DNA from: Methylopila sp. Yamaguchi
GTDB taxonomy: Bacteria > Pseudomonadota > Alphaproteobacteria > Rhizobiales > Methylopilaceae
Assembly: GCF_002897035.1 (NCBI RefSeq)
Contig: NZ_BAUX01000007.1
Coordinates: 62,001-126,000 of the forward strand
Length of the DNA: 64,000 nt
Reading direction: 5' to 3'
The notes below the pieces were generated by a model. It had not been told where the DNA came from. It made no database searches and was given only the letters and a program-made list of their open reading frames with translations. The position numbers were made by a program, and so were the translations under genes. Within the stretch, counting starts at the first letter, position 1. Every line of letters begins with the position of its first letter. Below are positions 1-64,000 of this stretch, piece after piece.

Positions 1-857
1 CGCAGTTCTCGATCCACCGGGCGGATCTGGTCGACGTTCTGCTCGGCGCCGTGTGCGAACGGCTGGGCGCGGACCGGATCACGTTGGGCGCCCGCTGCGT
101 CGGCGCGCGGCAGACGGCGGACGGCGTCACGGCGGACCTCGTCGACCGACGGTCCGGCGCGCCTCTCCCGCCCGCGACCGGCGCGGCGCTGGTCGGTTGC
201 GACGGCATCCACTCGACAATCCGGGCCCTGTTTTATCCGGACGAGGCCCCGCCGCGGTACTCGGGCGTCTTTATGTGGCGCGGCGTTTCGCGCGGCCCCC
301 GCCTACTGACGGGGGCGAGCATGGTCCGCGCCGGCGTCACGAGCGTCGGCAAGATGGTCGTCTACCCGATCAAGGACCTCGACGACGGTCGTCAGCTCCT
401 GAACTGGGTGGCGGAGCTGGACCTGCCCGACAGCGCATCCGGCTTCACCCGCGACCGGGACTGGAACAAGACCGGCGACGTCGCTGACTTCGCCCACGTC
501 TACGCCGATTGGCGTTTCGACTGGCTCGACGTGCCTGCGATGATCCGCGACGCGGAGATCGTGCTTCGTTTCCCGATGATGGACCGCGACCCCGTCGACC
601 GCTGGAGCTTCGGCCGCATCACGCTGCTCGGCGACGCGGCGCACCCGATCGTGCCTCTCGGCTCCAACGGCGCCGGGCAGGCGATCCTCGACGCGCGGGC
701 GCTGGCGGACAGCCTCTCGCTCGCGCCGCCGAAAGCCGCCTTCCTCGCCTACGAACGCAACCGTCTCCCGGCCACCACGACGCTCGTGATGTCCGATCGA
801 GCCGGCGTCCCCGACGAGCGCCTGCGCGCGGCGCACGCGCTCGAAGCCGCTTCCTGA
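1..857 (+). CDS. FAD-dependent aromatic monooxygenase (PHBH fold, PhzS-like), 5' truncated by window edge
   Basis: Single-component flavin hydroxylase of the PF01494 type. The frame is open from base 3 and encodes an SIHRADL segment that lies about 100 residues inside these enzymes, so the GTG at 51 is internal and the true start is off the window. GCDGIHSTIR is the DG motif (FAD/NADPH contact) and RITLLGDAAHP is the GD motif that binds the FAD ribityl chain. Such enzymes add one oxygen to an aromatic ring, some with decarboxylation; the substrate cannot be read from sequence. It sits 46 bases upstream of a DAHP synthase and a dehydroshikimate dehydratase, so a role in tailoring a shikimate-derived aromatic acid is a reasonable inference. 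PhzS, 6-hydroxynicotinate 3-monooxygenase and salicylate hydroxylase relatives all share this architecture. Confidence 0.85.
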   Translation, partial: QFSIHRADLVDVLLGAVCERLGADRITLGARCVGARQTADGVTADLVDRRSGAPLPPATGAALVGCDGIHSTIRALFYPDEAPPRYSGVFMWRGVSRGPRLLTGASMVRAGVTSVGKMVVYPIKDLDDGRQLLNWVAELDLPDSASGFTRDRDWNKTGDVADFAHVYADWRFDWLDVPAMIRDAEIVLRFPMMDRDPVDRWSFGRITLLGDAAHPIVPLGSNGAGQAILDARALADSLSLAPPKAAFLAYERNRLPATTTLVMSDRAGVPDERLRAAHALEAAS

Positions 858-903
858 TCCCCCGATCCCTGCGCTGCAGGGCGCCGACGTGGAGAACGCA
901 GCA

Positions 904-2304
904 ATGGCTTACCACTGGTCCCCCGACAGCTGGCGGTCGAAACGCGCGCGCCAGATGCCGACCTACGCCGACCGCGGCGCGCTCGAGCGCACTGAACATG
1001 GCCTGAAATCGCGGCTTCCCCTGGTCTCGATCGCCGAGACGCGGCGTCTGAAGTCGCAGCTCGCTCGCGTCGCGGCGGGCGAGGCCTATCTGCTGCAGGG
1101 AGGCGATTGCGCGGAGAGCTTCTCGGAATGTGACGCCGAGTGCCTGCGCGCCACCGTCGCCACGCTGATGCAGATGTCGGCGGCATTGACGCTCGGCGCG
1201 CTCGCGCCCGTGGTGAAGATCGGCCGCCTGGCCGGGCAGTTCGCTAAGCCGCGCTCGGAACCGACCGAAGTCCGTGACGGCGTCGAGCTGCCTTCCTACC
1301 GCGGCGACATCGTCAACGACGCGGCCTTCAGCCAGGACGCCCGCGACGCCGATCCCAGCCGCATGCTCGCGGCCTACGCACAGTCCGCCTCGACGCTGAA
1401 CCTGGTCCGGTCACTTTCGCAGAGCGCATTGGCGGACTTCACCCGCATGGGCGCGGGCGCCTGGGGCGCAGGCCGCGGCGACCACGACGCCCTCAGCGCG
1501 CGTTTGAGCGAAACCGCGGCCTTCATGTCGGCCGCCGGACTGATCGCCGGCCCCGGCCTGCAGATGACCATGAGCGAGATCTATTCGAGCCACGACGCCG
1601 TGCTGCTGAACTACGAGGAGGCGATGACCCGCTTCGACGCCGACAGCGGGGACTGGTACGACGCCTCCGCCCACATGCTTTGGATCGGCGAGCGCACCCG
1701 CGATCCCGCCGAAGCCCATGTCGAGTACCTCCGCGGCGTCGGCAACCCCGTCGGCCTGAAGTGCAGCGCAACGCTGGGACGCGACGAACTGCTCAAGCTG
1801 ATCGACATCCTGAACCCTGCGAACGAACCCGGACGGCTGACGCTCATCGTCCGCATGGGCGCGGACGCGATCGAGGCGCGCTTGCCCGCCTTGGTCCGCA
1901 CGGTGCGGAGCGAAGGCCGCGCGGTGGTCTGGGCGAGCGACCCGATGCACGGCAATACGGTGAAGCTCTCGAACGGCATGAAGACGCGGCCGTTCGAAGC
2001 CGTGTTCGCCGAGGCGAGCCGCTTCTTCGACGTGCTCTGGAGCGAAGGCGCGCACCCGGGCGGCCTGCACTTGGAGATGACCGGCAAGGACGTGACCGAA
2101 TGCACGGGCGGGCGCCGCGGCGTGACCGAGGCGATGGTTCCCGAGCGCTACCACACCGCCTGCGACCCGCGGCTCAACGGCTCCCAGGCCCTCGAGCTCG
2201 CCATCGGTATCTCGGAACAGATCAAAGCCGAACGAGAGGCTCGGATGGCGGCGACGACCTACGACAGCCGCCTCCCCTTGCGCTCGGACCCGCGCGTCGC
2301 CTGA
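904..2304 (+). CDS. Class II 3-deoxy-D-arabino-heptulosonate 7-phosphate synthase
   Basis: Condenses phosphoenolpyruvate and erythrose 4-phosphate, the entry step of the shikimate pathway. Family blocks seen in order: LLQGGDCAESF (metal-ligand Cys), KIGRLAGQFAKPRS, YRGDIVN, HMLWIGERTR, NPVGLKCSATL, VVWASDPMHGNT, GGLHLEMTGKDVTECTGG and YHTACDPRLNGSQALELA. These cover the metal, PEP and phosphate sites, so the enzyme should be active. At 466 residues it is close to normal length for plant/PhzC-type enzymes. ATG 904 is preferred over the in-frame GTG at 889 because GGAG at 891-894 is well spaced from it. A second, pathway-dedicated DAHP synthase inside an island next to a dehydroshikimate dehydratase suggests precursor supply for a specialised product; it could also simply be the housekeeping AroA-II. 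Confidence 0.93.
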   Translation: MAYHWSPDSWRSKRARQMPTYADRGALERTEHGLKSRLPLVSIAETRRLKSQLARVAAGEAYLLQGGDCAESFSECDAECLRATVATLMQMSAALTLGALAPVVKIGRLAGQFAKPRSEPTEVRDGVELPSYRGDIVNDAAFSQDARDADPSRMLAAYAQSASTLNLVRSLSQSALADFTRMGAGAWGAGRGDHDALSARLSETAAFMSAAGLIAGPGLQMTMSEIYSSHDAVLLNYEEAMTRFDADSGDWYDASAHMLWIGERTRDPAEAHVEYLRGVGNPVGLKCSATLGRDELLKLIDILNPANEPGRLTLIVRMGADAIEARLPALVRTVRSEGRAVVWASDPMHGNTVKLSNGMKTRPFEAVFAEASRFFDVLWSEGAHPGGLHLEMTGKDVTECTGGRRGVTEAMVPERYHTACDPRLNGSQALELAIGISEQIKAEREARMAATTYDSRLPLRSDPRVA

Positions 2305-2333
2305 GCCTTCATCGCACCTGAGGAGAGACCGCC

Positions 2334-4217
2334 ATGTCTGCGTCCCACGTCCTCAAACCGCGTCCCACGTCGATTGCGACGGTCACGCTGAGCGGAGGCC
2401 TCCGAGAGAAGCTGATCGCCGCCGCAGCGGTGGGCTTCGACGGCGTCGAGATCTTCGAGAACGATCTCCTCGCCTACGCCGGCTCGCCGCAAGACGTGGG
2501 GAAGCTCGCTAGGGATCTCGGTCTTACGATCGTGCTCTATCAGCCTTTCCGGGATTTCGAAGCGACCCCTGGGCGCCTTGCGGCTAACCTCGATCGCGCC
2601 GAACGGAAGTTCGACGTCATGCAGCAGCTCGGCGTCGATCTCCTGCTCGCGTGCAGCAACACGCAGGCGGACGCGGTGGACGACGACGCCCGAGCGGCGG
2701 CGGATCTTTACGCGCTGGCGGACCGGGCCGGGGCGCGCGGACTGCGGATCGGCTACGAGGCCCTCTCCTGGGGAAGGCGCGTCCGCCGATGGGCGCGCGC
2801 CTGGGACATCGTGCGGAAAGCGGAGCACCCCGCCCTTGGCCTCGTGCTCGACAGCTTCCACACGCTGTGCGTCGGCGACGCCTTTCCGGGTCCCGATGAG
2901 GCGCCTCCCGGCGACAAGATCTTCTTCGTCCAGTTGGCCGACGCGCCGCGGCTCACGCTTGACCCGCTCTCCTGGAGCCGTCACCACCGGGTGTTTCCGG
3001 GCCAGGGCCAGCTGGCCGTCGCCCCGTTTCTGAAAGCCGTCTGCGAGGCCGGATACGCCGGCCCCCTCTCGCTCGAGGTCTTCAACGACAATTTTCGAGC
3101 GGCCCCTGCCCTTGCGATCGCGCGCGACGGACTTCGCTCTCTCCTCGCCCTGCAGGACGAAGCGCGTGTCGCCGGCGGCGCGCCATTGCCCGCCGCCGGT
3201 ACGCACCGCGGCGTCGCCTATCTCGAATTCGCAGTGGACCAGCGCGCCCGCGAAGCGTTCGCCGCGCGCTTCATCGAGCTTGGCTTTGTCCACGTCGGCG
3301 CACGGCCGGCGAAGGCCGTCGATCTGTACCGCCAGGGCGAGATCGCCATCGCGCTCAACGCCGACCCTCGCGGCGAAGCGGGCGGGCGCGCCCGCGTCTG
3401 TGGGCCGTCGCTGCACGCGATCGGCCTTGCCGTCGACGCCCCCGCGGCGGCTCTGGCGCGTGGGCGGGCGTTCCGCTGCGAGGCCTCGCCCTCCGATGAT
3501 GGCGTCAGAGACGCGTCGTCCCTCGTCTTACGGACGCCTGACCGCATCCTGATCGAGCTGCTAGGACCCGAGGGCCTCGGGGAGGTCTTGGCGCGCTTCG
3601 ATCCCATAGAGCAGGACCAGCAGGCCGCCGGTGGCCTCAGGCGCATCGATCATCTGGCGCAGGCGATTCCGCTGCAGGAGATGGACGGCATCGCCTTGTT
3701 CCTCACGGCCGTCTTGGGCCTTTCCGCCCAACAGTCGTTCGAAATCGCTGATCCTCATGGGTTGATCGAAAGCCGGGCTTTGGTGAGCGATGGGCGAGCG
3801 CTGGCGTTGCCCCTCAACGCGACGAAAAGTGCGGACACCATGACGGGCCGACGCATCGCCCGGCCCGAACGGCCGGCTGTACACCACATCGCTTTCGAAA
3901 CTGACGACATTTTCGCGGCGGTTCGCTCGATGCGAGCCCGGGGAGCGGCAACCCTTTCAATTCCTCACAATTACTACGAGGATCTTGGGTCACGGTTCAC
4001 GCTCGACAGCGAGTTTGTAAATCGCCTCGAACGTCACTCCGTCATGTATGACGAGGACGAAACCGGACACTTCCTGCATGCCTACGGCCCCGCCTTCGCA
4101 AACGGGCTTTTCTTCGAGATCGTCGAAAGAAAGGGTTACTCAGGATTTGGCGCGCCCAACGCCCCCGTCCGGGTCGCGTGTCAAGCTCATGAGTATGAGC
4201 GAGAATGTCCAACTTGA
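2334..4217 (+). CDS. 3-Dehydroshikimate dehydratase / HPPD-like two-domain fusion (QuiC1 family)
   Basis: Residues 1-280 form a xylose-isomerase-like TIM barrel that converts 3-dehydroshikimate to protocatechuate. Metal ligands are recognisable at Glu142 (GYEALSWG), Asp173 and His176 (LDSFHTLC), Gln200 (FVQLADA) and Glu248 (LSLEVFND). Residues 290-627 are two vicinal-oxygen-chelate modules like 4-hydroxyphenylpyruvate dioxygenase; the HPPD iron triad appears kept (His in RIDHLAQ, His in VHHIAF, Glu in LFFEIVERKGY). In characterised QuiC1 proteins the second module is not known to be needed for dehydratase activity, so its role is open. The ATG follows GAGGAGAG. Only 29 bases separate it from the DAHP synthase, so the two are probably co-transcribed: more flux into the pathway, then diversion to protocatechuate. 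GC content falls noticeably past residue 500. Confidence 0.88.
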   Translation: MSASHVLKPRPTSIATVTLSGGLREKLIAAAAVGFDGVEIFENDLLAYAGSPQDVGKLARDLGLTIVLYQPFRDFEATPGRLAANLDRAERKFDVMQQLGVDLLLACSNTQADAVDDDARAAADLYALADRAGARGLRIGYEALSWGRRVRRWARAWDIVRKAEHPALGLVLDSFHTLCVGDAFPGPDEAPPGDKIFFVQLADAPRLTLDPLSWSRHHRVFPGQGQLAVAPFLKAVCEAGYAGPLSLEVFNDNFRAAPALAIARDGLRSLLALQDEARVAGGAPLPAAGTHRGVAYLEFAVDQRAREAFAARFIELGFVHVGARPAKAVDLYRQGEIAIALNADPRGEAGGRARVCGPSLHAIGLAVDAPAAALARGRAFRCEASPSDDGVRDASSLVLRTPDRILIELLGPEGLGEVLARFDPIEQDQQAAGGLRRIDHLAQAIPLQEMDGIALFLTAVLGLSAQQSFEIADPHGLIESRALVSDGRALALPLNATKSADTMTGRRIARPERPAVHHIAFETDDIFAAVRSMRARGAATLSIPHNYYEDLGSRFTLDSEFVNRLERHSVMYDEDETGHFLHAYGPAFANGLFFEIVERKGYSGFGAPNAPVRVACQAHEYERECPT

Positions 4218-4485
4218 GACCTCCCAGGTCGCGCGATCGCGGATGGCATGGGGCAATCCGACTCTTACTTCCGCTGAACTTGAGCCGTAACGTCATAGCT
4301 GCGACGTCACCGCTGCCGCGCGCGCAGCGGCGACATAAGTAAGTTTCGCCGGAGCCCGTCGACGTCAGCGAGACACGGGATCGCGGCCACGGAAACGCCA
4401 CGGAAACCCGCGAACCGACCGCGAACATGCAGTGGCTCTTAGGTCGACAAATCGTTGCAAAATGAGCAGCTGCAGCGTCGAGGGA

Positions 4486-4534
<49 letters not shown>

Positions 4535-4539
4535 ACAGA

Positions 4540-4577
4540 ATGAGGCGGTTCCGGAGCTTCCGGGGCCGCCTCATTTG
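4540..4577 (+). terminator. Rho-independent terminator following the tRNA-Val fragment
   Basis: ATGAGGCGG at 4540-4548 pairs with CCGCCTCAT at 4566-4574, with an inner CCGG/CCGG pairing, and is followed by TTGTTT. It lies 5 bases after the tRNA CCA end, as expected of the original terminator of the tRNA-Val gene displaced by integration. Confidence 0.75.
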
Positions 4578-4753
4578 TTTCAGACGTAAGGAACCCGCGC
4601 GTTCGTTGGCCGGACCTCTCGCGACCTCACGAACGCCTTGGTGTCGCGGCGCTCGATCGCGGAACGCCGCTCAGGCCGCCAGATGCGACGGCGCCCCTGA
4701 CGAAGTCGTGAGCCCCGCTGTGGGAGCGCTTTGGCGCCCTAAGTTTTCACGTG

Positions 4754-5224
4754 ATGACGGAGCTCACGCCCTTCGAGATCGACGCCGCACTGCGCCTTCT
4801 GGCAGCAACAGTGTGCGGCCTCGCCGTCGGCTTCAACCGCGATCTCAAGCAGAAGCCGACCGGGATGCGGACGCTCGGCCTTGTGAGCCTCGGGGCGTGC
4901 CTCGTGTCGCTGGCCGGTCTCCAGGCTGACCCCATGCGGTCGGATCCCGACGCGATGAGCCGCGTGGTGCAGGGCGTGCTTCAGGGCGTGATGACGGGCA
5001 TCGGCTTCATCGGCGCCGGCGTGATCCTGAAGCAGCCGGGAGACGGGACCGTCAGGGGCCTGACGACGGCCGCCACGGTCTGGATCACCGCAGGGCTTGG
5101 CGTGGCCTGCGCGCTCGCGTCGTGGACGATCATCGCGCTCGGCGTCGTGCTGGCGCTGCTCGTGCTGATCCTGCCGCGCAAGGTGGCCAAGGCGATCGGC
5201 GCGAACTTCGACGACACCGACTGA
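4754..5224 (+). CDS. MgtC/SapB family inner-membrane protein
   Basis: 156-residue hydrophobic protein with the MgtC N-terminal domain. About four to five membrane segments are visible, with family motifs GLAVGFNRDLKQKPTGMRT (residues 23-41) and the glycine-rich TGIGFIGAGVILK. The soluble C-terminal domain of Salmonella MgtC is missing, as in the short SapB-type members. Family members are linked to magnesium limitation, acid stress and, in some species, F-ATPase inhibition; none can be assigned here. An in-frame GTG one codon upstream (4751) is an equal start candidate and no clear Shine-Dalgarno is seen. It is the first gene right of the island edge and appears monocistronic. Confidence 0.85.
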   Translation: MTELTPFEIDAALRLLAATVCGLAVGFNRDLKQKPTGMRTLGLVSLGACLVSLAGLQADPMRSDPDAMSRVVQGVLQGVMTGIGFIGAGVILKQPGDGTVRGLTTAATVWITAGLGVACALASWTIIALGVVLALLVLILPRKVAKAIGANFDDTD

Positions 5225-5513
5225 ACGGCGACCTCGCGGCGCTGCGTCCGGCCTCCTTTCTAGAAGCGCCTGCCGCGGGCGTGCGTCGCCTCTCGCCGTC
5301 GCACAGTTGGCGCTTTCGCCATCGCGCGTTTGCGGCGCTCGGCCCCTCCGGGCCGCCGCACGGCACGCAATTGGCGCCTGCAGTCTGGAACGTTTCGAAC
5401 AGCTGAGCGCTTCAGTCCAGTTGGCTCGTTGGAGAGCGACGGCTTCGCTCGGCTGACGAGCCTTGGCTGTCTGACGCCGCCGGCGCGACGTTTACAGAGA
5501 TGAGGCGGCCAGC
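5225..5513. other. Intergenic region upstream of katE
   Basis: 289 bases with no convincing ORF. It should hold the katE promoter, but no known OxyR-like or sigma motif can be named with confidence. GAGGCGG at 5501-5507 serves as the katE ribosome-binding site. Confidence 0.4.
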
Positions 5514-7610
5514 ATGGCGGACGCAGAAACCACCAAGACCACGATCTCGGCGACGCACCTTGGCGCCGGCGGCGAACTTCATCAGACCGCATCAAGCCCC
5601 GGCGCCCGGATCACCACCAATCACGGCGCGCCGATCAGCGACAACCAGAATTCGCTGAAGGCGGGCGGCCGCGGTCCGACGCTGCTCGAGGACTTCGTTC
5701 TCCGCGAGAAGATCCAGCATTTCGATCATGAGCGGATCCCCGAGCGCATCGTCCATGCGCGGGGCTCAGCCGCCCACGGCTTCTTCGAGTTGACGGAGTC
5801 GCTCGCCGACGTCACGACCGCCAAAATCCTCACCGAAGTCGGCAAGAAGACTGAGGTCTTCACACGCTTCTCCACCGTCGCCGGCGGCGCGGGGTCGGTC
5901 GACACGCCGCGCGACGTGCGCGGCTTCGCGGTCAAGTTCTACACCAGCGAAGGCAACTGGGACCTCGTCGGCAACAACATCCCGGTGTTCTTCATCCAGG
6001 ACGCGATCAAGTTCCCGGACCTGATCCATTCGGTGAAGATGGAGGCCGACAGCGGCTATCCGCAGGCGGCGTCCGCCCACGACACCTTCTGGGACTTCAT
6101 CAGCCTGATGCCGGAATCGACCCACATGATCATGTGGGCGATGTCGGACCGCGCCATCCCGCGCTCGCTTCGCATGATCGAGGGGTTCGGCGTCAACACC
6201 TTCCGCCTGCTGAACGCGGACGGCGTCGCGACACTCGTGAAGTTCCACTGGCGGCCCAAACTTGGCGCCCAGTCCACCTGCTGGGACGAGGCGGTCAAGA
6301 TCGCCGGCGCCGACCCGGATTACCACCGGCGCGACCTTTACGAGGCGATCTCGGACGGCGCGTTTCCCGAATGGGAGTTCGGCGTCCAGCTCTTCACCCA
6401 GGAGGAGGCCGACGCGCTGCCGTTCGACATCCTCGACGCGACCAAGATCATCCCCGAAGAGGTCGCGCCGATCCGCGTGATCGGCCGGATGGTGCTGAAC
6501 CGAAACCCCGACAACTTCTTCGCCGAGACGGAGCAGGTCGCGTTCCTGCCGACCAACATCCCGCCCGGCATCGACGTGTCGGAGGACCCGCTGCTGCAGG
6601 GCCGGCTGTTCTCCTACCAGGACACCCAGCTCTCGCGCCTCGGGACGGTCAACTTCCACCAGCTCCCGATCAACCAGGCGAAGGGCTGCCCGTTCCAGAA
6701 CTTCCAGCGCGACGGGCGGATGCAGACGAGCGTTCCGAAGGGCCGGGCGAACTACGAGCCGAACAGCCTGTCCGATGCCGGCGAGGACGGCGGCCCGCGG
6801 GCCGACCCCAAGGGCGGCTTCCGGACGACGGCCGTCCCGGTCGAGGGTACCAAGGCGCGGATCCGGTCCGAGACCTTCGCCGACCATTACAGCCAGGCGC
6901 GGCTGTTCTTCCGGTCGCAGACGAAGCCGGAGCAGGCGCATATCGCGAGCGCGCTCGTGTTCGAGCTTTCGAAGGTGTCGCTCGAGCACGTGCGGCTGCG
7001 CGTGCTCGCCAACCTGCAGAACGTGGACGAGGAGCTCGCGACGCGCGTCGGAGCCGGGCTCGCCATGGACCTGCCGGAGAAGGCGAAAGCCGCCGTCGAG
7101 CCGATCGACCTCGATCCGTCGCCTGCGCTTCGCATCGTCGGCAAGTATCCGGAGACGCTTCGCGGCCGCGCGCTGGGGTTGCTCGTCACCGACGGGGCCG
7201 ACGGCGCGATCGTCGACGCGCTCAAGGCGGCGGCCGAGTCCGAAGACGCGAAGGTCAAGATCGTCGCGCTCAAGGTCGGCGGCGTGACGCTGAAGGACGG
7301 TCGGAAGCTGAAGGCCGACGCTCAGTTGCAGGGCGCCCCCTCGGTCATCTTCGACGCGGTCGCGATCGTGGCCTCCGAAGCGGGCTGCGCCGAACTTCTG
7401 AGGGAAGGCGCGGCGATCGACTTCGCCAAGGACGCCTTCGGCCACCTTAAGGCGATCGGGCATACGAAGGAGGCGCAGCCTCTGCTCGACAAGGCCGGAG
7501 TCGAGCCCGACGCCGGCGTGGTCGATCTTGGAAGCGGCGCGGAGGCGTTCCTCAAGCCTGCGCGCACCCGTCAGTGGGACCGCGAACCGAAGGTGCGCAT
7601 CCTCGCCTGA
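5514..7610 (+). CDS. katE: Large-subunit catalase HPII (clade 2)
   Basis: Haem catalase degrading hydrogen peroxide in the cytoplasm. At 698 residues it is full length for clade 2 enzymes. Active-site residues line up with E. coli HPII at a constant offset: His81 (RIVHARGSAAHG), Asn154 (GNNIPVFF) and the proximal haem ligand Tyr368 (RLFSYQDT). A C-terminal DJ-1/PfpI-like flavodoxin domain occupies about residues 545-698. Methanol and choline oxidation elsewhere in the window generate reducing equivalents or H2O2, so a peroxide scavenger is in keeping, though nothing ties the regulation together. The start is set by the ATG after GAGGCGG. Confidence 0.96.
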   Translation: MADAETTKTTISATHLGAGGELHQTASSPGARITTNHGAPISDNQNSLKAGGRGPTLLEDFVLREKIQHFDHERIPERIVHARGSAAHGFFELTESLADVTTAKILTEVGKKTEVFTRFSTVAGGAGSVDTPRDVRGFAVKFYTSEGNWDLVGNNIPVFFIQDAIKFPDLIHSVKMEADSGYPQAASAHDTFWDFISLMPESTHMIMWAMSDRAIPRSLRMIEGFGVNTFRLLNADGVATLVKFHWRPKLGAQSTCWDEAVKIAGADPDYHRRDLYEAISDGAFPEWEFGVQLFTQEEADALPFDILDATKIIPEEVAPIRVIGRMVLNRNPDNFFAETEQVAFLPTNIPPGIDVSEDPLLQGRLFSYQDTQLSRLGTVNFHQLPINQAKGCPFQNFQRDGRMQTSVPKGRANYEPNSLSDAGEDGGPRADPKGGFRTTAVPVEGTKARIRSETFADHYSQARLFFRSQTKPEQAHIASALVFELSKVSLEHVRLRVLANLQNVDEELATRVGAGLAMDLPEKAKAAVEPIDLDPSPALRIVGKYPETLRGRALGLLVTDGADGAIVDALKAAAESEDAKVKIVALKVGGVTLKDGRKLKADAQLQGAPSVIFDAVAIVASEAGCAELLREGAAIDFAKDAFGHLKAIGHTKEAQPLLDKAGVEPDAGVVDLGSGAEAFLKPARTRQWDREPKVRILA

Positions 7611-7640
7611 TCGTCGCACACGTCGCGGCGACCCCGGCCT

Positions 7641-7660
7641 CCGGCGGCGCGCGCCGCCGG
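7641..7660. terminator. Candidate transcription terminator after katE
   Basis: Perfect 20-base self-complementary palindrome of CCGGCGGCGC and its complement, 30 bases past the katE stop. No T-run follows, so termination by this hairpin alone is uncertain. Confidence 0.35.
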
Positions 7661-7697
7661 GGCTCGTTGTGCGGACGCGGCGAGCCCCGCGAACGAG

Positions 7698-7945
7698 TTA
7701 GCCCGCGTTTGCTTGCCGGGGGGGACGGCAGGACTCGCGCACGACGAGAGAGACCGGCACCCGGACGCAGCGCGGAGGTTCGGTGGTGCGGCCCGTGACG
7801 CGGTCGAGAAGCATCTGGGCGGCGTGGCGGCCCATTTCAGCGCGGTCCCACTGCAGCGCGGTGATCGCCGGCGTCGACAGCTCTGCGAGGTCGGAGTCGC
7901 CTGTCTGCATCTCGGTGACCTCCTCGCCACGGGCCCCGGGCGCGC
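7698..7945 (-). pseudogene. C-terminal remnant of a LacI-family regulator
   Basis: About 75 codons encode the end of a LacI/GalR effector domain: DLAELSTPAITALQWDRAEMG, then AAQMLLDRVTGR and RVPVSLVVRESC, which match the last strand-helix elements of that family. Upstream reading becomes unlike the family within about ten codons, and no helix-turn-helix or rest of the periplasmic-binding-protein fold is present. The remnant precedes nothing it could regulate by itself and is best read as decayed. Confidence 0.7.
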
Positions 7946-7994
7946 GCTGGCTCCGTCGACCGCGAAGGCGTGTCTTCGCCGCTGTCGACGGTCG

Positions 7995-9332
7995 TTAGAG
8001 GGCGTCTCCGGACGCGGGGAACCATCGGTTCTCCGGCCGCGGCAGGCCGAGGTGATCGCGCAGCGTCCGGCCTTCGTAGGCGGCCCGGAAGATTCCGCGG
8101 CGGCGAAGCTCCGGGACCACGCGGTCGACGACATCGTCGAGCCCCTGCGGCAGATAGGGGAACATGACGTTGAAGCCGTCGCAGCCTTCCGCTTCCAGCC
8201 ACTCCTGCATGCCGTCGGCGATGGTCTGGGGCGTGCCGACGAAGGCGAGGCCGGAGTAGCCGCCGACGCGTTGCGCGATCTGCCGGATGGACAGGTTCTC
8301 GCGGCGGGCGAACGCGACGATCCGCTCTTGCGAGCTGCGGCTGGCGTTGGTGGCGGGCAGGTCCGGCAGCGGTCCGTCCGGATCGAAGCCGGAGACGTCG
8401 TGGCCGAGCATGGTGGAGAGCGATCCGAAGGCGCTGTCGACGTGCACCAGCGCGTCGAGCCGGGCGCGGCGTTCGCGCGCCTCCTCCACGCTATCGCCGA
8501 CGACGATGAACGCGCCTGGCAGGATCTTGAGATGATCGGGGTCGCGCCCGACGGCCGCCATCCGGCCTTTGACGTCCTTGTAGAACTCCTGCGCCTCGGC
8601 GAGCCGGCGCGGCGCGGCGAACACCACCTCCGCCGTCTCGGCCGCGAGCTGGCGGCCGGGCTCCGAGGCGCCAGCCTGCACGATCACCGGCCAACCCTGC
8701 GGCGGGCGAGCGATGTTGAGCGGACCCCGCACCGACAGAAACTCGCCCTTGTGGCCGAGCGCCCGCATGCGCGAGGGGTCGACGTAGACGCCGGCCTCGA
8801 CGTCGCGGACGAAGGCGTCGTCGGCGAAGGAGTCCCAGAGCCCGGTGACGACGTCCACGAACTCCCGCGCCCGCCGGTAGCGGTCGCCGTGCTCCACGTG
8901 CTCCTCGAGGCCGAAGTTCAGCGCCGCCTCCGGGTTCGAGGTGGTCACGACGTTCCAGCCGGCGCGCCCCTCCGACAGATGATCGAGCGAGGCGAAGCGG
9001 CGGGCGACGTGGTAGGGCGCGTCGAAGGTCGTTGAGGCCGTCGCGACCAGGCCGATCCGCTCCGTCACCGCGGCGAGCGCCGACAGCAGCGTGAACGGCT
9101 CGAACGAGGTCACCGTGTGGCTGCGCTTCAGCGCGTCCGCGGGCATGTTCAGCACAGCGAGGTGGTCCGCCATGAAGAAGGCGTCGAACGCGGCCTCCTC
9201 CAGACGCTGCGCCATGCGCTTGAGATGGCGGAAGTTGAAGTTCGCGTCGGGCCAGGCGCCGGGATAGCGCCAGGCGCCGGTGTGCAGGCTCACCGGGCGC
9301 ATGAAGGCGCCGAGCTTCAGTTGGCGCGCCAT
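7995..9332 (-). CDS. LLM-class flavin-dependent monooxygenase (NtaA/SnaA/DszA family)
   Basis: 445-residue bacterial-luciferase-fold monooxygenase that uses reduced FMN from a separate reductase. Family features include LGAFMRP near the N-terminus, the ADHLAVLN segment, RIGLVATASTTF, GRAGWNVVTTSN and SPYxQAGAS-like VIVQAGASEPGR. Relatives oxidise nitrilotriacetate, EDTA, dibenzothiophene sulfone or alkanesulfonates; the substrate here is unknown. The frame is open 28 codons further up, but ATG 9332 is chosen because GAGGAG lies just upstream and the family consensus begins there. No reductase or transporter gene is adjacent. The LacI remnant just downstream may be what is left of its regulator. 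Confidence 0.88.
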   Translation of the reverse strand: MARQLKLGAFMRPVSLHTGAWRYPGAWPDANFNFRHLKRMAQRLEEAAFDAFFMADHLAVLNMPADALKRSHTVTSFEPFTLLSALAAVTERIGLVATASTTFDAPYHVARRFASLDHLSEGRAGWNVVTTSNPEAALNFGLEEHVEHGDRYRRAREFVDVVTGLWDSFADDAFVRDVEAGVYVDPSRMRALGHKGEFLSVRGPLNIARPPQGWPVIVQAGASEPGRQLAAETAEVVFAAPRRLAEAQEFYKDVKGRMAAVGRDPDHLKILPGAFIVVGDSVEEARERRARLDALVHVDSAFGSLSTMLGHDVSGFDPDGPLPDLPATNASRSSQERIVAFARRENLSIRQIAQRVGGYSGLAFVGTPQTIADGMQEWLEAEGCDGFNVMFPYLPQGLDDVVDRVVPELRRRGIFRAAYEGRTLRDHLGLPRPENRWFPASGDAL

Positions 9333-10034
9333 GCGCAGCGTCTCCTCAGGTTCGGGATCACGCTTACGCCTCCCCGCCCGCGGCCGCCACTGCACGCGAA
9401 GCGGGTCTCCCTCCACAGGCGCGCGCGGCGCGGGATTGTGCAGTTGCCCAATTCGTGTTCAAGTCGATGCGCGACTGTGCGCCATCCGCCGCGCCGTTTC
9501 CGAATCGCCGCACGCCAAGCGCGTCAGCGATCAGCGGCTTCAGCGGAAAAAGGCCGGGCCCATAGCGACTTGCGGCGCGCTCCGCTCCGCGCGTCCGCCC
9601 GAAATACGCGGCCTTCGGGCCGCACGCTTCGTCGTGCGCGAAGACATCTACGGTCCACTCTTAAGATCTGCGACAACACATTGGGCGCGTCGAGCCGGCT
9701 CCGGCGGCGGTCGAATGAGCGGAGTGCGATGCAATCGGCTCAGATCTGCGGCGTACACAAACTATTGAACGCCGCCCAATCACGGCTGCGACTTTCGTCA
9801 CAGGCTCGACAACTTCCGTCAGACGCAGCCTTCGACCCGAGGCGGCAAAGAACAACTCAGATTATCCTCGCCATCCGCAAGGATGAGGCGTCCGGTCGCA
9901 CTGTGTTCCGAATGTCTCATATCGATGACGATCGTCGTTCGCGAGAACTATCCCCCCTCGCGCCCGGCAGAATTCCGCGGATACTGCGATTGCGAATGGC
10001 AGTTCTGTCGAAAACAGTTTCGGGGATTAAGCAA
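9333..10034. other. 702-base intergenic region between the monooxygenase and the porin gene
   Basis: No ORF here has convincing protein-like composition. Two small signals are visible: a GCGGCC-TTCG-GGCCGC stem-loop at 9608-9623 and a perfect GACGATCGTC palindrome at 9927-9936. The last 300 bases are clearly richer in A and T than the flanks and should contain the promoters for the two divergent genes. A long leader or small RNA is possible but not demonstrable. Confidence 0.4.
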
Positions 10035-10847
10035 ATGATTAAGAACGCGGGGATCGCGCTTGCTCTGGGCGCGTCGTTCGCCCTCGCGGGGGCTGGGCAG
10101 GCTTCGGCCGCCGACCTCTCGGCGCCGGAGACCCTTGTCACCGAAGTGACGCCGGTGTGGGACGTCGCTTTCGGCGTCGCCTTCATGAACGACTACCGCA
10201 CGCGCGGCATCAGCAACTCCGCCAAGGATCCGGCGATCCAGGGCTACGCCGAGCTGCAGGCCTTCGACTGGCTCTACGCGGGCATCTGGGCGTCGAACGT
10301 CAACGGCTTCTCGACCGATCCCTCGGCCGAAATCGACCTCTACGGCGGCGTGCGCCACACCTTCGGCGCCCTCACCCTGGACGGCGGCGCGCTGTTCTAC
10401 TGGTACCCGGGCGAGACCGGCGGCGAGACCAACTACTGGGAGCTGTCGTTCAAGCCGAGCTACGCGATCAGCGACGACCTCGTGATCAGCGGCACGCTGC
10501 TGTACGGCTGGGACATCGGCAACGCTGGCGGCGACGGCCTCTACCTGGTGGGCGGCGCCAAGTACACCCTGCCCTTCCAGACCATTCCCGACGTCGCCTT
10601 CTACGTCTCGGGCGAGTTCGGCAAGCAGTGGCTCGGCAAGACCGACTCCGGCTTCAACCCGAAGAACTATCTGACCTGGAACGCCGGCGTCGGCGCCACC
10701 TACAAGGCGGCGACCCTCGACGTGCGCTACATCGACACCGACCTCAGCAAGAACGAGTGCGCCTTCAACACCGGCGCGCGCGGCTGGTGCGGCTCGACGG
10801 CCCTCGTGAAGCTGTCGTTCGACACCGCCTTCAGCAAGCTCAAGTAA
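10035..10847 (+). CDS. TorF-family putative outer-membrane porin
   Basis: 270 residues with a clear signal peptide (Lys3, then a hydrophobic core, cleavage near QASA-AD at residue 25). The mature part is made of alternating aromatic/polar beta-strand stretches, with DYRTRGISNS near the N-terminus, which is typical of the TIGR02001 family. The last residue is Lys rather than the usual Phe/Trp of many porins. Function is unknown beyond outer-membrane location. ATG 10035 gives a proper signal peptide; in-frame ATG 9996 would add 13 residues. It is followed by a strong terminator and appears monocistronic. Confidence 0.85.
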   Translation: MIKNAGIALALGASFALAGAGQASAADLSAPETLVTEVTPVWDVAFGVAFMNDYRTRGISNSAKDPAIQGYAELQAFDWLYAGIWASNVNGFSTDPSAEIDLYGGVRHTFGALTLDGGALFYWYPGETGGETNYWELSFKPSYAISDDLVISGTLLYGWDIGNAGGDGLYLVGGAKYTLPFQTIPDVAFYVSGEFGKQWLGKTDSGFNPKNYLTWNAGVGATYKAATLDVRYIDTDLSKNECAFNTGARGWCGSTALVKLSFDTAFSKLK

Positions 10848-10857
10848 GCTTCTAAGA

Positions 10858-10894
10858 AAAAGGGGGCCGCGCCGGCCGGCGCGGCCCCCTTTTG
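10858..10894 (+). terminator. Strong Rho-independent terminator after the porin gene
   Basis: A-rich left arm and GGGGGCCGCGCC pair with GGCGCGGCCCCC, then TTTT. The stem is nearly perfect and the A/T flanks make it symmetrical, but only the plus-strand gene needs it. Confidence 0.92.
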
Positions 10895-10910
10895 ATGTCT
10901 GGAGCCGGCC

Positions 10911-11252
10911 ATGAACGGCGTCCCCGCTTACGTCCTGCTCGCCCTCGCCATCGTCGCGGAGGTCATCGGGACCTCAGCGCTGAAGGCGTCCGACGGGCTC
11001 TCGCGCCTTGGGCCGAGCCTGGTCACTCTGCTCGGCTACGGCGTCGCGTTTTACCTCCTCTCCCACGTCCTGAAGACGATCCCCACCGGCGTCGCCTACG
11101 CGATCTGGTCCGGCGGCGGCATCGTGCTGATCGCGCTGGTCGGCGTCGTTTGGTTCCGCCAGGCTCTCGACGGGCCGGCGCTCGTCGGCGTCGGGCTGAT
11201 TCTCGCGGGGGTGATGGTGGTGACGCTGTTCTCGAAGTCCGTCGCGCACTGA
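10911..11252 (+). CDS. Small multidrug resistance (SMR) family efflux protein
   Basis: 113 residues with four membrane helices. The essential proton/substrate-binding Glu is at position 17 (IVAEVIGTSALK), matching EmrE Glu14, and the GVAYAIWSGGGIV motif in helix 3 is that of SMR pumps such as EmrE and QacE. These work as antiparallel dimers that exchange protons for cationic compounds; some relatives export betaine and choline, which is interesting because a choline locus begins 10 bases further on, convergently. That link is only positional. Confidence 0.93.
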   Translation: MNGVPAYVLLALAIVAEVIGTSALKASDGLSRLGPSLVTLLGYGVAFYLLSHVLKTIPTGVAYAIWSGGGIVLIALVGVVWFRQALDGPALVGVGLILAGVMVVTLFSKSVAH

Positions 11253-11261
11253 CGCGGAGCG

Positions 11262-13151
11262 TCAGCCTGCATCGGCGTCGCAGGCGAGCGTCCGGCGCAC
11301 CCGCCCGTAGACGCTGGCCCCCGGGTCCAGCCAGTCCTCCTCGGCCGCGGCGAAGCCGCGCCCCCAATCGTTGATCCGGCAGACCGCCGCCTCCGCGTCG
11401 CGCGCCAGCCGGCGCGCCCTGGCCACGTCCCCCACGTAGACCCCGAGCGACAACCCCGGCCCCAGCGCTCTAAGCCGCGCCGCGGCGTCGGCGTTGGTCG
11501 CCACGCCGCATGTGAGAACGATCGGCGCGAACACGGGGGCGCGCGCGATGGCCATGTCTTCATGGCCGTCGTCGAGCAGCGTCGGCTTGAGGAAGGCAGC
11601 ACGGCTCCGGGCGCCCGGATCCTCCGCGCGACCGCCGAGCTTCACCCGCGCGCCGTCGCGCCGCGCCGCTTCGATCAGCGCGAGCGCGCGCTCGAGCTGA
11701 TCGCGCGAGGCCATGGGGCCGACCTCGACCGCCGGATCCATCGGATCGCCCATCGCAAGCGCGGCCATTTCCGCGCGAAGCCGCTCGACGAGCGTTTGAC
11801 GCGCGGCCTCGGCGACGAAGACGATCGTCTCACTCAGCGCGCGCGCGCGAGCGAACCGCCGCGCGCCGCGCGCGATCTCGAAAGCCGCGCGCGCGACATC
11901 GGCGTCATCGGTCACCAGCACCGCAGATTTCCGCGGCGCGTCCGCCCAGCCCACAGAGGGGCCGCCGGCGGCCCGCGCCGCCCGGTCGGCGTCGTCGCCG
12001 CCCAGCACTTCGAACGCGCCCTCGGGCGCGCCCGCCTCGCGCGCGATCGCCGCGAGGCGGGACAGGGCTCGGGTCTTCCGCGCCGCGGAGCACGCGACCG
12101 CCGTCGCGCCTTCGGCCAGCGCCGGCCCGACGCCACGGCTCGCAAGCAGCAGCGGCGCGCTCCAATGGGCCGGGGCCAGGATGGAGGCCGGCGGGCAGCG
12201 GTCCGCCCAGCCGCTCCGGCCGCCGCCGAAATCGACGTGGTCGGCCGCCGGCGCCGCGGCTTGCTCGGCGGCGCGCTCGAAGGCGCGGATCACTCGCGGC
12301 AGGTCGTGCGCCTCGACGTCGGCCACCGGGCGACCGGTGTCGCGCGCCTCCAGCCGGGCGATCGCTTTGCGTTCGTCACGCAAGCGCAACGCCACGCGCC
12401 GCAGCACCTCGCCCCGCTCCCCGCGCGTCGCGGTCCGCCAGGCGAGGCTTCCGCCCGCGTCCGACGACCTCCACGAGCGGGCCGGCGTGGAGGGCGCCGC
12501 GGCTTGCGCGGGGACCGAGGCCGGGCTCGACGCGCCTTCCCGCGCGATCAGAAGGGTGACGAGCTCCCGCACGATCGATCGGGCCTCGGACCCATCGGAC
12601 CTGACGACTCCGGTCGAGTGCGACTGCAGCCAGAGGCCGTCGATCGTCGCGGCGATGAAGGAGACGGAGATTTCGAGCCGCGCGGGATCCACCAGGGGCC
12701 GCAGCCCGTAGCGCAGGTTCGCCCGCATGCGCTGCTGGTAGATCGACTGCACCCGGCGGTAGGGCTCGGAGTGCATGATCTGGCCCCAGAACGCCAGCCA
12801 GACGGCGCTGGTGCGCGGATCGAACTCCTCTGGCGCAAGCGCCGACTCCGGGACCGCAAGCACCCGCTCCAGCGGCGTGCGCGCCGCGCGCAGCCGCGCG
12901 GCCGTCGCCCGTGCGAGCCTCGCCGCCATGAACCGCAGCGTCGCCTCCAGCAGCCCGTCCTTGTCGCCGAAATAATGCGCGAACAGTCCTTGGCTGACGC
13001 CGGCGCGGCGCGCGATCTCGCCGAGCGACGCCGCCTTGAAGCCGACGTCGGACACGGTTTCGATCGTCGCTTCGATCAAATGCCGCCGGCGCTCCGCTTC
13101 GAAGCTGCGCATGGGCTCGGACGGCACGGCGGCGGACTGCGGTGGGGCCAT
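11262..13151 (-). CDS. betI: BetI-type TetR repressor fused to a degenerate aldehyde dehydrogenase domain
   Basis: 629 residues in one uninterrupted frame. Residues 1-205 are a BetI regulator: a TetR helix-turn-helix with SLGEIARRAGVSQGLFAHYF followed by the BetI ligand domain. After an Ala/Pro/Ser linker (206-235), residues 236-629 align with the aldehyde dehydrogenase family, most clearly ERGEVLRRVALRLRDE and EARDTGRPVADVE. The active site is gone: the Cys position is Ala438, the catalytic Asn in WNYP is Ser331, the NAD-site Lys in KPSE is lost, and about 30 residues spanning the FTGG nucleotide motif are deleted. It reads divergently from choX and close to real betB. I infer a repressor whose dead dehydrogenase half may sense betaine aldehyde or help oligomerisation. 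ATG 13151 is chosen; ATG 13112 is possible. Standard BetI is about 200 residues. Confidence 0.85.
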   Translation of the reverse strand: MAPPQSAAVPSEPMRSFEAERRRHLIEATIETVSDVGFKAASLGEIARRAGVSQGLFAHYFGDKDGLLEATLRFMAARLARATAARLRAARTPLERVLAVPESALAPEEFDPRTSAVWLAFWGQIMHSEPYRRVQSIYQQRMRANLRYGLRPLVDPARLEISVSFIAATIDGLWLQSHSTGVVRSDGSEARSIVRELVTLLIAREGASSPASVPAQAAAPSTPARSWRSSDAGGSLAWRTATRGERGEVLRRVALRLRDERKAIARLEARDTGRPVADVEAHDLPRVIRAFERAAEQAAAPAADHVDFGGGRSGWADRCPPASILAPAHWSAPLLLASRGVGPALAEGATAVACSAARKTRALSRLAAIAREAGAPEGAFEVLGGDDADRAARAAGGPSVGWADAPRKSAVLVTDDADVARAAFEIARGARRFARARALSETIVFVAEAARQTLVERLRAEMAALAMGDPMDPAVEVGPMASRDQLERALALIEAARRDGARVKLGGRAEDPGARSRAAFLKPTLLDDGHEDMAIARAPVFAPIVLTCGVATNADAAARLRALGPGLSLGVYVGDVARARRLARDAEAAVCRINDWGRGFAAAEEDWLDPGASVYGRVRRTLACDADAG

Positions 13152-13170
13152 GTCCAAAGCATACGACGCC

Positions 13171-13188
13171 GTTGAACATCTGTTCAAC
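13171..13188. promoter_or_regulatory. Candidate BetI operator 1 (betI side)
   Basis: Perfect inverted repeat GTTGAAC-ATCT-GTTCAAC, 20 bases upstream of the betI start. It has the TTGAAC/GTTCAA half-sites expected of BetI boxes, and its position suggests autoregulation. Confidence 0.7.
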
Positions 13189-13323
13189 AGCGTTCTGGCA
13201 AACGGCTTCGCTTTCCATGCCGTCGCGCCCGCGCTACGCTGCACAGCACAATTTTTGAACAGAATGACGCACCATAAATCAATAATATGGCTGATTTTGC
13301 GCCGCAACAGCTCATTTTTTGCT

Positions 13324-13341
13324 ATTGAACGATCATTCAAT
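13324..13341. promoter_or_regulatory. Candidate BetI operator 2 (choX side)
   Basis: ATTGAAC-GATC-ATTCAAT has the same 7-4-7 geometry as the site at 13171 with one mismatch between arms. It lies 60 bases before choX in an AT-rich stretch likely to hold the promoter. A lone half-site TTGAAC is also present at 13255. Confidence 0.65.
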
Positions 13342-13400
13342 GCGTTCTAACGATTTAGTCACGCCAGTTGAAGCCCCGTTCACCTTGGAGGGTCTCCGTG

Positions 13401-14348
13401 ATGCGTCTCCGCATGCTTCTGTCCGCGATCTGCGCAGCCGGACTCCTCGGCGGGGCACCCGCCCTGGCGGCCGAGCCGGCCGCCTGCAAGACTGTCCGGT
13501 TCGCCGACGTCGGTTGGACCGACATCACCTCCACCACCGCCATCGCGTCACGTATTCTCGAAGGTCTCGGCTACCAGACCAAGACCCAGGTGCTGTCCGT
13601 GCCGGTGACCTACGCCTCGCTGAAGTCCAAGGACATCGACGTTTTCCTTGGCAACTGGATGCCGACGATGGAGGCAGACCGCAAACCCTACGTGGAGGCC
13701 AAGCAGATCGACGTGATTGGGCCGAACCTGACCGGCGCGAAGTACACGTTGGCGGTGCCGACCTATCTCTACGACAAGGGCCTCAAGACCTTCGCCGACA
13801 TCGAGAAGTTCAAGGACGAGCTGCACGACAAGATCTACGGCATCGAGCCGGGCAACGACGGCAACCGGCTGATCCTCGGCATGATCAAGGACGGTAAGTT
13901 CGGCCTCAAGGGCTTCGATCTGGTCGAGTCGAGCGAACAGGGCATGCTGGCGCAGGTCGACCGCGCCCAGCGGCGCAAGGAGGCGATCGTCTTCCTCGGC
14001 TGGGAGCCGCATCCCATGAACACGAAGTATTCGATCAAGTATCTCGAGGGCGGCGACGACGTGTTCGGCCCGAACCTGGGCGGCGCAGAGATCTACACCA
14101 ACCTGCGCGCGGGCTACGCCGGCGAGTGCCCCAACCTCGGGACCTTCTTCAACAAGCTGACCTTCACACTCGACACCGAGAACAAGGTCATGGGCGCGAT
14201 CCTGTTCGACGGCATGGACGGCGGCAAGGCCGCCGAGAGCTGGCTGAAGGCCGAGCCCGAGGCCTGGAAGGGATGGCTCGACGGCGTGACCACCATCGAT
14301 GGCCAGCCCGGCCTGCCGGCGGTGCGGAAGAGCCTCGGACTGAACTGA
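13401..14348 (+). CDS. choX: Choline ABC transporter, periplasmic substrate-binding protein
   Basis: 315 residues with a signal peptide ending near ALAA-EP (about residue 24). The choline cation cage of ChoX is complete: Trp39 (DVGWTD), Trp86 (LGNWMP), Tyr115 (AKYTLA) and Trp201 (LGWEPH), each exactly four residues before the counterparts in Sinorhizobium meliloti ChoX (43, 90, 119, 205). That makes choline rather than betaine the likely ligand. ATG 13401 follows GGAGGG at good spacing and gives a normal signal peptide. It is the first gene of choXWV-betB-betA, behind the candidate BetI operator. Confidence 0.95.
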   Translation: MRLRMLLSAICAAGLLGGAPALAAEPAACKTVRFADVGWTDITSTTAIASRILEGLGYQTKTQVLSVPVTYASLKSKDIDVFLGNWMPTMEADRKPYVEAKQIDVIGPNLTGAKYTLAVPTYLYDKGLKTFADIEKFKDELHDKIYGIEPGNDGNRLILGMIKDGKFGLKGFDLVESSEQGMLAQVDRAQRRKEAIVFLGWEPHPMNTKYSIKYLEGGDDVFGPNLGGAEIYTNLRAGYAGECPNLGTFFNKLTFTLDTENKVMGAILFDGMDGGKAAESWLKAEPEAWKGWLDGVTTIDGQPGLPAVRKSLGLN

Positions 14349-14457
14349 TCCTTTGACCGGGCGGCGCGCTTGATCGCCGCCCGCCGCCCCGAGCCGCCGC
14401 GGCGCGCTGGGGTCTCTCCGCCGCAGACATCGCTTCGCCTCGAGCAGAGGACTGCGC

Positions 14458-15315
14458 ATGACCGACTGGCTGACCACGCACAAGATCCCGCTTGGACCTG
14501 TGCTCGCGACGGCGATCGAATGGCTGACCGACCACGGCCAGGCGTTTTTCGACTTCATCGCGATCGCGCTCTCGGCGCTCGTCGACGGCCTCACCGACCT
14601 CCTGCTGTGGATTCCCGCGCTGATCCTTGTCGCGGCTTTCGCGATAGGGGCCTATGCGCTTCACCGTTCGATCGGCCTCGTCGTCTTCATCGTCCTGTCG
14701 CTGCTGCTGGTGATCAACCTCGGCTACTGGGAGGCGACGATGCAGACGCTCTCCCTGGTGATCTGGGCGACGGCGACCTGCATCGTGATCGGCGTCCCCG
14801 TCGGCATCGCCGCCGCGCATCGGCCTTGGCTCTACCAGGCGATCCGGCCCGTGCTCGACCTGATGCAGACGATCCCGACCTTCGTGTACCTGATCCCGAC
14901 CCTCGTGCTGTTCGGCCTCGGCACGGTGCCGGGCGTGATCTCGACGGTGATCTTCGCGCTGCCCGCGCCGATCCGCCTGACGCAGCTCGGCGTCTCGACC
15001 GTGCCGGAGGCGCTGCGGGAGGCGGCGCTCGCCTATGGCGCGACCAAGCGGCAGCTGCTGTTCAAGGTGGAGTTGCCGCACGCCATGCCGACGATCCTCG
15101 CCGGCGTCACCCAGTGCATCATGCTCAGCCTGTCGATGGTGGTGATCGCCGCCCTCGTCGGCGCGGACGGCCTCGGCAAACCGGTCGTTCGGGCGCTGAA
15201 CTCCGTCAACATCTCCATGGGCTTCGAGGCCGGCATCGCCATCGTCATCCTCGCGATCATCCTCGACCGCGTGTGCAAGCGGCCCGAGCGCCGCGCCAAG
15301 AGGAGGTCGGCATGA
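14458..15315 (+). CDS. choW: Choline ABC transporter permease
   Basis: 285-residue inner-membrane permease of the ProW/OpuAB class with about six helices and the EAA loop that contacts the ATPase (VPEALREAALAYGATKRQLLFKVELPHA region, about residues 183-209). TIPTFVYLIPTLVLFG in the fourth helix is typical of choline/betaine systems. It sits 109 bases after choX and overlaps choV by four bases (ATGA). Confidence 0.93.
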   Translation: MTDWLTTHKIPLGPVLATAIEWLTDHGQAFFDFIAIALSALVDGLTDLLLWIPALILVAAFAIGAYALHRSIGLVVFIVLSLLLVINLGYWEATMQTLSLVIWATATCIVIGVPVGIAAAHRPWLYQAIRPVLDLMQTIPTFVYLIPTLVLFGLGTVPGVISTVIFALPAPIRLTQLGVSTVPEALREAALAYGATKRQLLFKVELPHAMPTILAGVTQCIMLSLSMVVIAALVGADGLGKPVVRALNSVNISMGFEAGIAIVILAIILDRVCKRPERRAKRRSA

Positions 15316-16541
15316 CCATCCCCGCCGAACCGGGCGTCGCCGCCGCCGCTCCCGCGGCGACGCCGAGCCGCGCCGACAACGCCGTCGAACTGCGCGACCT
15401 CGCGATCATTTTCGGCCGGACGAAGGAGGCGCTCGCCCTCGCCGACGAGGGCGCGAACCGCGACGAGATCCGCGACAAGACCGGCGCGATCCTCGGCGCC
15501 TACGGGGTCAACCTCGACATCCGCAAGGGCGAGATTTGCGTGCTGATGGGCCTCTCCGGCTCTGGCAAGTCGACCGTGCTGCGCGCCGTGAACGGGCTTA
15601 ACAAGACCGCGCGCGGTGAGGTGATGGTGCGCCACGAGGGCGCGCTGGTGGACGTCGCGACCTGTGGGCCCAAGACCCTGCGCGACATCCGCCTCAAGAC
15701 CGTCTCCATGGTGTTCCAGCAGTTCGGCCTCCTGCCCTGGCGCAGCGTGCGCGACAACGTCGGCTTCGGCCTCGAGATCCGCGGCATGGGCGCGGCGGAG
15801 CGGCGCGCCATCGTCGACGAGAAGCTCGAGATGGTCGGCCTCTCGAACTGGGCCGACAAGCAGGTGCAGGAGCTCTCCGGCGGCATGCAGCAGCGCGTGG
15901 GCCTCGCCCGCGCTTTCGCCACCGACGCCGACATCCTGCTGATGGACGAGCCGTTCTCTGCGCTCGACCCGCTGATCCGCGACAAGCTGCAGGACGACCT
16001 GCTCGCGCTGCAGGAGAAGCTGCACAAGACCATCATTTTCGTGAGCCACGACCTGTCCGAGGCGCTGAAGATCGGCAACCGCATCGCCATCATGGAGGGC
16101 GGCCGCGTCGTGCAGTTCGGCGCGCCGGCCGACATCATGCTGCGCCCCGCGGACGCCTACGTCGCCGAGTTCGTGAAGCGCATGAACCCGCTGGAGGTGC
16201 TGTCCGTCGACGCCGTGATGAGGCCGACCGCCGACCTCACCCGCGCCGCCGGCGCCGTGCTGTTGGACGGCGACGGCGGAGCGGTCGCGCTGACGCTCTG
16301 CAGCGAGGGCAAGCCGCTGACGCTGATGATCAATGGCCAGGTCCGGACGATCGGAGCGGTCGACGTCTCGGGCGCCGTCACCCGGCAGGGCGACATCGTC
16401 GTGGCGCCCGCCGAGCTGCCGCTCAAGGCCGCGATCGACGTGCGCCGACAGTCGAACTACCCGATCGCGCTCGTCGACCAGCTCGGCCGCCTCGCCGGGC
16501 TCTGCGATCACGAGGACATCTACAAGGGCCTGCTGCGATGA
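15312..16541 (+). CDS. choV: Choline ABC transporter ATP-binding protein
   Basis: 409 residues. Walker [10 protein letters not shown], signature LSGGM, Walker B ILLMDEP and the H-loop VSHD are all intact. A C-terminal extension after residue 290 is CBS-like, as in ProV/OpuAA, where it senses ionic strength. The start is fixed by the ATGA overlap with choW and by GGAGG at 15302-15306. It powers choline import into the cytoplasm for oxidation by BetA and BetB; its stop overlaps the betB start. Confidence 0.94.
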
Positions 16542-18046
16542 CCGCCGCCGCGCGCATTCCGTCTCCCGCCGCCGCCTCTCCGCGTTTCGGCCTTCAACGG
16601 CCGCACATCGGCGGTGCCTACGTGGACGCCGTCGGCGGCGAGTCCTTCGAGACGGTGAACCCCGCGACGGGCGAGGTGCTGGCGCAGGTGCAGCAGGCCT
16701 CCGCCGCGGACGTCGACCGCACCGTGAACGCGGCGGCCGCCGGCCAGAAGGTCTGGGCCGCGATGACCGCGATGGAGCGCTCGCGCGTGCTGCGCCGCGC
16801 CGTGGCGCTGCTCCGGGATCGCAACGACGAGCTGGCCGAGATCGAGACGCTCGACACCGGCAAGCCGCTGGCGGAGACGCTCGCCGTCGACGTGGTCACC
16901 GGCGCGGACGTGCTCGAGTACTACGCCGGCCTCGCGCCGGCGCTCGAAGGCCGGCAGATCCCCCTGCGCGAGACCTCCTTCGTCTACACGCGCCGGGAGC
17001 CGCTCGGCGTCGTCGCCGGCATCGGGGCGTGGAACTACCCGATCCAGATCGCGCTCTGGAAATCGGCGCCGGCGCTCGCCGCCGGAAACGCCATGATCTT
17101 CAAGCCAAGCGAGGTGACGCCTCTCACCGCGCTGAAGCTGGCCGAGATCTACGCGGAGGCGGGGCTTCCCGCAGGCTGCTTCAACGTGCTGAACGGCGCG
17201 GGCGCCGGCGTCGGCGCGGCGCTCACGGAGCATCCGGGGATCGCCAAGGTGTCGTTCACCGGCGGCACGGCCACAGGCAAGAAGGTGATGGCCTCGGCCT
17301 CCGCCTCGACGCTCAAGGACGTCACCATGGAGCTCGGCGGCAAGTCGCCGCTCATCGTGCTCGACGACGCCGACCTCGACCGCGCCGCCGACATCGCGAC
17401 GGCCGCGAACTTCTTCTCCACCGGCCAGGTCTGCACCAACGGCACCCGCGTCTTCGTGGCGAGGCCGCTCATGGCGGCGTTCGAGGCGAAGGTGGTCGAA
17501 CGGGCGAAGCGCATCCGCCTGGGCGACCCGCTCGACCGCGCCACCAACTTCGGGCCGCTCGTCAGCTTCGCGCATCGCGACAAGGTTCTGGGCTACATCG
17601 CGCGCGGCAAGGCCGCCGGCGCGCGGCTGCTGACCGGCGGCGGGACGCCCGGCGGCGCGCTCGCGCGCGGCGCCTATGTGGAGCCCACGATCTTCGCCGA
17701 CTGCACGGATGAGATGGACATCGTGCGCGACGAGATCTTCGGGCCGGTGATGAGCCTGCTCGCCTACGACGCCGAGGACGAGGCCGTCGCCCGCGCCAAC
17801 GCCACAGCCTACGGCCTCGCGGCCGGCGTCGTCACCCGCGACCTCGCGCGCGCGCACCGCGTCATCCACCGGCTCGAGGCCGGCATCTGCTGGATCAACA
17901 CCTGGGGCGAGTCGCCGGCCGAGATGCCCGTCGGCGGCTACAAGCAATCCGGCGTCGGGCGCGAGAACGGCGTCGAGACGCTGGAGCGCTACACGCAGTG
18001 CAAGTCGGTCCAGGTCGAGCTCGGAGACTTCGCCGCGGTGTTTTGA
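16538..18046 (+). CDS. betB: Betaine aldehyde dehydrogenase
   Basis: 502-residue NAD(P)-dependent enzyme converting betaine aldehyde to glycine betaine. Catalytic residues are all present: Asn166 (AWNYP), Lys189 (FKPSE), Glu265 (ELGGKSP) and Cys299 (GQVCTNG); the Rossmann segment FTGGTATGK is intact. These are exactly the positions lost in the ALDH half of the neighbouring BetI fusion. It starts at the ATGA overlap with choV. Confidence 0.95.
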
Positions 18047-18061
18047 GGTTCGGACACGAGG

Positions 18062-18222
18062 CTCCCCCTCACCCGGAGGGCTATCGCCTACGACCTCTGC
18101 CCGCCGGGCAAAGGTGACGCTCACAGTCGTCGTGGACGGTTCGGACACGGAACGAGACGGCGTCGTTCTCCACTCTCCCCGGTGCGGGGAGGTCGGCCCA
18201 AAGGGCCGGGTTGAGGGGAGTT
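18062..18222. repeat. Dispersed palindromic intergenic repeat between betB and betA
   Basis: Begins with CCCCCTCACCCGGAGGGC and closes with an inverted counterpart ending GGTTGAGGGGAG. The left 50 bases closely match the reverse complement of the right end of the repeat at 35501-35653, so both belong to one family (REP/BIME-like, common between genes in Hyphomicrobiales). It separates betA from betB and may form an mRNA hairpin there. Confidence 0.8.
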
Positions 18223-18246
18223 GCGGCGCGGGAGATCACGGGACCA

Positions 18247-19953
18247 ATGATCATGGCCCAAGGCAAGGCCCAGGAATTCGACTACATCGTCATCGGCGCC
18301 GGCTCCGCAGGCAACGTGCTGGCGACGCGCCTGACCGAGGACCCGGACGTCACCGTGCTGCTGCTCGAGGCCGGCGGGCCGGACTACCGGCTCGACTTCC
18401 GCACCCAGATGCCGGCGGCGCTCGCCTTCCCGCTGCAGGGCCGGCGCTACAACTGGGCCTACCTGACCGATCCCGAGCCGCACATGAACGGCCGGCGCAT
18501 GGAGTGCGGCCGCGGCAAAGGGCTGGGCGGATCCTCGCTGATCAACGGCATGTGCTACATCCGCGGCAACGCCATGGACTTCGACGGCTGGGCGCAGGCG
18601 CCGGGTCTGGGCGATTGGACCTACGCCGACTGCCTGCCCTATTTCCGCAAGTCCGAGACCCGCGACGTCGGGCCGAACGCCTATCATGGCGGCGACGGCC
18701 CGGTGTCGGTGACGACCTCGAAGCCGGGGGTCAACCCACTGTTCGAGGCGATGGTCGCGGCCGGCGTGCAGGCGGGCTATCCCCGCACCGACGACCTCAA
18801 CGGCTACCAGCAGGAGGGCTTCGGCCCGATGGATCGGACGGTGACCCCGAGAGGCCGTCGCTCCTCCACCGCGCGCGGCTATCTCGACCAGGCCAAGGGC
18901 CGGCCGAACCTCACGATCGTCACCCACGCCACCACCGACCGGATCCTGTTTTCGGGCCGCCGCGCCGTCGGCGTGTCCTATCTCATCGGCGCGAGCGACG
19001 AGGCGACCGTCGCCCACGCCCGGCGCGAAGTGCTGCTCTCGGCGGGCGCGATCGCCTCGCCCCAGATCCTCCAGCGCTCCGGCGTCGGCCCCGCCGCCCT
19101 GCTGCGCGAGGTCGGCGCGCCCCTCGTGCAGGACCTGCCGGGCGTCGGCCGCAACCTGCAGGACCACCTCGAGATGTACCTGCAGTACGAGTGCTTGAAG
19201 CCGGTGTCGCTGGCGCCGGCGCTGAAGTGGTGGAACCAGCCGAAGATCGGCGCCGAGTGGCTTTTCGCCGGCAAAGGACTTGGCGCCTCCAACCAGTTCG
19301 AGGCCGGCGGCTTCATCCGCTCCAGCTCGGAGTTCGCCTGGCCGAACATCCAGTTCCACTTCCTGCCGGTCGCGATCTCGTACAACGGCACCAACGCCTT
19401 CGAGGGCCACGGCTTCCAGGCTCATGTGGGCTCCATGCGCTCGCCCAGCCGCGGCCGGATCGCGCTGACCTCCATGGACCCGCGCGCGCACCCGTCGATC
19501 CTGTTCAACTACATGAGCCACGACCAGGACTGGCGCGAGTTCCGCGACGGCATCCGCCTGACGCGCGAGATCATGCGCCAGCCGGCGCTCGACCCTTACC
19601 GCGGCCGCGAGATCAGCCCGGGCGAGGCGCGCCAGACCGACGCCGACCTTGACGCCTTCATCCGGCAGCACGCGGAGACCGCCTACCACCCCTCGTGCTC
19701 CTGCAAGATGGGCGAGGACGAGACGGCGGTGGTGGACGGCCAGGGCCGCGTGCACGGGTTCGAGGGCCTGCGCGTGGTCGACGCCTCGATCATGCCGCTG
19801 ATCATCACCGGCAATCTCAACGCCACCACGATCATGATGGCGGAGAAGATCGCCGACCGGATTCGCGGCCGGGCGCCGCTCGCCCGTAGCGACGCGCCCT
19901 ACTTCGTCGCCGGCGACGCGCCGGTGAAGCGCCCGGCGCAGCGGGCCGCCTGA
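18247..19953 (+). CDS. betA: Choline dehydrogenase
   Basis: 568-residue GMC flavoenzyme oxidising choline to betaine aldehyde at the membrane. It shows the N-terminal FAD dinucleotide motif [16 protein letters not shown] signature [15 protein letters not shown], second signature [16 protein letters not shown], and the C-terminal [11 protein letters not shown] and [12 protein letters not shown] with the active-site His/Asn. ATG 18247 and ATG 18253 are both possible starts; upstream in-frame TTG 18211 lies in the repeat and is not favoured. Its 3' end overlaps the convergent HxlR gene by 55 bases. Confidence 0.94.
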
Positions 19954-20357
19954 CGGCGCGCCGGATCAGCCGCCGCGCGCTGGGCGAGGATCTCCGAGAG
20001 GTTGCTCTCGATCCAGTCCGCGAGCGCGTTGACCTTCTCGGCGGCCCCGCGGCCAAGCGGGGTCAGGCTGTACTCGACGTGCGGCGGCACCACCGGCAGG
20101 GCGCGGCGCTCCACCAGTCCGTCCTCCTCCAGCGCTTTCAGCGTCTGAGCGAGCATGCGCTCGCTGACGCCGCTCACCCGGCGGCGCAACGCGCTGAAGC
20201 GCAGCGTTCCGGACCGGAGCGCCACCAGCGCCAGCACGCCCCAGCGGCTCGTCACGTGCTGCATGATTTCGCGCGACGGGCAGCGCACGGAGAACACGTC
20301 GCCGCGCGCCATGCGCTCCTCGAGCGGCGCGCCTGTGAGCAGAGGATCGGTCGCCAT
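19899..20357 (-). CDS. HxlR-family transcriptional regulator (QorR/HypR-like)
   Basis: 152 residues with the HxlR winged helix: [23 protein letters not shown], then [31 protein letters not shown]. Cys26 precedes the first helix at the position used for redox sensing in several HxlR proteins that respond to quinones, aldehydes or hypochlorite. It is divergent from a quinone reductase homologue with a shared 87-base promoter region. This arrangement matches qorR/qorB-like pairs, so it most likely represses that gene until an electrophile oxidises the Cys. The inference rests on family and context. Confidence 0.88.
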
Positions 20358-20360
20358 GAC

Positions 20361-20394
20361 GCTTACCTTTCTGTGCGTACTTACGAAAAGTAAG
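20361..20394. promoter_or_regulatory. Candidate HxlR operator in the divergent promoter
   Basis: CTTAC-GAAAA-GTAAG inverted repeat at 20380-20394, with a further CTTAC copy at 20362. It lies between the HxlR regulator and the quinone reductase gene, so one protein could control both. Confidence 0.5.
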
Positions 20395-20444
20395 CTATTG
20401 GCGTAGCAATGCGGACGCAACGGCAAACCTCGAAAGGACCCGTC

Positions 20445-21299
20445 ATGTTCGCCATCACCGGAGCTACCGGCCAACTCGGCCGCCTCGTCATCGAGGCGCT
20501 GACCAAGACCGTTTCCGCCGACCGCATCGTCGCCGCCGTACGTACGCCGGCCAAGGCCGCGGATCTCGCCGCCAGGGGCGTCGTCGTGCGCGAGGCCGAC
20601 TACGATCGTCCCGAAACCCTGGCCGCAGCCTTCGCAGGCGTCGAAAAGCTGCTGCTGATCTCGTCGAACGAAATCGGTCGGCGCGTGGCCCAGCATCAGG
20701 CCGCGATCGACGCCGCCCGCGCGGCCGGCGTCGGCTTCGTCGCCTACACCAGCGTCTTGCGCGCGCCCGCCTCCGAGCTCGGCTTGGCCGAGGAGCACCG
20801 CCAGACCGAAGCGGCGCTCGGCGCCTCGGGCCTTCCCCACGCCCTGCTCCGCAACGGCTGGTACACCGAGAACTATCTCGCGAGCGTCCCGGCGGCGTTG
20901 GCGAACGGCGCAGTCTTCGGCGCCGCCGGCGAGGGCCGCATCGCCGGCGCCGCCCGCGCCGACTACGCGGAAGCCGCGGCCGCCGTGCTGACGCGGGACG
21001 ACCAGGCCGGCGTTGTCTGGGAGCTCGCCGGGGCGCCGAACTGGACGCTGGCGGACTTCGCGGCCGAACTCAGCCGGCAGACTGGACGGACGATCCCCTA
21101 CCGCGACCTGAGCGAGGCGGACTACGCCGCGGCGCTGCTGCAGGCAGGCCTCCCTGAACCGGTCGCGCGGCTGCTGGCCGACAGCGACGCCGCCGCGGCG
21201 AAGGGCGCGCTCGACGGCCATGGCGACGATCTCCGCCGGCTGATCGGCCGTCCGTCGACGCCGCTCGCGGACAGCGTCGCGCAGGCGCTGAAGGGCTGA
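20445..21299 (+). CDS. NAD(P)H:quinone oxidoreductase-like atypical SDR (QorB/NmrA family)
   Basis: 284 residues, close to QorB (about 286). The N-terminal FAITGATGQLGRLV is the NADP-binding glycine motif; RNGWYTENY in the middle and the absence of a classical YxxxK place it with QOR2/NmrA-like reductases. It likely reduces quinones and related electrophiles. ATG 20445 lies behind GAAAGGA. The divergent HxlR gene is its probable repressor. Confidence 0.86.
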   Translation: MFAITGATGQLGRLVIEALTKTVSADRIVAAVRTPAKAADLAARGVVVREADYDRPETLAAAFAGVEKLLLISSNEIGRRVAQHQAAIDAARAAGVGFVAYTSVLRAPASELGLAEEHRQTEAALGASGLPHALLRNGWYTENYLASVPAALANGAVFGAAGEGRIAGAARADYAEAAAAVLTRDDQAGVVWELAGAPNWTLADFAAELSRQTGRTIPYRDLSEADYAAALLQAGLPEPVARLLADSDAAAAKGALDGHGDDLRRLIGRPSTPLADSVAQALKG

Positions 21300-21468
21300 G
21301 GTCCAAAATCGGAGCGGCGCCTGGTGATTTCGGCGCCGGCGCAATCATCTGCCCCCGTCTCGCGCGCAATGCAACAAGCCACAGCGGCGGAGCGCTACAG
21401 CATAGGTAGCGCTTCACCTCGACGTTGCGGACAGGCATCGTGCGCGGAGACAAGTATGTTCCGGGCAG

Positions 21469-22188
21469 ATGAAACTTATCATAATAAAAAAATCAGAAGA
21501 TCTTGCGCATAGGCTGTCAGATGCGGCTGAGGCGGAAGGCTATACCTTCGAGTTTGTCTCGGACGCGCCGAAAGAGGGCGCGCCGAGCGTCGCCGGCGGA
21601 CGCGACGTCGCGCTGATCGCCGCGGCGACCGCGGACCCCGCGGTGGCCGATGAGGTGGCGGTGCTGCGGGCGCGGCACCCCAAGCTCTACGTCATCGTCG
21701 CCGCCGCGACCGACGATCTCGAGGCTCGGCTGGCCTGTTACGAGGCGGGAGCCGACGACTGCCTCGCGCCGCCGTTCGCGCCGCGCGAGTTCGCGGCCAA
21801 GCTGGCGGCGCTCCGCCGCCGCCGTGCGGCCGGCGACCCGATGCCTTTGCTCGCGGGCTACGTCGCGCGGCTCGACGTCGGCGCCCTCCTCCTGCGCGCG
21901 GACGGCCGAAGCCGGAGCGTCACCAAGCGCGAGGCGGACCTGCTCGTCCTGCTGGCCCGGTCGGCGGGCGCGTCGGTCGCCCGCGAGGACGTGCTGCGCA
22001 AAGCCTGGGGAGCGCCGGCGCGCATGACGCCGAACTCGGTGGACGTCTATGTCGGCTACGCCCGCCGCAAGCTCGAGTTGCTCGGCGCCGACGTCACCAT
22101 TGAGACCGTCCGCGGCGTCGGCTTCCGCCTCGCGCCGCGCGCGGCTCAGGCGACGGGAAGCGTCTCGCGGAGCGACCGCTCCTCATAG
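21469..22188 (+). CDS. OmpR-type DNA-binding protein with a non-phosphorylatable receiver domain
   Basis: 239 residues: receiver-like 1-115, winged-helix Trans_reg_C about 130-225 (TKREADLLVLLARSAG, PNSVDVYVGYARRKLE, IETVRGVGFRL). The receiver keeps the fold but not the chemistry. The N-terminal acidic pair is replaced (IIIKKSE), the phospho-acceptor position after DVALI is Ala51, and the conserved Lys of LxKPF is Pro101 (LAPPF). It therefore should act without phosphorylation, like ChxR-type regulators, or sense something else. The first 45 bases are unusually AT-rich. It is convergent with the bacteriophytochrome gene and overlaps it by 43 bases, which does not prove partnership. Confidence 0.88.
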   Translation: MKLIIIKKSEDLAHRLSDAAEAEGYTFEFVSDAPKEGAPSVAGGRDVALIAAATADPAVADEVAVLRARHPKLYVIVAAATDDLEARLACYEAGADDCLAPPFAPREFAAKLAALRRRRAAGDPMPLLAGYVARLDVGALLLRADGRSRSVTKREADLLVLLARSAGASVAREDVLRKAWGAPARMTPNSVDVYVGYARRKLELLGADVTIETVRGVGFRLAPRAAQATGSVSRSDRSS

Positions 22189-24689
22189 GGCTTCGGGATG
22201 ATCGCGACGTCAGCGAACCGGTCAGGAATAAAGACGCCTTCGCCGTAGCCGGTGGCGAAGATGAACGGCATGCCGAGCTGCTTGAGGTGATCGGCCAGCT
22301 CGAAGCTGGTCTCCCCGAACAGGTTCACGTCGAGTATCGCCGCGTCGAAGGCCATCAGCGAAAGCGAGCGCCGCGCGTCGAGCACGCTCGCGGCGACCTC
22401 CACCGTCGCGCCCGCGCCCTCCAGCGTGGTCTGCGCGTCGAGCGCGATCATCATGCTGTCCTCGACCAGCAGGAGCCGCTTGCCGCGCAGGTTCGCCACG
22501 ACGCGCGGCAGCGGCGCCGCCTCCTCGCGCCAGGCGATCTCGGTCGCATGGCCCGGCGGCAGCCGGAAGGTGGCCCGCAGACCTTCCGCGTTGAGCGCCA
22601 GATGCGCTTCGCCCTTCAGCTCGAAGGGGATCGTCTGCTCGATCACCGTGGAGCCGAAGCCGCGGCGCGTGGGCTTTTCGACCCTCGGCCCGTTCCGCTC
22701 CGCCCAGCTCAGCTCGAGCGCGCCGGAGGGAAGCATGGACCACGCGATGGCGATGCGACCCGCCGGAACGCTCAGGGCGCCGTACTTGGCGGCGTTGGTC
22801 ATCAGTTCGTGCACCACAAGCGCGAGCGCCTGGTACGCGCGCGCGTCGAGCTTGACCTCGGGGCCGCTCAAGATCACCCGCTCGCGCACGTTGGAGGTCC
22901 AGGCGAGGGCCTCGGCCTCGAGCAGTTGCCGGAGCGGCGCGGAGCGCCATCCGGACTGGATGAGCTGATCGTGCGCGAAGCTGAGCGCGCGCACGCGTCG
23001 TTCGATGTCGAGGGTGAAGCTCTCGACTGACGTCGCGCTCGACCGGCTCTGGCGCACGAGCGAGCTGATCACCGCCAGGATGTTCTTCACGCGGTGGTTC
23101 AGCTCTGCAATCAGTATTGCCTGCTTCTCCTGCGCCGCAACCCGCTCGCGGTGGATCATGTCGGCGCGCCGCAGGATCACCTCCAGCAGCGAGATCCGGA
23201 GGGCGTCCGCAATCTGCCTTTCGCCCTCCAGCCACGGGGCGGATCGGCCGCGCACCAGTTCGCTCCAGGCCTCGAAGCTCTTCCGCGGGCTGATGCGCCC
23301 TCCGGCGGCGTTGGGCTCGGCCGGCTTGTTGGGATTTCCGCCCCAGGTCAAGGTGCGCACCAGTTCGCGGCGGAACAGCAGGACGAAATCGGCCGGAAGC
23401 CGGGAGAACGGAATCGCCAGCACGCCGGCGACCGCTTCGGCGTGCTTGTGGGCGTTCGGCAGAGAGCTGGCCAGATGGTCGGTCACGAAGGCCGATCCGT
23501 CCCCGCGGGCGGCAAGGAAGCGGATGATCTCGACGAGGCCCTCCTCCGGCGGCACGTCGCCGACCGTCTGGAGCTTGCCGTCGGACCACACCGCAAGGCC
23601 GTCGCAGGGGATCATGGCGCGCAGCTGGTCGCTGAACTTCGCCAGATTGTCGAAGATCGTGTCTTCCGGCGCCATGGTCGCGAGAAGCGTGTCGAGCAGC
23701 TCGCGCGAGCGGGCCGTGTAGCGGAGAGTCTCCTCCTGCTCGCGGGCCTCGAGCTGGATCGACAGCACCTGGCCGAACAGCTCGATCGCCGCGCAGACCG
23801 ATCCGCTCAGCCGCCGCGGCGCGTCGTGGTGGCATGCGATCAGCCCCCAGAGCTCGGTCCCCCGCATGATCGACACCGTCAGGGTGCCGAGCGTGCCCAT
23901 GTTGCGCAGGTACTCGATGTGGAGCGGCGAGACGCTGCGCAACGTGGCGAGGCCGAGATCGACGGGACTGCCATCCGCCCGCAGCGCCGGCACGAGCGGG
24001 CTCGGGACATAGTCAATGTCGGGAATGAGCCGCAGAAACTGCCGCTTATAGAGCGCGCGCGCCTGGGCCGGGATGTCGGACTCGGGATAGCGCAAGCCGA
24101 GATAGGGCGAGAGATCGCCGCGCAACGCCTCGGCCGCCACCTCGCCGGAGCCGTCCTCCAGGAATTTGTAGACCATCACCCGATCGTAGCCCGTCACGCT
24201 GCGCACCTGCTGGGCGGCGAGCGCGAGGAAGCGCGGGATGTTCGGCGAACGCTTCAGGCTGCCGATCATGGCGCGCACGAGCGTGCTCGGGTCGACGAGG
24301 CCGGTGTCCGCAATGTCGCTCGAGGTGAGCTCGATGAAGGCGAGATTGTCTTGCGCGTGGACGGCCACGTCGCAGCGACCGAGCGCCGCGAGGTCGGTCT
24401 CGCGCGCCGGCAGCCGCTCCGGCGTGCCGGAGATCATCGCGACCTGAAGCGCGTTGCGGGCGTCATGGATCAACTGCGCGGGGAGCACGGCGGCCAAAGG
24501 CTGGCCGATAAGCTCCTCGATCCCGTTCAGCCCGAGCGCGGCCGGCGCGTTGGCCGAGACATGGCTGACGATCCACGCGGGCAGCGCGCAGGCGATCAAA
24601 ATCCCATGCGGCTGGATCGATCCCGGGATGTGGATCGGCTCGCGTGCGCAGGTCGAGAGATCGACGGCACTGGGGTCGACGGCGTTCAG
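22146..24689 (-). CDS. Bacteriophytochrome HWE histidine kinase with C-terminal receiver
   Basis: Red/far-red photoreceptor kinase. Order: PAS, GAF with YPESDIPAQAR, PHY, HWE kinase (ELNHRVKN phospho-His; W-x-E in LSWAERNG), and a receiver with the Asp in ILDVNL and Lys in IPKPY. The biliverdin-binding Cys and the following REPIHIPGSIQPHG are encoded in the same open frame just upstream of the first ordinary start (TTG 24599). Between a TAG at 24738-24740 and that Cys there is no ATG, GTG or TTG; CTG 24689 would put the Cys at residue 14, the usual place, and is used here tentatively. Starting at TTG 24599 would remove the chromophore Cys. HWE-receiver phytochromes often act in general stress signalling, but no such partners are adjacent. 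Confidence 0.85.
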   Translation of the reverse strand: MNAVDPSAVDLSTCAREPIHIPGSIQPHGILIACALPAWIVSHVSANAPAALGLNGIEELIGQPLAAVLPAQLIHDARNALQVAMISGTPERLPARETDLAALGRCDVAVHAQDNLAFIELTSSDIADTGLVDPSTLVRAMIGSLKRSPNIPRFLALAAQQVRSVTGYDRVMVYKFLEDGSGEVAAEALRGDLSPYLGLRYPESDIPAQARALYKRQFLRLIPDIDYVPSPLVPALRADGSPVDLGLATLRSVSPLHIEYLRNMGTLGTLTVSIMRGTELWGLIACHHDAPRRLSGSVCAAIELFGQVLSIQLEAREQEETLRYTARSRELLDTLLATMAPEDTIFDNLAKFSDQLRAMIPCDGLAVWSDGKLQTVGDVPPEEGLVEIIRFLAARGDGSAFVTDHLASSLPNAHKHAEAVAGVLAIPFSRLPADFVLLFRRELVRTLTWGGNPNKPAEPNAAGGRISPRKSFEAWSELVRGRSAPWLEGERQIADALRISLLEVILRRADMIHRERVAAQEKQAILIAELNHRVKNILAVISSLVRQSRSSATSVESFTLDIERRVRALSFAHDQLIQSGWRSAPLRQLLEAEALAWTSNVRERVILSGPEVKLDARAYQALALVVHELMTNAAKYGALSVPAGRIAIAWSMLPSGALELSWAERNGPRVEKPTRRGFGSTVIEQTIPFELKGEAHLALNAEGLRATFRLPPGHATEIAWREEAAPLPRVVANLRGKRLLLVEDSMMIALDAQTTLEGAGATVEVAASVLDARRSLSLMAFDAAILDVNLFGETSFELADHLKQLGMPFIFATGYGEGVFIPDRFADVAIIPKPYEERSLRETLPVA

Positions 24690-24928
24690 GGTCGCCGCCT
24701 GCGGAGCAAAAGGGCCACGCGATGCTCTTTCCGGGCGCTAAAGGCGCCTTCTGATTGCGGGATGCGGCGGATGCGCGAACGTTCAAAGGTCGCCGCCCAT
24801 GTTAGGACGGCAATCTGCCACCGTGGGCGGCGACACCCTATGTCAAATGACATTGACCGTTCGGAACTGCTTTTCCCTGCCCCGTCGCGATTTCTTTCAG
24901 GTCCCGCGGTAATCTGCAACCACAGAGA

Positions 24929-25678
24929 TCATCCGCCGTATCGCTCCGTTCGCACGGAGCCCGGCGGCGCGCCTCCCGAGAGCGCCGCCTCGGCGGCCGC
25001 GTTCACGAACGCGTTCGAGCCGCAGACGAACACATGCCGCGCGGGCCCGGGCCATCCCGCAGTCGCCGCCCGGACGGATGCGGCGTCCACCCGCCCGGCG
25101 CGATCAAACGGTCCATGAGCGGACTCACGCGACAGAAGGAAAAGGATCCCAAGCGAGGGATCGGCCGCAGCCAGCGCCAGGAGCTCCTCGCGGTAGGGCG
25201 CCTCGGCCGCTGTGCGGGCGCCGAGCAACAGCGCCGCCGGCGTCCGATCGCCGCGCGCGGCGCGATGGCGGACCATGGACATCAGCGGCGCGACGCCGGA
25301 GCCCGCGCCGATCAGCAGCAGCGGTCCACCGTCCTCGACCGACCAGACGAAATGGCCGCCGATCGGCCCGCGCAGATCGATCGCGTCGCCGACCTCCGCC
25401 ACCTCGTGGAAAAAGGGAGAGACCTCGCCGTCGTCGAGCTTCTCGATCGCGAGCTCCAGCCGATCCGGCGTCTCCGGCCCGGAGGCGATCGAATAGCTGC
25501 GCCGGGCCTGGTAGCCGTCGGGCGCGGTCAGGCGCAGATCGACGTGCTGGCCGGCGCGGAACCGCAGCGGCGGGTCCAGGCCCAGCACGACGCGTTTCAC
25601 CCGGGGCGTCAGCGGCGCGGCCTCGACGATCGTCGCCGAGCGCCAGCCGGAGATCCGAGGCGCGTCTGCGAGGCTCAC
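24929..25678 (-). CDS. Ferredoxin-reductase-type flavoprotein, partner of the molybdenum oxidoreductase
   Basis: 249 residues. FAD domain with RRSYSIAS (the RxYS motif), GPIGGHFVW, then NAD domain beginning LLLIGAGSGVAPLMSMVRH and ending VFVCGSNAFVNAA. No 2Fe-2S cysteine cluster is present. GTG 25678 overlaps the upstream stop by four bases (GTGA), so it is translationally coupled to the sulfite-oxidase-like protein and probably exchanges electrons between it and NAD(P)H. Confidence 0.86.
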   Translation of the reverse strand: MSLADAPRISGWRSATIVEAAPLTPRVKRVVLGLDPPLRFRAGQHVDLRLTAPDGYQARRSYSIASGPETPDRLELAIEKLDDGEVSPFFHEVAEVGDAIDLRGPIGGHFVWSVEDGGPLLLIGAGSGVAPLMSMVRHRAARGDRTPAALLLGARTAAEAPYREELLALAAADPSLGILFLLSRESAHGPFDRAGRVDAASVRAATAGWPGPARHVFVCGSNAFVNAAAEAALSGGAPPGSVRTERYGG

Positions 25679-26283
25679 GCGTCGTCGTCGTAGCGCTGCT
25701 CGCGCCACGGGTCGCCGTACATGTGGTAGCCGCGAAGCTCCCAGAAGCCGGCCTCGTCGCGCTCGGTGAACTGGAGCCCGCTCACCCACTTGGCCGACTT
25801 CCAGAAGTAGAGGTGTGGCACCAGCAACCGCGCCGGGCCGCCGTGGTCGGGCGTGAGCGGCGCGCCGTCGTAGGCCGTCGCGATCATCGCCTTGCCGCCG
25901 ACAAGATCCGCGGTCGGCACGTTGGTGGTGTAGCCGTCGAACCCGTGGGCCAAAGTGAAGCCGGTCGGCGGCGCGAGACCGACGGCCGCAAGGACGTCGT
26001 CGATCAGCACGCCTTCCCAGGCGGTGTCGAGCTTCGACCAGGTGGTGACGCAGTGGATGTCGCGAACGTAGGACGTCCGGGGCAGCGCGGAGAACTCCTC
26101 CCAGCTCCACTTGGCGACCGGCCGCGGACCGACCTTCAGCGTGAACGACCAATCCGCCAGCGCGATCTTCGGCGTCGGACCTGCCGACAGCACGGGAAAG
26201 TCCGTGGTCAGCGCCTGCCCCGGAGGGGTGCGCGCCGCGTGATCGTCCGGCGTTCTCCGCCCCGTGAAGCCGCGCGTCGCCAT
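25675..26283 (-). CDS. Sulfite-oxidase-like molybdopterin oxidoreductase
   Basis: 202 residues covering just the Mo-cofactor domain of the sulfite oxidase/YedY superfamily. The Mo-ligating Cys sits in DIHCVTTWSK, and GFDGYTTNVP and GGPARLLVPHLYFWKSAKW are the cofactor-binding segments. There is no signal peptide, haem domain or dimerisation domain, so it is cytoplasmic, unlike MsrP and SorA. ATG 26283 starts the conserved part; the frame is open 19 codons further up. Paired with a flavin reductase in one transcript. Substrate unknown. Confidence 0.87.
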   Translation of the reverse strand: MATRGFTGRRTPDDHAARTPPGQALTTDFPVLSAGPTPKIALADWSFTLKVGPRPVAKWSWEEFSALPRTSYVRDIHCVTTWSKLDTAWEGVLIDDVLAAVGLAPPTGFTLAHGFDGYTTNVPTADLVGGKAMIATAYDGAPLTPDHGGPARLLVPHLYFWKSAKWVSGLQFTERDEAGFWELRGYHMYGDPWREQRYDDDA

Positions 26284-26351
26284 GAGGTCCGCTCCCGCTG
26301 TTCCGGCCTCATTCTGGTCCGCGCTCCCTGCGCCGCGCAAGACGCGAGGCG

Positions 26352-26990
26352 TCAGCGCGCCTCGAACCCGGCTCCGCTCAGCACCGCCTTGCGGACGAGG
26401 TCCTGCAGGGTGGTGACCTTAAGCTTCTCCTTCAGGCTGGAGCAGGTGTTGGCGACGGTCTTGTAGCTGACGCCGAGCGCGTCCGCGATCTGGGCGTAGG
26501 ACTTGCCCTCGCCGAGCAGCGCCAGAGTCTGCAGCTCACGCGCCGTGAGATCGCTACGCTCCGCCCGCGCCCGCGATCCGAGCAGCGCGACCTGCACCGC
26601 CATGTCGTGGGCGATGTAGGGCTGGCCGCGCCGCACCTTCTCGATCGCCTCGAGGAAGGTCCGAGGCCCGGTGTCCTTGGCGAGGAAGCCCGTCGCGCCG
26701 GCCTTGAGCGCCCGGCTGGCGATCACCGGGTCGCCATGCATGGAGAACACGAGGATTGGCGTGTGGTCGTCGTGGACCCTGAGGCGCTTGATCAGCGAAA
26801 GGCCCGCGAGACCCGCCCCCCGGATGGCGAGGTCGACGATGATGAGTTCGGGTTTGGCGCGGCGGTAGAGCTGGAAGCCCGCGAGCGCGGTTCCGGCTTC
26901 AAGCACCTCGCCGAACCCCGCGTCGAGCAGCACGCGCCGGCAGCCCTCCAGCACGATCGGATGATCGTCGATGACAAGGGCGGAACTCAT
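26352..26990 (-). CDS. mxaX: LuxR/NarL-type response regulator of methanol oxidation (MxaX/MoxX-like)
   Basis: 212 residues: receiver 1-120 with phospho-acceptor Asp53 (ELIIVDL) and Lys in FLAKD, then LuxR helix-turn-helix (LTARELQTLALLGEGKSYAQIADALGVS, about residues 148-205). Start ATG 26990 is set by AAGG nine bases upstream; ATG 26999 is alternative. It overlaps the kinase gene by 92 bases. The order Z-Y-X divergent from mxaF is that of moxZYX in Paracoccus denitrificans, which is needed for methanol dehydrogenase expression. The regulator presumably activates the mxaF promoter; symbol by synteny. Confidence 0.8.
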   Translation of the reverse strand: MSSALVIDDHPIVLEGCRRVLLDAGFGEVLEAGTALAGFQLYRRAKPELIIVDLAIRGAGLAGLSLIKRLRVHDDHTPILVFSMHGDPVIASRALKAGATGFLAKDTGPRTFLEAIEKVRRGQPYIAHDMAVQVALLGSRARAERSDLTARELQTLALLGEGKSYAQIADALGVSYKTVANTCSSLKEKLKVTTLQDLVRKAVLSGAGFEAR

Positions 26991-28434
26991 GACGGGCATC
27001 CTTGCGGGCGGGGGAGGCGACGGGAACGAGCGGCAGCGCGACCTCGAGCGTCGCGCCCCCGGGCCGGGAGTGCAGGCGGAAGCGTCCGCCGAGCGCCTGG
27101 ACGCGCTCGCCCAGACCGACGAGACCGAAGCCTTCGCGCGCGCCGTCCGCGACGCCGGCGCCGTCGTCGCGGACCGAGATCAGCACCGCGGGCTCGCCCC
27201 GGGCGTCCGGTTCCTCGCTCAGCCGCACGTCGACGCGCGAGCAGGCGGCGTGGCGCAGGGCGTTGGTCACGCCCTCCTGGACGCAGCGATAGACCGTGAG
27301 GTCCACCACCTCGCCGTAGCCGGCCTTCAGCCCCTCGGCGTCGAGGGCGAAGGCGCGATCGGGATGCAGCCGCTCGAAATCGGCGATCAGCCCGCCGACG
27401 ACGTCGGCCAGCGGAGCCTCACCGAGGGCGATCGGGCGCAGGCTGCGCAGCAGCCGCACGTTCGCGCTCGAGAGCCGCTCCGACAGCTCGATAACGGTTG
27501 CGATTCGCTCGCCCGCCTCCGGGCCGAGGGCGCCGGCCGCCACCCCCGGCGCGACCGCGCGCTCGAGCGAATCGAGGTTGGCGCGCAGGCCGAACAGGCA
27601 GGGGCCGAGCTCGTCGTGCAGCTCCTTGGCGATCCGCCGGCGCTCGTCGTCCTGCAGGGTGATCATGCGCCAGGACAGCCGCGCGTTGGTGGCGCGCTCG
27701 GAGCCCAACGCCTCGGCCAGCCGGTTGAAGCGGTCGGTCAACGCCGCGAGCTCGCGGCTCGCCGGCGTCGGCAGCGGACGGTCGAGCCTGCGCCGCTCGA
27801 GATCCGACAGTCCCTGCGCCAGCGCGCCGAGCGGCGCGAGCACGCGGGCGAGGGCTGCGGCGAACACCGCGAGGCCGAGCGCGTTGAGCGTGACGAACAG
27901 CGCGGCGAGCGACAGCAGGTCCTCCCAGACCTCGGCGATCTCGTCCGCCGCCTCGCCGTGGATGACGACCTCGCCCTCGCGCTCGCCGTCGATGAGCACG
28001 GGCACGACGCGCCGCTCCGGCGGCGGGGCGATCAGCGCCGCGAACCACGCCGGCGGCTCATCGCCCTCGCCGTGCGCGCTTTGGGCCGGACGGGTCGCCA
28101 CCTCGCGGCCGGCCTCGTCATAGACCACGATGCGCACGTGCCGGACGCCGGGGAGGGCGACCTGCACGTCCGCGATCGAACGCAGCCGGCCGAGATCGCG
28201 CTGCAGGCGGATCAGCGTCTCCCGCACGAAGGGCTCGGCGATCTCGAGCGAGGCTGCGATCTCGACTCGCGTCGCCTCGCGCGCGTTGATGACGGTGACG
28301 ACGCCGGCGGCGAGGCAGCAGGCGACGTCGATCGCCGCGACGACGCCGAGGATCCGGAGGCGGAGCGAGCGCGCGGCCGGCGCCGGGCGCGCGAAGGCGG
28401 CGAGGCGGGCGAAACGGACGGTCTGTTCGCTCAC
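26899..28434 (-). CDS. mxaY: NarX-type sensor histidine kinase of methanol oxidation (MxaY/MoxY-like)
   Basis: 511 residues. Membrane helix around 23-50, periplasmic part, second helix around 175-195, HAMP, then HisKA_3 (ERRRIAKELHDELGP, phospho-His) and an HATPase domain with EGVTNALRHA, DDGAGV and GFGLVGLGERV. GTG 28434 overlaps the upstream lipoprotein stop (GTGA). The last 30 residues overlap mxaX in another frame and lie outside the conserved kinase core. The periplasmic sensor part has no recognisable domain; the signal is unknown, methanol or formaldehyde being the natural guesses. Confidence 0.82.
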   Translation of the reverse strand: MSEQTVRFARLAAFARPAPAARSLRLRILGVVAAIDVACCLAAGVVTVINAREATRVEIAASLEIAEPFVRETLIRLQRDLGRLRSIADVQVALPGVRHVRIVVYDEAGREVATRPAQSAHGEGDEPPAWFAALIAPPPERRVVPVLIDGEREGEVVIHGEAADEIAEVWEDLLSLAALFVTLNALGLAVFAAALARVLAPLGALAQGLSDLERRRLDRPLPTPASRELAALTDRFNRLAEALGSERATNARLSWRMITLQDDERRRIAKELHDELGPCLFGLRANLDSLERAVAPGVAAGALGPEAGERIATVIELSERLSSANVRLLRSLRPIALGEAPLADVVGGLIADFERLHPDRAFALDAEGLKAGYGEVVDLTVYRCVQEGVTNALRHAACSRVDVRLSEEPDARGEPAVLISVRDDGAGVADGAREGFGLVGLGERVQALGGRFRLHSRPGGATLEVALPLVPVASPARKDARHEFRPCHRRSSDRAGGLPARAARRGVRRGA

Positions 28435-28979
28435 GGGGCGCCGTCGCCCTCCCGGGCCGTCGGCAGCGGCTGACGGCGAAGCGCCGCCACCGCCTGCTCC
28501 CGGCTTGCGCCGCCAAGACGGGAGGTGACGTAGTGCTGGCAAGTTTCTCCGAAGCCGGCGCGCTCCTGCTCCGCGCCCTCCGCCACCGCCACCATGTCCT
28601 CGATCACGGCGCGCGGCGAGATCGCGACTCCGCGCTCGCCCAGCATCTCCTGCACCTGCACCGCCCGGTTCGCGATCATCCGCGGGGCCTCGGTGAAGCG
28701 GTGGTCAGCCTCCGCGATCAGCCCGCCGATGACGGCGACCTCCGGCGCGTCGGGCGCCACGTCGCGCCTGGCCTCCCGGCTCGCGAGCCAGCGCGCCAAC
28801 GACACCTTGTCCCTCACTTCGATCCAGCGCCGCTCATGCAGCGGCTGCTCGCGCGTCAGCGCCGCGACCACGTCGCGCGGGGGCGCCTCCGTGGCGGGCT
28901 CGTCGCAGCCGGTGAGACAGATGATCGCACCGATCGACACGACGACAGCTATTCTCTTAATAAGTGAATATTGAGACAT
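28431..28979 (-). CDS. mxaZ: Small lipoprotein, MxaZ/MoxZ position
   Basis: 182 residues with a lipoprotein signal: Lys9-Arg10, hydrophobic core, lipobox LTGC with Cys25. The rest is soluble, helical and without a known domain. It is first in the mxaZYX transcript, divergent from mxaF with 421 bases between, and coupled to the kinase by a GTGA overlap. I assign it by position to moxZ of Paracoccus; I cannot judge sequence similarity to that protein. Being periplasmic and co-translated with the sensor, it could modulate signal input. Confidence 0.65.
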   Translation of the reverse strand: MSQYSLIKRIAVVVSIGAIICLTGCDEPATEAPPRDVVAALTREQPLHERRWIEVRDKVSLARWLASREARRDVAPDAPEVAVIGGLIAEADHRFTEAPRMIANRAVQVQEMLGERGVAISPRAVIEDMVAVAEGAEQERAGFGETCQHYVTSRLGGASREQAVAALRRQPLPTAREGDGAP

Positions 28980-29400
28980 GCTTGTTTTTACTGCCGTTTC
29001 GCCTCGAAAATGCGGCTAAACGTTGGTCTAATGCACGGTTAGCAGCGTCGCCACCCCGACGAAAGCCGCGCGGTCGTCGCACCACGCGGAATGCCTCACT
29101 TCCCTTAGAGAACTGAGGTTCCTTCAGTTTTGAAGGCTTTCCCAAGGCGGCGCGAGGCTTGCCGTCGCTCGGTAGGCGCACAGGGAAAACTTCCCGTCCG
29201 ATTTTTCCATATTCGCCAAAGACAGTCGTCGCGTCTTCGGAAAGAGTTGCGCCGCTGCAGAACGCAAGAAGCGCTCCAGGCGCCAAGTAAAAGGCGGCGA
29301 ACCTCAGGGATTGTCGGCCTTATGCGCGTCGCAGCGCGCCGCGGAGACGTCCGGCTCAGGGCGGCCCGCACCTCAGAACGGGAAACGCAAGGGGTTTCAC
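28980..29400. promoter_or_regulatory. Divergent mxaZ/mxaF promoter region
   Basis: 421 bases with lower GC than the flanks and no real ORF. Visible elements: inverted repeat CCTTCA-GTTT-TGAAGG (29121-29136), overlapping ACTGA...TCAGT (29112-29128), and GGGAA-AAC-TTCCC (29183-29195). Either could bind the response regulator MxaX, but that is a guess. AAGGGG at 29390-29395 is the mxaF ribosome-binding site. Confidence 0.6.
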
Positions 29401-31293
29401 ATGATCAACCTTCGAACGTCCGTGTCGGCGTTCACGCTCGCGGCGACCGCCGCGGTCGGACTGGCTGCGACGACGCTTCCTGCGTTCGCCAACGACAAGC
29501 TCGTCGAGCTGTCGAAGAGCGATGCGAACTGGCCCATGACGGGCAAGAACTACAGCGCGCAGAACTATTCACCCGCCAAGCAGATCACGACCGAGAACGT
29601 CAAGCAGCTGAAGCCGGCGTGGGCGTTCTCCACCGGCGTGCTGCACGGCCATGAGGGCACGCCGCTCGTCATCGGCGACAAGATGTTCGTGCACACGCCG
29701 TTCCCGAACACCACCTTCGCGCTCGACCTCAACGAGCCGGGCAAGATCGACTGGCAGCACAAGCCCAAGCAGGCCCCGACGGCCCGCGCGGTGGCCTGTT
29801 GCGACGTCGTGAACCGCGGCCTCGCCTATTGGCCGGGCACCGGGAACGGCGACGCGCTGATCCTCAAGACCCAGCTCGACGGCCACATCGTGGCGCTGAA
29901 CGCCGAGACGGGCGCCGAGGTCTGGAAGATGGAGAACTCCGACATCAAGGTCGGCTCCACGCTCACGATCGCGCCTTACGTGGTGAAGGACGTCGTTCTG
30001 GTCGGCTCCTCGGGCGCCGAACTTGGCGTGCGCGGCTACGTCACCGCCTACGACGTGAAGACCGGCGCCCAGAAGTGGCGCGCCTACGCCACCGGTCCGG
30101 ACGAGGACATCAAGCTCGCCAAGGACTTCAACAGCAAGAACCCGCACTACGGCCAGTTCGGCCTCGGCACGAACAAGACCTGGGAAGGCGACGCCTGGAA
30201 GATCGGCGGCGGCACCAACTGGGGCTGGTACGCCTTCGACCCGGACACCAACCTGTTCTACTACGGCTCGGGCAACCCGGCGCCGTGGAACGAGACCATG
30301 CGTCCGGGCGACAACAAGTGGACGATGACCATCTGGGGTCGTGACATCGACACCGGCGAGGCCAAGTTCGGCTACCAGAAGACGCCGCACGACGAGTGGG
30401 ACTACGCCGGCGTCAACGTGATGATGCTGTCGGAGCAGAAGGACAAGCAGGGCAAGCTGCGCAAGCTGCTGACCCATCCGGACCGCAACGGCATCGTCTA
30501 CACGCTCGACCGCGAAGACGGCACGCTCATCTCGGCCGACAAGCTCGACGACACGGTCAACTGGGTGAAGCAGGTCGATCTGAAGACCGGCATCCCGGTC
30601 CGCGATCCCGAGTTCGCGACCCGGATGGACCACAAGGCGACCGAGATCTGCCCGTCGGCCATGGGTTACCACAACCAGGGCCACGACTCGTACGATCCCG
30701 AGAAGCAGCTGTTCTTCATGGGCATCAACCACATCTGCATGGACTGGGAGCCCTTCATGCTCCCGTACCGCGCCGGTCAGTTCTTCGTCGGCGCGACCCT
30801 GTGGATGTACCCCGGCCCGAAGGGCGATCGTCAGGGCTTCGAAGGTCTCGGCCAGATCAAGGCGTACAACGCCATCTCCGGCAAGTACGCCTGGGAGAAG
30901 ATGGAGCGCTTCGCGGTGTGGGGCGGCACGCTCGCGACCGCCGGCGACCTGGTGTTCTACGGAACGCTCGACGGCTTCATCAAGGCGCGCAACTCGAAGA
31001 CCGGCGACCTGCTCTGGAAGTACCGCCTGCCTTCCGGCGTGATCGGTCACCCGATGACCTACACGCATGACGGCACCCAGTACGTCGCCATCTACTACGG
31101 CGTCGGCGGCTGGGCGGGCGTCGGCCTGGTGTTCGACCTGACCGATCCGACGGCCGGTCTCGGCGCGGTGGGCGCGTTCAAGAACCTGCAGAAGTACACC
31201 CAGATGGGCGGCGGCGTGCAGGTCTTCTCGCTCAACGGCAAGAACCCCTACGACGACGTCAACGTCGGCGAGTGGGTCGGCAAGGGCGGCTGA
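29401..31293 (+). CDS. mxaF: Methanol dehydrogenase large subunit, calcium/PQQ type
   Basis: Periplasmic PQQ enzyme oxidising methanol to formaldehyde, with MxaI as small subunit and cytochrome cL as electron acceptor. 630 residues with signal peptide ending PAFA-ND at residue 30. The rare adjacent disulfide Cys133-Cys134 (mature 103-104) and catalytic Asp334 (mature 304) are present. Two residues after the catalytic Asp is Ala336 (WDYAG), not the Asp that lanthanide XoxF enzymes use to ligate the metal, so this is MxaF. Repeated W-motif beta-propeller blades are evident. ATG 29401 follows AAGGGG. First gene of the mxa cluster, opposite mxaZYX. Confidence 0.98.
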
Positions 31294-31321
31294 TCCGCCC
31301 TCGCCTGAACGACAGAAGGCT

Positions 31322-31347
31322 CCGCCGGCGGGACGTTCCGCCGGCGG
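31322..31347. promoter_or_regulatory. Perfect palindrome between mxaF and mxaJ
   Basis: CCGCCGGCGG-GACGTT-CCGCCGGCGG. Each arm is itself self-complementary, so the RNA can form a 10-bp stem 28 bases after the mxaF stop. There is no T-run. It may shield mxaF mRNA from 3' decay or reduce read-through, giving more MxaF than accessory protein. Confidence 0.55.
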
Positions 31348-31449
31348 ACGCCGCCAAGACCTTCCACCGCACGATCGACGGCTCAAAGAGGACGCCCCGG
31401 CCCGCACGGCCGGAGGACAACACCGTCCCGGCCGCTGGGAGAGACGATC

Positions 31450-32295
31450 ATGAACCACCGCTTCGCCGGACAGGCCCGCGCCGCGCTGTTGTCCGCAGCC
31501 GCCCTTTTCGCCCCCGTTTCCGCGGCGTCCGCCGCCGAGCCTCCGCTCCGCATCTGCGCGTCGAGCGTCGAGGCCCCCTACTCGATCGCCAAGGCCCAAG
31601 GTTTCGAGAACAAGATCGCCATCGTGCTGGCCAAAGCCATGGGCCGCGAGGCGCAGTTCGTCTGGTCCGACAAGCCGGCTATCTATCTGGTGCGTGACCT
31701 CCTCGACAAGAACGCCTGCGACGTGGTGTTCGGCGTCGATTCCGAGGACGAGCGGGTGCTCGCCACCAAGCCCTACTTCCGCACCGGCTACGTGTTCGTC
31801 ACTCCCGCCGACAAGCCGGAGATCGGCTCGAGCTGGGAGGACGCGGCGAAGCCCGAATACAAGACCTTCGCGGTCCGGTTCTCCACCCCCGGCGAGCTCA
31901 TCGTGAAGCAGGCGGGCAAGTACGAGGACAACCTCTCGTACAATCTCTCGCTGGTGAACTTCGAGGACAAGCGGAACCGCTACACCCAGGTCCCGGCCGA
32001 CAAGCTGGTGAACGAGGTGGTGAACGGCGACGCGGACGTCGCCATCGCCTTCGCCTCCGACGTGGCGCGCTACGTCAAGGCGTCGTCGAAGCCGCTGCGC
32101 ATGACCATGATCCGGGACGACTTCAAGCGCTCGGACGGGCTCAAGATTCCCCTGCACTTCGACCAAGCGATCGGCGTCCGCAAGGACGACGCGGGGCTCC
32201 TCAAGGAGCTCAACGCCGCGATCGACAAGGCGAAGCCCGAGATCGACGCCGTCCTGAACGACGAGGGCGTTCCCTCGCTCCAGCCCAACGGCTGA
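31450..32295 (+). CDS. mxaJ: MxaJ, periplasmic binding-protein-like factor for methanol dehydrogenase
   Basis: 281 residues with a signal peptide (cleavage near ASAAE at residue 30) and a family-3 solute-binding fold: LRICASSVEAPYSIA, then CDVVFGVDSEDERVL and DVAIAFASDVARYV. MxaJ is required for functional methanol dehydrogenase and is proposed to assist its assembly in the periplasm. GGGAGAG precedes the ATG. Order F-J-G-I is canonical. Confidence 0.94.
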   Translation: MNHRFAGQARAALLSAAALFAPVSAASAAEPPLRICASSVEAPYSIAKAQGFENKIAIVLAKAMGREAQFVWSDKPAIYLVRDLLDKNACDVVFGVDSEDERVLATKPYFRTGYVFVTPADKPEIGSSWEDAAKPEYKTFAVRFSTPGELIVKQAGKYEDNLSYNLSLVNFEDKRNRYTQVPADKLVNEVVNGDADVAIAFASDVARYVKASSKPLRMTMIRDDFKRSDGLKIPLHFDQAIGVRKDDAGLLKELNAAIDKAKPEIDAVLNDEGVPSLQPNG

Positions 32296-32337
32296 GGCGA
32301 CGTCGATCGCCGACTTCAAAAGGTGAGTGAGTTTCTA

Positions 32338-32916
32338 ATGATCAAACGCAACCTGCTGATGGCGGGGCTCGCCGTCGCCGCGCTGGGCTTCGGCGCGCTG
32401 GGCGCCCAAGCCGCCATCGAGCTGCACAACACCGTGACCGGCGAACCGCTGAACCTCGACGACGCCGGCCCGGAGGGGCGCGACACCGAGGCGTTCAAGC
32501 AGTTCCTCGAGACCGGCAAGAATCCCTACAACAAGGAACCGAACTGCCTCGCCAACGGCGAGCAGCTGTTCCTCAGCATGTGCTCGGGCTGCCATGGCCA
32601 TGTGGCCGAGGGCAAGATCGGGCCCGGCCTCAACGACAACTACTGGACCTATCCGGACAACAACACCGACAAGGGACTGTTCGAGACCATCTTCGGCGGC
32701 GCGTCCGGCCAGATGGGACCGATGTACGGCGCGGTGAACCCGGACCAGATGCTCCAGATCATGTCCTGGGTGCGCCACCTCTACAAGGACGGCCCCGAGG
32801 ACGCGAAATGGCTGGACGACGCCGAGAAGGCGAACTTCAAGCCCTACGACGGCCATTCGCACGCGCCCAAGCCGGACCCGGCGAAGACGCCCGAGGCCTG
32901 CAAGCCCAGCGAATGA
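32338..32916 (+). CDS. mxaG: Cytochrome cL, electron acceptor of methanol dehydrogenase
   Basis: 192 residues with a signal peptide ending near GAQAA-IE. One haem c site, Cys82-Ser-Gly-Cys85-His86, and a sixth-ligand Met in GQMGPMYG (126 or 129). It takes electrons from MxaFI and passes them to a cytochrome cH and oxidase. ATG 32338 is chosen because it opens with a proper MIKRNLL signal sequence; GTG 32323 in frame would add five residues. Confidence 0.96.
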
Positions 32917-33025
32917 CAGAGATCTCCGCCGGCGGGCCGGCGCGGGACGGGGCGCGCACGCGGCCATAAGCGGGCCGCCCCTCGGTTGGAAAAACTGCCT
33001 GCAACACCTCAAGGAGGATCAGCTC

Positions 33026-33331
33026 ATGAAGATCGCCGCTCTCGGACGGGTCGCCGTCGCCGCCGCCATCGCCTCAGCCGCGCTCGCCGTTCCGGCGCTC
33101 GCCTACGACGGGACCAACTGCAAGGAGCCCGGCGTGTGCTGGGAGCCGAAGCCCGGCTATCCGGCGAAGAACGAGATCAAGGGCTCAAAGTACGACCCCA
33201 AGCACGACCCGAAGGAAGTCAACAAGCAGTCGGCTTCGATCCAGGCGATGGAGGAGCGCAACAAGAAGCGCGCCGACAACTTCGCGAAGACCGGCAAGTT
33301 CGAATACGACGTCTCCAAGATCGGCAACTAA
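33026..33331 (+). CDS. mxaI: Methanol dehydrogenase small subunit
   Basis: 101 residues: signal peptide to ALA-YDG (residue 26), then the very lysine-rich mature peptide with YDGTNCKEPGVCWEPKPG, GSKYDPKHDPKE and KTGKFEYDV. The two cysteines form the known disulfide. It wraps along MxaF in the alpha2-beta2 enzyme. A near-perfect AAGGAGG at 33011-33017 precedes the ATG, in line with very high expression. Confidence 0.97.
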   Translation: MKIAALGRVAVAAAIASAALAVPALAYDGTNCKEPGVCWEPKPGYPAKNEIKGSKYDPKHDPKEVNKQSASIQAMEERNKKRADNFAKTGKFEYDVSKIGN

Positions 33332-33448
33332 CCAGCCGGAACGTCTGATCGACGCCAATCCCGTGCGGTTCGAGCGCGTTCGGACCGCTCCCTCTCGTCG
33401 TCGGGGCGGGTCTCTCCGGCCGCCCCTTCGGGATGACGACAAACCTGA

Positions 33449-33508
33449 CGGCCGCCGGCGGCGGGGCGAGGTCTTGAAAGGCTTCTTCCCGCGCGGCGGC
33501 CGCCTTTT
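33449..33508 (+). terminator. Candidate attenuator between mxaI and mxaR
   Basis: CGGCCGCC (33449-33456) can pair with GGCGGCCG (33495-33502), and the second arm lies within a GC palindrome followed by TTTT. It falls in the 208-base gap that separates the abundant structural proteins (F, J, G, I) from the maturation genes (R onward), so partial termination here would set their ratio. Confidence 0.5.
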
Positions 33509-33539
33509 CCCGGACGCGAACCCGTAAGGTCCGACCCGC

Positions 33540-34595
33540 ATGGCGCACCCCTCGATCGCCGGCATCCGCAACGAACCCGCCGGCGCCGCTTCGCTTGAGC
33601 GCTGGCGCGAACAGGCCCTCGCCTTCGAGGCGGAGGTCGGCCGCGCGGTCGTCGGCCAGCCGCATGTGGTGCGCCTGCTGACCATCGCGATCTTCGCCCG
33701 CGGCCACGTGTTGCTCGAGGGCGACGTCGGCGTCGGCAAGACCACTATTCTGCGGGCCGTCGCCCGCGCTCTCGGCGGCCCGTTCGAGCGGATCGAGGGA
33801 ACGGTCGACCTGATGCCGACCGACATGCTCTACACCGCCTTCGTGGACGACGCCGGCAAGCCGCGCGTGGAGCCCGGCCCGGTGCTGCACCACGGCGAGA
33901 ACCTCGCCGTGTTCTTCTTCAACGAGATCAACCGCGCCCGCCCGCAGGTGCACTCGCTGCTGCTGCGGCTGATGGCCGAGCGCAGCGTCACCGCCTTCGG
34001 CAATGAGTGGTCCTTCCCCCACCTGCAGGTCTTCGCCGACCGCAACCGGGTGGAGAAGGAGGAGACCTTCGAGCTGCCCGCCGCGGCGCGCGACCGCTTC
34101 CTTATGGAGATCGGCGTCGAGACGCCGACGGACGTCGAGACCCGGCGCGAACTGGTGTTCGATCCGCGCTTCCACGACGTCGACCGGCTGATCGGGAGCC
34201 TCAAGGAAGGCGTGCTCGACCACCGCGGGCTCGGCGAGGCCGGGCGCGCGATCCAGGAAACGATCACCACCAGCCCGACGCTGGAGACCTACGTTCTGGC
34301 GCTGTGGGACGCGATCCGCGCGCCGTTGAGCGTCGGGATCGCGATCGACGGCGTCGACATGGCGCGGTTGATCCAGGGCGGCGGCAGCCCGCGTGGCGTC
34401 GGCGCGCTGGTGCGCGCGGCACGGGTGCGCGCCTGGCTCGAAGGCCGCGCTATGGTGCTGCCGGAGGACGTGCGGGCGGTGTTCAACCCCGTCATGGCGC
34501 ACCGCATCTTCCTCGATCCGATCTACGAGGCGCGGCGCGACCGCATCGTCGCGGCCCTCTGCGCGCAGGTGTTCGAACGGACGCCGGCGCCATGA
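33540..34595 (+). CDS. mxaR: MoxR-type AAA ATPase for methanol dehydrogenase maturation
   Basis: 351 residues. Walker A EGDVGVGKTT (about 60-69), Walker B VFFFNEIN, sensor and arginine-finger region AARDRFLMEIG. MoxR ATPases act with von Willebrand A proteins as metal-insertion or folding chaperones. Here the partners are MxaS, MxaC and MxaL downstream, and the task is thought to be calcium insertion. The stop overlaps mxaS (ATGA). Confidence 0.95.
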   Translation: MAHPSIAGIRNEPAGAASLERWREQALAFEAEVGRAVVGQPHVVRLLTIAIFARGHVLLEGDVGVGKTTILRAVARALGGPFERIEGTVDLMPTDMLYTAFVDDAGKPRVEPGPVLHHGENLAVFFFNEINRARPQVHSLLLRLMAERSVTAFGNEWSFPHLQVFADRNRVEKEETFELPAAARDRFLMEIGVETPTDVETRRELVFDPRFHDVDRLIGSLKEGVLDHRGLGEAGRAIQETITTSPTLETYVLALWDAIRAPLSVGIAIDGVDMARLIQGGGSPRGVGALVRAARVRAWLEGRAMVLPEDVRAVFNPVMAHRIFLDPIYEARRDRIVAALCAQVFERTPAP

Positions 34596-35470
34596 GCCCA
34601 GCGCCGGCCCGCGACGGACCTCCACGGTTCGATCTGCCGTACCGGCTGTTCGGCCGCGCGCGGGGCGTCTCGCCGGGCGGCCACAAGGCGGTGGGCCAAG
34701 GCGCGAACGGCGCCTTCCTGCGCCACGCCTCCTTGCTGGAGCAGCCCGACGCCCGGCGCATCGACATGCGCGCCTCGCTGCTCGATCCGTTCGGCGGCCT
34801 CAAGGTGCGCCGCTTCGAACACCGCGCCCGCATCGACGTGTTCGTGGCGCTCGACCTCTCCGGCTCCATGTCCTTTCGCCGCGACGGCGAGGGCGAGGAT
34901 CCCGTGGCCGACCTCTGCGCCGCGATCGCCCACGCCGCGATCCGCAGCCATGACCGCTTCGGGCTGATCGCCGCAGGGCCCGAGCCCCGCGCGGAACTTG
35001 GCGTCCGGGCCACCGCCCGGCGCGGCGTGCCGGACGAGCTCTGGCGGCGGCTGAGCGCGGAGCCCGGCGCGGGCCGGGGCTCCGGCGGGCTGCGCGCTGC
35101 GGTCGAGGAGCTGCCGCAACGGCGCGCGCTGGTGTTCGTGGTTTCGGATTTCCTCATGCCGCAGGCCGAGATCGAGGACTTGCTCGGCGCGCTGTGGCGC
35201 CACGACGTCGCGCCTGTCGTGGTGCGCTCGAGCGCGGTCGAGGCCCCGCCCCCGCGTTTCGGCTTGGTCGAGACCCGCGACCTCGAGACCGGCCGCCGCC
35301 GCCTGCTGGTGATGCGCCCTTCGTTGCGCGACAAGTGGATCGCCCACGCACGCGCCCGCCGCGCGGCGCTCGACGAGTCCTTCCGCCGCTTTGGCCGACC
35401 CGCTTTCGACCTCGTGGACCGGTTCGACCCTGACGCCTTCGCCGACCACCTGCTGACGGGGGGCGCGTGA
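34592..35470 (+). CDS. mxaS: DUF58/VWA-like protein MxaS
   Basis: 292 residues; DUF58 family with a von Willebrand A fold. An MIDAS-like DLSGSMS lies near residue 88 and LVFVVSDFL later. No signal peptide or membrane helix, so it is cytoplasmic, as fits an MxaR partner. The open frame extends far upstream within mxaR, but ATG 34592 at the ATGA overlap is the real start. GTG 35467 of mxaA overlaps its end. Confidence 0.92.
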   Translation: MSPAPARDGPPRFDLPYRLFGRARGVSPGGHKAVGQGANGAFLRHASLLEQPDARRIDMRASLLDPFGGLKVRRFEHRARIDVFVALDLSGSMSFRRDGEGEDPVADLCAAIAHAAIRSHDRFGLIAAGPEPRAELGVRATARRGVPDELWRRLSAEPGAGRGSGGLRAAVEELPQRRALVFVVSDFLMPQAEIEDLLGALWRHDVAPVVVRSSAVEAPPPRFGLVETRDLETGRRRLLVMRPSLRDKWIAHARARRAALDESFRRFGRPAFDLVDRFDPDAFADHLLTGGA

Positions 35471-36555
35471 TGGACGGGCCCTATACGTCAGAAAGGCGAG
35501 CCCCCCTCACCCGGCCCTGCGGGCCGACCTCTCCCCGCAGGGCAGAGGCGAAGGCAAGGCTTCGCCAAGATCTCAGTGGGCGCTCTGGGGCTGCCGCTGC
35601 GCACCTCTCCCCCGCGGGGAGAGGTCGGAGGGCGTTAGCCCTCCGGGTGACGGAATTTGCGGGGTCCGCCGCTCTCGCCTCCCTCCTCATGACCGGCGCC
35701 GCGGCGGCCCAGGTGCGGGGCGCCGAAACCTTCGGGCCGCGGCCGTTCGGCGTGCTGCTCGGCGACGTGTTCACGCTCAAGACCTACGTCGACGTCGACG
35801 CGGGATTCCAGCTCGACCCGTCGTCGCTGCCGAAGGTCGGCCCGGTCTCCTACTCGCTCGACCTGCGCAGGATCGACGTCACGGACGGGGCCGCGCCCAA
35901 CGGCGGCGTCCGCTACCAGATCACGGCCGAGTACCAGACCTTCTACTCCGCGCTGGAGACGAAGGAGGAGACGGTGCCGCCCTTCACGCTCGCCTTCGCC
36001 GACGGCGGGGGCAAGCGCGCGGAGGTCCAGGCCGGGCGCTGGAGCTACCTCACGTCGCCGCTCCGTCCGATCGCCAGCGTTTCGGGCGAACAGCAGTATG
36101 GGCTCCGGCCCGACGCGGAGCCGCATGCCATCAGCTTGCGCCGCGCCCAGATCCTCACAGGGCTCGCCGGCGGCGCGACGCTGTTTGCGCTGGCGCTGCT
36201 CGCCTGGAGCCGGGCGTGGCCGCCCTTCCACCGCAGGCCGGCGCGCCCCTTCGCGACCGCCGCCCGCGCGGTGCGCAAGGCCGCCGGCGCGGGCGAAGCC
36301 GGCTGGCGCGCCGCGGCGCTCGCGCTCCACCGCGCCTTCGACGCAGCCGCCGGCAAGCGGCTGTTCGGCGACGACGTGGCGGCCTTTCTCAAGACGCGGC
36401 CGGCCTTCGCGCGCCACGAGGCGGCGATCGCCGCCTTCTTCGACGCCTCGCGCCGCGCCTTCTTCGGCGAGGGGGCGAACGCCGCCGCGGCGCTGCCGCC
36501 GGAGCAGCTGACCCGGCTCGCCCGCGACCTCGCCCAAGCCGAGCGCGCCACATGA
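35467..36555 (+). CDS. mxaA: MxaA, methanol dehydrogenase calcium-insertion factor, with repeat-derived leader
   Basis: The conserved part (from about residue 78, GAETFGPRPFGV) has a periplasmic domain, a membrane helix near residues 222-243 and a cytoplasmic tail. MxaA is among the proteins needed for calcium insertion. The 5' part is odd: bases 35501-35653 are a dispersed palindromic repeat read in frame without a stop. Translation may begin at GTG 35467 or ATG 35470 (overlapping mxaS) and run through the repeat, or at GTG 35647 in the last bases of the repeat. In either case the segment before the hydrophobic FAGSAALASLLMTGAAAA signal core, including RGRR, is repeat-encoded. The end overlaps mxaC (ATGA). 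Confidence 0.85.
   Translation: MMDGPYTSERRAPLTRPCGPTSPRRAEAKARLRQDLSGRSGAAAAHLSPAGRGRRALALRVTEFAGSAALASLLMTGAAAAQVRGAETFGPRPFGVLLGDVFTLKTYVDVDAGFQLDPSSLPKVGPVSYSLDLRRIDVTDGAAPNGGVRYQITAEYQTFYSALETKEETVPPFTLAFADGGGKRAEVQAGRWSYLTSPLRPIASVSGEQQYGLRPDAEPHAISLRRAQILTGLAGGATLFALALLAWSRAWPPFHRRPARPFATAARAVRKAAGAGEAGWRAAALALHRAFDAAAGKRLFGDDVAAFLKTRPAFARHEAAIAAFFDASRRAFFGEGANAAAALPPEQLTRLARDLAQAERAT
35501..35653. repeat. Dispersed palindromic repeat inside the 5' end of mxaA
   Basis: CCCCCCTCACCCGGCCC at the left and GAGGTCGGAGGGC...CCTCCGGGTGACGG at the right are roughly inverse; the right arm matches the left arm of the repeat at 18062 in reverse orientation. Its 153-base length is a multiple of three, so mxaA stays in frame. 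Confidence 0.82.
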
Positions 36556-37718
36556 CGGGGCTGGGCTTCGACCACCCCTGGGCCCTTCTGCTGCTGCCGC
36601 TCGCGCTGCTGCCGTTCCTGGTTTCGCCGCTGCGGCTGTCGGGCGTGCCGTCCTCCGAGGTCGCGCCGGAGGACACGCTGTCGCGCGTGGTCGGCGCCGG
36701 GCTCGTCGCCTTCGGGGCGCTGGCGATCACGCTGCTCGTCCTCGGCCTGTCGGGCCTCCACCGCCGGGACCATGTGGTGGAGCGCACCGGCGTCGGCGCC
36801 AACATCGTGCTTCTGATCGACCGCTCGTCGAGCATGGACTCGACCTTCGCCAACCGACGCCCAGACGGGGCCGAGGAGTCAAAGTCGGTTGCCGCGCGCC
36901 GCCTGCTGACCGACTTCGCCGCCCGCCGCCCCGCCGACCGGGTCGCCGTCGCCGCCTTCTCGACGGCGCCGATGCTGGTGATCCCGATGACCGACAAGCA
37001 CGACGCCGTGCGCGCCGCGATCGGCGCCATCGACCGGCCCGGCCTCGCCCACACCGACGTCGGCCGCGGCCTCTCGCTCGCCTTCTCGATGTTCGACGAG
37101 ACCTCGACCGAGACCTCCCGCGCCATCGTGCTCGTGTCCGACGGCGCGGCGGTGATCGACCGCCGCGTGCAGGACGCGCTGCGCGCCGCCGCCGCCCGCG
37201 ATCCGATGCGGCTCTACTGGCTGTTCCTGCGCACCGCGGGCGCGCGCGGCATCACCGACCGCCCGCCCCCCGGCGACCCGGACAGCCCGCAGACCTATCC
37301 CGAGCGCCACCTCGACATCTTCTTCAAGACGCTCGGCCTGCCCTACCGCTCGTTCGAGGCGCGCAGCGCCGCCGAGGTGTCCGACGCCATCCGCGAGATC
37401 GACCAGCTCGAGCAGCGGCCCACGCTCTATTCCGAGACCATCCCGCGGCGGGATCTGGACTGGCTGTGCTACTGGGCCGCCGCCGGCGCGCTGCTGCTGC
37501 TGCTCGGCGCCAAGCTCAGCGAGCGCCGACTGGAGGACTGGGAGGGGGAGGCCATTCGGACCGCCACGTCGCCTCTGCGTCATGCCCGCGCCTTCTCGCG
37601 GGCATCCACGACTTCGGCGTCGAGCTCGAAGGAAAAAGTCGTGGATGCCCGCGCGGGCGGGCATGACGGCGCGCGTGTCCCGAATGGAGCGACGTCGGTT
37701 CGGAGGGCGGCGTCGTGA
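36552..37718 (+). CDS. mxaC: MxaC, membrane-anchored VWA protein with a repeat-encoded C-terminal tail
   Basis: 388 residues: N-terminal helices (about 10-27 and 50-70), VWA domain with MIDAS DRSSSMD near residue 92, and a C-terminal helix (WAAAGALLLLLGAKL, about 312-326). It works with MxaA, K and L in calcium insertion. The last 50 or so residues derive from a palindromic repeat (37579-37668) and read as low-complexity Arg/Ser/Ala sequence unlike the rest; they probably have no conserved role. ATGA overlap upstream, GTGA overlap with mxaK downstream. Confidence 0.88.
   Translation: MTGLGFDHPWALLLLPLALLPFLVSPLRLSGVPSSEVAPEDTLSRVVGAGLVAFGALAITLLVLGLSGLHRRDHVVERTGVGANIVLLIDRSSSMDSTFANRRPDGAEESKSVAARRLLTDFAARRPADRVAVAAFSTAPMLVIPMTDKHDAVRAAIGAIDRPGLAHTDVGRGLSLAFSMFDETSTETSRAIVLVSDGAAVIDRRVQDALRAAAARDPMRLYWLFLRTAGARGITDRPPPGDPDSPQTYPERHLDIFFKTLGLPYRSFEARSAAEVSDAIREIDQLEQRPTLYSETIPRRDLDWLCYWAAAGALLLLLGAKLSERRLEDWEGEAIRTATSPLRHARAFSRASTTSASSSKEKVVDARAGGHDGARVPNGATSVRRAAS
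37579..37668. repeat. Palindromic repeat inside the 3' end of mxaC
   Basis: GTCATGCCCGCG...GGGCATCCACGACTT at 37580-37615 is answered in reverse complement at 37636-37667 (AAGTCGTGGATGCCC...GGGCATGAC), with a 20-base loop. It resembles the GTCATGCCCG..GGCATCCACG extragenic palindromes of Hyphomicrobiales, but here it is coding. Confidence 0.82.
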
Positions 37719-38275
37719 CGCTCGGAACGCTCAAGAGCGCGCTCCCCCCTGCCCTTCTGCTCGCGGCGCTGGTCGCGCTCGGGGTCGCTGGCTGGCGGCT
37801 CCATGAACTCCGGCAGGAGCGGGCGGTCATCCAGGCGCTGGCTGAGAACCACGACGTCCAGCCGGCGGACGACGCCAGCGGCGCCGTGCTTTTCGCGCGC
37901 GCCCATTACCTGCTGATCCGCAACCGGATCGACGAGGCGCAGGGGTTTTCCGGCCGCATCGCCGAGCGCGGCGGGCCGGAGCTTGCGGCGCGGTTCCACT
38001 ACGACGTCGGCAACGCCCGCGTGCGCCGGGCGCTCGCCGCCATGGACGCCAGCAAGATCGACCAGGCGATCCCGGAGGTGCGGCTCGCCAAGGACGCCTA
38101 CCGCGAAGCCCTGCACGCCGACGCCGAGCTGTGGGACGCCCGTTACAACCTCGACGTCGCGATGCGGCTTGTGCGCGACTTCCCCGAGCTCGAGAGCGGC
38201 GAGGAGGAAGAGGTGAAGGCCCAGCCGAAGAAGCTCTGGACCGACCTGCCGGGCCTGCCGCGGGGGCTGCCATGA
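37715..38275 (+). CDS. mxaK: MxaK, membrane protein of methanol dehydrogenase maturation
   Basis: 186 residues with one N-terminal membrane helix (LPPALLLAALVALGVAGWRL) and a TPR-like helical periplasmic part (AVLFARAHYLLIRNRIDEAQ, ELWDARYNLDVAMRLVRDFP). Found only in mxa clusters, where it is required for calcium insertion. GTG 37715 overlaps the mxaC stop; its end overlaps mxaL. Confidence 0.85.
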   Translation: MTLGTLKSALPPALLLAALVALGVAGWRLHELRQERAVIQALAENHDVQPADDASGAVLFARAHYLLIRNRIDEAQGFSGRIAERGGPELAARFHYDVGNARVRRALAAMDASKIDQAIPEVRLAKDAYREALHADAELWDARYNLDVAMRLVRDFPELESGEEEEVKAQPKKLWTDLPGLPRGLP

Positions 38276-39264
38276 CGCGGCGGAGCCGGCGGCCGGACTG
38301 GCGCACGCTCGCGCTCGGCGCCGCGCTCGCGCTCGGCGTCGTCGCGGCGCTGCAGCCGGAGGCGGAGGCCGAGCGCCCGACCTACGACGTGGTCGCCTTC
38401 GTCGACATCACCGGCAGCATGAACGCGCGCGACTACCGCGACGCCAGCGGCCGGCCGCAGAGCCGGCTGGAGGCGGTGAAGACGCGGCTCTCGACCGCGG
38501 TCGGGCGGCTGCCCTGCGGCTCCAGGATGGGGCTCGGCGTGTTCACCGAGCGGCGGGTGTTCCTGCTGTTCGAGCCCATGGACGTGTGCCGGAACTACGG
38601 CGCCATCGCCGGCGCGATCGCAGGGCTCGATTGGCGCATGGGGTGGGAGGGCGACAGCCGGGTGGCCTCCGCCGTGTTCGCGGCGCTCGACATGCTGGCG
38701 CCGATGAACGCCGACATCGTGTTCCTGACCGACGGCCAGGAGGCGCCGCCCATGCGCGCCGACATGCCGCTCGAATACGCGGGCGAGAAGGACAAGGTGA
38801 AGGGGCTACTCGTCGGCGTCGGCGGGACCGAACTCGTGCCCATCCCGAAGCACGACGATTTCGGCCGCGAGACCGGGTTCTACGCCATGGAGGACGTGCC
38901 GCAGGCCTCGCGCCTCGGGCCGCCGCCCACCGGCGCCGAAAACCTTCCCGGCTACAACGCCCGCAACGCCCCCTTCGGCGAGATGCCGGCCGGCGAAGAG
39001 CACCTCACCTCCGTGCGGGAGGTCTACCTCCGCGATCTCGGCCGAATGACCGGGCTCGGCTACGCCCGGCTCGACCAGCCCGACGCGCTGGCCCAGGCGA
39101 TCGCCGCCAACGCCCGGCCGCGGCCGGTCGCGGTCGCCGTCGATCTCTCGCCCCTTCCCGCCGCGGCGGCGCTTCTCGCGCTCGTCGCGCTCTACGGCGT
39201 TCCGCCGCTCGCCCGGTTCGGGCGACGGCGCGCGCCGCCTCATGCCTCCAGGAGTTTCAACTGA
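38272..39264 (+). CDS. mxaL: MxaL, VWA-domain protein of methanol dehydrogenase maturation
   Basis: 330 residues: Arg-rich start and signal-anchor (TLALGAALALGVVAAL), VWA domain with MIDAS DITGSMN near residue 47 and IVFLTDGQEAP, and a C-terminal membrane helix (LPAAAALLALVALYGV). Partner of MxaC and MxaK. Cys near residues 83 and 105 could form a disulfide. Its stop shares one base with the mxaD start (TGATG). Confidence 0.9.
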   Translation: MTRRSRRPDWRTLALGAALALGVVAALQPEAEAERPTYDVVAFVDITGSMNARDYRDASGRPQSRLEAVKTRLSTAVGRLPCGSRMGLGVFTERRVFLLFEPMDVCRNYGAIAGAIAGLDWRMGWEGDSRVASAVFAALDMLAPMNADIVFLTDGQEAPPMRADMPLEYAGEKDKVKGLLVGVGGTELVPIPKHDDFGRETGFYAMEDVPQASRLGPPPTGAENLPGYNARNAPFGEMPAGEEHLTSVREVYLRDLGRMTGLGYARLDQPDALAQAIAANARPRPVAVAVDLSPLPAAAALLALVALYGVPPLARFGRRRAPPHASRSFN

Positions 39265-39797
39265 TGCTGTCACGCAGGACCGCCGTCGCCGCACTCGCCT
39301 TGATTCTGGCGGCGCCCGCCTATGCGCATGGCCCGACGCCCCAGAAGGTCGATCAGAGCGTCACGGTGAAGGCCGATCCCGCCAAGGTCTGGGCGCTCGT
39401 GAAGGACTTCGGCGCGATCCAGTCCTGGCACCCAGGCGTCGAGAAGAGCTCGGCCACGGGCGCCGCCGCCGGCGCCGAGCGCACGCTCGCGCTCAAGGGC
39501 AAGCCCGGCGAGATCGTGGAAGGGCTCGACGAGGTCGACGAGGCCAAGAAGAGCATCTCCTACCGCCTGTCCGGCGAGGCCGGCGAGACCCTGCCGGTGA
39601 GCTCCTACTCCGCCGCGATGATCGTGACGGCGAAGGACGGCGGCGCCGAGGTGAAGTGGGAGGGCCGCTTCTACCGCGCCGACACCTCGAACGAGCCACC
39701 GGAGGGCAAGGACGACCAAGCCGCGGTCGACGCCATGACCGCCTTCTTCAAGACCGGCCTTGAGGGGCTGAAGGCTAAGGTCGAGGCGGGCGGATGA
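39264..39797 (+). CDS. mxaD: MxaD, periplasmic SRPBCC-fold protein
   Basis: 177 residues with a signal peptide to AYAHG (about residue 22) and a START/SRPBCC domain beginning VKADPAKVWALVKDFGAIQSWHPGV. MxaD is reported to aid electron transfer between methanol dehydrogenase and cytochrome cL. AGGAG precedes the ATG; ATGA overlap with the next gene. Confidence 0.93.
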   Translation: MLSRRTAVAALALILAAPAYAHGPTPQKVDQSVTVKADPAKVWALVKDFGAIQSWHPGVEKSSATGAAAGAERTLALKGKPGEIVEGLDEVDEAKKSISYRLSGEAGETLPVSSYSAAMIVTAKDGGAEVKWEGRFYRADTSNEPPEGKDDQAAVDAMTAFFKTGLEGLKAKVEAGG

Positions 39798-40759
39798 TCG
39801 CTCCGCGCGCCCTGCTCCGCGCCGCCGCCGTCGCGCTCGCTCTCTCGGGCGGGGCCGCGGGAGCCGCCGCGGCGGACGTCCCCGTGCTCGCGGTCGTCTC
39901 TCAGACGGCCGCGACGGTGACCTTCCTGCCGATGGCGCCGGGCGGCGAGAAGGGCGAGGAGGTCAAGATCGGCGAGGCCCCCGCCGCGATCGGCGTCGGG
40001 CCGGACGGCCGCTCGCTCTACGTCACGCATCCCGATCTCGGCCGGGTCACCCTGCTGGACGCCGTCACCCGGCGGATCACCTCGATCTTCCAGGTGAAGG
40101 GCCAGCCCTTCGGCGTCGCCGCCACCGACGAGCACCTCTACGTCTCGGACTGGAGCCGCAACAGGGTCCACCGGCTCGACGTCGCCACCGGCGCCTTGAC
40201 CGGCGAGGTCGAGGTCGGCAAGTCGCCGGCGGCGCTCGTGATGACCAAGTCGGGTGCCCGCGCCTATGTGGCGAACCGCGAGAGCGACAGCGTGAGCATC
40301 GTCGATCTCAAGACCATGACCGCGACCGGCGAGATCAAGGTCGGCCGAGCGCCCTTCGCGCTGGCGCTGGCGCCGGACGAGCGCCGGCTCTACGTGGCGA
40401 ACGTCCAGAGCGGCGATCTCTCGGTGATCGACCTCGAAAGCGGACAGGAGCTGAAGCGCGTCCCGGTCGGCCGCATGCCCTACGGCGTCGCGCCGACGCC
40501 GGACGGGACGCAGGTGGCCGTGACGAACCAGCAGGACGGCGCCGTAGCGCTGGTCGACGTCAAGACCTTCGAGGTGAGGGCCAAGGTCAAAGTCGGCCAG
40601 TACCCGGAAGGAATCTGGCTCGCGCCGGACGCGAAGACCGCGGCGGTCGCGAACTGGTTCGACGACTCGGTCTCCCTGATCAATCTTGCGACCGCCAAGG
40701 AGCTCGGCCGGGTGACCGTGCCCGCCGGCCCGCGCTACCTTGCGGCGCTCGCACCATGA
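39794..40759 (+). CDS. Exported YVTN-repeat beta-propeller protein in the mxaE position
   Basis: 321 residues with a signal peptide (about 27) and roughly seven YVTN/NHL blades: SLYVTHPDLGRVTLLD, HLYVSDWSRNRVHRLD, RAYVANRESDSVSIVD, RLYVANVQSGDLSVID and others. Periplasmic; no haem or PQQ motif. By order it occupies the place of mxaE in Methylorubrum extorquens, but I cannot confirm homology, so no symbol is given. Translationally coupled to both neighbours, so it should serve methanol oxidation. Confidence 0.85.
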   Translation: MIAPRALLRAAAVALALSGGAAGAAAADVPVLAVVSQTAATVTFLPMAPGGEKGEEVKIGEAPAAIGVGPDGRSLYVTHPDLGRVTLLDAVTRRITSIFQVKGQPFGVAATDEHLYVSDWSRNRVHRLDVATGALTGEVEVGKSPAALVMTKSGARAYVANRESDSVSIVDLKTMTATGEIKVGRAPFALALAPDERRLYVANVQSGDLSVIDLESGQELKRVPVGRMPYGVAPTPDGTQVAVTNQQDGAVALVDVKTFEVRAKVKVGQYPEGIWLAPDAKTAAVANWFDDSVSLINLATAKELGRVTVPAGPRYLAALAP

Positions 40760-41772
40760 GGCGCGCCGCTTCGCGCCTCGCGAAGCGGCTCTGCGCGGCG
40801 CTCGCCGCGTCGCTTTTCGGACTGGCCGCCGCTGCGGCGGCCCCGCTCGCCTGCCAGGGGACCGATCTCGTCGGAAAGATCCGCGACGAGGACCCCGCGG
40901 CTTTCGCGCGCTTCGAGGCGGCGGGGCGCAAGACGCGCGACGCCGAGGGCCTGCTGTGGCGGGTGGAAAAGGAGGGCGCCGCGCCGTCCCACCTGTTCGG
41001 CACCATCCATCTTTCCGACGAACGCCTGAAGCCCCTGGCCGCGCCGGTCACGGCCGCGCTCGCGTCGGCGAGCCTCGTGTTGATCGAGCCCCGCGAGATC
41101 GCCGACCCGCAGGCCGCCGCCATGGCCCGCGAGGTCGCCGGGCGGAGGGCGGTGCGCCCCGGCGGCGACGCGCTGTTCCGAGTGCCGGCAGGCGACCGCC
41201 TCGCCGTGATCAACCTGCTCGCCGCCCGCGGCGTCCCGGAAAACACCGCGCAGAAGCTGGAGCCGTGGTTCCTCGCCATGCTCGCCGCCGCCCCGAGCTG
41301 CGAGATCGCCCGCATCGACGAAGGGATGCTGAACGTCGATCAGTTGGTGGTCGAGGCCGCGCGGGCGAAGGGCATTGGGGTCGAGGGGCTTGAGGACGTC
41401 GATGAGCAGATGGCGACGCTCGCCGCCGTGCCGGAGGCGCTCGCGGTGAGGGTGCTGGTGGACGCCGCGCGGCTCGGCCCCGGCTTCGCCGACTGGATCG
41501 AGACCATGGTCAATCTCTACCGCGACCGCCGCATGGGCTTTCTCGCCGCGGCCGTGCGCGACGCCGACCTCGGCGGCCCGCGCATGCGCACCCAGTACGA
41601 CTACCTTGAGGCGCTGCTCGGCGAGCGCAACGCCCGCATGCACGAGCGCTCCCGCTCCGCCTTCGCCGCCGGCGGCGCCTTCATGGCGGTCGGCGCGCTG
41701 CACCTCGCGGGCGACGACGGCCTCGTCGAGCGTCTCCGCCGCGACGGCTACCGGGTCACGCGGGCCTGGTGA
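40756..41772 (+). CDS. TraB/GumN-family protein in the mxaH position
   Basis: 338 residues with an N-terminal signal. TraB family hallmarks: HLFGTIHLSD near residue 80 (GTxH) and VGALHLAGDDGLVERLRRDGYRVTR at the C-terminus; EPW and Cys-containing segments between. Related to Tiki-type metalloproteases, so proteolysis or metal binding is possible. It is last in the coupled mxa series (ATGA overlap with the propeller gene). A paralogue lies at 50835-51971, which suggests the family was recruited into this operon. Position equals mxaH; function not established. Confidence 0.85.
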   Translation: MRRAASRLAKRLCAALAASLFGLAAAAAAPLACQGTDLVGKIRDEDPAAFARFEAAGRKTRDAEGLLWRVEKEGAAPSHLFGTIHLSDERLKPLAAPVTAALASASLVLIEPREIADPQAAAMAREVAGRRAVRPGGDALFRVPAGDRLAVINLLAARGVPENTAQKLEPWFLAMLAAAPSCEIARIDEGMLNVDQLVVEAARAKGIGVEGLEDVDEQMATLAAVPEALAVRVLVDAARLGPGFADWIETMVNLYRDRRMGFLAAAVRDADLGGPRMRTQYDYLEALLGERNARMHERSRSAFAAGGAFMAVGALHLAGDDGLVERLRRDGYRVTRAW

Positions 41773-41810
41773 GGGGCGGTTGGAGCCGTCGTGCGCGAAA
41801 CGAGACGCAG

Positions 41811-41896
41811 CTTTCGAGGCCGCTCCCCAGCATGAAGAGGTTTGAGACAGGAAGGCCAACGGCCAAGATCCCCCCATGCTGAGGAGGCTCGAAGGG
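41811..41896. repeat. Inverted pair of short palindromic intergenic repeats
   Basis: CTTTCGAGGCCGCTCCCCAGCATG (in two parts, 41811-41834) is answered in opposite orientation by CATGCTGAGGAGGCTCGAAG (41875-41894), about 40 bases apart. This resembles BIME structures and lies between the convergent mxa cluster and the tetR gene, where it may act as a bidirectional transcription barrier. Confidence 0.65.
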
Positions 41897-41928
41897 CCGT
41901 CTCGAAGCACGCACCACCTCGTCGCTGC

Positions 41929-42504
41929 TCACATCCGCGCGCCCACCGCCGCCAACACCGCTCGCGTCACCTCCTCGGCGTAGGCGGAGGGCGGCTGGGG
42001 CAGCCGTCTGTAGAGCCGGAAGATCGCAGGCTGCACCACGAGGCCGAGCGCTAGCGCGCTGACCAGCGCCACCTCGCCCTGCGCGACCTCGCCCCGCGCC
42101 ATGGCGTCGGCGAGCGTGCGGGCGAGCGCGGCCACCACGTTCTCGGGCGCGTCCGCGGCCATGCCGCCGAGGTGGTCGTGCTGGGTCACGAGCACATAGG
42201 CGAAGGCGTCGGGGTCGGCGTCGAAGGCCGCGTAGAAGAAGCGCACCAGCGCGGCGGCCGTCTCGGGAAACGGCCGGGCCTGCGCCCGGATCTCCTCGAC
42301 GCCCGCCGCGAAACCGCCGTAGCGCGACAGGAACAGCGCGCGGGCCAATTCCTCCTTGGAGGCGAAGTGGCGGTAGAGCGCGCCCTCGGTCACGCCCACG
42401 GCCTTCGCGATGTCGCGGGTGGAGGTCCCGTCGACCCCCTTCTCCGCGAACAGCGCGAGCGCCGCCGCCTCGATCCGGGCGCGGGTGTCGGCCGCGCGGT
42501 TCAT
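41929..42504 (-). CDS. TetR-family regulator coupled to the acyltransferase gene
   Basis: 191 residues. N-terminal helix-turn-helix STRDIAKAVGVTEGALYRHFASKEELARALF; variable C-terminal ligand domain. It follows aas on the same transcript with a 4-base ATGA overlap, so it is likely its autoregulated repressor, sensing acyl chains. A good inverted repeat upstream of aas (45908-45925) is the probable operator. Confidence 0.9.
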   Translation of the reverse strand: MNRAADTRARIEAAALALFAEKGVDGTSTRDIAKAVGVTEGALYRHFASKEELARALFLSRYGGFAAGVEEIRAQARPFPETAAALVRFFYAAFDADPDAFAYVLVTQHDHLGGMAADAPENVVAALARTLADAMARGEVAQGEVALVSALALGLVVQPAIFRLYRRLPQPPSAYAEEVTRAVLAAVGARM

Positions 42505-45500
42505 GCCGCGTCCTCCGCAGGCTCCGCGGCCAGCGCCTTCACCGCCACGTAGTCGGTCTTGCCGGAGCCGAGCAGCGGCAGCTTGCCGAGCGCGCGGATC
42601 TCGGCCGGCGCCGCCAAGTCCGGCAGGCCGGCCTCGCGGACCGCCGCCTGCAAGGCGCGGCGGTCGGCGCCCCCTTGCGTCGTGAACAGCACCACGCGCT
42701 CGCCCTTCCGCGCGTCCGGCGCGGTGACGGCGGCGTGGGTGGCTTCAGGCCAGAGCGCGCGCGCGACGTCCTCCACGGCGCCGAGCGAGACCATCTCGCC
42801 TGCGATCTTGGCGAAGCGCTTGGCGCGGCCCTTGATCGCCACGAAGCCGTCGGCGTCGATCGCGACGATGTCGCCGGTGTCGTGCCAGCCGCCCGCTGGC
42901 GGCTCCAGCACGCCGGGGTTTTCGGCGCGGAGATACCCGGCCATCACGTTCGGCCCACGCACGTGCAGCCGCCCGCCTTCGGTCACGCCTTGGACCGTCT
43001 CCAACCGGTGCTCGATACCCGGCAGCAGCCGGCCCACCGTCCCGGCGCGGTTGAACATCGGCGTGTTGACCGCGACCACCGGAGAGCACTCGGTGACGCC
43101 GTAGCCCTCGAGGATGCGCAGCCCGAACTTCTCGCCCCAGACCTTGCGGGTCTCCGGCTTCACGGCTTCCGCGCCCGCCACCACGAAGCGCAGCGAGCGG
43201 AAGTCGTAGGGGTGGGCGGTGCGGGCGTAGCCGGCGAGGAAGGTGTCGGTGCCGAACAGCACGGTCGCGTTCGACGCGTAGACCATCTCCGGTACGATCC
43301 GGTAGTGCAGCGGCGAGGGGTAAAGGTAGGTGCGGACGCCCGAGACTAGCGGCAGAAGCAGGCCGCCCGTGAGCCCGAAGGCGTGGAACACCGGCAGCAC
43401 GTTGAACACGGTGTCGGCCGGGCCAAAGTCGATGCTGGCCGCGACCTGCGCCACGTTCGAGAGCAGGTTGCGGTGGGTCAGCACGACGCCCTTCGGCGTC
43501 CCCTCGGAGCCCGAGGTGAACAGCACCGCGGCCGGCGCGCCGGGGTCGCCCGCAGGCGCCTTGCCGCTCGCGAGCAGGCCCTTCAGCCGGTCGAGCGCGC
43601 CGATGGTCGATCGGACGTCCTCGAGATAGACGAGCCGCGCGACCTCGCCCAGCGCCGCCTCCTCCTTCTGCAGCCGTCCCTTCTCGATGAAGGCGCGCGA
43701 CGTCAGCACGAGCTTCACCTGCGCCGCCGCGCAGGCGGAGACCAGGTTCTTGGGGCCGGCCGAATAGTTCAGCATGGCCGGCACCCGGCCGGAGCGCGAC
43801 AGGGCGAGCAGCGTGACGGCGACGCCCGCCGCGTTCGGCAGCAGCACGCCGACGGCCTCGCTCGACGTCGTCTGCGCGTCGAGCTTCGCCCCAAGCGCCG
43901 CGGCGCCGGCGAGCAGCTTGCGGTAGCTGAGCTTCGTTCCGAGCGCGTCCTCGACCGCGAGACGACCGAAGCCCTCCGCGCGGGCGGCGGCGACAACGGC
44001 GTCCGTCAGCGTGCGGTCCGTCGGCGTGGTGTCGAGGGCGGTCTTGGCCATCACGTCGGTCAGCGCGGCTCCGGCGGCGCGGCGGCGTTTGCGGCCGACG
44101 AGGTTCTTGTCCACCTCCAGCATGACGGGCGGAAGAATGGTCACGACCACCTTGGGGAACAGCCGCCTCCGGATCTGCCGCGAGGTGAGATAGGAGGCCG
44201 GCGAGCGGTCGAGGCCTTCGATCCGCACCGGGATCACCGGCGCCTCGGCCTTGTCGGCGATCAGCGCCGAGCCGTCGTAGATCTTCATCAGCGAGCCGGT
44301 GACGGTGATGCGCCCCTCTGGGAAGATCACCAGCCGGTTGCCCTCCTTCACGAGGTTGATCAGCGCGCGGGTCGCGAGCGGCTTGGTCGGGTCCATCGGG
44401 AAGGCGCGCACCATCTTGAGCAGCGGCCGCACCCACCAGCGAGTGGCGATGCCGCTGTCGATCGCGAAGACCGGATCGTCGGTCAGGAGCGACATCACCA
44501 TGGGCGCGTCGAGCAGGCTGGTGTGGTTCACCGCGATGACCGCCTTGGGGCCGGCCTTCTCGAGGTTCTCCATGCCCCGGACCTCCACGCGGAACAGCAG
44601 TCCGAACAGCAGATGCACCGCGTCGCGCAGCAGCGAGCCGGGCAGCGTGCGCCCGAGCAACACGGCGGCGGCGAGGTTGGCGACGCCAAGCACGGCGAGG
44701 ATCGCCGGGGTGGTCAGTCCCGCGGCCTGAAGGCCGAGCACTGCCAGCGAGGCCGCCACGATGAAGGCGGAGTTCAGCACGTTGTTGGCGGCGACCACGC
44801 GGGCGCGGCGCTCTTCGCCCGCCTCCGCCTGCAGAAAGGCGAAGGCCGGCACCACGAACAGGCCGCCGGCGGCTGCGAACAGCACGAGGTCGGCCATGAT
44901 CCGCCAGTTCGCCGGCGTCTCGAGGAAGGCGAACCAGCCGAGCCGGGGGTCCGCCGCGCTCGCGCCGAAGGTCGCGAGCGACAGGTCGAGCGCGGCGAGA
45001 CCGATCAGCACGCCCGCGACCGGCGTCAGCGCGAGCAGGATGCGCCGGCCGCTGAGGCGCGCCGCGACCAGAGAGCCCGCGGCGATGCCGACCGTGAACA
45101 GCACGAGGAAAAGCGTGACGACGCTCTCCTGGCCGCCCACCACGTCCTTCACCAGCGGCGGGATCAGCGCGAGCGTGACCGCGCCCACCGCCCAGAACCA
45201 GCTGACCGCGACCGAGGCGATCCACGCCCGCGGCTGGCGCTTCAACTCGCCCAGCAGCCGGAACGTGCTCTTGAAGACGTTGCGCTCGATCGCGAGATCC
45301 GGCGCGCGCTCGCCTGTCGGCGGGATCAGCGTCGCGCAGGCGTAGGCCGCGGCGGAGACCAGGAGCGTCGTCGCGGCGATCGCCCAGGGGCTCGCCTCGG
45401 CGATCATGACGCCGCCGCCCACCGTGCCGGCGAGGATCGCGAGGAAGGTCGCGGTCTCGATCAGCGCGTTGCCCGAGACCAACTCCTCGCGCGTCAGGTG

Positions 45501-45890
45501 GTCCGGCAGCACGCCGTACTTCACCGGCCCGAACAGGGCGGAGAGCACGCCCGTCAGGAACAGCGCGACGAACAGCAGGGGCGTCGAGGCGAGGATGAAG
45601 CCGAGGCCCGCGATCGCGGCCACGACGATCTCCGCGAGCTTGGTGCGCCGGGCGACCAGCGCCTTGTCGTAGCGGTCCGCAAGCTCGCCGCCGAGGGCCG
45701 AGACGAGGAAGAACGGCAGGATGAACAGCGCGCCGGCGAGCGTGACCAGCATCGGCCCGCCCGAGCCGCCGACATGGAACAGCAGCAGGATCGCGAGCGC
45801 GTTCTTTACGAAGTTGTCGTTGAACGCAGCGAACAGCTGGCACCAGAACAGCGGCGCGAAGCGGCGGGTGCGGAGCAGCGAGAGCAGCAT
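42501..45890 (-). CDS. aas: LplT-acyltransferase-acyl-ACP synthetase triple fusion
   Basis: 1129 residues with three parts. Residues 1-400 form an MFS lysophospholipid flippase (LplT-like, FNDNFVKNALAILLL). Residues about 430-620 are a PlsC acyltransferase with NHTSLLD near 454 and FPEGRIT. Residues about 640-1129 are an AMP-forming acyl-ACP synthetase with the P-loop LFTSGSEGTPKG near 790, YGVTECSPV and the C-terminal GKTDY. It imports 2-acyl lysophospholipids and re-acylates them. ORFs over 1000 codons on the opposite strand are composition artefacts. ATG 45890 is the first start. Confidence 0.93.
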   Translation of the reverse strand: MLLSLLRTRRFAPLFWCQLFAAFNDNFVKNALAILLLFHVGGSGGPMLVTLAGALFILPFFLVSALGGELADRYDKALVARRTKLAEIVVAAIAGLGFILASTPLLFVALFLTGVLSALFGPVKYGVLPDHLTREELVSGNALIETATFLAILAGTVGGGVMIAEASPWAIAATTLLVSAAAYACATLIPPTGERAPDLAIERNVFKSTFRLLGELKRQPRAWIASVAVSWFWAVGAVTLALIPPLVKDVVGGQESVVTLFLVLFTVGIAAGSLVAARLSGRRILLALTPVAGVLIGLAALDLSLATFGASAADPRLGWFAFLETPANWRIMADLVLFAAAGGLFVVPAFAFLQAEAGEERRARVVAANNVLNSAFIVAASLAVLGLQAAGLTTPAILAVLGVANLAAAVLLGRTLPGSLLRDAVHLLFGLLFRVEVRGMENLEKAGPKAVIAVNHTSLLDAPMVMSLLTDDPVFAIDSGIATRWWVRPLLKMVRAFPMDPTKPLATRALINLVKEGNRLVIFPEGRITVTGSLMKIYDGSALIADKAEAPVIPVRIEGLDRSPASYLTSRQIRRRLFPKVVVTILPPVMLEVDKNLVGRKRRRAAGAALTDVMAKTALDTTPTDRTLTDAVVAAARAEGFGRLAVEDALGTKLSYRKLLAGAAALGAKLDAQTTSSEAVGVLLPNAAGVAVTLLALSRSGRVPAMLNYSAGPKNLVSACAAAQVKLVLTSRAFIEKGRLQKEEAALGEVARLVYLEDVRSTIGALDRLKGLLASGKAPAGDPGAPAAVLFTSGSEGTPKGVVLTHRNLLSNVAQVAASIDFGPADTVFNVLPVFHAFGLTGGLLLPLVSGVRTYLYPSPLHYRIVPEMVYASNATVLFGTDTFLAGYARTAHPYDFRSLRFVVAGAEAVKPETRKVWGEKFGLRILEGYGVTECSPVVAVNTPMFNRAGTVGRLLPGIEHRLETVQGVTEGGRLHVRGPNVMAGYLRAENPGVLEPPAGGWHDTGDIVAIDADGFVAIKGRAKRFAKIAGEMVSLGAVEDVARALWPEATHAAVTAPDARKGERVVLFTTQGGADRRALQAAVREAGLPDLAAPAEIRALGKLPLLGSGKTDYVAVKALAAEPAEDAA

Positions 45891-45907
45891 GGGACGCCCC
45901 TAGGAAG

Positions 45908-45925
45908 GAATGTATGTAAACATTC
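45908..45925. promoter_or_regulatory. Candidate TetR operator upstream of aas
   Basis: Perfect GAATGT-ATGTAA-ACATTC inverted repeat, 18 bases before the aas start in an otherwise GC-rich setting. Location and form fit the TetR regulator encoded at the end of the same operon. Confidence 0.65.
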
Positions 45926-46115
45926 ACTCACAATTCGGGGGCCGTCAAGGGCCGGGACGCTCCGGCGCCGCGGCGGCCGCCGATCGTCTGACGAAGACGC
46001 CGGCCGGAAACGATTGTGCATCTTGAGCCGGAGCGGTAAGGACGCGCCTTCGCCGTACGATCCCACGTTTCCAGCGCGCGATGTCTTGCGCGCCCGAAGT
46101 CGAAAGCCTCCGCCC

Positions 46116-47432
46116 GTGACGTCGTCGCCCGCTCCCAGGAACTCCCCCGCCCGCGTGCTGTTCGCGAGCCTGATCGGCACGACGATCGAATTCTTCGACT
46201 TCTACATCTACGCGACCGCCGCGGTGCTGGTGTTCCCGAAGCTGTTCTTCCCGACCAGCGACCCGACCTCCGCCGTGCTGCAGTCGTTCGCGACCTTCGC
46301 CATCGCCTTCTTCGCGCGGCCCGTGGGCGCGGCGATCTTCGGCCACTTCGGCGACCGCATCGGCCGCAAGGCGACGCTCGTCGCGGCGCTGATGCTGATG
46401 GGCCTCTCCACCGTCGCGATCGGCCTGCTGCCGACCTACGCGGCGATCGGCGTGGCGGCCCCGCTGCTGCTCGCGGTCTGCCGGCTCGGCCAGGGCCTCG
46501 GCCTCGGCGGCGAATGGGGCGGCGCGGTGCTGCTCGCGACCGAAAACGCCCCTCCCGGAAAGGCCGCCTGGTACGGCATGTTCCCGCAGCTCGGCGCGCC
46601 GATCGGCTTCATCTGCTCGGCCGCGAGCTTCCTCGCGCTCGACGCGTTCCTCACCGACGAGCAGTTCTTCTCGTTCGGCTGGCGCATCCCCTTCGTCGCG
46701 AGCGCGCTGCTGGTGTTCGTCGGGCTCTACGTGCGGCTCAAGATTCACGAGACGCCGGCGTTCCAGAAGGCGCTCGACAGCCATGAGCGCGTGCGCGTGC
46801 CGATGCTGACGGTGCTGAAGAACCATACCGGCACGCTGATCCTCGGCACGGTCGGCGCCACCGCGACCTTCACGATCTTCTACCTGATGACCGTGTTCGC
46901 GCTGAGCTGGGGCACCTCGGAGCTCCACTTCACCCGCGGAGCCTTCCTGCCGCTTCAGATGATCGGCATGGTGGTGTTCGCCCTCACCATCCCCCTCGCG
47001 GCCAAGATCGCGGACCGCGTCGGCCGCGACGTCGCGCTGATCGCGGCGACGGTCGCCATCTTCCTGTTCGGCTTCGCCTTCGAGCCGCTGTTCACCGAGG
47101 GCCACGTGCTGACGGTGACGCTGTTCCTGTCGATCGGCCTCGGGCTGATGGGCTGCACCTACGGGCCGCTGGGCGCCGCCCTGGCGGAGCTGTTCCCGAC
47201 GGCCGTGCGCTACACCGGCGCCTCGCTGACCTTCAACCTCGCCGGCATCCTCGGCGCCTCGCCCGCGCCTTACGTCGCGACCTACCTCGCCAAGACCTAT
47301 GGATTGGCTGCGGTCGGTTGGTACCTGTCGGCGATGGCGGCGCTGACCGGCCTCGCGCTTATCGCGGTCGCCCGGCGCGCCCGCCGCGGCGCGGCCGCGC
47401 TCGCCGCCGACGCCGCCTCGCTCGCGCGCTGA
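46116..47432 (+). CDS. MHS-family MFS metabolite:proton symporter
   Basis: 438 residues, 12 predicted helices. FASLIGTTIEFFDFYIYATAA opens helix 1, FGHFGDRIGRKATL is the MFS loop 2-3 motif, and GQGLGLGGEWGGAVLLATENAP is characteristic of the ProP/KgtP/ShiA metabolite:H+ symporters. Substrate is likely a small acid or zwitterion but cannot be specified. GTG 46116 is chosen because the frame further upstream is antisense to aas and has no family resemblance. Divergent from aas. Confidence 0.9.
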   Translation: MTSSPAPRNSPARVLFASLIGTTIEFFDFYIYATAAVLVFPKLFFPTSDPTSAVLQSFATFAIAFFARPVGAAIFGHFGDRIGRKATLVAALMLMGLSTVAIGLLPTYAAIGVAAPLLLAVCRLGQGLGLGGEWGGAVLLATENAPPGKAAWYGMFPQLGAPIGFICSAASFLALDAFLTDEQFFSFGWRIPFVASALLVFVGLYVRLKIHETPAFQKALDSHERVRVPMLTVLKNHTGTLILGTVGATATFTIFYLMTVFALSWGTSELHFTRGAFLPLQMIGMVVFALTIPLAAKIADRVGRDVALIAATVAIFLFGFAFEPLFTEGHVLTVTLFLSIGLGLMGCTYGPLGAALAELFPTAVRYTGASLTFNLAGILGASPAPYVATYLAKTYGLAAVGWYLSAMAALTGLALIAVARRARRGAAALAADAASLAR

Positions 47433-47441
47433 GCCGCCGTT

Positions 47442-48320
47442 TCAGCCCTCCAGACGGCCGGGGGCTCCGAACGCCGCCTCGATCGAGCGGAGGTGGCGCT
47501 GGGAGACGGGCGCGACCAGACCGTTCGCGAGCCTGAGCCGCCCGGCGCGGCCCGCGCGTTCGAAGCCCTCGACGCTGTCGGCCGCGACCCACCATGATCG
47601 GTGCGACTGGACGCCGACGGTGGGCGCCGTCTCCTTCATCGCGTCGCCCAGACGCATCAGGACCAGCGCCGAACCGCGGGTGGTGTGGACCCGCACGTAA
47701 TGGTCCTCCATTTCCAGGCAGACGATCGGCCCCCGGAGATTGGCGGGCAGCCGGTCGGTCAGCGGGCTCCACAGAGCAACGGACGCCGGCGCCTCTTCGG
47801 AGGTGATCGACAAGGCGTCGGGCGCGGCCCGCGGCGCCGAGATCTGCGGAAGCGGGCTCCACTCACCGTCCGTCACGCGCGGCGCGACGGCGGGCGCCGC
47901 GGGCGGCTTCAGGATTCCGTCCGCGAGGATCAGCACGCCGAGACCGACCAGCGCGATCTTCCAGTACATGTCGAGGAGTTCGTCGACCGTCGCCTCAAAC
48001 CCGCTGAGCGCGGAGGTCGCGGGGGCGGTGACCAGAAGCATTGGCAGCGACGCCGCGCACGCCACGAGCGCGCGCCGGCGCCAGACGCCGCCCTCGCGGT
48101 AAGCGCGCAGTCCGCGGAGCGGCAGCTCCACGAGCGACGCCGCCAGGAACCAGCAAGCCAGCAGGCCCGCCCAGTAGCCGAGCGCCGCCAGGAACGGCGA
48201 TTCGTCGGTGCTGAAGGGACCGATCACCGCGAAAGCGACCCCTAACGCCATCGCGAGGGCGAGCTCGACCGCCCTCTGCCGCAACCAGTCATCCATCGGA
48301 ATCGTCGCGCATTCACGCAT
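47442..48320 (-). CDS. Membrane-bound LytTR-family transcriptional regulator
   Basis: 292 residues. About four membrane helices in residues 15-140, then a linker, then a LytTR DNA-binding domain from about 190 (LRGPIVCLEMEDHYVRVHT, HRSWWVAADSV, NGLVAPVSQRHL). There is no receiver, so it is a one-component regulator held in the membrane. Start ATG 48320 has GGGGG ten bases upstream; ATG 48296 is an alternative. A perfect palindrome overlaps the first start codon. Divergent from a MipA/OmpV outer-membrane protein, its likely target. Confidence 0.88.
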   Translation of the reverse strand: MRECATIPMDDWLRQRAVELALAMALGVAFAVIGPFSTDESPFLAALGYWAGLLACWFLAASLVELPLRGLRAYREGGVWRRRALVACAASLPMLLVTAPATSALSGFEATVDELLDMYWKIALVGLGVLILADGILKPPAAPAVAPRVTDGEWSPLPQISAPRAAPDALSITSEEAPASVALWSPLTDRLPANLRGPIVCLEMEDHYVRVHTTRGSALVLMRLGDAMKETAPTVGVQSHRSWWVAADSVEGFERAGRAGRLRLANGLVAPVSQRHLRSIEAAFGAPGRLEG

Positions 48321-48326
48321 CGTGAA
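48312..48326. promoter_or_regulatory. Palindrome centred on the LytTR gene start codon
   Basis: TTCACG-CAT-CGTGAA; the central CAT is the complement of the ATG start. Perfect 6-base arms. A plausible autoregulatory operator and, in the RNA, a hairpin hiding the start codon. Confidence 0.5.
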
Positions 48327-48460
48327 CGTGCCCCCGTCTGGTTTTCCAACACCTTCACGAAGCGATCGGCGTTTTGGCGAAACGACGCTCGCACGCCACC
48401 GAACGCCGGATCATAGCCCTCTGGTCGCCCGGTCCGGTCGGCGGCGGAAGAGGTAGCGTG

Positions 48461-49297
48461 ATGAAACCACTGCTGACGTGTTCGAGTTTAGCGGCGATTC
48501 TGGCCGGGATCTGGGCGCCGACGGCGCACGGCGCAGATATTTCGACCGAGCCTGCGGCCGAGGTCGCCCCTGTTCCGAATGAACGCGTCTTTTCGGCGTT
48601 CCTCGCGGCTGGCGCCGCCTTCGTTCCGGAGTACGAGGGCTCCGACAGCTACGACATCAAGCCGTTCGCGATCGCCAACCTGACCTGGCGCGGCGTCGAA
48701 CTTCAGGTCCGGGGAACGCAGGCGCGGCTCGACGTCTTGGCCGACAGCCCGTGGGACGTTGGACCGATCGTAAGATATCGGGGCAAGCGCGACGACGACG
48801 TGTCCGGCCCCGTGAAGCGGCTGGACGAGATCGACGCCGCCGTGGAGGCGGGCGGCTTCGTCGGCTACCGGTTCGGCGGCGACGCCAAGGGCCAGGGCGA
48901 GATCGGCCTCGAGGCCTCGTTCGTGCACGACGTCTCGAACGCGCACGACGGCTTCCTCATCACGGCCGGGGTGTCCTACGCCGCGCTCCGCTGGGGCCCC
49001 GCCTACGTCAACGTCGACGCGCAGACGACCTACGGCAGCAAGTCGTTCAACCGCACCTATTTCGGCGTCTCGCAATCGGAATCCGCCGCGTCGGGACTGC
49101 GCGCCTACCGTCCGGACGCCGGCTTCAAGGACCTCAGCGCCGGCGTGACCGCCGGCTACCAGTTCACCGAAAGCTGGGGCGTGCTCGCGCGGGCGGGCGT
49201 CACCCGCTACGTCGGCGACGCGGCGGACAGTCCGATCGTCAAGGACGGATCGAAGACCTCCGGGCTTCTCGGGCTTGCCGTGTCCTACCGGTACTGA
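48461..49297 (+). CDS. MipA/OmpV-family outer-membrane protein
   Basis: 278 residues with a signal peptide to AHGAD (about residue 24). Family marks: GAAFVPEYEGSDSYDIKPF at the start of the barrel, VGYRFGG, and a final aromatic beta-strand ending VSYRY. MipA was described as a scaffold for murein synthases; most relatives are uncharacterised barrels. ATG 48461 gives a normal signal peptide, with GGAAGAGG nearby. Divergent from the LytTR regulator. Confidence 0.88.
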   Translation: MKPLLTCSSLAAILAGIWAPTAHGADISTEPAAEVAPVPNERVFSAFLAAGAAFVPEYEGSDSYDIKPFAIANLTWRGVELQVRGTQARLDVLADSPWDVGPIVRYRGKRDDDVSGPVKRLDEIDAAVEAGGFVGYRFGGDAKGQGEIGLEASFVHDVSNAHDGFLITAGVSYAALRWGPAYVNVDAQTTYGSKSFNRTYFGVSQSESAASGLRAYRPDAGFKDLSAGVTAGYQFTESWGVLARAGVTRYVGDAADSPIVKDGSKTSGLLGLAVSYRY

Positions 49298-49463
49298 ACC
49301 GATGGCGGCGTCGTCCGAGCCCTGAGCGGCTCCGACGCCTCCGAGAGGATCGGGCGGGCGTGGTCCGCGCCCCGCGTCCCCCACGGCCGCGCGCCGCCCG
49401 ATCGCCCGACGGCCGCCGAACCTTCGGCAGCCGTCGGAGCGGAAAAGCGCCCTCCCAACCGGC

Positions 49464-50255
49464 TCAGCCGGGCGGAGGAGTCTTTGGCTCGAACGGGCAA
49501 AGGTCCGCGATCAGGCAGCGGTAACACTCGGGCTTCCGGGCCTTGCAGACGTAGCGGCCATGCAGGATCAGCCAGTGGTGGGCGTGCCGGCGGTAGACGT
49601 CGGGCACGGCGGCCTCGAGCCCCAGTTCGACCTCGAGCGGCGTCTTGCCAGGCGCGAGCTGGGTGCGGTTGCCGACGCGGAACAGATGGGTGTCGACCGC
49701 GATTGTCGGCTCCCCGAAGGCGGTGTTCATCACGACGTTCGCGGTTTTGCGCCCCACCCCCGGCAAAAGCTCCAGCGCGGCGCGCGACGGCGGCACCGCC
49801 CCGCCGTGCTCGGCGATCAGGCGCTCGGACAGCGCGATGACGTTCTTCGCCTTGGCGCGGAACAGGCCGATGGTGCGGATGTGCTCGCGCACCCGCTCCT
49901 CGCCGAGCGCGACCATGGCCTCGGGCGTCGCGGCCTCGGCGAAGAGCCGGCGCGTCGCCTTGTTGACGCCAACGTCGGTCGCCTGCGCGGACAGCACCAC
50001 GGCGACGAGCAGCGTGTAGGGGTCGACGTACTCCAGCTCGCCCTTGGGCTCGGGATCTTGCGCGTGGAAGCGGCGGAAGATTTCTTCGACGACGTCCGGG
50101 GGCAGGCGTTTCGCGCGCCGCGGCTTCGTCGTCTTCGCGCGAGCGACCTTGGCGACGCCGACCTTGGCGACGCCGGCTTTGGCCCGCGGCCTGGCCGGAG
50201 CGGCCTCGGGGGCGGGGTTCTGAGAGGCGGCGGCGGGCGGCTGGCGGGGCGGCAT
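49464..50255 (-). CDS. nth: Endonuclease III
   Basis: 263 residues; base-excision glycosylase/AP lyase for oxidised pyrimidines. Helix-hairpin-helix LPGVGRKTANVV contains the catalytic Lys, and AVDTHLFRV the catalytic Asp. The 4Fe-4S loop is complete: Cys-x6-Cys-x2-Cys-x5-Cys in CKARKPECYRCLIADLC. The first 50 residues are an Ala/Lys/Pro extension with repeated GVAK units, not in E. coli Nth. Divergent from the DUF2244 gene with 20 bases between. Confidence 0.96.
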   Translation of the reverse strand: MPPRQPPAAASQNPAPEAAPARPRAKAGVAKVGVAKVARAKTTKPRRAKRLPPDVVEEIFRRFHAQDPEPKGELEYVDPYTLLVAVVLSAQATDVGVNKATRRLFAEAATPEAMVALGEERVREHIRTIGLFRAKAKNVIALSERLIAEHGGAVPPSRAALELLPGVGRKTANVVMNTAFGEPTIAVDTHLFRVGNRTQLAPGKTPLEVELGLEAAVPDVYRRHAHHWLILHGRYVCKARKPECYRCLIADLCPFEPKTPPPG

Positions 50256-50275
50256 CCCCGCGTTATACTGAAGCC

Positions 50276-50794
50276 ATGACGCCGGACGCCAGACCGCAGC
50301 GCGCGGTCGAAGACCCGGTCTTCGACGCCGAGATCACGCCGCACCGCTCCCTTGGTCCGCGCGGCTTCGCGATCCTCATGGCCGCGTTCGGGACGGCGTC
50401 GCTTCTGCTCAGCATCCCGTTTTTCCTGATCGGCGCCTGGCCGGTGGTGGGCTTCTTCGGCCTCGACGTGGCGCTGCTGTGGCTCACCTTCCGCATCAGT
50501 TTCGCGGAGGGGCGCGCCTGCGAGAGGATCGTGCTCACCTACCTCGAGCTCGTTATCCGTCGCGTCACTCCCAAAGGGGTCGCCCAGGAGTGGCGGTTCA
50601 ATCCGTCCTGGGTCCGGCTCGAGAGCGAGACTGACGCTGACTTCGGCATGACGCGGCTGGCGGTGCGCTCGCGTGACGCGTCGATCGACGTCGCCCGGGC
50701 GCTGTCGCCGCACGAGCGGGCCGAGTTCGCCGACGCCTTCGGCGCGGCGCTCGCCGCCGCCAAGGCCGGTCCCCGGTTCGCCGACGAGCGCTGA
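50276..50794 (+). CDS. DUF2244 membrane protein
   Basis: 172 residues. Two adjacent membrane helices (about 30-70) form a hairpin, followed by a soluble domain with RVTPKGVAQEWRFNPSWVRLE typical of DUF2244. Often found beside nth or cytochrome oxidase genes in Alphaproteobacteria; function unknown. Confidence 0.85.
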   Translation: MTPDARPQRAVEDPVFDAEITPHRSLGPRGFAILMAAFGTASLLLSIPFFLIGAWPVVGFFGLDVALLWLTFRISFAEGRACERIVLTYLELVIRRVTPKGVAQEWRFNPSWVRLESETDADFGMTRLAVRSRDASIDVARALSPHERAEFADAFGAALAAAKAGPRFADER

Positions 50795-50834
50795 GCCTGC
50801 GCCGGGTTTCCCCAGCCGGCCCACTCTCGCCGCG

Positions 50835-51971
50835 TCACCAGATCCGCGTGACCATGAAGCCCGAGCTTCGGATCATCTCCACCAGACCGTTCGGTCCCGG
50901 CAGGTGAAGCGCGCCAACCGCGAGAAAGGCGTCGCCCTCGGCGATGATCGGCAGCGCCCGCTGCAGCATGGTGACGTTGCGGCGGGTGATGAAGGCGGAC
51001 AGGAAGTCGGCGTAGCCGTCGGCGTCGAACATCCCGGCCCAGGCCGGCCCGCGCATGGCGAGGAGATAACCGATCCGCCGGGTCTGGTAGAGGCCGGAGA
51101 TCGTGCTCTCGATGTCTTCCGGGCGCGTGTTCCGCTCGGCGGCGTCCCGCAGCATCCGGAGGGCGACGCCGTCCGGCACCGAGGCCAGCGCGTCGACCTG
51201 CTCGATCGGCGTCTCCAGCGCCACCACCTCGGCGCCCTGCTCGTGCGCCATCCGCTCGATCCGCGCGTCGGCGGTCTCGGGGTCGGACCGCTGGATCGGC
51301 GCAGCGCAGTTCGACCGGGACAGGGCGAGCGCAAGGTACCAAGGGTTCAGCTGGTTCGCGACCGAAGCGGGGATGCCGGCGCGGGCGATGCGCGCCTCGA
51401 CCGCCGGGCGGACGTGCTCCGGCAGCAGACGCAGCGTGTCGCCGCCCGGGCGGAAGGAGCGATTGGCCACCAGCCGGCGCAACTCTGAGGCGACGCGCTT
51501 GGTGCTCGCGCCCGGCAGCTCGATCGCGACGATATGGGAGCGCGCGAGCGCCCGCAGCACGAGGTCGTCAAACTGCTTCGCCTGATCGTCGGACGAATGC
51601 ATCGTGCCGAAGAGATAGGAGACCTTGGCGCCCGGCCGTTCGACGCGCCACAGCAGGCCCTGGCCGTTGACCACGCCGCGCGCCGCGTCTTCGAAGGTCT
51701 CGAAACCGGCGGGGTCGCTCGCCTGCAGCGACTTGACGAGATCGACCCCGGAGCACGGCTCGAGCTGGGTCGCGGCGCTTGTCAGCGCCTGGGCTGCGTC
51801 GCCGGAGCGTACGGAACCAACGTCCGGCGCGGTTCCACCGGCGCGTGCGGACGGCGCGAGGAGAGCCCCTGCGACAAGGACAAACGCGGCGATCGCGGCC
51901 CTCGCGCTGCGCGCCAGACCCGCCGAGCAAACCGAAACTTCGAGCCGAGCAGCCGAAGACGACGTCGCCAT
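50835..51971 (-). CDS. TraB/GumN-family protein, second copy
   Basis: 378 residues with an N-terminal hydrophobic export segment. Same architecture as the protein at 40756-41772: Cys-rich start (EPCSGVDL), LLWRVE, YLFGTMHSSD (GTxH), RFRPGGDT-like block, NPWYLALALS, and a C-terminal VGALHLPGPNGLVEMIRSSGF. Probably envelope-located. ATG 51971 is preferred to ATG 52010. Not in an obvious operon. Confidence 0.83.
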   Translation of the reverse strand: MATSSSAARLEVSVCSAGLARSARAAIAAFVLVAGALLAPSARAGGTAPDVGSVRSGDAAQALTSAATQLEPCSGVDLVKSLQASDPAGFETFEDAARGVVNGQGLLWRVERPGAKVSYLFGTMHSSDDQAKQFDDLVLRALARSHIVAIELPGASTKRVASELRRLVANRSFRPGGDTLRLLPEHVRPAVEARIARAGIPASVANQLNPWYLALALSRSNCAAPIQRSDPETADARIERMAHEQGAEVVALETPIEQVDALASVPDGVALRMLRDAAERNTRPEDIESTISGLYQTRRIGYLLAMRGPAWAGMFDADGYADFLSAFITRRNVTMLQRALPIIAEGDAFLAVGALHLPGPNGLVEMIRSSGFMVTRIW

Positions 51972-52068
51972 GAGGGTAGGATGGGGCGCCGGGCGCCCCA
52001 CGCCAATCACTTCTTTGCTGGCGCAGACCAGCTCCGCCGTTTTCGACGGCCCTCGGCGCGCGGACGCC

Positions 52069-52695
52069 TTAGAGGCCGGCGCCGAGATCCTTCACCGACG
52101 CGATCGTCGAGTCGGCGTTCATGTCGTAGATGATCGGGGCGCCGGTGAAGAGCTCGCGCTGCAGCAGGGCGTCGGGCGTCAGGCGCTCGAGCACCATGAT
52201 CAGCGCCCGCAGCGAGTTGCCATGGGCGGTGACCAGCGTCTGCTCGCCGTTCAGCACCCGTGGCAGGATCTCGGCGACGAAGTAGGGCAGCGTGCGGGCG
52301 ACCGTGTCGCGCAGCGACTCGCCGCCGGGCGGCGGCACGTCGTAGGACCGGCGCCACATCAGAACCTTCTGCTCGCCCCAGGTCTTCCGAGCGTCGTCCT
52401 TGTTCAGGCCGGTCAGTTCGCCGTAGTCGCGCTCGTTCAGCGCGGCGTCCTCGATCACCGGCACGGAGCGGCCGCCGAGTTCGGCGAGAATGAGCTGATT
52501 GGTGCGCTGGGCGCGCTGGAGCTTCGAGGTGAAGGCGACGTCGAACGTCATGCCCGCCTCCTTCAGCCTCCGGCCCGCCGCGGTGGCCTCCGCGAGGCCG
52601 CGTTCGGTGAGCCCCGGATCCTTCCACCCGGTGAACAGATTCTTCAGGTTCCACTCGCTCTGGCCATGACGCACGAGCACGAGTCGACGTTGCAT
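52069..52695 (-). CDS. gpmA: 2,3-Bisphosphoglycerate-dependent phosphoglycerate mutase
   Basis: 208 residues, the short alphaproteobacterial form. [10 protein letters not shown] holds the phospho-His, with [21 protein letters not shown] and AHGNSLRAL (second active-site His) as further signatures. Interconverts 3- and 2-phosphoglycerate, which in a serine-cycle methylotroph also links to C1 assimilation. AGGAG lies ten bases before the ATG. 121 bases separate it from dapB on the same strand. Confidence 0.95.
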
Positions 52696-52816
52696 GCGAG
52701 AGAGCTCCTGGAGAAAGCCGGCCCGCCGAGCGGCGGGACCGCGGGAGGGCCGCTTGAGGCGTCGTGGGACCCTTTAGCGCACCCCTTCGACCTTTGCACG
52801 AAGCTTTCGCGCGGCT

Positions 52817-53632
52817 TCAGGCCTGCTGAAGGCCAAGCACGTCCGCCATGGAATAATGCCCCGGCTTGCGTCCGAAGCCCCACAGCGCGGCCTTCACGGC
52901 GCCACGGGCGAAAATCATGCGGTCTTCGGCGCGGTGGACCAGCTCCACACGCTCCCCCGCGCCCGCCAGGATCACGGTGTGCTCGCCCACGACCGAGCCG
53001 CCGCGCAGCGTGGCGAAGCCGATCGAGCCCTCGGTCCGCGGCCCGGTGTGGCCGTCGCGCACGCGCACCGAAGCCTCCTTCAGCGCGACCTCGCGGCCAT
53101 CGGCCGCCGCTTCGCCCAGGAGCAGCGCCGTGCCGGACGGCGCGTCGACCTTGGCGCGGTGGTGCATCTCCAGCACCTCGATGTCCCACTCCGGACCGAG
53201 CGCCCGCGCGGCCTGGCGCACGAGGGCGGCGAGCAGGTTGACCCCGAGGCTCATGTTGCCCGAACGCACGATCGCCGCGTGGCGCGCGGCGGCGTCGAGG
53301 CGGTCGAGATCCGCCTCCGACAGGCCCGTGGTGCCGACCACATGGACGATCCGCGCCTGCGCCGCGAGTTCGGCGATGGCGACGGTGGCCGCCGGCGCGG
53401 TGAAGTCCACCACGCCGTCGGCATGGGCCACCAGCGGCAGGGGATCGTCGGTGACGGGCACGCCGATCGGGCCGAGCCCCGCCAGCTCGCCCGCATCCGC
53501 GCCGAGATGGGGCGAGCCCTCGCGCTCCAGCGCGCCGGCGAGCGTCACGCCCTCGATCTCGGCGATCGCCCGGCTCAACGCTCGGCCCATGCGGCCGGAG
53601 GCTCCGAGAACGATGAGGCGCATGTCGGTCAC
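52817..53632 (-). CDS. dapB: 4-Hydroxy-tetrahydrodipicolinate reductase
   Basis: 271 residues; NAD(P)H-dependent step of lysine/diaminopimelate synthesis. [12 protein letters not shown] binds the nucleotide; [16 protein letters not shown] is the substrate/catalytic signature (His-His-x-x-Lys). GTG 53632 follows GAGGAG at good spacing, ahead of the alternative ATG 53623. Confidence 0.96.
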
Positions 53633-53726
53633 GGGCGGACTCCTCGGGCGGGACGGACGGCGGGGCGGCGGCGGCCGCTATAGCATCGCGGGCGGGCGTA
53701 GGCGACCGGGGCGCACGAGCTCTGTT

Positions 53727-53741
53727 GAATTGCTCTAATTC
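53727..53741. promoter_or_regulatory. Candidate iron-responsive operator before the ferric-binding gene
   Basis: GAATT-GCTCT-AATTC inverted repeat about 105 bases upstream of the start, in the only AT-rich spot of the gap. It is loosely like Irr/ICE sites but not a clear match; the gene behind it makes iron control plausible. Confidence 0.35.
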
Positions 53742-53846
53742 CAGACCTTTGAAATCTTCGCGACGTCGATTGACCGCCCGCCGCGGCGAGTCCTACCAGA
53801 GCCTTGCGCCGCTCCGTAGAGACGCGGCCTCGGGGGGACCGACGTC

Positions 53847-54875
53847 ATGACCGCAACTTTCAAGGCCGCCGCCTTCGCCGCTTTCGCCTCGCTCGGGCTG
53901 GCTCTGCCGGCCGGCGCCGCGGAGGTGAACGTCTACACGACCCGCGAGCCCGGCTTGATCCAGCCTTTGCTGGACGCCTACGCCGAGAAGGCGGGCGTCA
54001 AGGTCAACACCGTCTTCGTCAAGGAGGGGCTCGCCGAGCGCGTGGCGGCGGAGGGCGCGAACTCTCCGGCCGACATCCTGATGACGGTCGACTTCGGCAA
54101 TCTGATCGACCTCGTCGACCGCGGCCTGACGCAGCCGACGACGTCCGCCGCGATCGCGGCCGCGGTTCCCGCAAGCTTGCGCGACGCCGACGGCCAGTGG
54201 ACCGCCCTCTCGCTCCGCGCTCGCGTGGTCTACGTCTCGAAGGACCGCCTGCCGGACCTCAAGGCGCTCGCCTACGAGGACCTCGCCGACCCGAAGTGGA
54301 AGGGCAAGGTCTGCATCCGCTCGGGCCAGCATCCCTACAACACCTCGCTGATCGCCGCGGTGATCGCGAAGGACGGCCGCGAGGCCGCGAAGTCCTGGCT
54401 GACGGGGCTCAAGGCGAACCTGGCCCGCAAGGCCAGCGGCGGCGACCGCGAGGGCGCCCGCGACGTCCTAGCGGGCCTTTGCGACGTGGCGATCGGCAAT
54501 TCCTACTACGTCGGGCTGATGCGGTCCGGCAAAGGCGGCCCCGATCAGCAGAAGTGGGGCGAGGCGATCAACGTGGTGCTGCCGACTTTCGCCAAGGGCG
54601 GCGGCACCCATGTCAACGTCTCGGGCGCCGCGGTCGCCAAAAACGCGCCGAACAAGGAACAGGCCGTGAAGCTGCTCGAGTTCCTGGTCTCCGACGAGGC
54701 GCAGGGCCTCTACGCCAAGGCGAACTTCGAATACCCGGTGAAGCCCGGCGCGCCGGTCGATCCGATCCTCGCCTCCTTCGGTGAGCTGAAGGTCGACGAC
54801 GCCTCGCTCGCGGAGATCTCGAAGAATCGCAAGGCCGCCTCCGCGCTGGTCGACGAGGTCGGCTTCGACGGCTGA
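53847..54875 (+). CDS. Ferric iron ABC transporter substrate-binding protein (FbpA/FutA type)
   Basis: 342 residues with a signal peptide to AGAAE (about residue 25). Opens with VNVYTTREP, a fold mark of FbpA-type proteins, and has the iron-ligating tandem Tyr in GNSYYVGL near residue 218. Periplasmic Fe3+ capture. It is followed 13 bases later by its permease. Confidence 0.92.
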   Translation: MTATFKAAAFAAFASLGLALPAGAAEVNVYTTREPGLIQPLLDAYAEKAGVKVNTVFVKEGLAERVAAEGANSPADILMTVDFGNLIDLVDRGLTQPTTSAAIAAAVPASLRDADGQWTALSLRARVVYVSKDRLPDLKALAYEDLADPKWKGKVCIRSGQHPYNTSLIAAVIAKDGREAAKSWLTGLKANLARKASGGDREGARDVLAGLCDVAIGNSYYVGLMRSGKGGPDQQKWGEAINVVLPTFAKGGGTHVNVSGAAVAKNAPNKEQAVKLLEFLVSDEAQGLYAKANFEYPVKPGAPVDPILASFGELKVDDASLAEISKNRKAASALVDEVGFDG

Positions 54876-54888
54876 GCCGGCGACCGCG

Positions 54889-56592
54889 GTGACGCTTGCG
54901 GCCGAGGCGGCGCCGCGCCTGAGCCGCCCTCCCCGCGACGGCGGCCGCTGGCTTGCGGCCGGCGTCGCGATCGCGTGCCTGACGCTTGCGCCGGTCGCGG
55001 GACTTGTGGGACTCGCGGCCAGAGGCTCGGGCGATCTCTGGCCCCACCTCGCGGCCTACGTGCTGCCGCGGGCCGCCTGGGAAACGCTGCAGTTGCTCGC
55101 AGGAGTCGGCCTGGTCACCGCCGTCGTCGGCGTCGGGACGGCCTGGCTGGTCGTCGCCTACCGCTTTCCGGGCCGGAAAATCTTTGAGTGGGCGCTGCTG
55201 CTTCCGCTCGCGATGCCGACCTACATCGCGGCCTTCGCCTATCTCGACCTGACGCACCCCATCGGCCCGATCCAGACGACGCTGCGCGCCCTGCTCGGGA
55301 TCACCGACGTGCGGGGGCTGTGGTTCCCGGAAATCCGGTCCATGGGCGGATGCGTCCTGCTGCTCGGCGCGGTGCTCTACCCCTACGTCTATCTCACCAC
55401 CCGCGGACTGTTCCTGATGCAGTCCTCCGCGACGCTTGAGGCCGCGCGCACGCTCGGCGCCGGCGGCCTGCGGACCTTCCTCACCGTCGCCTTGCCGCTC
55501 GCCCGCCCCGCCATCGCGGTCGGCGTGTCGCTCGCGCTGATGGAGGCGTTGAACGACATCGGGGCCGCCGAATTTCTGGGCGTGCGCACCTTCACGGTGG
55601 CGATCTATTCGACCTGGGTGAACCGCTCCAGCGTCGAGGGCGCGGCGCAAATCGCGCTCGTCATGATCGCTCTGGTCCTGGCGCTGGTCGCCCTCGAGCG
55701 CTGGGCGCGTCGCCGCCAAGGGGTGGCCGGAGAGGCGCGCGCCGCCCGGCGCAGCGAGCCGCGCGACCTCGGCGCCTTGAGCCAGACGGGCTGCGTGCTG
55801 GCCTGCGCCGCGCCGATCGCGCTGGGCTTCGTGGCGCCTGCGGCCTACCTCGCCCATGCCGCCGCCGTCCGCATCGCAGCCTTCGGCGTGCCGCCGCAGA
55901 TCTATGGCGAGATCGCGCGGACCCTCGGCTTCGCGCTGATCGCGACCACGATCGCCGCCGCGCTCGGGTTCGTCCTCGCCTACGCCGCCCGCGTGCGCCG
56001 CGGCTTGCCGGCGCGCGCGGCTCAGGTCGCCGCGGGCGTCGGCTACGCCATGCCGGGCACGGTGCTCGCGGTCGGCCTGCTGACGCCGCTCGCAGGCTTC
56101 GACAACATGGTCGACGGGGTCGCGCGGCAGGCGCTCGGGATCTCGACCGGCCTGCTGATCTCGGGGTCCGGCGCCGCGCTCATCTTCGCCTATGTCGTGC
56201 GCTTCCTCGCGATTCCGTCCGGCGGCGTCGACGCCGGCCTCGCCAAAATCCCGCTGTCGCTGGACCACGCCGCCCGCACGCTCGGCGCGCGGCCGGCGGC
56301 CGTCGCCCGGGCGCTCCATCTGCCGCTCGCGGCGCCCGCGCTGGGCGCGGCGGCGCTGCTGGTGTTCGTGGACTGCATGAAAGAGTTGTCCGCGACGCTC
56401 TTGCTCCGCCCCCTCAACTTCGAGACCCTCGCGACCCATGTGTACGGCGAGGCGGCGCGGGGCACCTACGAGAGCGGCGCCGTCGCCGCCCTCGCCATCG
56501 TGCTCGTCGGTCTCGCGCCCGTCGCTCTCATCGCGCGGGCGTCCTCCCGGAACCGACCGGCGTCGGCCGAAGAACTGGGCGTCGCCCCCTAA
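54889..56592 (+). CDS. Ferric iron ABC transporter permease (FbpB type)
   Basis: 567 residues, two fused permease halves with about 12 helices. EAA loops are seen in each half: TLEAARTLGAGGLRTFLTVALPLARPAI and LDHAARTLGARPAAVARALHLPLAAPAL. GTG 54889 is the first start. No ATP-binding gene follows; the next gene is hemA. The ATPase must be encoded elsewhere or shared. Confidence 0.92.
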   Translation: MTLAAEAAPRLSRPPRDGGRWLAAGVAIACLTLAPVAGLVGLAARGSGDLWPHLAAYVLPRAAWETLQLLAGVGLVTAVVGVGTAWLVVAYRFPGRKIFEWALLLPLAMPTYIAAFAYLDLTHPIGPIQTTLRALLGITDVRGLWFPEIRSMGGCVLLLGAVLYPYVYLTTRGLFLMQSSATLEAARTLGAGGLRTFLTVALPLARPAIAVGVSLALMEALNDIGAAEFLGVRTFTVAIYSTWVNRSSVEGAAQIALVMIALVLALVALERWARRRQGVAGEARAARRSEPRDLGALSQTGCVLACAAPIALGFVAPAAYLAHAAAVRIAAFGVPPQIYGEIARTLGFALIATTIAAALGFVLAYAARVRRGLPARAAQVAAGVGYAMPGTVLAVGLLTPLAGFDNMVDGVARQALGISTGLLISGSGAALIFAYVVRFLAIPSGGVDAGLAKIPLSLDHAARTLGARPAAVARALHLPLAAPALGAAALLVFVDCMKELSATLLLRPLNFETLATHVYGEAARGTYESGAVAALAIVLVGLAPVALIARASSRNRPASAEELGVAP

Positions 56593-56647
56593 GGACGATC
56601 CCGGAGTTGACCTCGGGCCCGGCGCGACGTTCTGTCGCGCAGCGTCC

Positions 56648-56677
56648 TTCGAACGACGACATCGCCGGTTCGAACGA
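56648..56677. promoter_or_regulatory. Phased direct repeats upstream of hemA
   Basis: TTCGAACGA occurs at 56648-56656 and 56669-56677, start to start 21 bases, that is two helical turns, ending 29 bases before hemA. A hairpin GCGCGAC-GTTCT-GTCGCGC lies just upstream (56622-56640). Possibly a binding site pair for a haem or iron regulator. Confidence 0.4.
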
Positions 56678-56706
56678 TTATGACCTGTCGGCGAAAAGAG
56701 AGGCCG

Positions 56707-57933
56707 ATGAACTACGACGACGTTTTCCGTCACGCGGTCGAGCAGCTTCACCTCGAGAAGCGCTATCGCGTTTTCGCAGATCTCGAACGCCGTGCGGGCG
56801 ACTTCCCGCACGCGACGTGGCACGCGGCCGAGGGCCCGCGCGACGTCGTGATGTGGTGCTCCAACGACTATCTCGGCATGGGCCAGCACCCCAAGGTGCT
56901 CGCAGCCATGACCGAGACGGTGAACCGGCTCGGCGCAGGGGCCGGCGGCACGCGCAACATCGCCGGGACCAACCACCCGCTCGTGATGCTTGAGCACGAA
57001 CTCGCCGACCTTCACGGCAAGGAGGCGGGCCTGGTGTTCTCGTCCGGCTACGTTTCGAACGAGGCCGGCATCTCGACTATCGCCCGGTTGCTGCCGGACT
57101 GCGTGATCCTCTCCGACGCGCTGAACCACGCCTCGATGATCGCAGGCGTGCGCGGCTCCGGCTGCGACAAGAAGATCTTCGCCCACAACGACGTCGAGGA
57201 TCTCGAGCGCCTGCTCAAGGAGGCCGGCGACCGGCCGAAGCTGATCGCGTTCGAGAGCGTCTATTCGATGGACGGCGACGTCGCCCCGATCCGGGCGTTC
57301 TGCGACCTCGCGGACCGCTATGGCGCCATGACCTACCTCGACGAGGTCCACGCGGTCGGCATGTACGGCCCGCGCGGCGCCGGCATCGCCGAGCGCGAGG
57401 GCGTCATGGACCGGATCGACGTGATCGAGGGCACGCTCGCGAAGGCCTTCGGCGTGATCGGCGGCTACATCACCGGCACCCGGTCGCTGGTGGACGCGGT
57501 CCGCTCCTACGCGCCGGGCTTCATCTTCACCACCGCCATGCCGCCGGCGATCGCCGCCGCGGCGCGGGCCTCGGTCGCCCATCTCAAGGCCTCGCAGAGC
57601 GAGCGCGACCGGCACCAGGCCCAGGCCGCCCGGACCAAGGCCGCGCTCGCCGACCGCGGCCTGCCGGTGATGGACTCCGAGACCCACATCGTGCCGCTGT
57701 TCGTGGGGTGTCCCGAAAAGGCCAAGGCCGCCAGCGACATGCTGCTGGCCGAGCACGGCATCTACATCCAGCCGATCAACTATCCCACCGTGCCCCGCGG
57801 CACGGAGCGGCTGCGCATCACCCCGACGCCGTTCCACGACGACGCGCTGGTGGCGAAGCTCGCCCGCGCGCTGGACGCGGTCTGGGCCAAGCTCGACCTG
57901 CCGCGCCGCCCGATCGCCCAGGCCGCCGAGTAA
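56707..57933 (+). CDS. hemA: 5-Aminolevulinate synthase
   Basis: 408 residues; condenses glycine and succinyl-CoA, the first step of tetrapyrrole synthesis in Alphaproteobacteria. Marks: [40 protein letters not shown], and [14 protein letters not shown] containing the PLP Lys near residue 248. ATG 56707 follows AGAGAGG; the in-frame upstream ATG 56680 is not needed. Haem feeds cytochrome cL and catalase, and biliverdin derived from it would serve the phytochrome in this window. Confidence 0.97.
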
Positions 57934-57981
57934 GGCGGCCTCCGGGCGGCGGGGCGAGGCGCCCCTTCACGAGGTGCGTCC

Positions 57982-58494
57982 CTGACCGACGCCGATGCGC
58001 TGCCCTACCGTCCGAATGTCGGCGTCGCACTGTTCGACGCAGGCGGCCGCGTGCTGATCGCGCGACGCATCGGCGACGACGGCCCGGAAGTGCTGGTCCC
58101 AGGCTGCGAATGGCAGATGCCGCAGGGCGGCGTCGACCCGGACGAGGACATCGAAGCCGCCGCGCGTCGTGAGCTGTTCGAGGAGACCGGGGTGCGCAGC
58201 GCCACCCTTATCGGCGCGCACCCTGCGTGGCTGACCTACGATTTTCCGAAGTACGACGGGCCGCCCCACAGGCTCGCGGCCTTTCGGGGCCAGCGCCAGC
58301 GGTGGTTCGCGATGCGCTTCCACGGCGTGGACCACGAGATCGATCTGGCGCCGGCCGACGCCGGCGCCGAGCCGGAGTTTTCGGAATGGCGCTGGGAGCG
58401 GCTGGACCGGCTCCCGGCAATGGTCGTGCCCTACAAGCGCGCGGTCTATCTGGAGGTCGCCCGCGCCTTCGCGCCCCTCGCTGGGGGCGGCTGA
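57982..58494 (+). CDS. rppH: RNA pyrophosphohydrolase (Nudix), apparent CTG start
   Basis: 170 residues from CTG 57982. Removes pyrophosphate from 5' ends of mRNA. The Nudix box GGVDPDEDIEAAARRELFEETG is complete, and GEWQMPQGG-like CEWQMPQGG and YDFP are RppH marks. The usual N-terminus (T-D-x-LPYRPNVGVALF) is encoded upstream of the first ordinary start (GTG 58051), but the open frame back to the hemA stop has no ATG, GTG or TTG. CTG 57982 starts exactly at the family N-terminus, with GAGG eight bases before it. Starting at GTG 58051 would cut a core strand. Confidence 0.85.
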   Translation: MTDADALPYRPNVGVALFDAGGRVLIARRIGDDGPEVLVPGCEWQMPQGGVDPDEDIEAAARRELFEETGVRSATLIGAHPAWLTYDFPKYDGPPHRLAAFRGQRQRWFAMRFHGVDHEIDLAPADAGAEPEFSEWRWERLDRLPAMVVPYKRAVYLEVARAFAPLAGGG

Positions 58495-58557
58495 CCGAGG
58501 TCGGGAACCGCAGCGCCCGCATGGCTGTTCTCCTCCCGCGCAGAGGGGAATTGGGCG

Positions 58558-59358
58558 ATGGCCGGACGGGCGTTCTGGAAGGGATATCTCAAGCTCTCGC
58601 TCGTCACCTGCCCTGTGGCGATGACGCCCGCGACCTCCGAGAGCGAAAAGGTCCGGTTCCACACCCTGAGCCGCGCAACGGGCGCGCGGGTGGTGAGCGA
58701 ATACGTCGACTCGGTCACCGGCGACCCTGTCGAACGCGAGGACGAGGTCAAGGGTTACCCGCGCGGCGAGGATGACCACGTCCTGCTGGAGGACGAGGAG
58801 CTCGACGCCGTCGCCTTGGACACCACCCACACCATCGACGTCGAGATGTTCGCGCCCGCCGATTCCGTTGGCTGGATCTGGTACGACAAGCCCCATTACC
58901 TCGTCCCCGACGACAAGGTCGGCGAGGAGGCCTTCACCGTCATCCGGGAGGCCATGGCCGCGACCGGCATGGTGGGCATCTCGCGGCTGGTGCTCTACCG
59001 CCGCGAGCGCGCAGTGCTGCTGGAGCCGCGCGGCAAGGGCATCGTGCTCTGGACCCTGCGCTACGGCGATGAGGTCCGCGATCCGGAGGACTACTTCGGC
59101 GGTCTGGAGGCGGACAAGCCCGATCCCAAACTGATGACCCTAGTCACGTCGCTGATCGACGAGCGCACCAAGTCCTGGTCGCCCAAGATGGTGGACGACC
59201 CCGTCCAGGCGCGCTTGCTCAATCTGATCGCGTCACGGAAGAAGGGGCGGAAGACGAAGCCGAAGGCGAAGGTCGAGGAGCCCGCCGAGACCGGCAAGGT
59301 CATCAACATCATGGACGCGCTGAGGAAGAGCCTCGCGAAGGAAGGCGGGAAGCGCTGA
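58558..59358 (+). CDS. ku: Ku protein, first copy
   Basis: 266 residues; DNA-end-binding homodimer of bacterial non-homologous end joining. Starts WKGYLKLSLVTCPV, with the Ku core to about residue 230 and a short basic tail. The core includes DEVKGYPRGEDDHVLLEDEEL and GISRLVLYRRERAVLLEPRG. Convergent with ligD. Confidence 0.94.
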   Translation: MAGRAFWKGYLKLSLVTCPVAMTPATSESEKVRFHTLSRATGARVVSEYVDSVTGDPVEREDEVKGYPRGEDDHVLLEDEELDAVALDTTHTIDVEMFAPADSVGWIWYDKPHYLVPDDKVGEEAFTVIREAMAATGMVGISRLVLYRRERAVLLEPRGKGIVLWTLRYGDEVRDPEDYFGGLEADKPDPKLMTLVTSLIDERTKSWSPKMVDDPVQARLLNLIASRKKGRKTKPKAKVEEPAETGKVINIMDALRKSLAKEGGKR

Positions 59359-59410
59359 GCCGACGGCTGCTGCCGGCGTCGCCTTGAATCGGCCTGATCA
59401 CACACGCCGT

Positions 59411-59491
59411 CGTGCTTCGGCTTGACCGGACGACCCACCTCGGGCGTCTAGCTTCGTCGAGCCGTGGATGGTCCGGTCAAGCCGGACCATG
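59411..59491. repeat. Palindromic intergenic repeat between ku and ligD
   Basis: Core GGTCCGG-TCAAG-CCGGACC (59470-59488) within GTGGATGGTCC...GGACCATGAC, partly answered by CTTGACCGGACGACCCAC at 59421. It resembles the CCATCCACG/GTCATGG extragenic palindromes and lies between convergent genes. Confidence 0.7.
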
Positions 59492-59599
59492 ACGGTGGGG
59501 GGTCGAGAAGGGACCTTCCTCGCTGTGGGCGCCATGAATCGCAGGAGCTTCCAGGTCCCGGCTCAAGGCCGAACACGAGTCTGAGCTTGTCGGGGCGGC

Positions 59600-62125
59600 T
59601 TACCGCCTCTTACGACGCGACCCGCTCGTCTCGGCCTTAGGCAGCGGCTTCGCGGCCTTCCAGAAGCCGGCCCAAGGGTCCTTCTCAAGCGCCGCAAGCC
59701 GCTGCGGCATGTTCTGGACCGTGAAGTAGGCTGGTCCGATCTCGGACCCCAGCTCGTCCCAGGCGAGCGGCGCGGAGACGGCCGCGCCCGGGCGCGCGCG
59801 GGTCGAATAGGGCGCGACGGCGGTCTGTCCACGGCCATTGCGGAGGTAGTCGACCAGGATCTTGCCGCGCCGCTTGGCCTTCGACACCGTCGCGACGTAA
59901 GCCTTTGGGTCGTCCGCCGCCATGGCTTCTGCGATCGCCTTGGTGAAGGCCTTCGCCTCCGGCCATTCCGCCCGGGGCTCGAGCGGCGCGACCACGTGCA
60001 GGCCCTTGCCGCCCGAGGTCTTGACGAAGGCCGCGAGCCCCGCCGCCTCCAGCCGCGCCTTGGCCTCCTGCGCCGCCTCGATCACCTGGTCCCAGCCCAC
60101 TCCGTCGCCCGGATCGAGGTCGAGGATGATCATGTCCGGGCGCTCGAGGTCCTTCAGCGTCGAGCCCCAGGGGTGGATCTCGAGCACGCCGCCCTGCACG
60201 AGGCCGAGCAGCCCTTCGCGGCTGTCGATCGTCAGCACCGGCTCGTCGTCGGTCGGGTCGGGGGCCTGTCCGATGGCCGCGTTCATGCCTTTCCAACCGT
60301 GCTTCTGGAAAAAGCACTGCTCCCCCACCCCGCCGGGGCAGCGCAGCAGCGACAGCGGCCGGCCGACGAGGAAGGGCGCGATCTTCGGCCAGACCTCCAT
60401 GTAGTAGTCGGCGAGGCCCTGCTTCGTGACGCCGACGTCGGCCCAGTAGACCCGATCAGGATGCGTCAGGCGGACCTTCGGCGCGGAAACCTTCTCGGTG
60501 CGCGGCGTCTCGTCCGCGGACCCGGCGGCCTCTTCGCGCTTCACCTCCCCGGCAGGCTTGTCCTCGCGCAGGCCGCGGAACGAGGCGTGACGCAGGTGAT
60601 GATCGCCGGTCCAGGCCCGGAACTCGACCTCCGCGACGAGATCAGGCCGGACGTAGCGCGCGCCGCGCGCCTCCTCGGCCGTAAGCTTCTGCGCGAAGGG
60701 CGAGCGCTTGATCTCGCGCTCCTGCAGCCGCGTGAACAGGTCGCGCGCGATCTTCGCGGAGAACCCGGTCCCGACGCGGCCCACGGGAACGAGCTTTCCG
60801 CCCTCGTGCACGCCGAGCACCAGCGACCCGATCGCCTCCTTCGCGCTGGTCGACGGCGTGTAGCCGCCGATCACGAACTCCTGCCGGTGCGTGCACTTGG
60901 ACTTGATCCAACTCCGCCCGCGCCCCGAGGCGTAGGGGGCGTCGCGGTCCTTCGAGACCACGCCCTCCAGGCTGAGACGGCAGGCGTGCTGCAGCACCAG
61001 GCCGCCGTTCTCCTCGAAATGCTCGCTGAGCTTCACGATGGGGCCGCCGGCGCCTACAAGCTTGGCCAGCGCCGCCTTGCGATCGATGAGCGCGCTGGGC
61101 CGCAGGTCCTGGCCGTCCAGAAACAGCAGGTCGAAGACGTAGAACACGAAGCTGTCCGTACGCCCCTCGCTCAGCGCCTCCTGGAGCGCCGAGAAGTCGG
61201 ACGCGCCGGCGTCGTTCTCCACGATCAGTTCGCCGTCGATCATCGCCTCCGTCACCGGCAGCGCCTTCAGCGCCTCCACCACCTGAGGACCGAAGCGATC
61301 CGTCCAGTCGAGGCCGCTCCGGGTCAGCAACCGCACCTCGCCGTCGGCGATCCGGGCGATCAGCCGGTAGCCGTCGAACTTGATCTCGTGGATCCATTTC
61401 GCCCCGGCCGGCGCCTTGGCGGCGAGCGTGGCGAGGGCGGGCTCCACGAAGTCGGGCATCGGAGCCGTCTTCGCCTTCTTGATTTTCGCCTGCTGAGGGG
61501 CCGCGCGGTTCGTCTTCGGGCGGTCGATCTTGCCGGTCTTCGACGACCACCCCGGGGCCTCGCCGGCGATTTCCTCCAGACTACGCCCGGTCTTCACCGA
61601 CTCCGGCCGCTCCTCCAGGATGTCCGGCGCGCCTTCGTCCCGTCCCGCGTCGTCGTCGCCCTTGATCAGCAGCCAGTTGTCGCGCTTTTCCCCGCGCCGC
61701 CGGGCCATCCGCACGAGATTCCAGCGGCCTCCCAGCTTCTCGCCATGCAGCTCGAACTCAAGGTGGCCTTTGGCGAGCCCACGTCGTGGATCGGCCAGCG
61801 GCGTCCAGCTGCCGCGGTCCCACAGCACGACCGTCCCGCCGCCGTATTCGCCCTTCGGGATCGTGCCCTCGAAGTCGCCGTAGGCCAGCGGGTGGTCCTC
61901 GACCTCGACCGCGAGGCGCTTTTCGCCCACCACGAGGCTTGGCCCCTTCGCCACCGCCCAGCTCTTTAGGACGCCGTCGAGCTCCAGGCGCAGGTCGTAG
62001 TGCAGCCGGGTCGCGTCGTGCTTCTGGATCAGGTAGGCGTCGCCGCCGCCGGACGGCGCCTCGTCGCCCGAGGGCTCGCTCGTCTTCTTGAAGTCGCGCT
62101 TTTGTCGGTAGAGGTCGAGCGCCAT
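59600..62125 (-). CDS. ligD: Multifunctional DNA ligase D
   Basis: 841 residues in the order phosphoesterase, ligase, polymerase. PE about 1-165 (IQKHDATRLHYDLRLE, IPKGEYGGGTV). ATP-dependent ligase about 220-535 with adenylated Lys near 245 (HEIKFDGYRL), ELIVEN and EGVVSKDRDAPY. Primase-polymerase from about 548 (LTHPDRVYW, LLRCPGG, LDLDPGDGVGW catalytic Asp pair). Works with Ku. Two bases separate it from the upstream ku2 stop. Confidence 0.96.
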   Translation of the reverse strand: MALDLYRQKRDFKKTSEPSGDEAPSGGGDAYLIQKHDATRLHYDLRLELDGVLKSWAVAKGPSLVVGEKRLAVEVEDHPLAYGDFEGTIPKGEYGGGTVVLWDRGSWTPLADPRRGLAKGHLEFELHGEKLGGRWNLVRMARRRGEKRDNWLLIKGDDDAGRDEGAPDILEERPESVKTGRSLEEIAGEAPGWSSKTGKIDRPKTNRAAPQQAKIKKAKTAPMPDFVEPALATLAAKAPAGAKWIHEIKFDGYRLIARIADGEVRLLTRSGLDWTDRFGPQVVEALKALPVTEAMIDGELIVENDAGASDFSALQEALSEGRTDSFVFYVFDLLFLDGQDLRPSALIDRKAALAKLVGAGGPIVKLSEHFEENGGLVLQHACRLSLEGVVSKDRDAPYASGRGRSWIKSKCTHRQEFVIGGYTPSTSAKEAIGSLVLGVHEGGKLVPVGRVGTGFSAKIARDLFTRLQEREIKRSPFAQKLTAEEARGARYVRPDLVAEVEFRAWTGDHHLRHASFRGLREDKPAGEVKREEAAGSADETPRTEKVSAPKVRLTHPDRVYWADVGVTKQGLADYYMEVWPKIAPFLVGRPLSLLRCPGGVGEQCFFQKHGWKGMNAAIGQAPDPTDDEPVLTIDSREGLLGLVQGGVLEIHPWGSTLKDLERPDMIILDLDPGDGVGWDQVIEAAQEAKARLEAAGLAAFVKTSGGKGLHVVAPLEPRAEWPEAKAFTKAIAEAMAADDPKAYVATVSKAKRRGKILVDYLRNGRGQTAVAPYSTRARPGAAVSAPLAWDELGSEIGPAYFTVQNMPQRLAALEKDPWAGFWKAAKPLPKAETSGSRRKRR

Positions 62126-62127
62126 GG

Positions 62128-63039
62128 TCAGCTCGCCTTGCGGCGCTCCGCGGTCCTTCCGGCCGCGGACTTAGCCGGCGCTTTCGCCTTCGCGGGGGCG
62201 GCCTTCTTCGCCGTCTTCGCGGCAGCCTTGGCAGGAGCCTTCGTCGGGGCCTTAGACTTGTCGGCCTTGAGACCTGCGCTCTCGCGCAAAGCCGCCAGCA
62301 GATCGGTGACCTTCGCCGGCGCCTTGGGCTTCTTCGGCGTGATCTTGCGGCCCTCGACCTTGGCCTGCACCAGCTCCGCGAGCGCGGCCTCGTAGCGGTC
62401 CTCGGTGGCGGAGGGGTCGAAGGTCCCTCTCTTGGTGTCGATGATGTGCCGGGCGAGGTCGAGCATTTCGCCCTTGATCTTGGTGGCCGGAAGATCCCGG
62501 AACGCTTCGGTCGCCGAGCGCACCTCGTAGTCGAAGTTCAGCGTGGTGCCGACCAGCCCCTCGCCGTGGGGACGGATGAGCACCGTGCGCTCGCGGCGGA
62601 ACAGCACCGTGCGGGCGAGCGCGACGACCTTCTTGGCGCGCATGCCCTCGCGCAGCAGCGCGAAGGCCTCCTCCGCAGCGCCGTCCGCCGGCGCGAGGTA
62701 GTAGGGCTTGTCGAAATAGACGTCGTCGACGGCGTCGCAGGGGATGAAAGCGTCGACGTCGAGCGTCTTGTCGCTCTCGGGCGTCGCGGCCGCCACCTCC
62801 TCGGGCTCCAGGATGACATACTCGCCGGACGACACCTCGTAGCCCTTCACCTGATCGTCGCGCTCCACCGGTTCTCCGGTCTCGCTGTCGACATACCGGC
62901 GCTTCACGCGGTTGCCGGTCTCTCGGTTCAAGGTGTGGAACGCGATGCGGTCGGAGGTCGACGCCGCGGTGTAGAGAGCGACCGCGCAGGCGACTTCGCC
63001 GACCCTCAGAAAGCCCTTCCAGTTTGCGCGCGGCGCCAC
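62128..63039 (-). CDS. ku: Ku protein, second copy, with a long basic tail
   Basis: 303 residues. Ku core like the first copy (WKGFLRVGEVACAVALY, DDQVKGYEVSSGEYVILEPEEV, LARTVLFRRERTVLIRPHG). Residues about 250-303 are a Lys/Ala/Pro-rich tail of PAK-type repeats, absent from the other Ku. Such tails bind DNA and help threading inward from ends. Same transcript as ligD, so this is probably its main partner. Confidence 0.94.
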   Translation of the reverse strand: MAPRANWKGFLRVGEVACAVALYTAASTSDRIAFHTLNRETGNRVKRRYVDSETGEPVERDDQVKGYEVSSGEYVILEPEEVAAATPESDKTLDVDAFIPCDAVDDVYFDKPYYLAPADGAAEEAFALLREGMRAKKVVALARTVLFRRERTVLIRPHGEGLVGTTLNFDYEVRSATEAFRDLPATKIKGEMLDLARHIIDTKRGTFDPSATEDRYEAALAELVQAKVEGRKITPKKPKAPAKVTDLLAALRESAGLKADKSKAPTKAPAKAAAKTAKKAAPAKAKAPAKSAAGRTAERRKAS

Positions 63040-63107
63040 GGCGGTCCTCCGTACAAGACGGACTCGAACGTCGGGCGCGGCGTCCGGTTCCCCAAGGCTC
63101 TCAGGGC

Positions 63108-64000
63108 TCAGGCGGAGCTGCGGCGGACCACCTCATAGCCGATGTCGAACACCGCCGGGTCCGGCGTTTCTCCAGCGATGCGCTTCACCAGCATGGCGCC
63201 GGCCTCAGCCCCGATGTTGCGGCCGGCGATGCGCATGGTCGTCATGTCGAGCCCGGCCGGCTGGGCGAGGGCGAAATCGCCGAAGCCGGCGATCCCGAGC
63301 CGGCCCGGCACGTCGACGCCGCGGCGCCTCGCCTCGAGCAGGGCGCCGGCCGCGAGCGTGTCCACGGAACAGGCGACGGCGTCCGCGCCGGGGTGCCGGT
63401 CGAGGAGAGACGCCAGCGCCGCCGCCCCCTCCTCCAGCGTCGCGACCGGGCCGTGCAGCCGGATCTCACGACGCGGCGCGCCAAGCTCGTCCATCGCGCG
63501 ACGGTAGCCCTCAAGCCGCTTCAGGCCGCGGCGGTCGCGCTCCGAACTCGGCGCGACGAAGGCGATGCGACGGTAGCCGAAGCCATGGAGCGCGAGCGCC
63601 ATCGCCCGGCCGGCGTCCACGTTCGAGAAGCCGACCACCATGTCGACCGGCTCGGCCGGCAGGTCCCAGGTCTCGACGATCGGCACGCCGGCCGCCGCCA
63701 GCAGCCGCCGGGCGCGGGGCGTGTGGAACGCGTCGGTGAGCATGACGCCGTCCGGGCGGCGGCCGAGGATCGCCCGCAGCAGGCGCTCCTCGTCGGTCTC
63801 GGAGTAGCCCGAGGAGCCGAGCAGGATGGTGAAGCCCGCCGCCTCGGCGGCCTCGGTCAGGCCTGCGATCGTCGGCGCGAAGATCGCGTTCTCGAAGGTG
63901 GAGACGACGGCTGCGATCAGCCCGCTGCGGCGCGCGGCGAGACTGCCGGCGACGAGGTCCGGCACGTAGTCGAGCTGCGCCATGGCGGCTTCGATGCGGG
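63108..64000 (-). CDS. LacI/GalR-family transcriptional regulator, 5' part beyond the window
   Basis: The frame is open to the right edge. RIEAAMAQLDYVPDLVAGSLAARRS is the end of a LacI DNA-binding domain (hinge helix), so the missing part is only about 40 residues including the helix-turn-helix. The effector domain resembles gluconate-type GntR/LacI proteins (GLIAAVVSTFENAIFAPTIAGL, GFSNVDAGRAMALAL, GIAGFGDFALAQP). No target gene is visible in the window. Confidence 0.9.
   Translation of the reverse strand, partial: RIEAAMAQLDYVPDLVAGSLAARRSGLIAAVVSTFENAIFAPTIAGLTEAAEAAGFTILLGSSGYSETDEERLLRAILGRRPDGVMLTDAFHTPRARRLLAAAGVPIVETWDLPAEPVDMVVGFSNVDAGRAMALALHGFGYRRIAFVAPSSERDRRGLKRLEGYRRAMDELGAPRREIRLHGPVATLEEGAAALASLLDRHPGADAVACSVDTLAAGALLEARRRGVDVPGRLGIAGFGDFALAQPAGLDMTTMRIAGRNIGAEAGAMLVKRIAGETPDPAVFDIGYEVVRRSSA

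Follow-up and report, generated by a model that had tools for sequence, protein, structure and literature searches.

We analysed a 64-kb stretch of the Methylopila sp. Yamaguchi genome (the window), in which a betI fusion gene lies divergent from genes for choline transport and oxidation. The following features were identified at the locus.

11262..13151, minus strand: betI-pseudo-betB fusion ORF, 629 aa, stop codon included in the coordinates
12942..13079, minus strand: TetR_N DNA-binding domain, residues 25-70 (Pfam PF00440, 2.3e-13 for the whole protein)
12546..12875, minus strand: TetR_C_6, the BetI-type ligand/dimer domain, residues 93-202 (Pfam PF13977, 1.4e-20)
12477..12536, minus strand: variable linker, residues 206-225 (low pLDDT)
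11280..12476, minus strand: catalytically dead aldehyde dehydrogenase (ALDH) domain, residues ~226-624 (Pfam PF00171, active-site comparison, AF2)
11937..11963, minus strand: region lacking the FTGG-to-ELGG segment of BetB, residues 397-405 (alignment, low pLDDT)
11838..11840, minus strand: Ala438, replacing the catalytic Cys (alignment with BetB)
13172..13187: BetI-box-like palindrome TTGAACATCTGTTCAA, adjoining the fusion start (motif scan)
13325..13340: BetI-box-like palindrome TTGAACGATCATTCAA, on the choX side (motif scan)
13401..14348, plus strand: choX, choline ABC substrate-binding protein, the divergent neighbour (the M. nodulans homologue is so annotated)
14458..15315, plus strand: choW, choline ABC permease (M. 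nodulans annotation)
15312..16541, plus strand: choV, choline ABC ATPase (M. nodulans annotation)
16538..18046, plus strand: betB, catalytically intact betaine aldehyde dehydrogenase (PRK13252, 855 bits vs. a cut-off of 593)
18247..19953, plus strand: betA, choline dehydrogenase (M. nodulans annotation)

The fusion ORF starts with an ATG at 13151, stops at 11262-11264 and runs through both halves in a single frame, with no stop codon or frameshift between them. TetR_N, TetR_C_6 and Aldedh are its only Pfam domains, the last matching in two stretches (whole-protein E = 7e-58) because of an internal deletion. The NCBIfam BetI profiles place it above the cut-off of PRK00767 (155.8 vs. 118) and below that of TIGR03384 (170 vs. 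201.3). The best ALDH-subfamily profile is PRK13252 (BetB), and the cut-offs of both BetB profiles are missed (PRK13252, 171.6 vs. 593; TIGR01804, 147.4 vs. 668.6). The linker differs in length and sequence between homologues. Antisense to the fusion is a 537-codon open frame (window 11562-13175, plus strand), which we judge to be a by-product of the high GC content because the constraint fits the minus-strand frame.

Active-site residues were read off an alignment of the fusion with the window's own BetB, whose active site is intact. Besides the replacement of the catalytic Cys by Ala438, the Asn of WNYP is Ser331 (Trp330 is retained), the Lys and Glu of KPSE are Cys and Ala, and the Glu of (E/D)EIFGP is Pro. 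The general-base Glu (ELGG) is absent, gone with the deleted segment. The first ~45 residues of ALDH and the GGYKQSG part are also missing, and the nucleotide-site motifs (KPSE, FTGG and the EIFGP Glu) have all been lost. It is near certain that the ALDH half is catalytically dead, and equally so that the dead, conserved fusion itself is real. The initial annotation had described a BetI running in one uninterrupted frame into an ALDH fold with an altered active site, near a real BetB. This description, which named no strand, holds in each part: the 629-aa ORF, on the minus strand, includes an ALDH body of ~400 residues, the alignment confirms Ala438, Ser331, the lost KPSE Lys and the FTGG deletion, and betB starts at 16538, 3.39 kb away.

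The order choX-choW-choV-betB-betA matches the annotated order in M. nodulans. The palindromes at 13172 and 13325 are of the type TTGAAYNNNNRTTCAA, and a third, weaker site lies at 13368; no other motif match in the 64 kb of the window scores 10/12 or better, and all three fall in the fusion-choX region. Two such boxes recur in similar places in most of the homologous divergent regions, including those with a tail-less BetI, and the motif scan found none at two orphan loci, Hyphomicrobium facile (L041) and genome G012. BetI proteins bind palindromic betI boxes and respond to choline (PMC12442346). Judged by its domains and position, the fusion is the BetI of this locus, and two putative BetI boxes separate it from the divergent choXWV-betB-betA genes. 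An argument from DNA looping was dropped: the boxes are spaced 140-187 bp apart with no common helical phase by eye, and the locus of the tail-less Hansschlegelia BetI has the same kind of spacing. In Hansschlegelia plantiphila (L048 10341-13384), a second pair of betA-like and betB-like genes (34-38% identity) lies near the bet locus.

Tail-to-tail with the window's fusion are genes for a TorF-like putative porin (9990-10847) and a small multidrug-resistance-type protein (10911-11252). The porin also neighbours the fusion in Methylobacterium, in M. nodulans and in G012, where it adjoins the dead fusion (L125 9282-11162) as it does in the window. Since it recurs in this position, the porin may belong to the fusion's regulon.

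A search for the same architecture across genomes, which the initial annotation had suggested, revealed 15 colinear homologues with an uninterrupted frame that are equally dead, in Methylopila, Hyphomicrobium and Methylobacterium/Methylorubrum genomes. The catalytic Cys, general base, KPSE and EIFGP Glu are missing from all 16 dead fusions. Full-length colinear fusions share 89% (Methylopila capsulata) and 87% (G007) identity with the window's, 59-87% in other genomes of its genus, 51% in Hyphomicrobium facile and about 42-44% in Methylobacterium/Methylorubrum; a Rhizobiales MAG also carries one, as does the M. nodulans plasmid pMNOD01, where the annotation names BetI alone. At most of the dead-fusion loci, a live BetB is present in the divergent operon. 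The fusion is the best BetI-domain match, by about 35-44 bits, in three Methylobacterium/Methylorubrum genomes, and is therefore probably their working BetI. In Hyphomicrobium facile, the fusion (L041) is located apart from the cho/bet genes. G012 keeps its dead fusion although no choX, betA or BetB orthologue was found in that genome.

We then asked how the dead half evolves. In close pairs its dN/dS is 0.25-0.56, compared with 0.15-0.28 for the separate BetB, by a simple count-based estimate in GC-rich DNA, and its rate of change is roughly three- to sixfold that of BetB. Observed pN/pS was 0.29-0.65 and lay below neutral in all eight pairs; when the same sequences were evolved neutrally at matched synonymous divergence, mean pN/pS was 1.13-1.39 and the lowest single run gave 0.87. 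The ALDH half is thus selected as a protein, less strictly than BetB, under purifying selection that is relaxed but clear. The same simulation expects just 0.7-5 stops per copy in this GC-rich DNA, so the open frame alone is weak evidence. The dead ALDH retains 30 of 145 columns that are invariant in live enzymes, chiefly Gly, Pro, Ala, Trp and Arg positions that do not belong to the catalytic set. Sixteen columns have become fixed, across two deep clades, for states other than those of live ALDH. The initial annotation had raised the possibility of a lone decayed pseudogene with no conservation; the build is instead conserved and under selection.

Structure prediction, also proposed there, suggests that the dead half keeps the ALDH fold. 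The AF2 model of this half reached a pTM of 0.85, from a 51-row alignment that held live homologues and is thereby biased toward the ALDH fold. The model matches the BADH structures 6wsa, 2xdr and 8uzk (Z ~30, rmsd ~3 Å over ~370 residues), with a Foldseek TM of about 0.74. It supersedes a first AF2 model from 15 sequences, in which the ALDH subdomains were badly placed (Foldseek TM 0.28, rmsd 18 Å).

Among 397 genomes of the order, a profile search recovered 13 single-ORF BetI-BetB fusions with an intact active site, all of which keep WNYP, KPAE, the TG motif, ELGGKS, G(E/Q)(V/I)CSN and EEIFGP. A further intact fusion occurs in genus g80 (G781) and two more elsewhere in the class (G748, G749). 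In all, intact single-chain fusions were found in at least 16 other Alphaproteobacterial genomes (loci L066-L075, L078-L080, L128, L129 and L159). Where longer flanks were available, betA comes after the fusion and choX is divergent. In other families betI and betB are separate, often touching, in the same place, and this betI-betB-betA arrangement divergent from choXWV is, from gene order, the plain layout. In the phylum sample outside Alphaproteobacteria, every match spanning both halves had a stop between them. A plasmid of Komagataeibacter saccharivorans encodes BetI plus BetB with an intact active site in one ORF (L109 6022-8052), annotated as betB alone; it is distant from the other fusions in the BetI tree and probably represents an independent fusion. 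The two annotated fusion examples are thus named by one half only, 'betI' or 'betB'. A check for internal starts revealed Met/GTG codons with weak ribosome-site matches in some live-fusion linkers, inconsistently. The intact fusions are candidate self-regulating, PutA-like repressor-enzymes of choline oxidation. We found no report of them in a literature search of open-licence papers. Within genus g80, the ALDH half is part-decayed in three genomes (L076, L077 and L081) that have intact relatives in the same genus. The depth of decay differs among the g80 fusions, and no BetB orthologue was found in the genomes with decayed ones (G325, G393 and G371).

Phylogenetic analyses of the BetI half placed the dead fusions, the BetI-only Hansschlegelia proteins and that of a Roseiarcus MAG in one clade (support 100/100), and grouped the decayed g80 fusions with the intact g80 fusions (97/93). 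Holding the dead and decayed fusions together, as a single loss of catalysis would demand, was rejected (p-AU 0.0006); catalysis has therefore been lost at least twice among BetI-BetB fusions. Keeping the BetI-only forms out of the dead clade was also rejected (p-AU 0.0008), so Hansschlegelia and the Roseiarcus MAG probably lost the whole ALDH tail secondarily. A single fusion origin for all, with the distant Komagataeibacter fusion left out, was not rejected (p-AU 0.305). In the ALDH tree, the window's live BetB groups weakly with BetB of families f40/f44 and not with live-fusion ALDH, a hint that the BetB of the operon took the place of the fused copy. The branch leading to the dead ALDH is too long to be placed there, nor was the dead clade positioned with ALDH-only trees, which are prone to long-branch attraction. 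The case for descent from a live fusion is therefore built on domain order, synteny and the BetI tree. On these grounds, the most likely ancestor of the window's fusion is a single-chain BetI-BetB acting as both repressor and enzyme. Among living relatives, a series runs from unfused betI and betB through live, decaying and conserved dead fusions to BetI alone.

The reading that we favour, at roughly even chances, is that the BetI half binds DNA and senses an effector, and that the ALDH body has been kept as a pseudoenzyme whose role is structural or in oligomerisation. We infer the descent from a live fusion, the DNA binding, the effector and the structural role. The ancestor would have been a single-chain BetI-BetB combining repressor and enzyme. 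A second BetB, in the choXWV-betB-betA operon, would have taken over catalysis, after which the fused active site was lost; in the other decayed group, this loss would have followed the disappearance of betA and betB. The ALDH half would have been kept despite losing its active site. The BetI half would occupy both BetI boxes in the fusion-choX intergenic region until released by a choline-type effector bound in the ligand pocket of its own TetR fold. The ALDH body, non-catalytic and independent of NAD, would determine how the repressor oligomerises, how stable it is or how far it reaches. Against a structural role, the ALDH half changes several times faster than BetB and has lost its N-terminal part, a Rossmann segment and the GGYKQSG part. 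The tail is entirely gone in Hansschlegelia and the Roseiarcus MAG, and is therefore dispensable there.

The main rival lies close to this structural reading and is a serious, if less probable, possibility: the ALDH body may be a useless, passive relic under folding constraint only, kept open and foldable since a defective tail, misfolded or cut short, would be harmful to BetI or to the cell, slowly eroding and now and then lost. Its faster change than BetB, its internal and terminal deletions, its complete absence from Hansschlegelia and Roseiarcus, the varying depth of decay in g80 and the few stops expected under neutrality all agree with such erosion. The pN/pS values well under neutral in every pair and the new columns fixed across two deep clades argue against it, as does the fact that most lineages keep the tail although its removal is evidently tolerated.

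We regard as doubtful a third scenario in which the live fusions are autogenous repressor-enzymes whose ALDH occupancy alters operator binding, and the ALDH half in the window's clade became a pseudoenzyme receptor that kept signalling a choline-pathway ligand or partner to the repressor, such a conversion having occurred at least twice. Still less probable is the proposal of the initial annotation that the pseudo-BetB module acts as a sensor, by binding betaine aldehyde or by pairing with BetB, and so informs the repressor of the state of the pathway. The predicted ALDH fold with its retained WNYP Trp, the live BetB in the divergent operon at most dead-fusion loci and the response of known BetI proteins to choline (PMC12442346) are compatible with it. 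However, NAD-dependent reporting is unlikely given the loss of KPSE, the EIFGP Glu and the FTGG/Rossmann segment. Partnership with BetB cannot be general, since the dead fusion of G012 (also without choX and betA) and the decayed fusions of G325, G393 and G371 persist in genomes where no BetB orthologue was found, and Hansschlegelia has BetB and no tail; the Hyphomicrobium facile fusion, apart from its cho/bet genes, also speaks against a pathway reporter. Of that earlier interpretation, the conserved, selected dead fusion stands, and an NAD-type reading and obligatory pairing with BetB or reporting of pathway state are not supported; it had also overlooked the relatives with the same fusion and an intact active site, the likely origin. 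A sequencing or assembly error joining betI to a pseudogene is excluded for practical purposes, because the same single frame and architecture recur in M. capsulata, G007 and more distant genomes, in many independent and some near-complete assemblies, and we found no point in its favour.

Compared with known systems, the fusion resembles the BetI of bet operons in its TetR_N and TetR_C_6 domains, its choXWV/betB/betA neighbours and the BetI-box-like palindromes in the divergent promoter region, but a dead ALDH lengthens it by about 420 residues and it falls below one BetI cut-off (TIGR03384) although above the other (PRK00767). Its ALDH half is nearest to the BetB subfamily by profile, with a predicted fold near BADH structures, but unlike BetB it has no catalytic Cys, general base, nucleotide motif, N-terminal part or GGYKQSG part. 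MocR/GabR regulators are a GntR helix-turn-helix fused to an aminotransferase-like domain, and MocR binds PLP. They likewise use an enzyme-fold domain, fused to a DNA-binding domain, for regulation, but the folds are different (Pfam detects neither a GntR helix-turn-helix nor an aminotransferase domain in the window's fusion), and the fusion has no remaining cofactor site comparable to that for PLP in MocR. PutA, the trifunctional proline utilisation flavoenzyme, unites an autogenous repressor and the pathway dehydrogenase in one chain (PMC5293562). This one-chain principle fits the live BetI-BetB relatives; the window's fusion differs in having TetR/BetI in place of the ribbon-helix-helix and proline dehydrogenase domains (absent by Pfam) and in its dead enzyme half. 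By sequence, the fusion is a BetI with an extra domain; through its inferred live ancestors it is PutA-like, yet not a PutA. Our search of open-licence literature turned up no description of a BetI-ALDH fusion.

It thus seems that a self-regulating enzyme became a repressor that carries an inactive enzyme body. The series in living relatives makes it testable whether a dead enzyme domain on a regulator has a regulatory use or is an eroding relic, and dead and live fusions together provide a natural experiment on the conversion of an enzyme into a regulatory component. The live BetI-BetB proteins, if they are autogenous repressor-enzymes, would be a TetR-based counterpart of PutA for choline oxidation.
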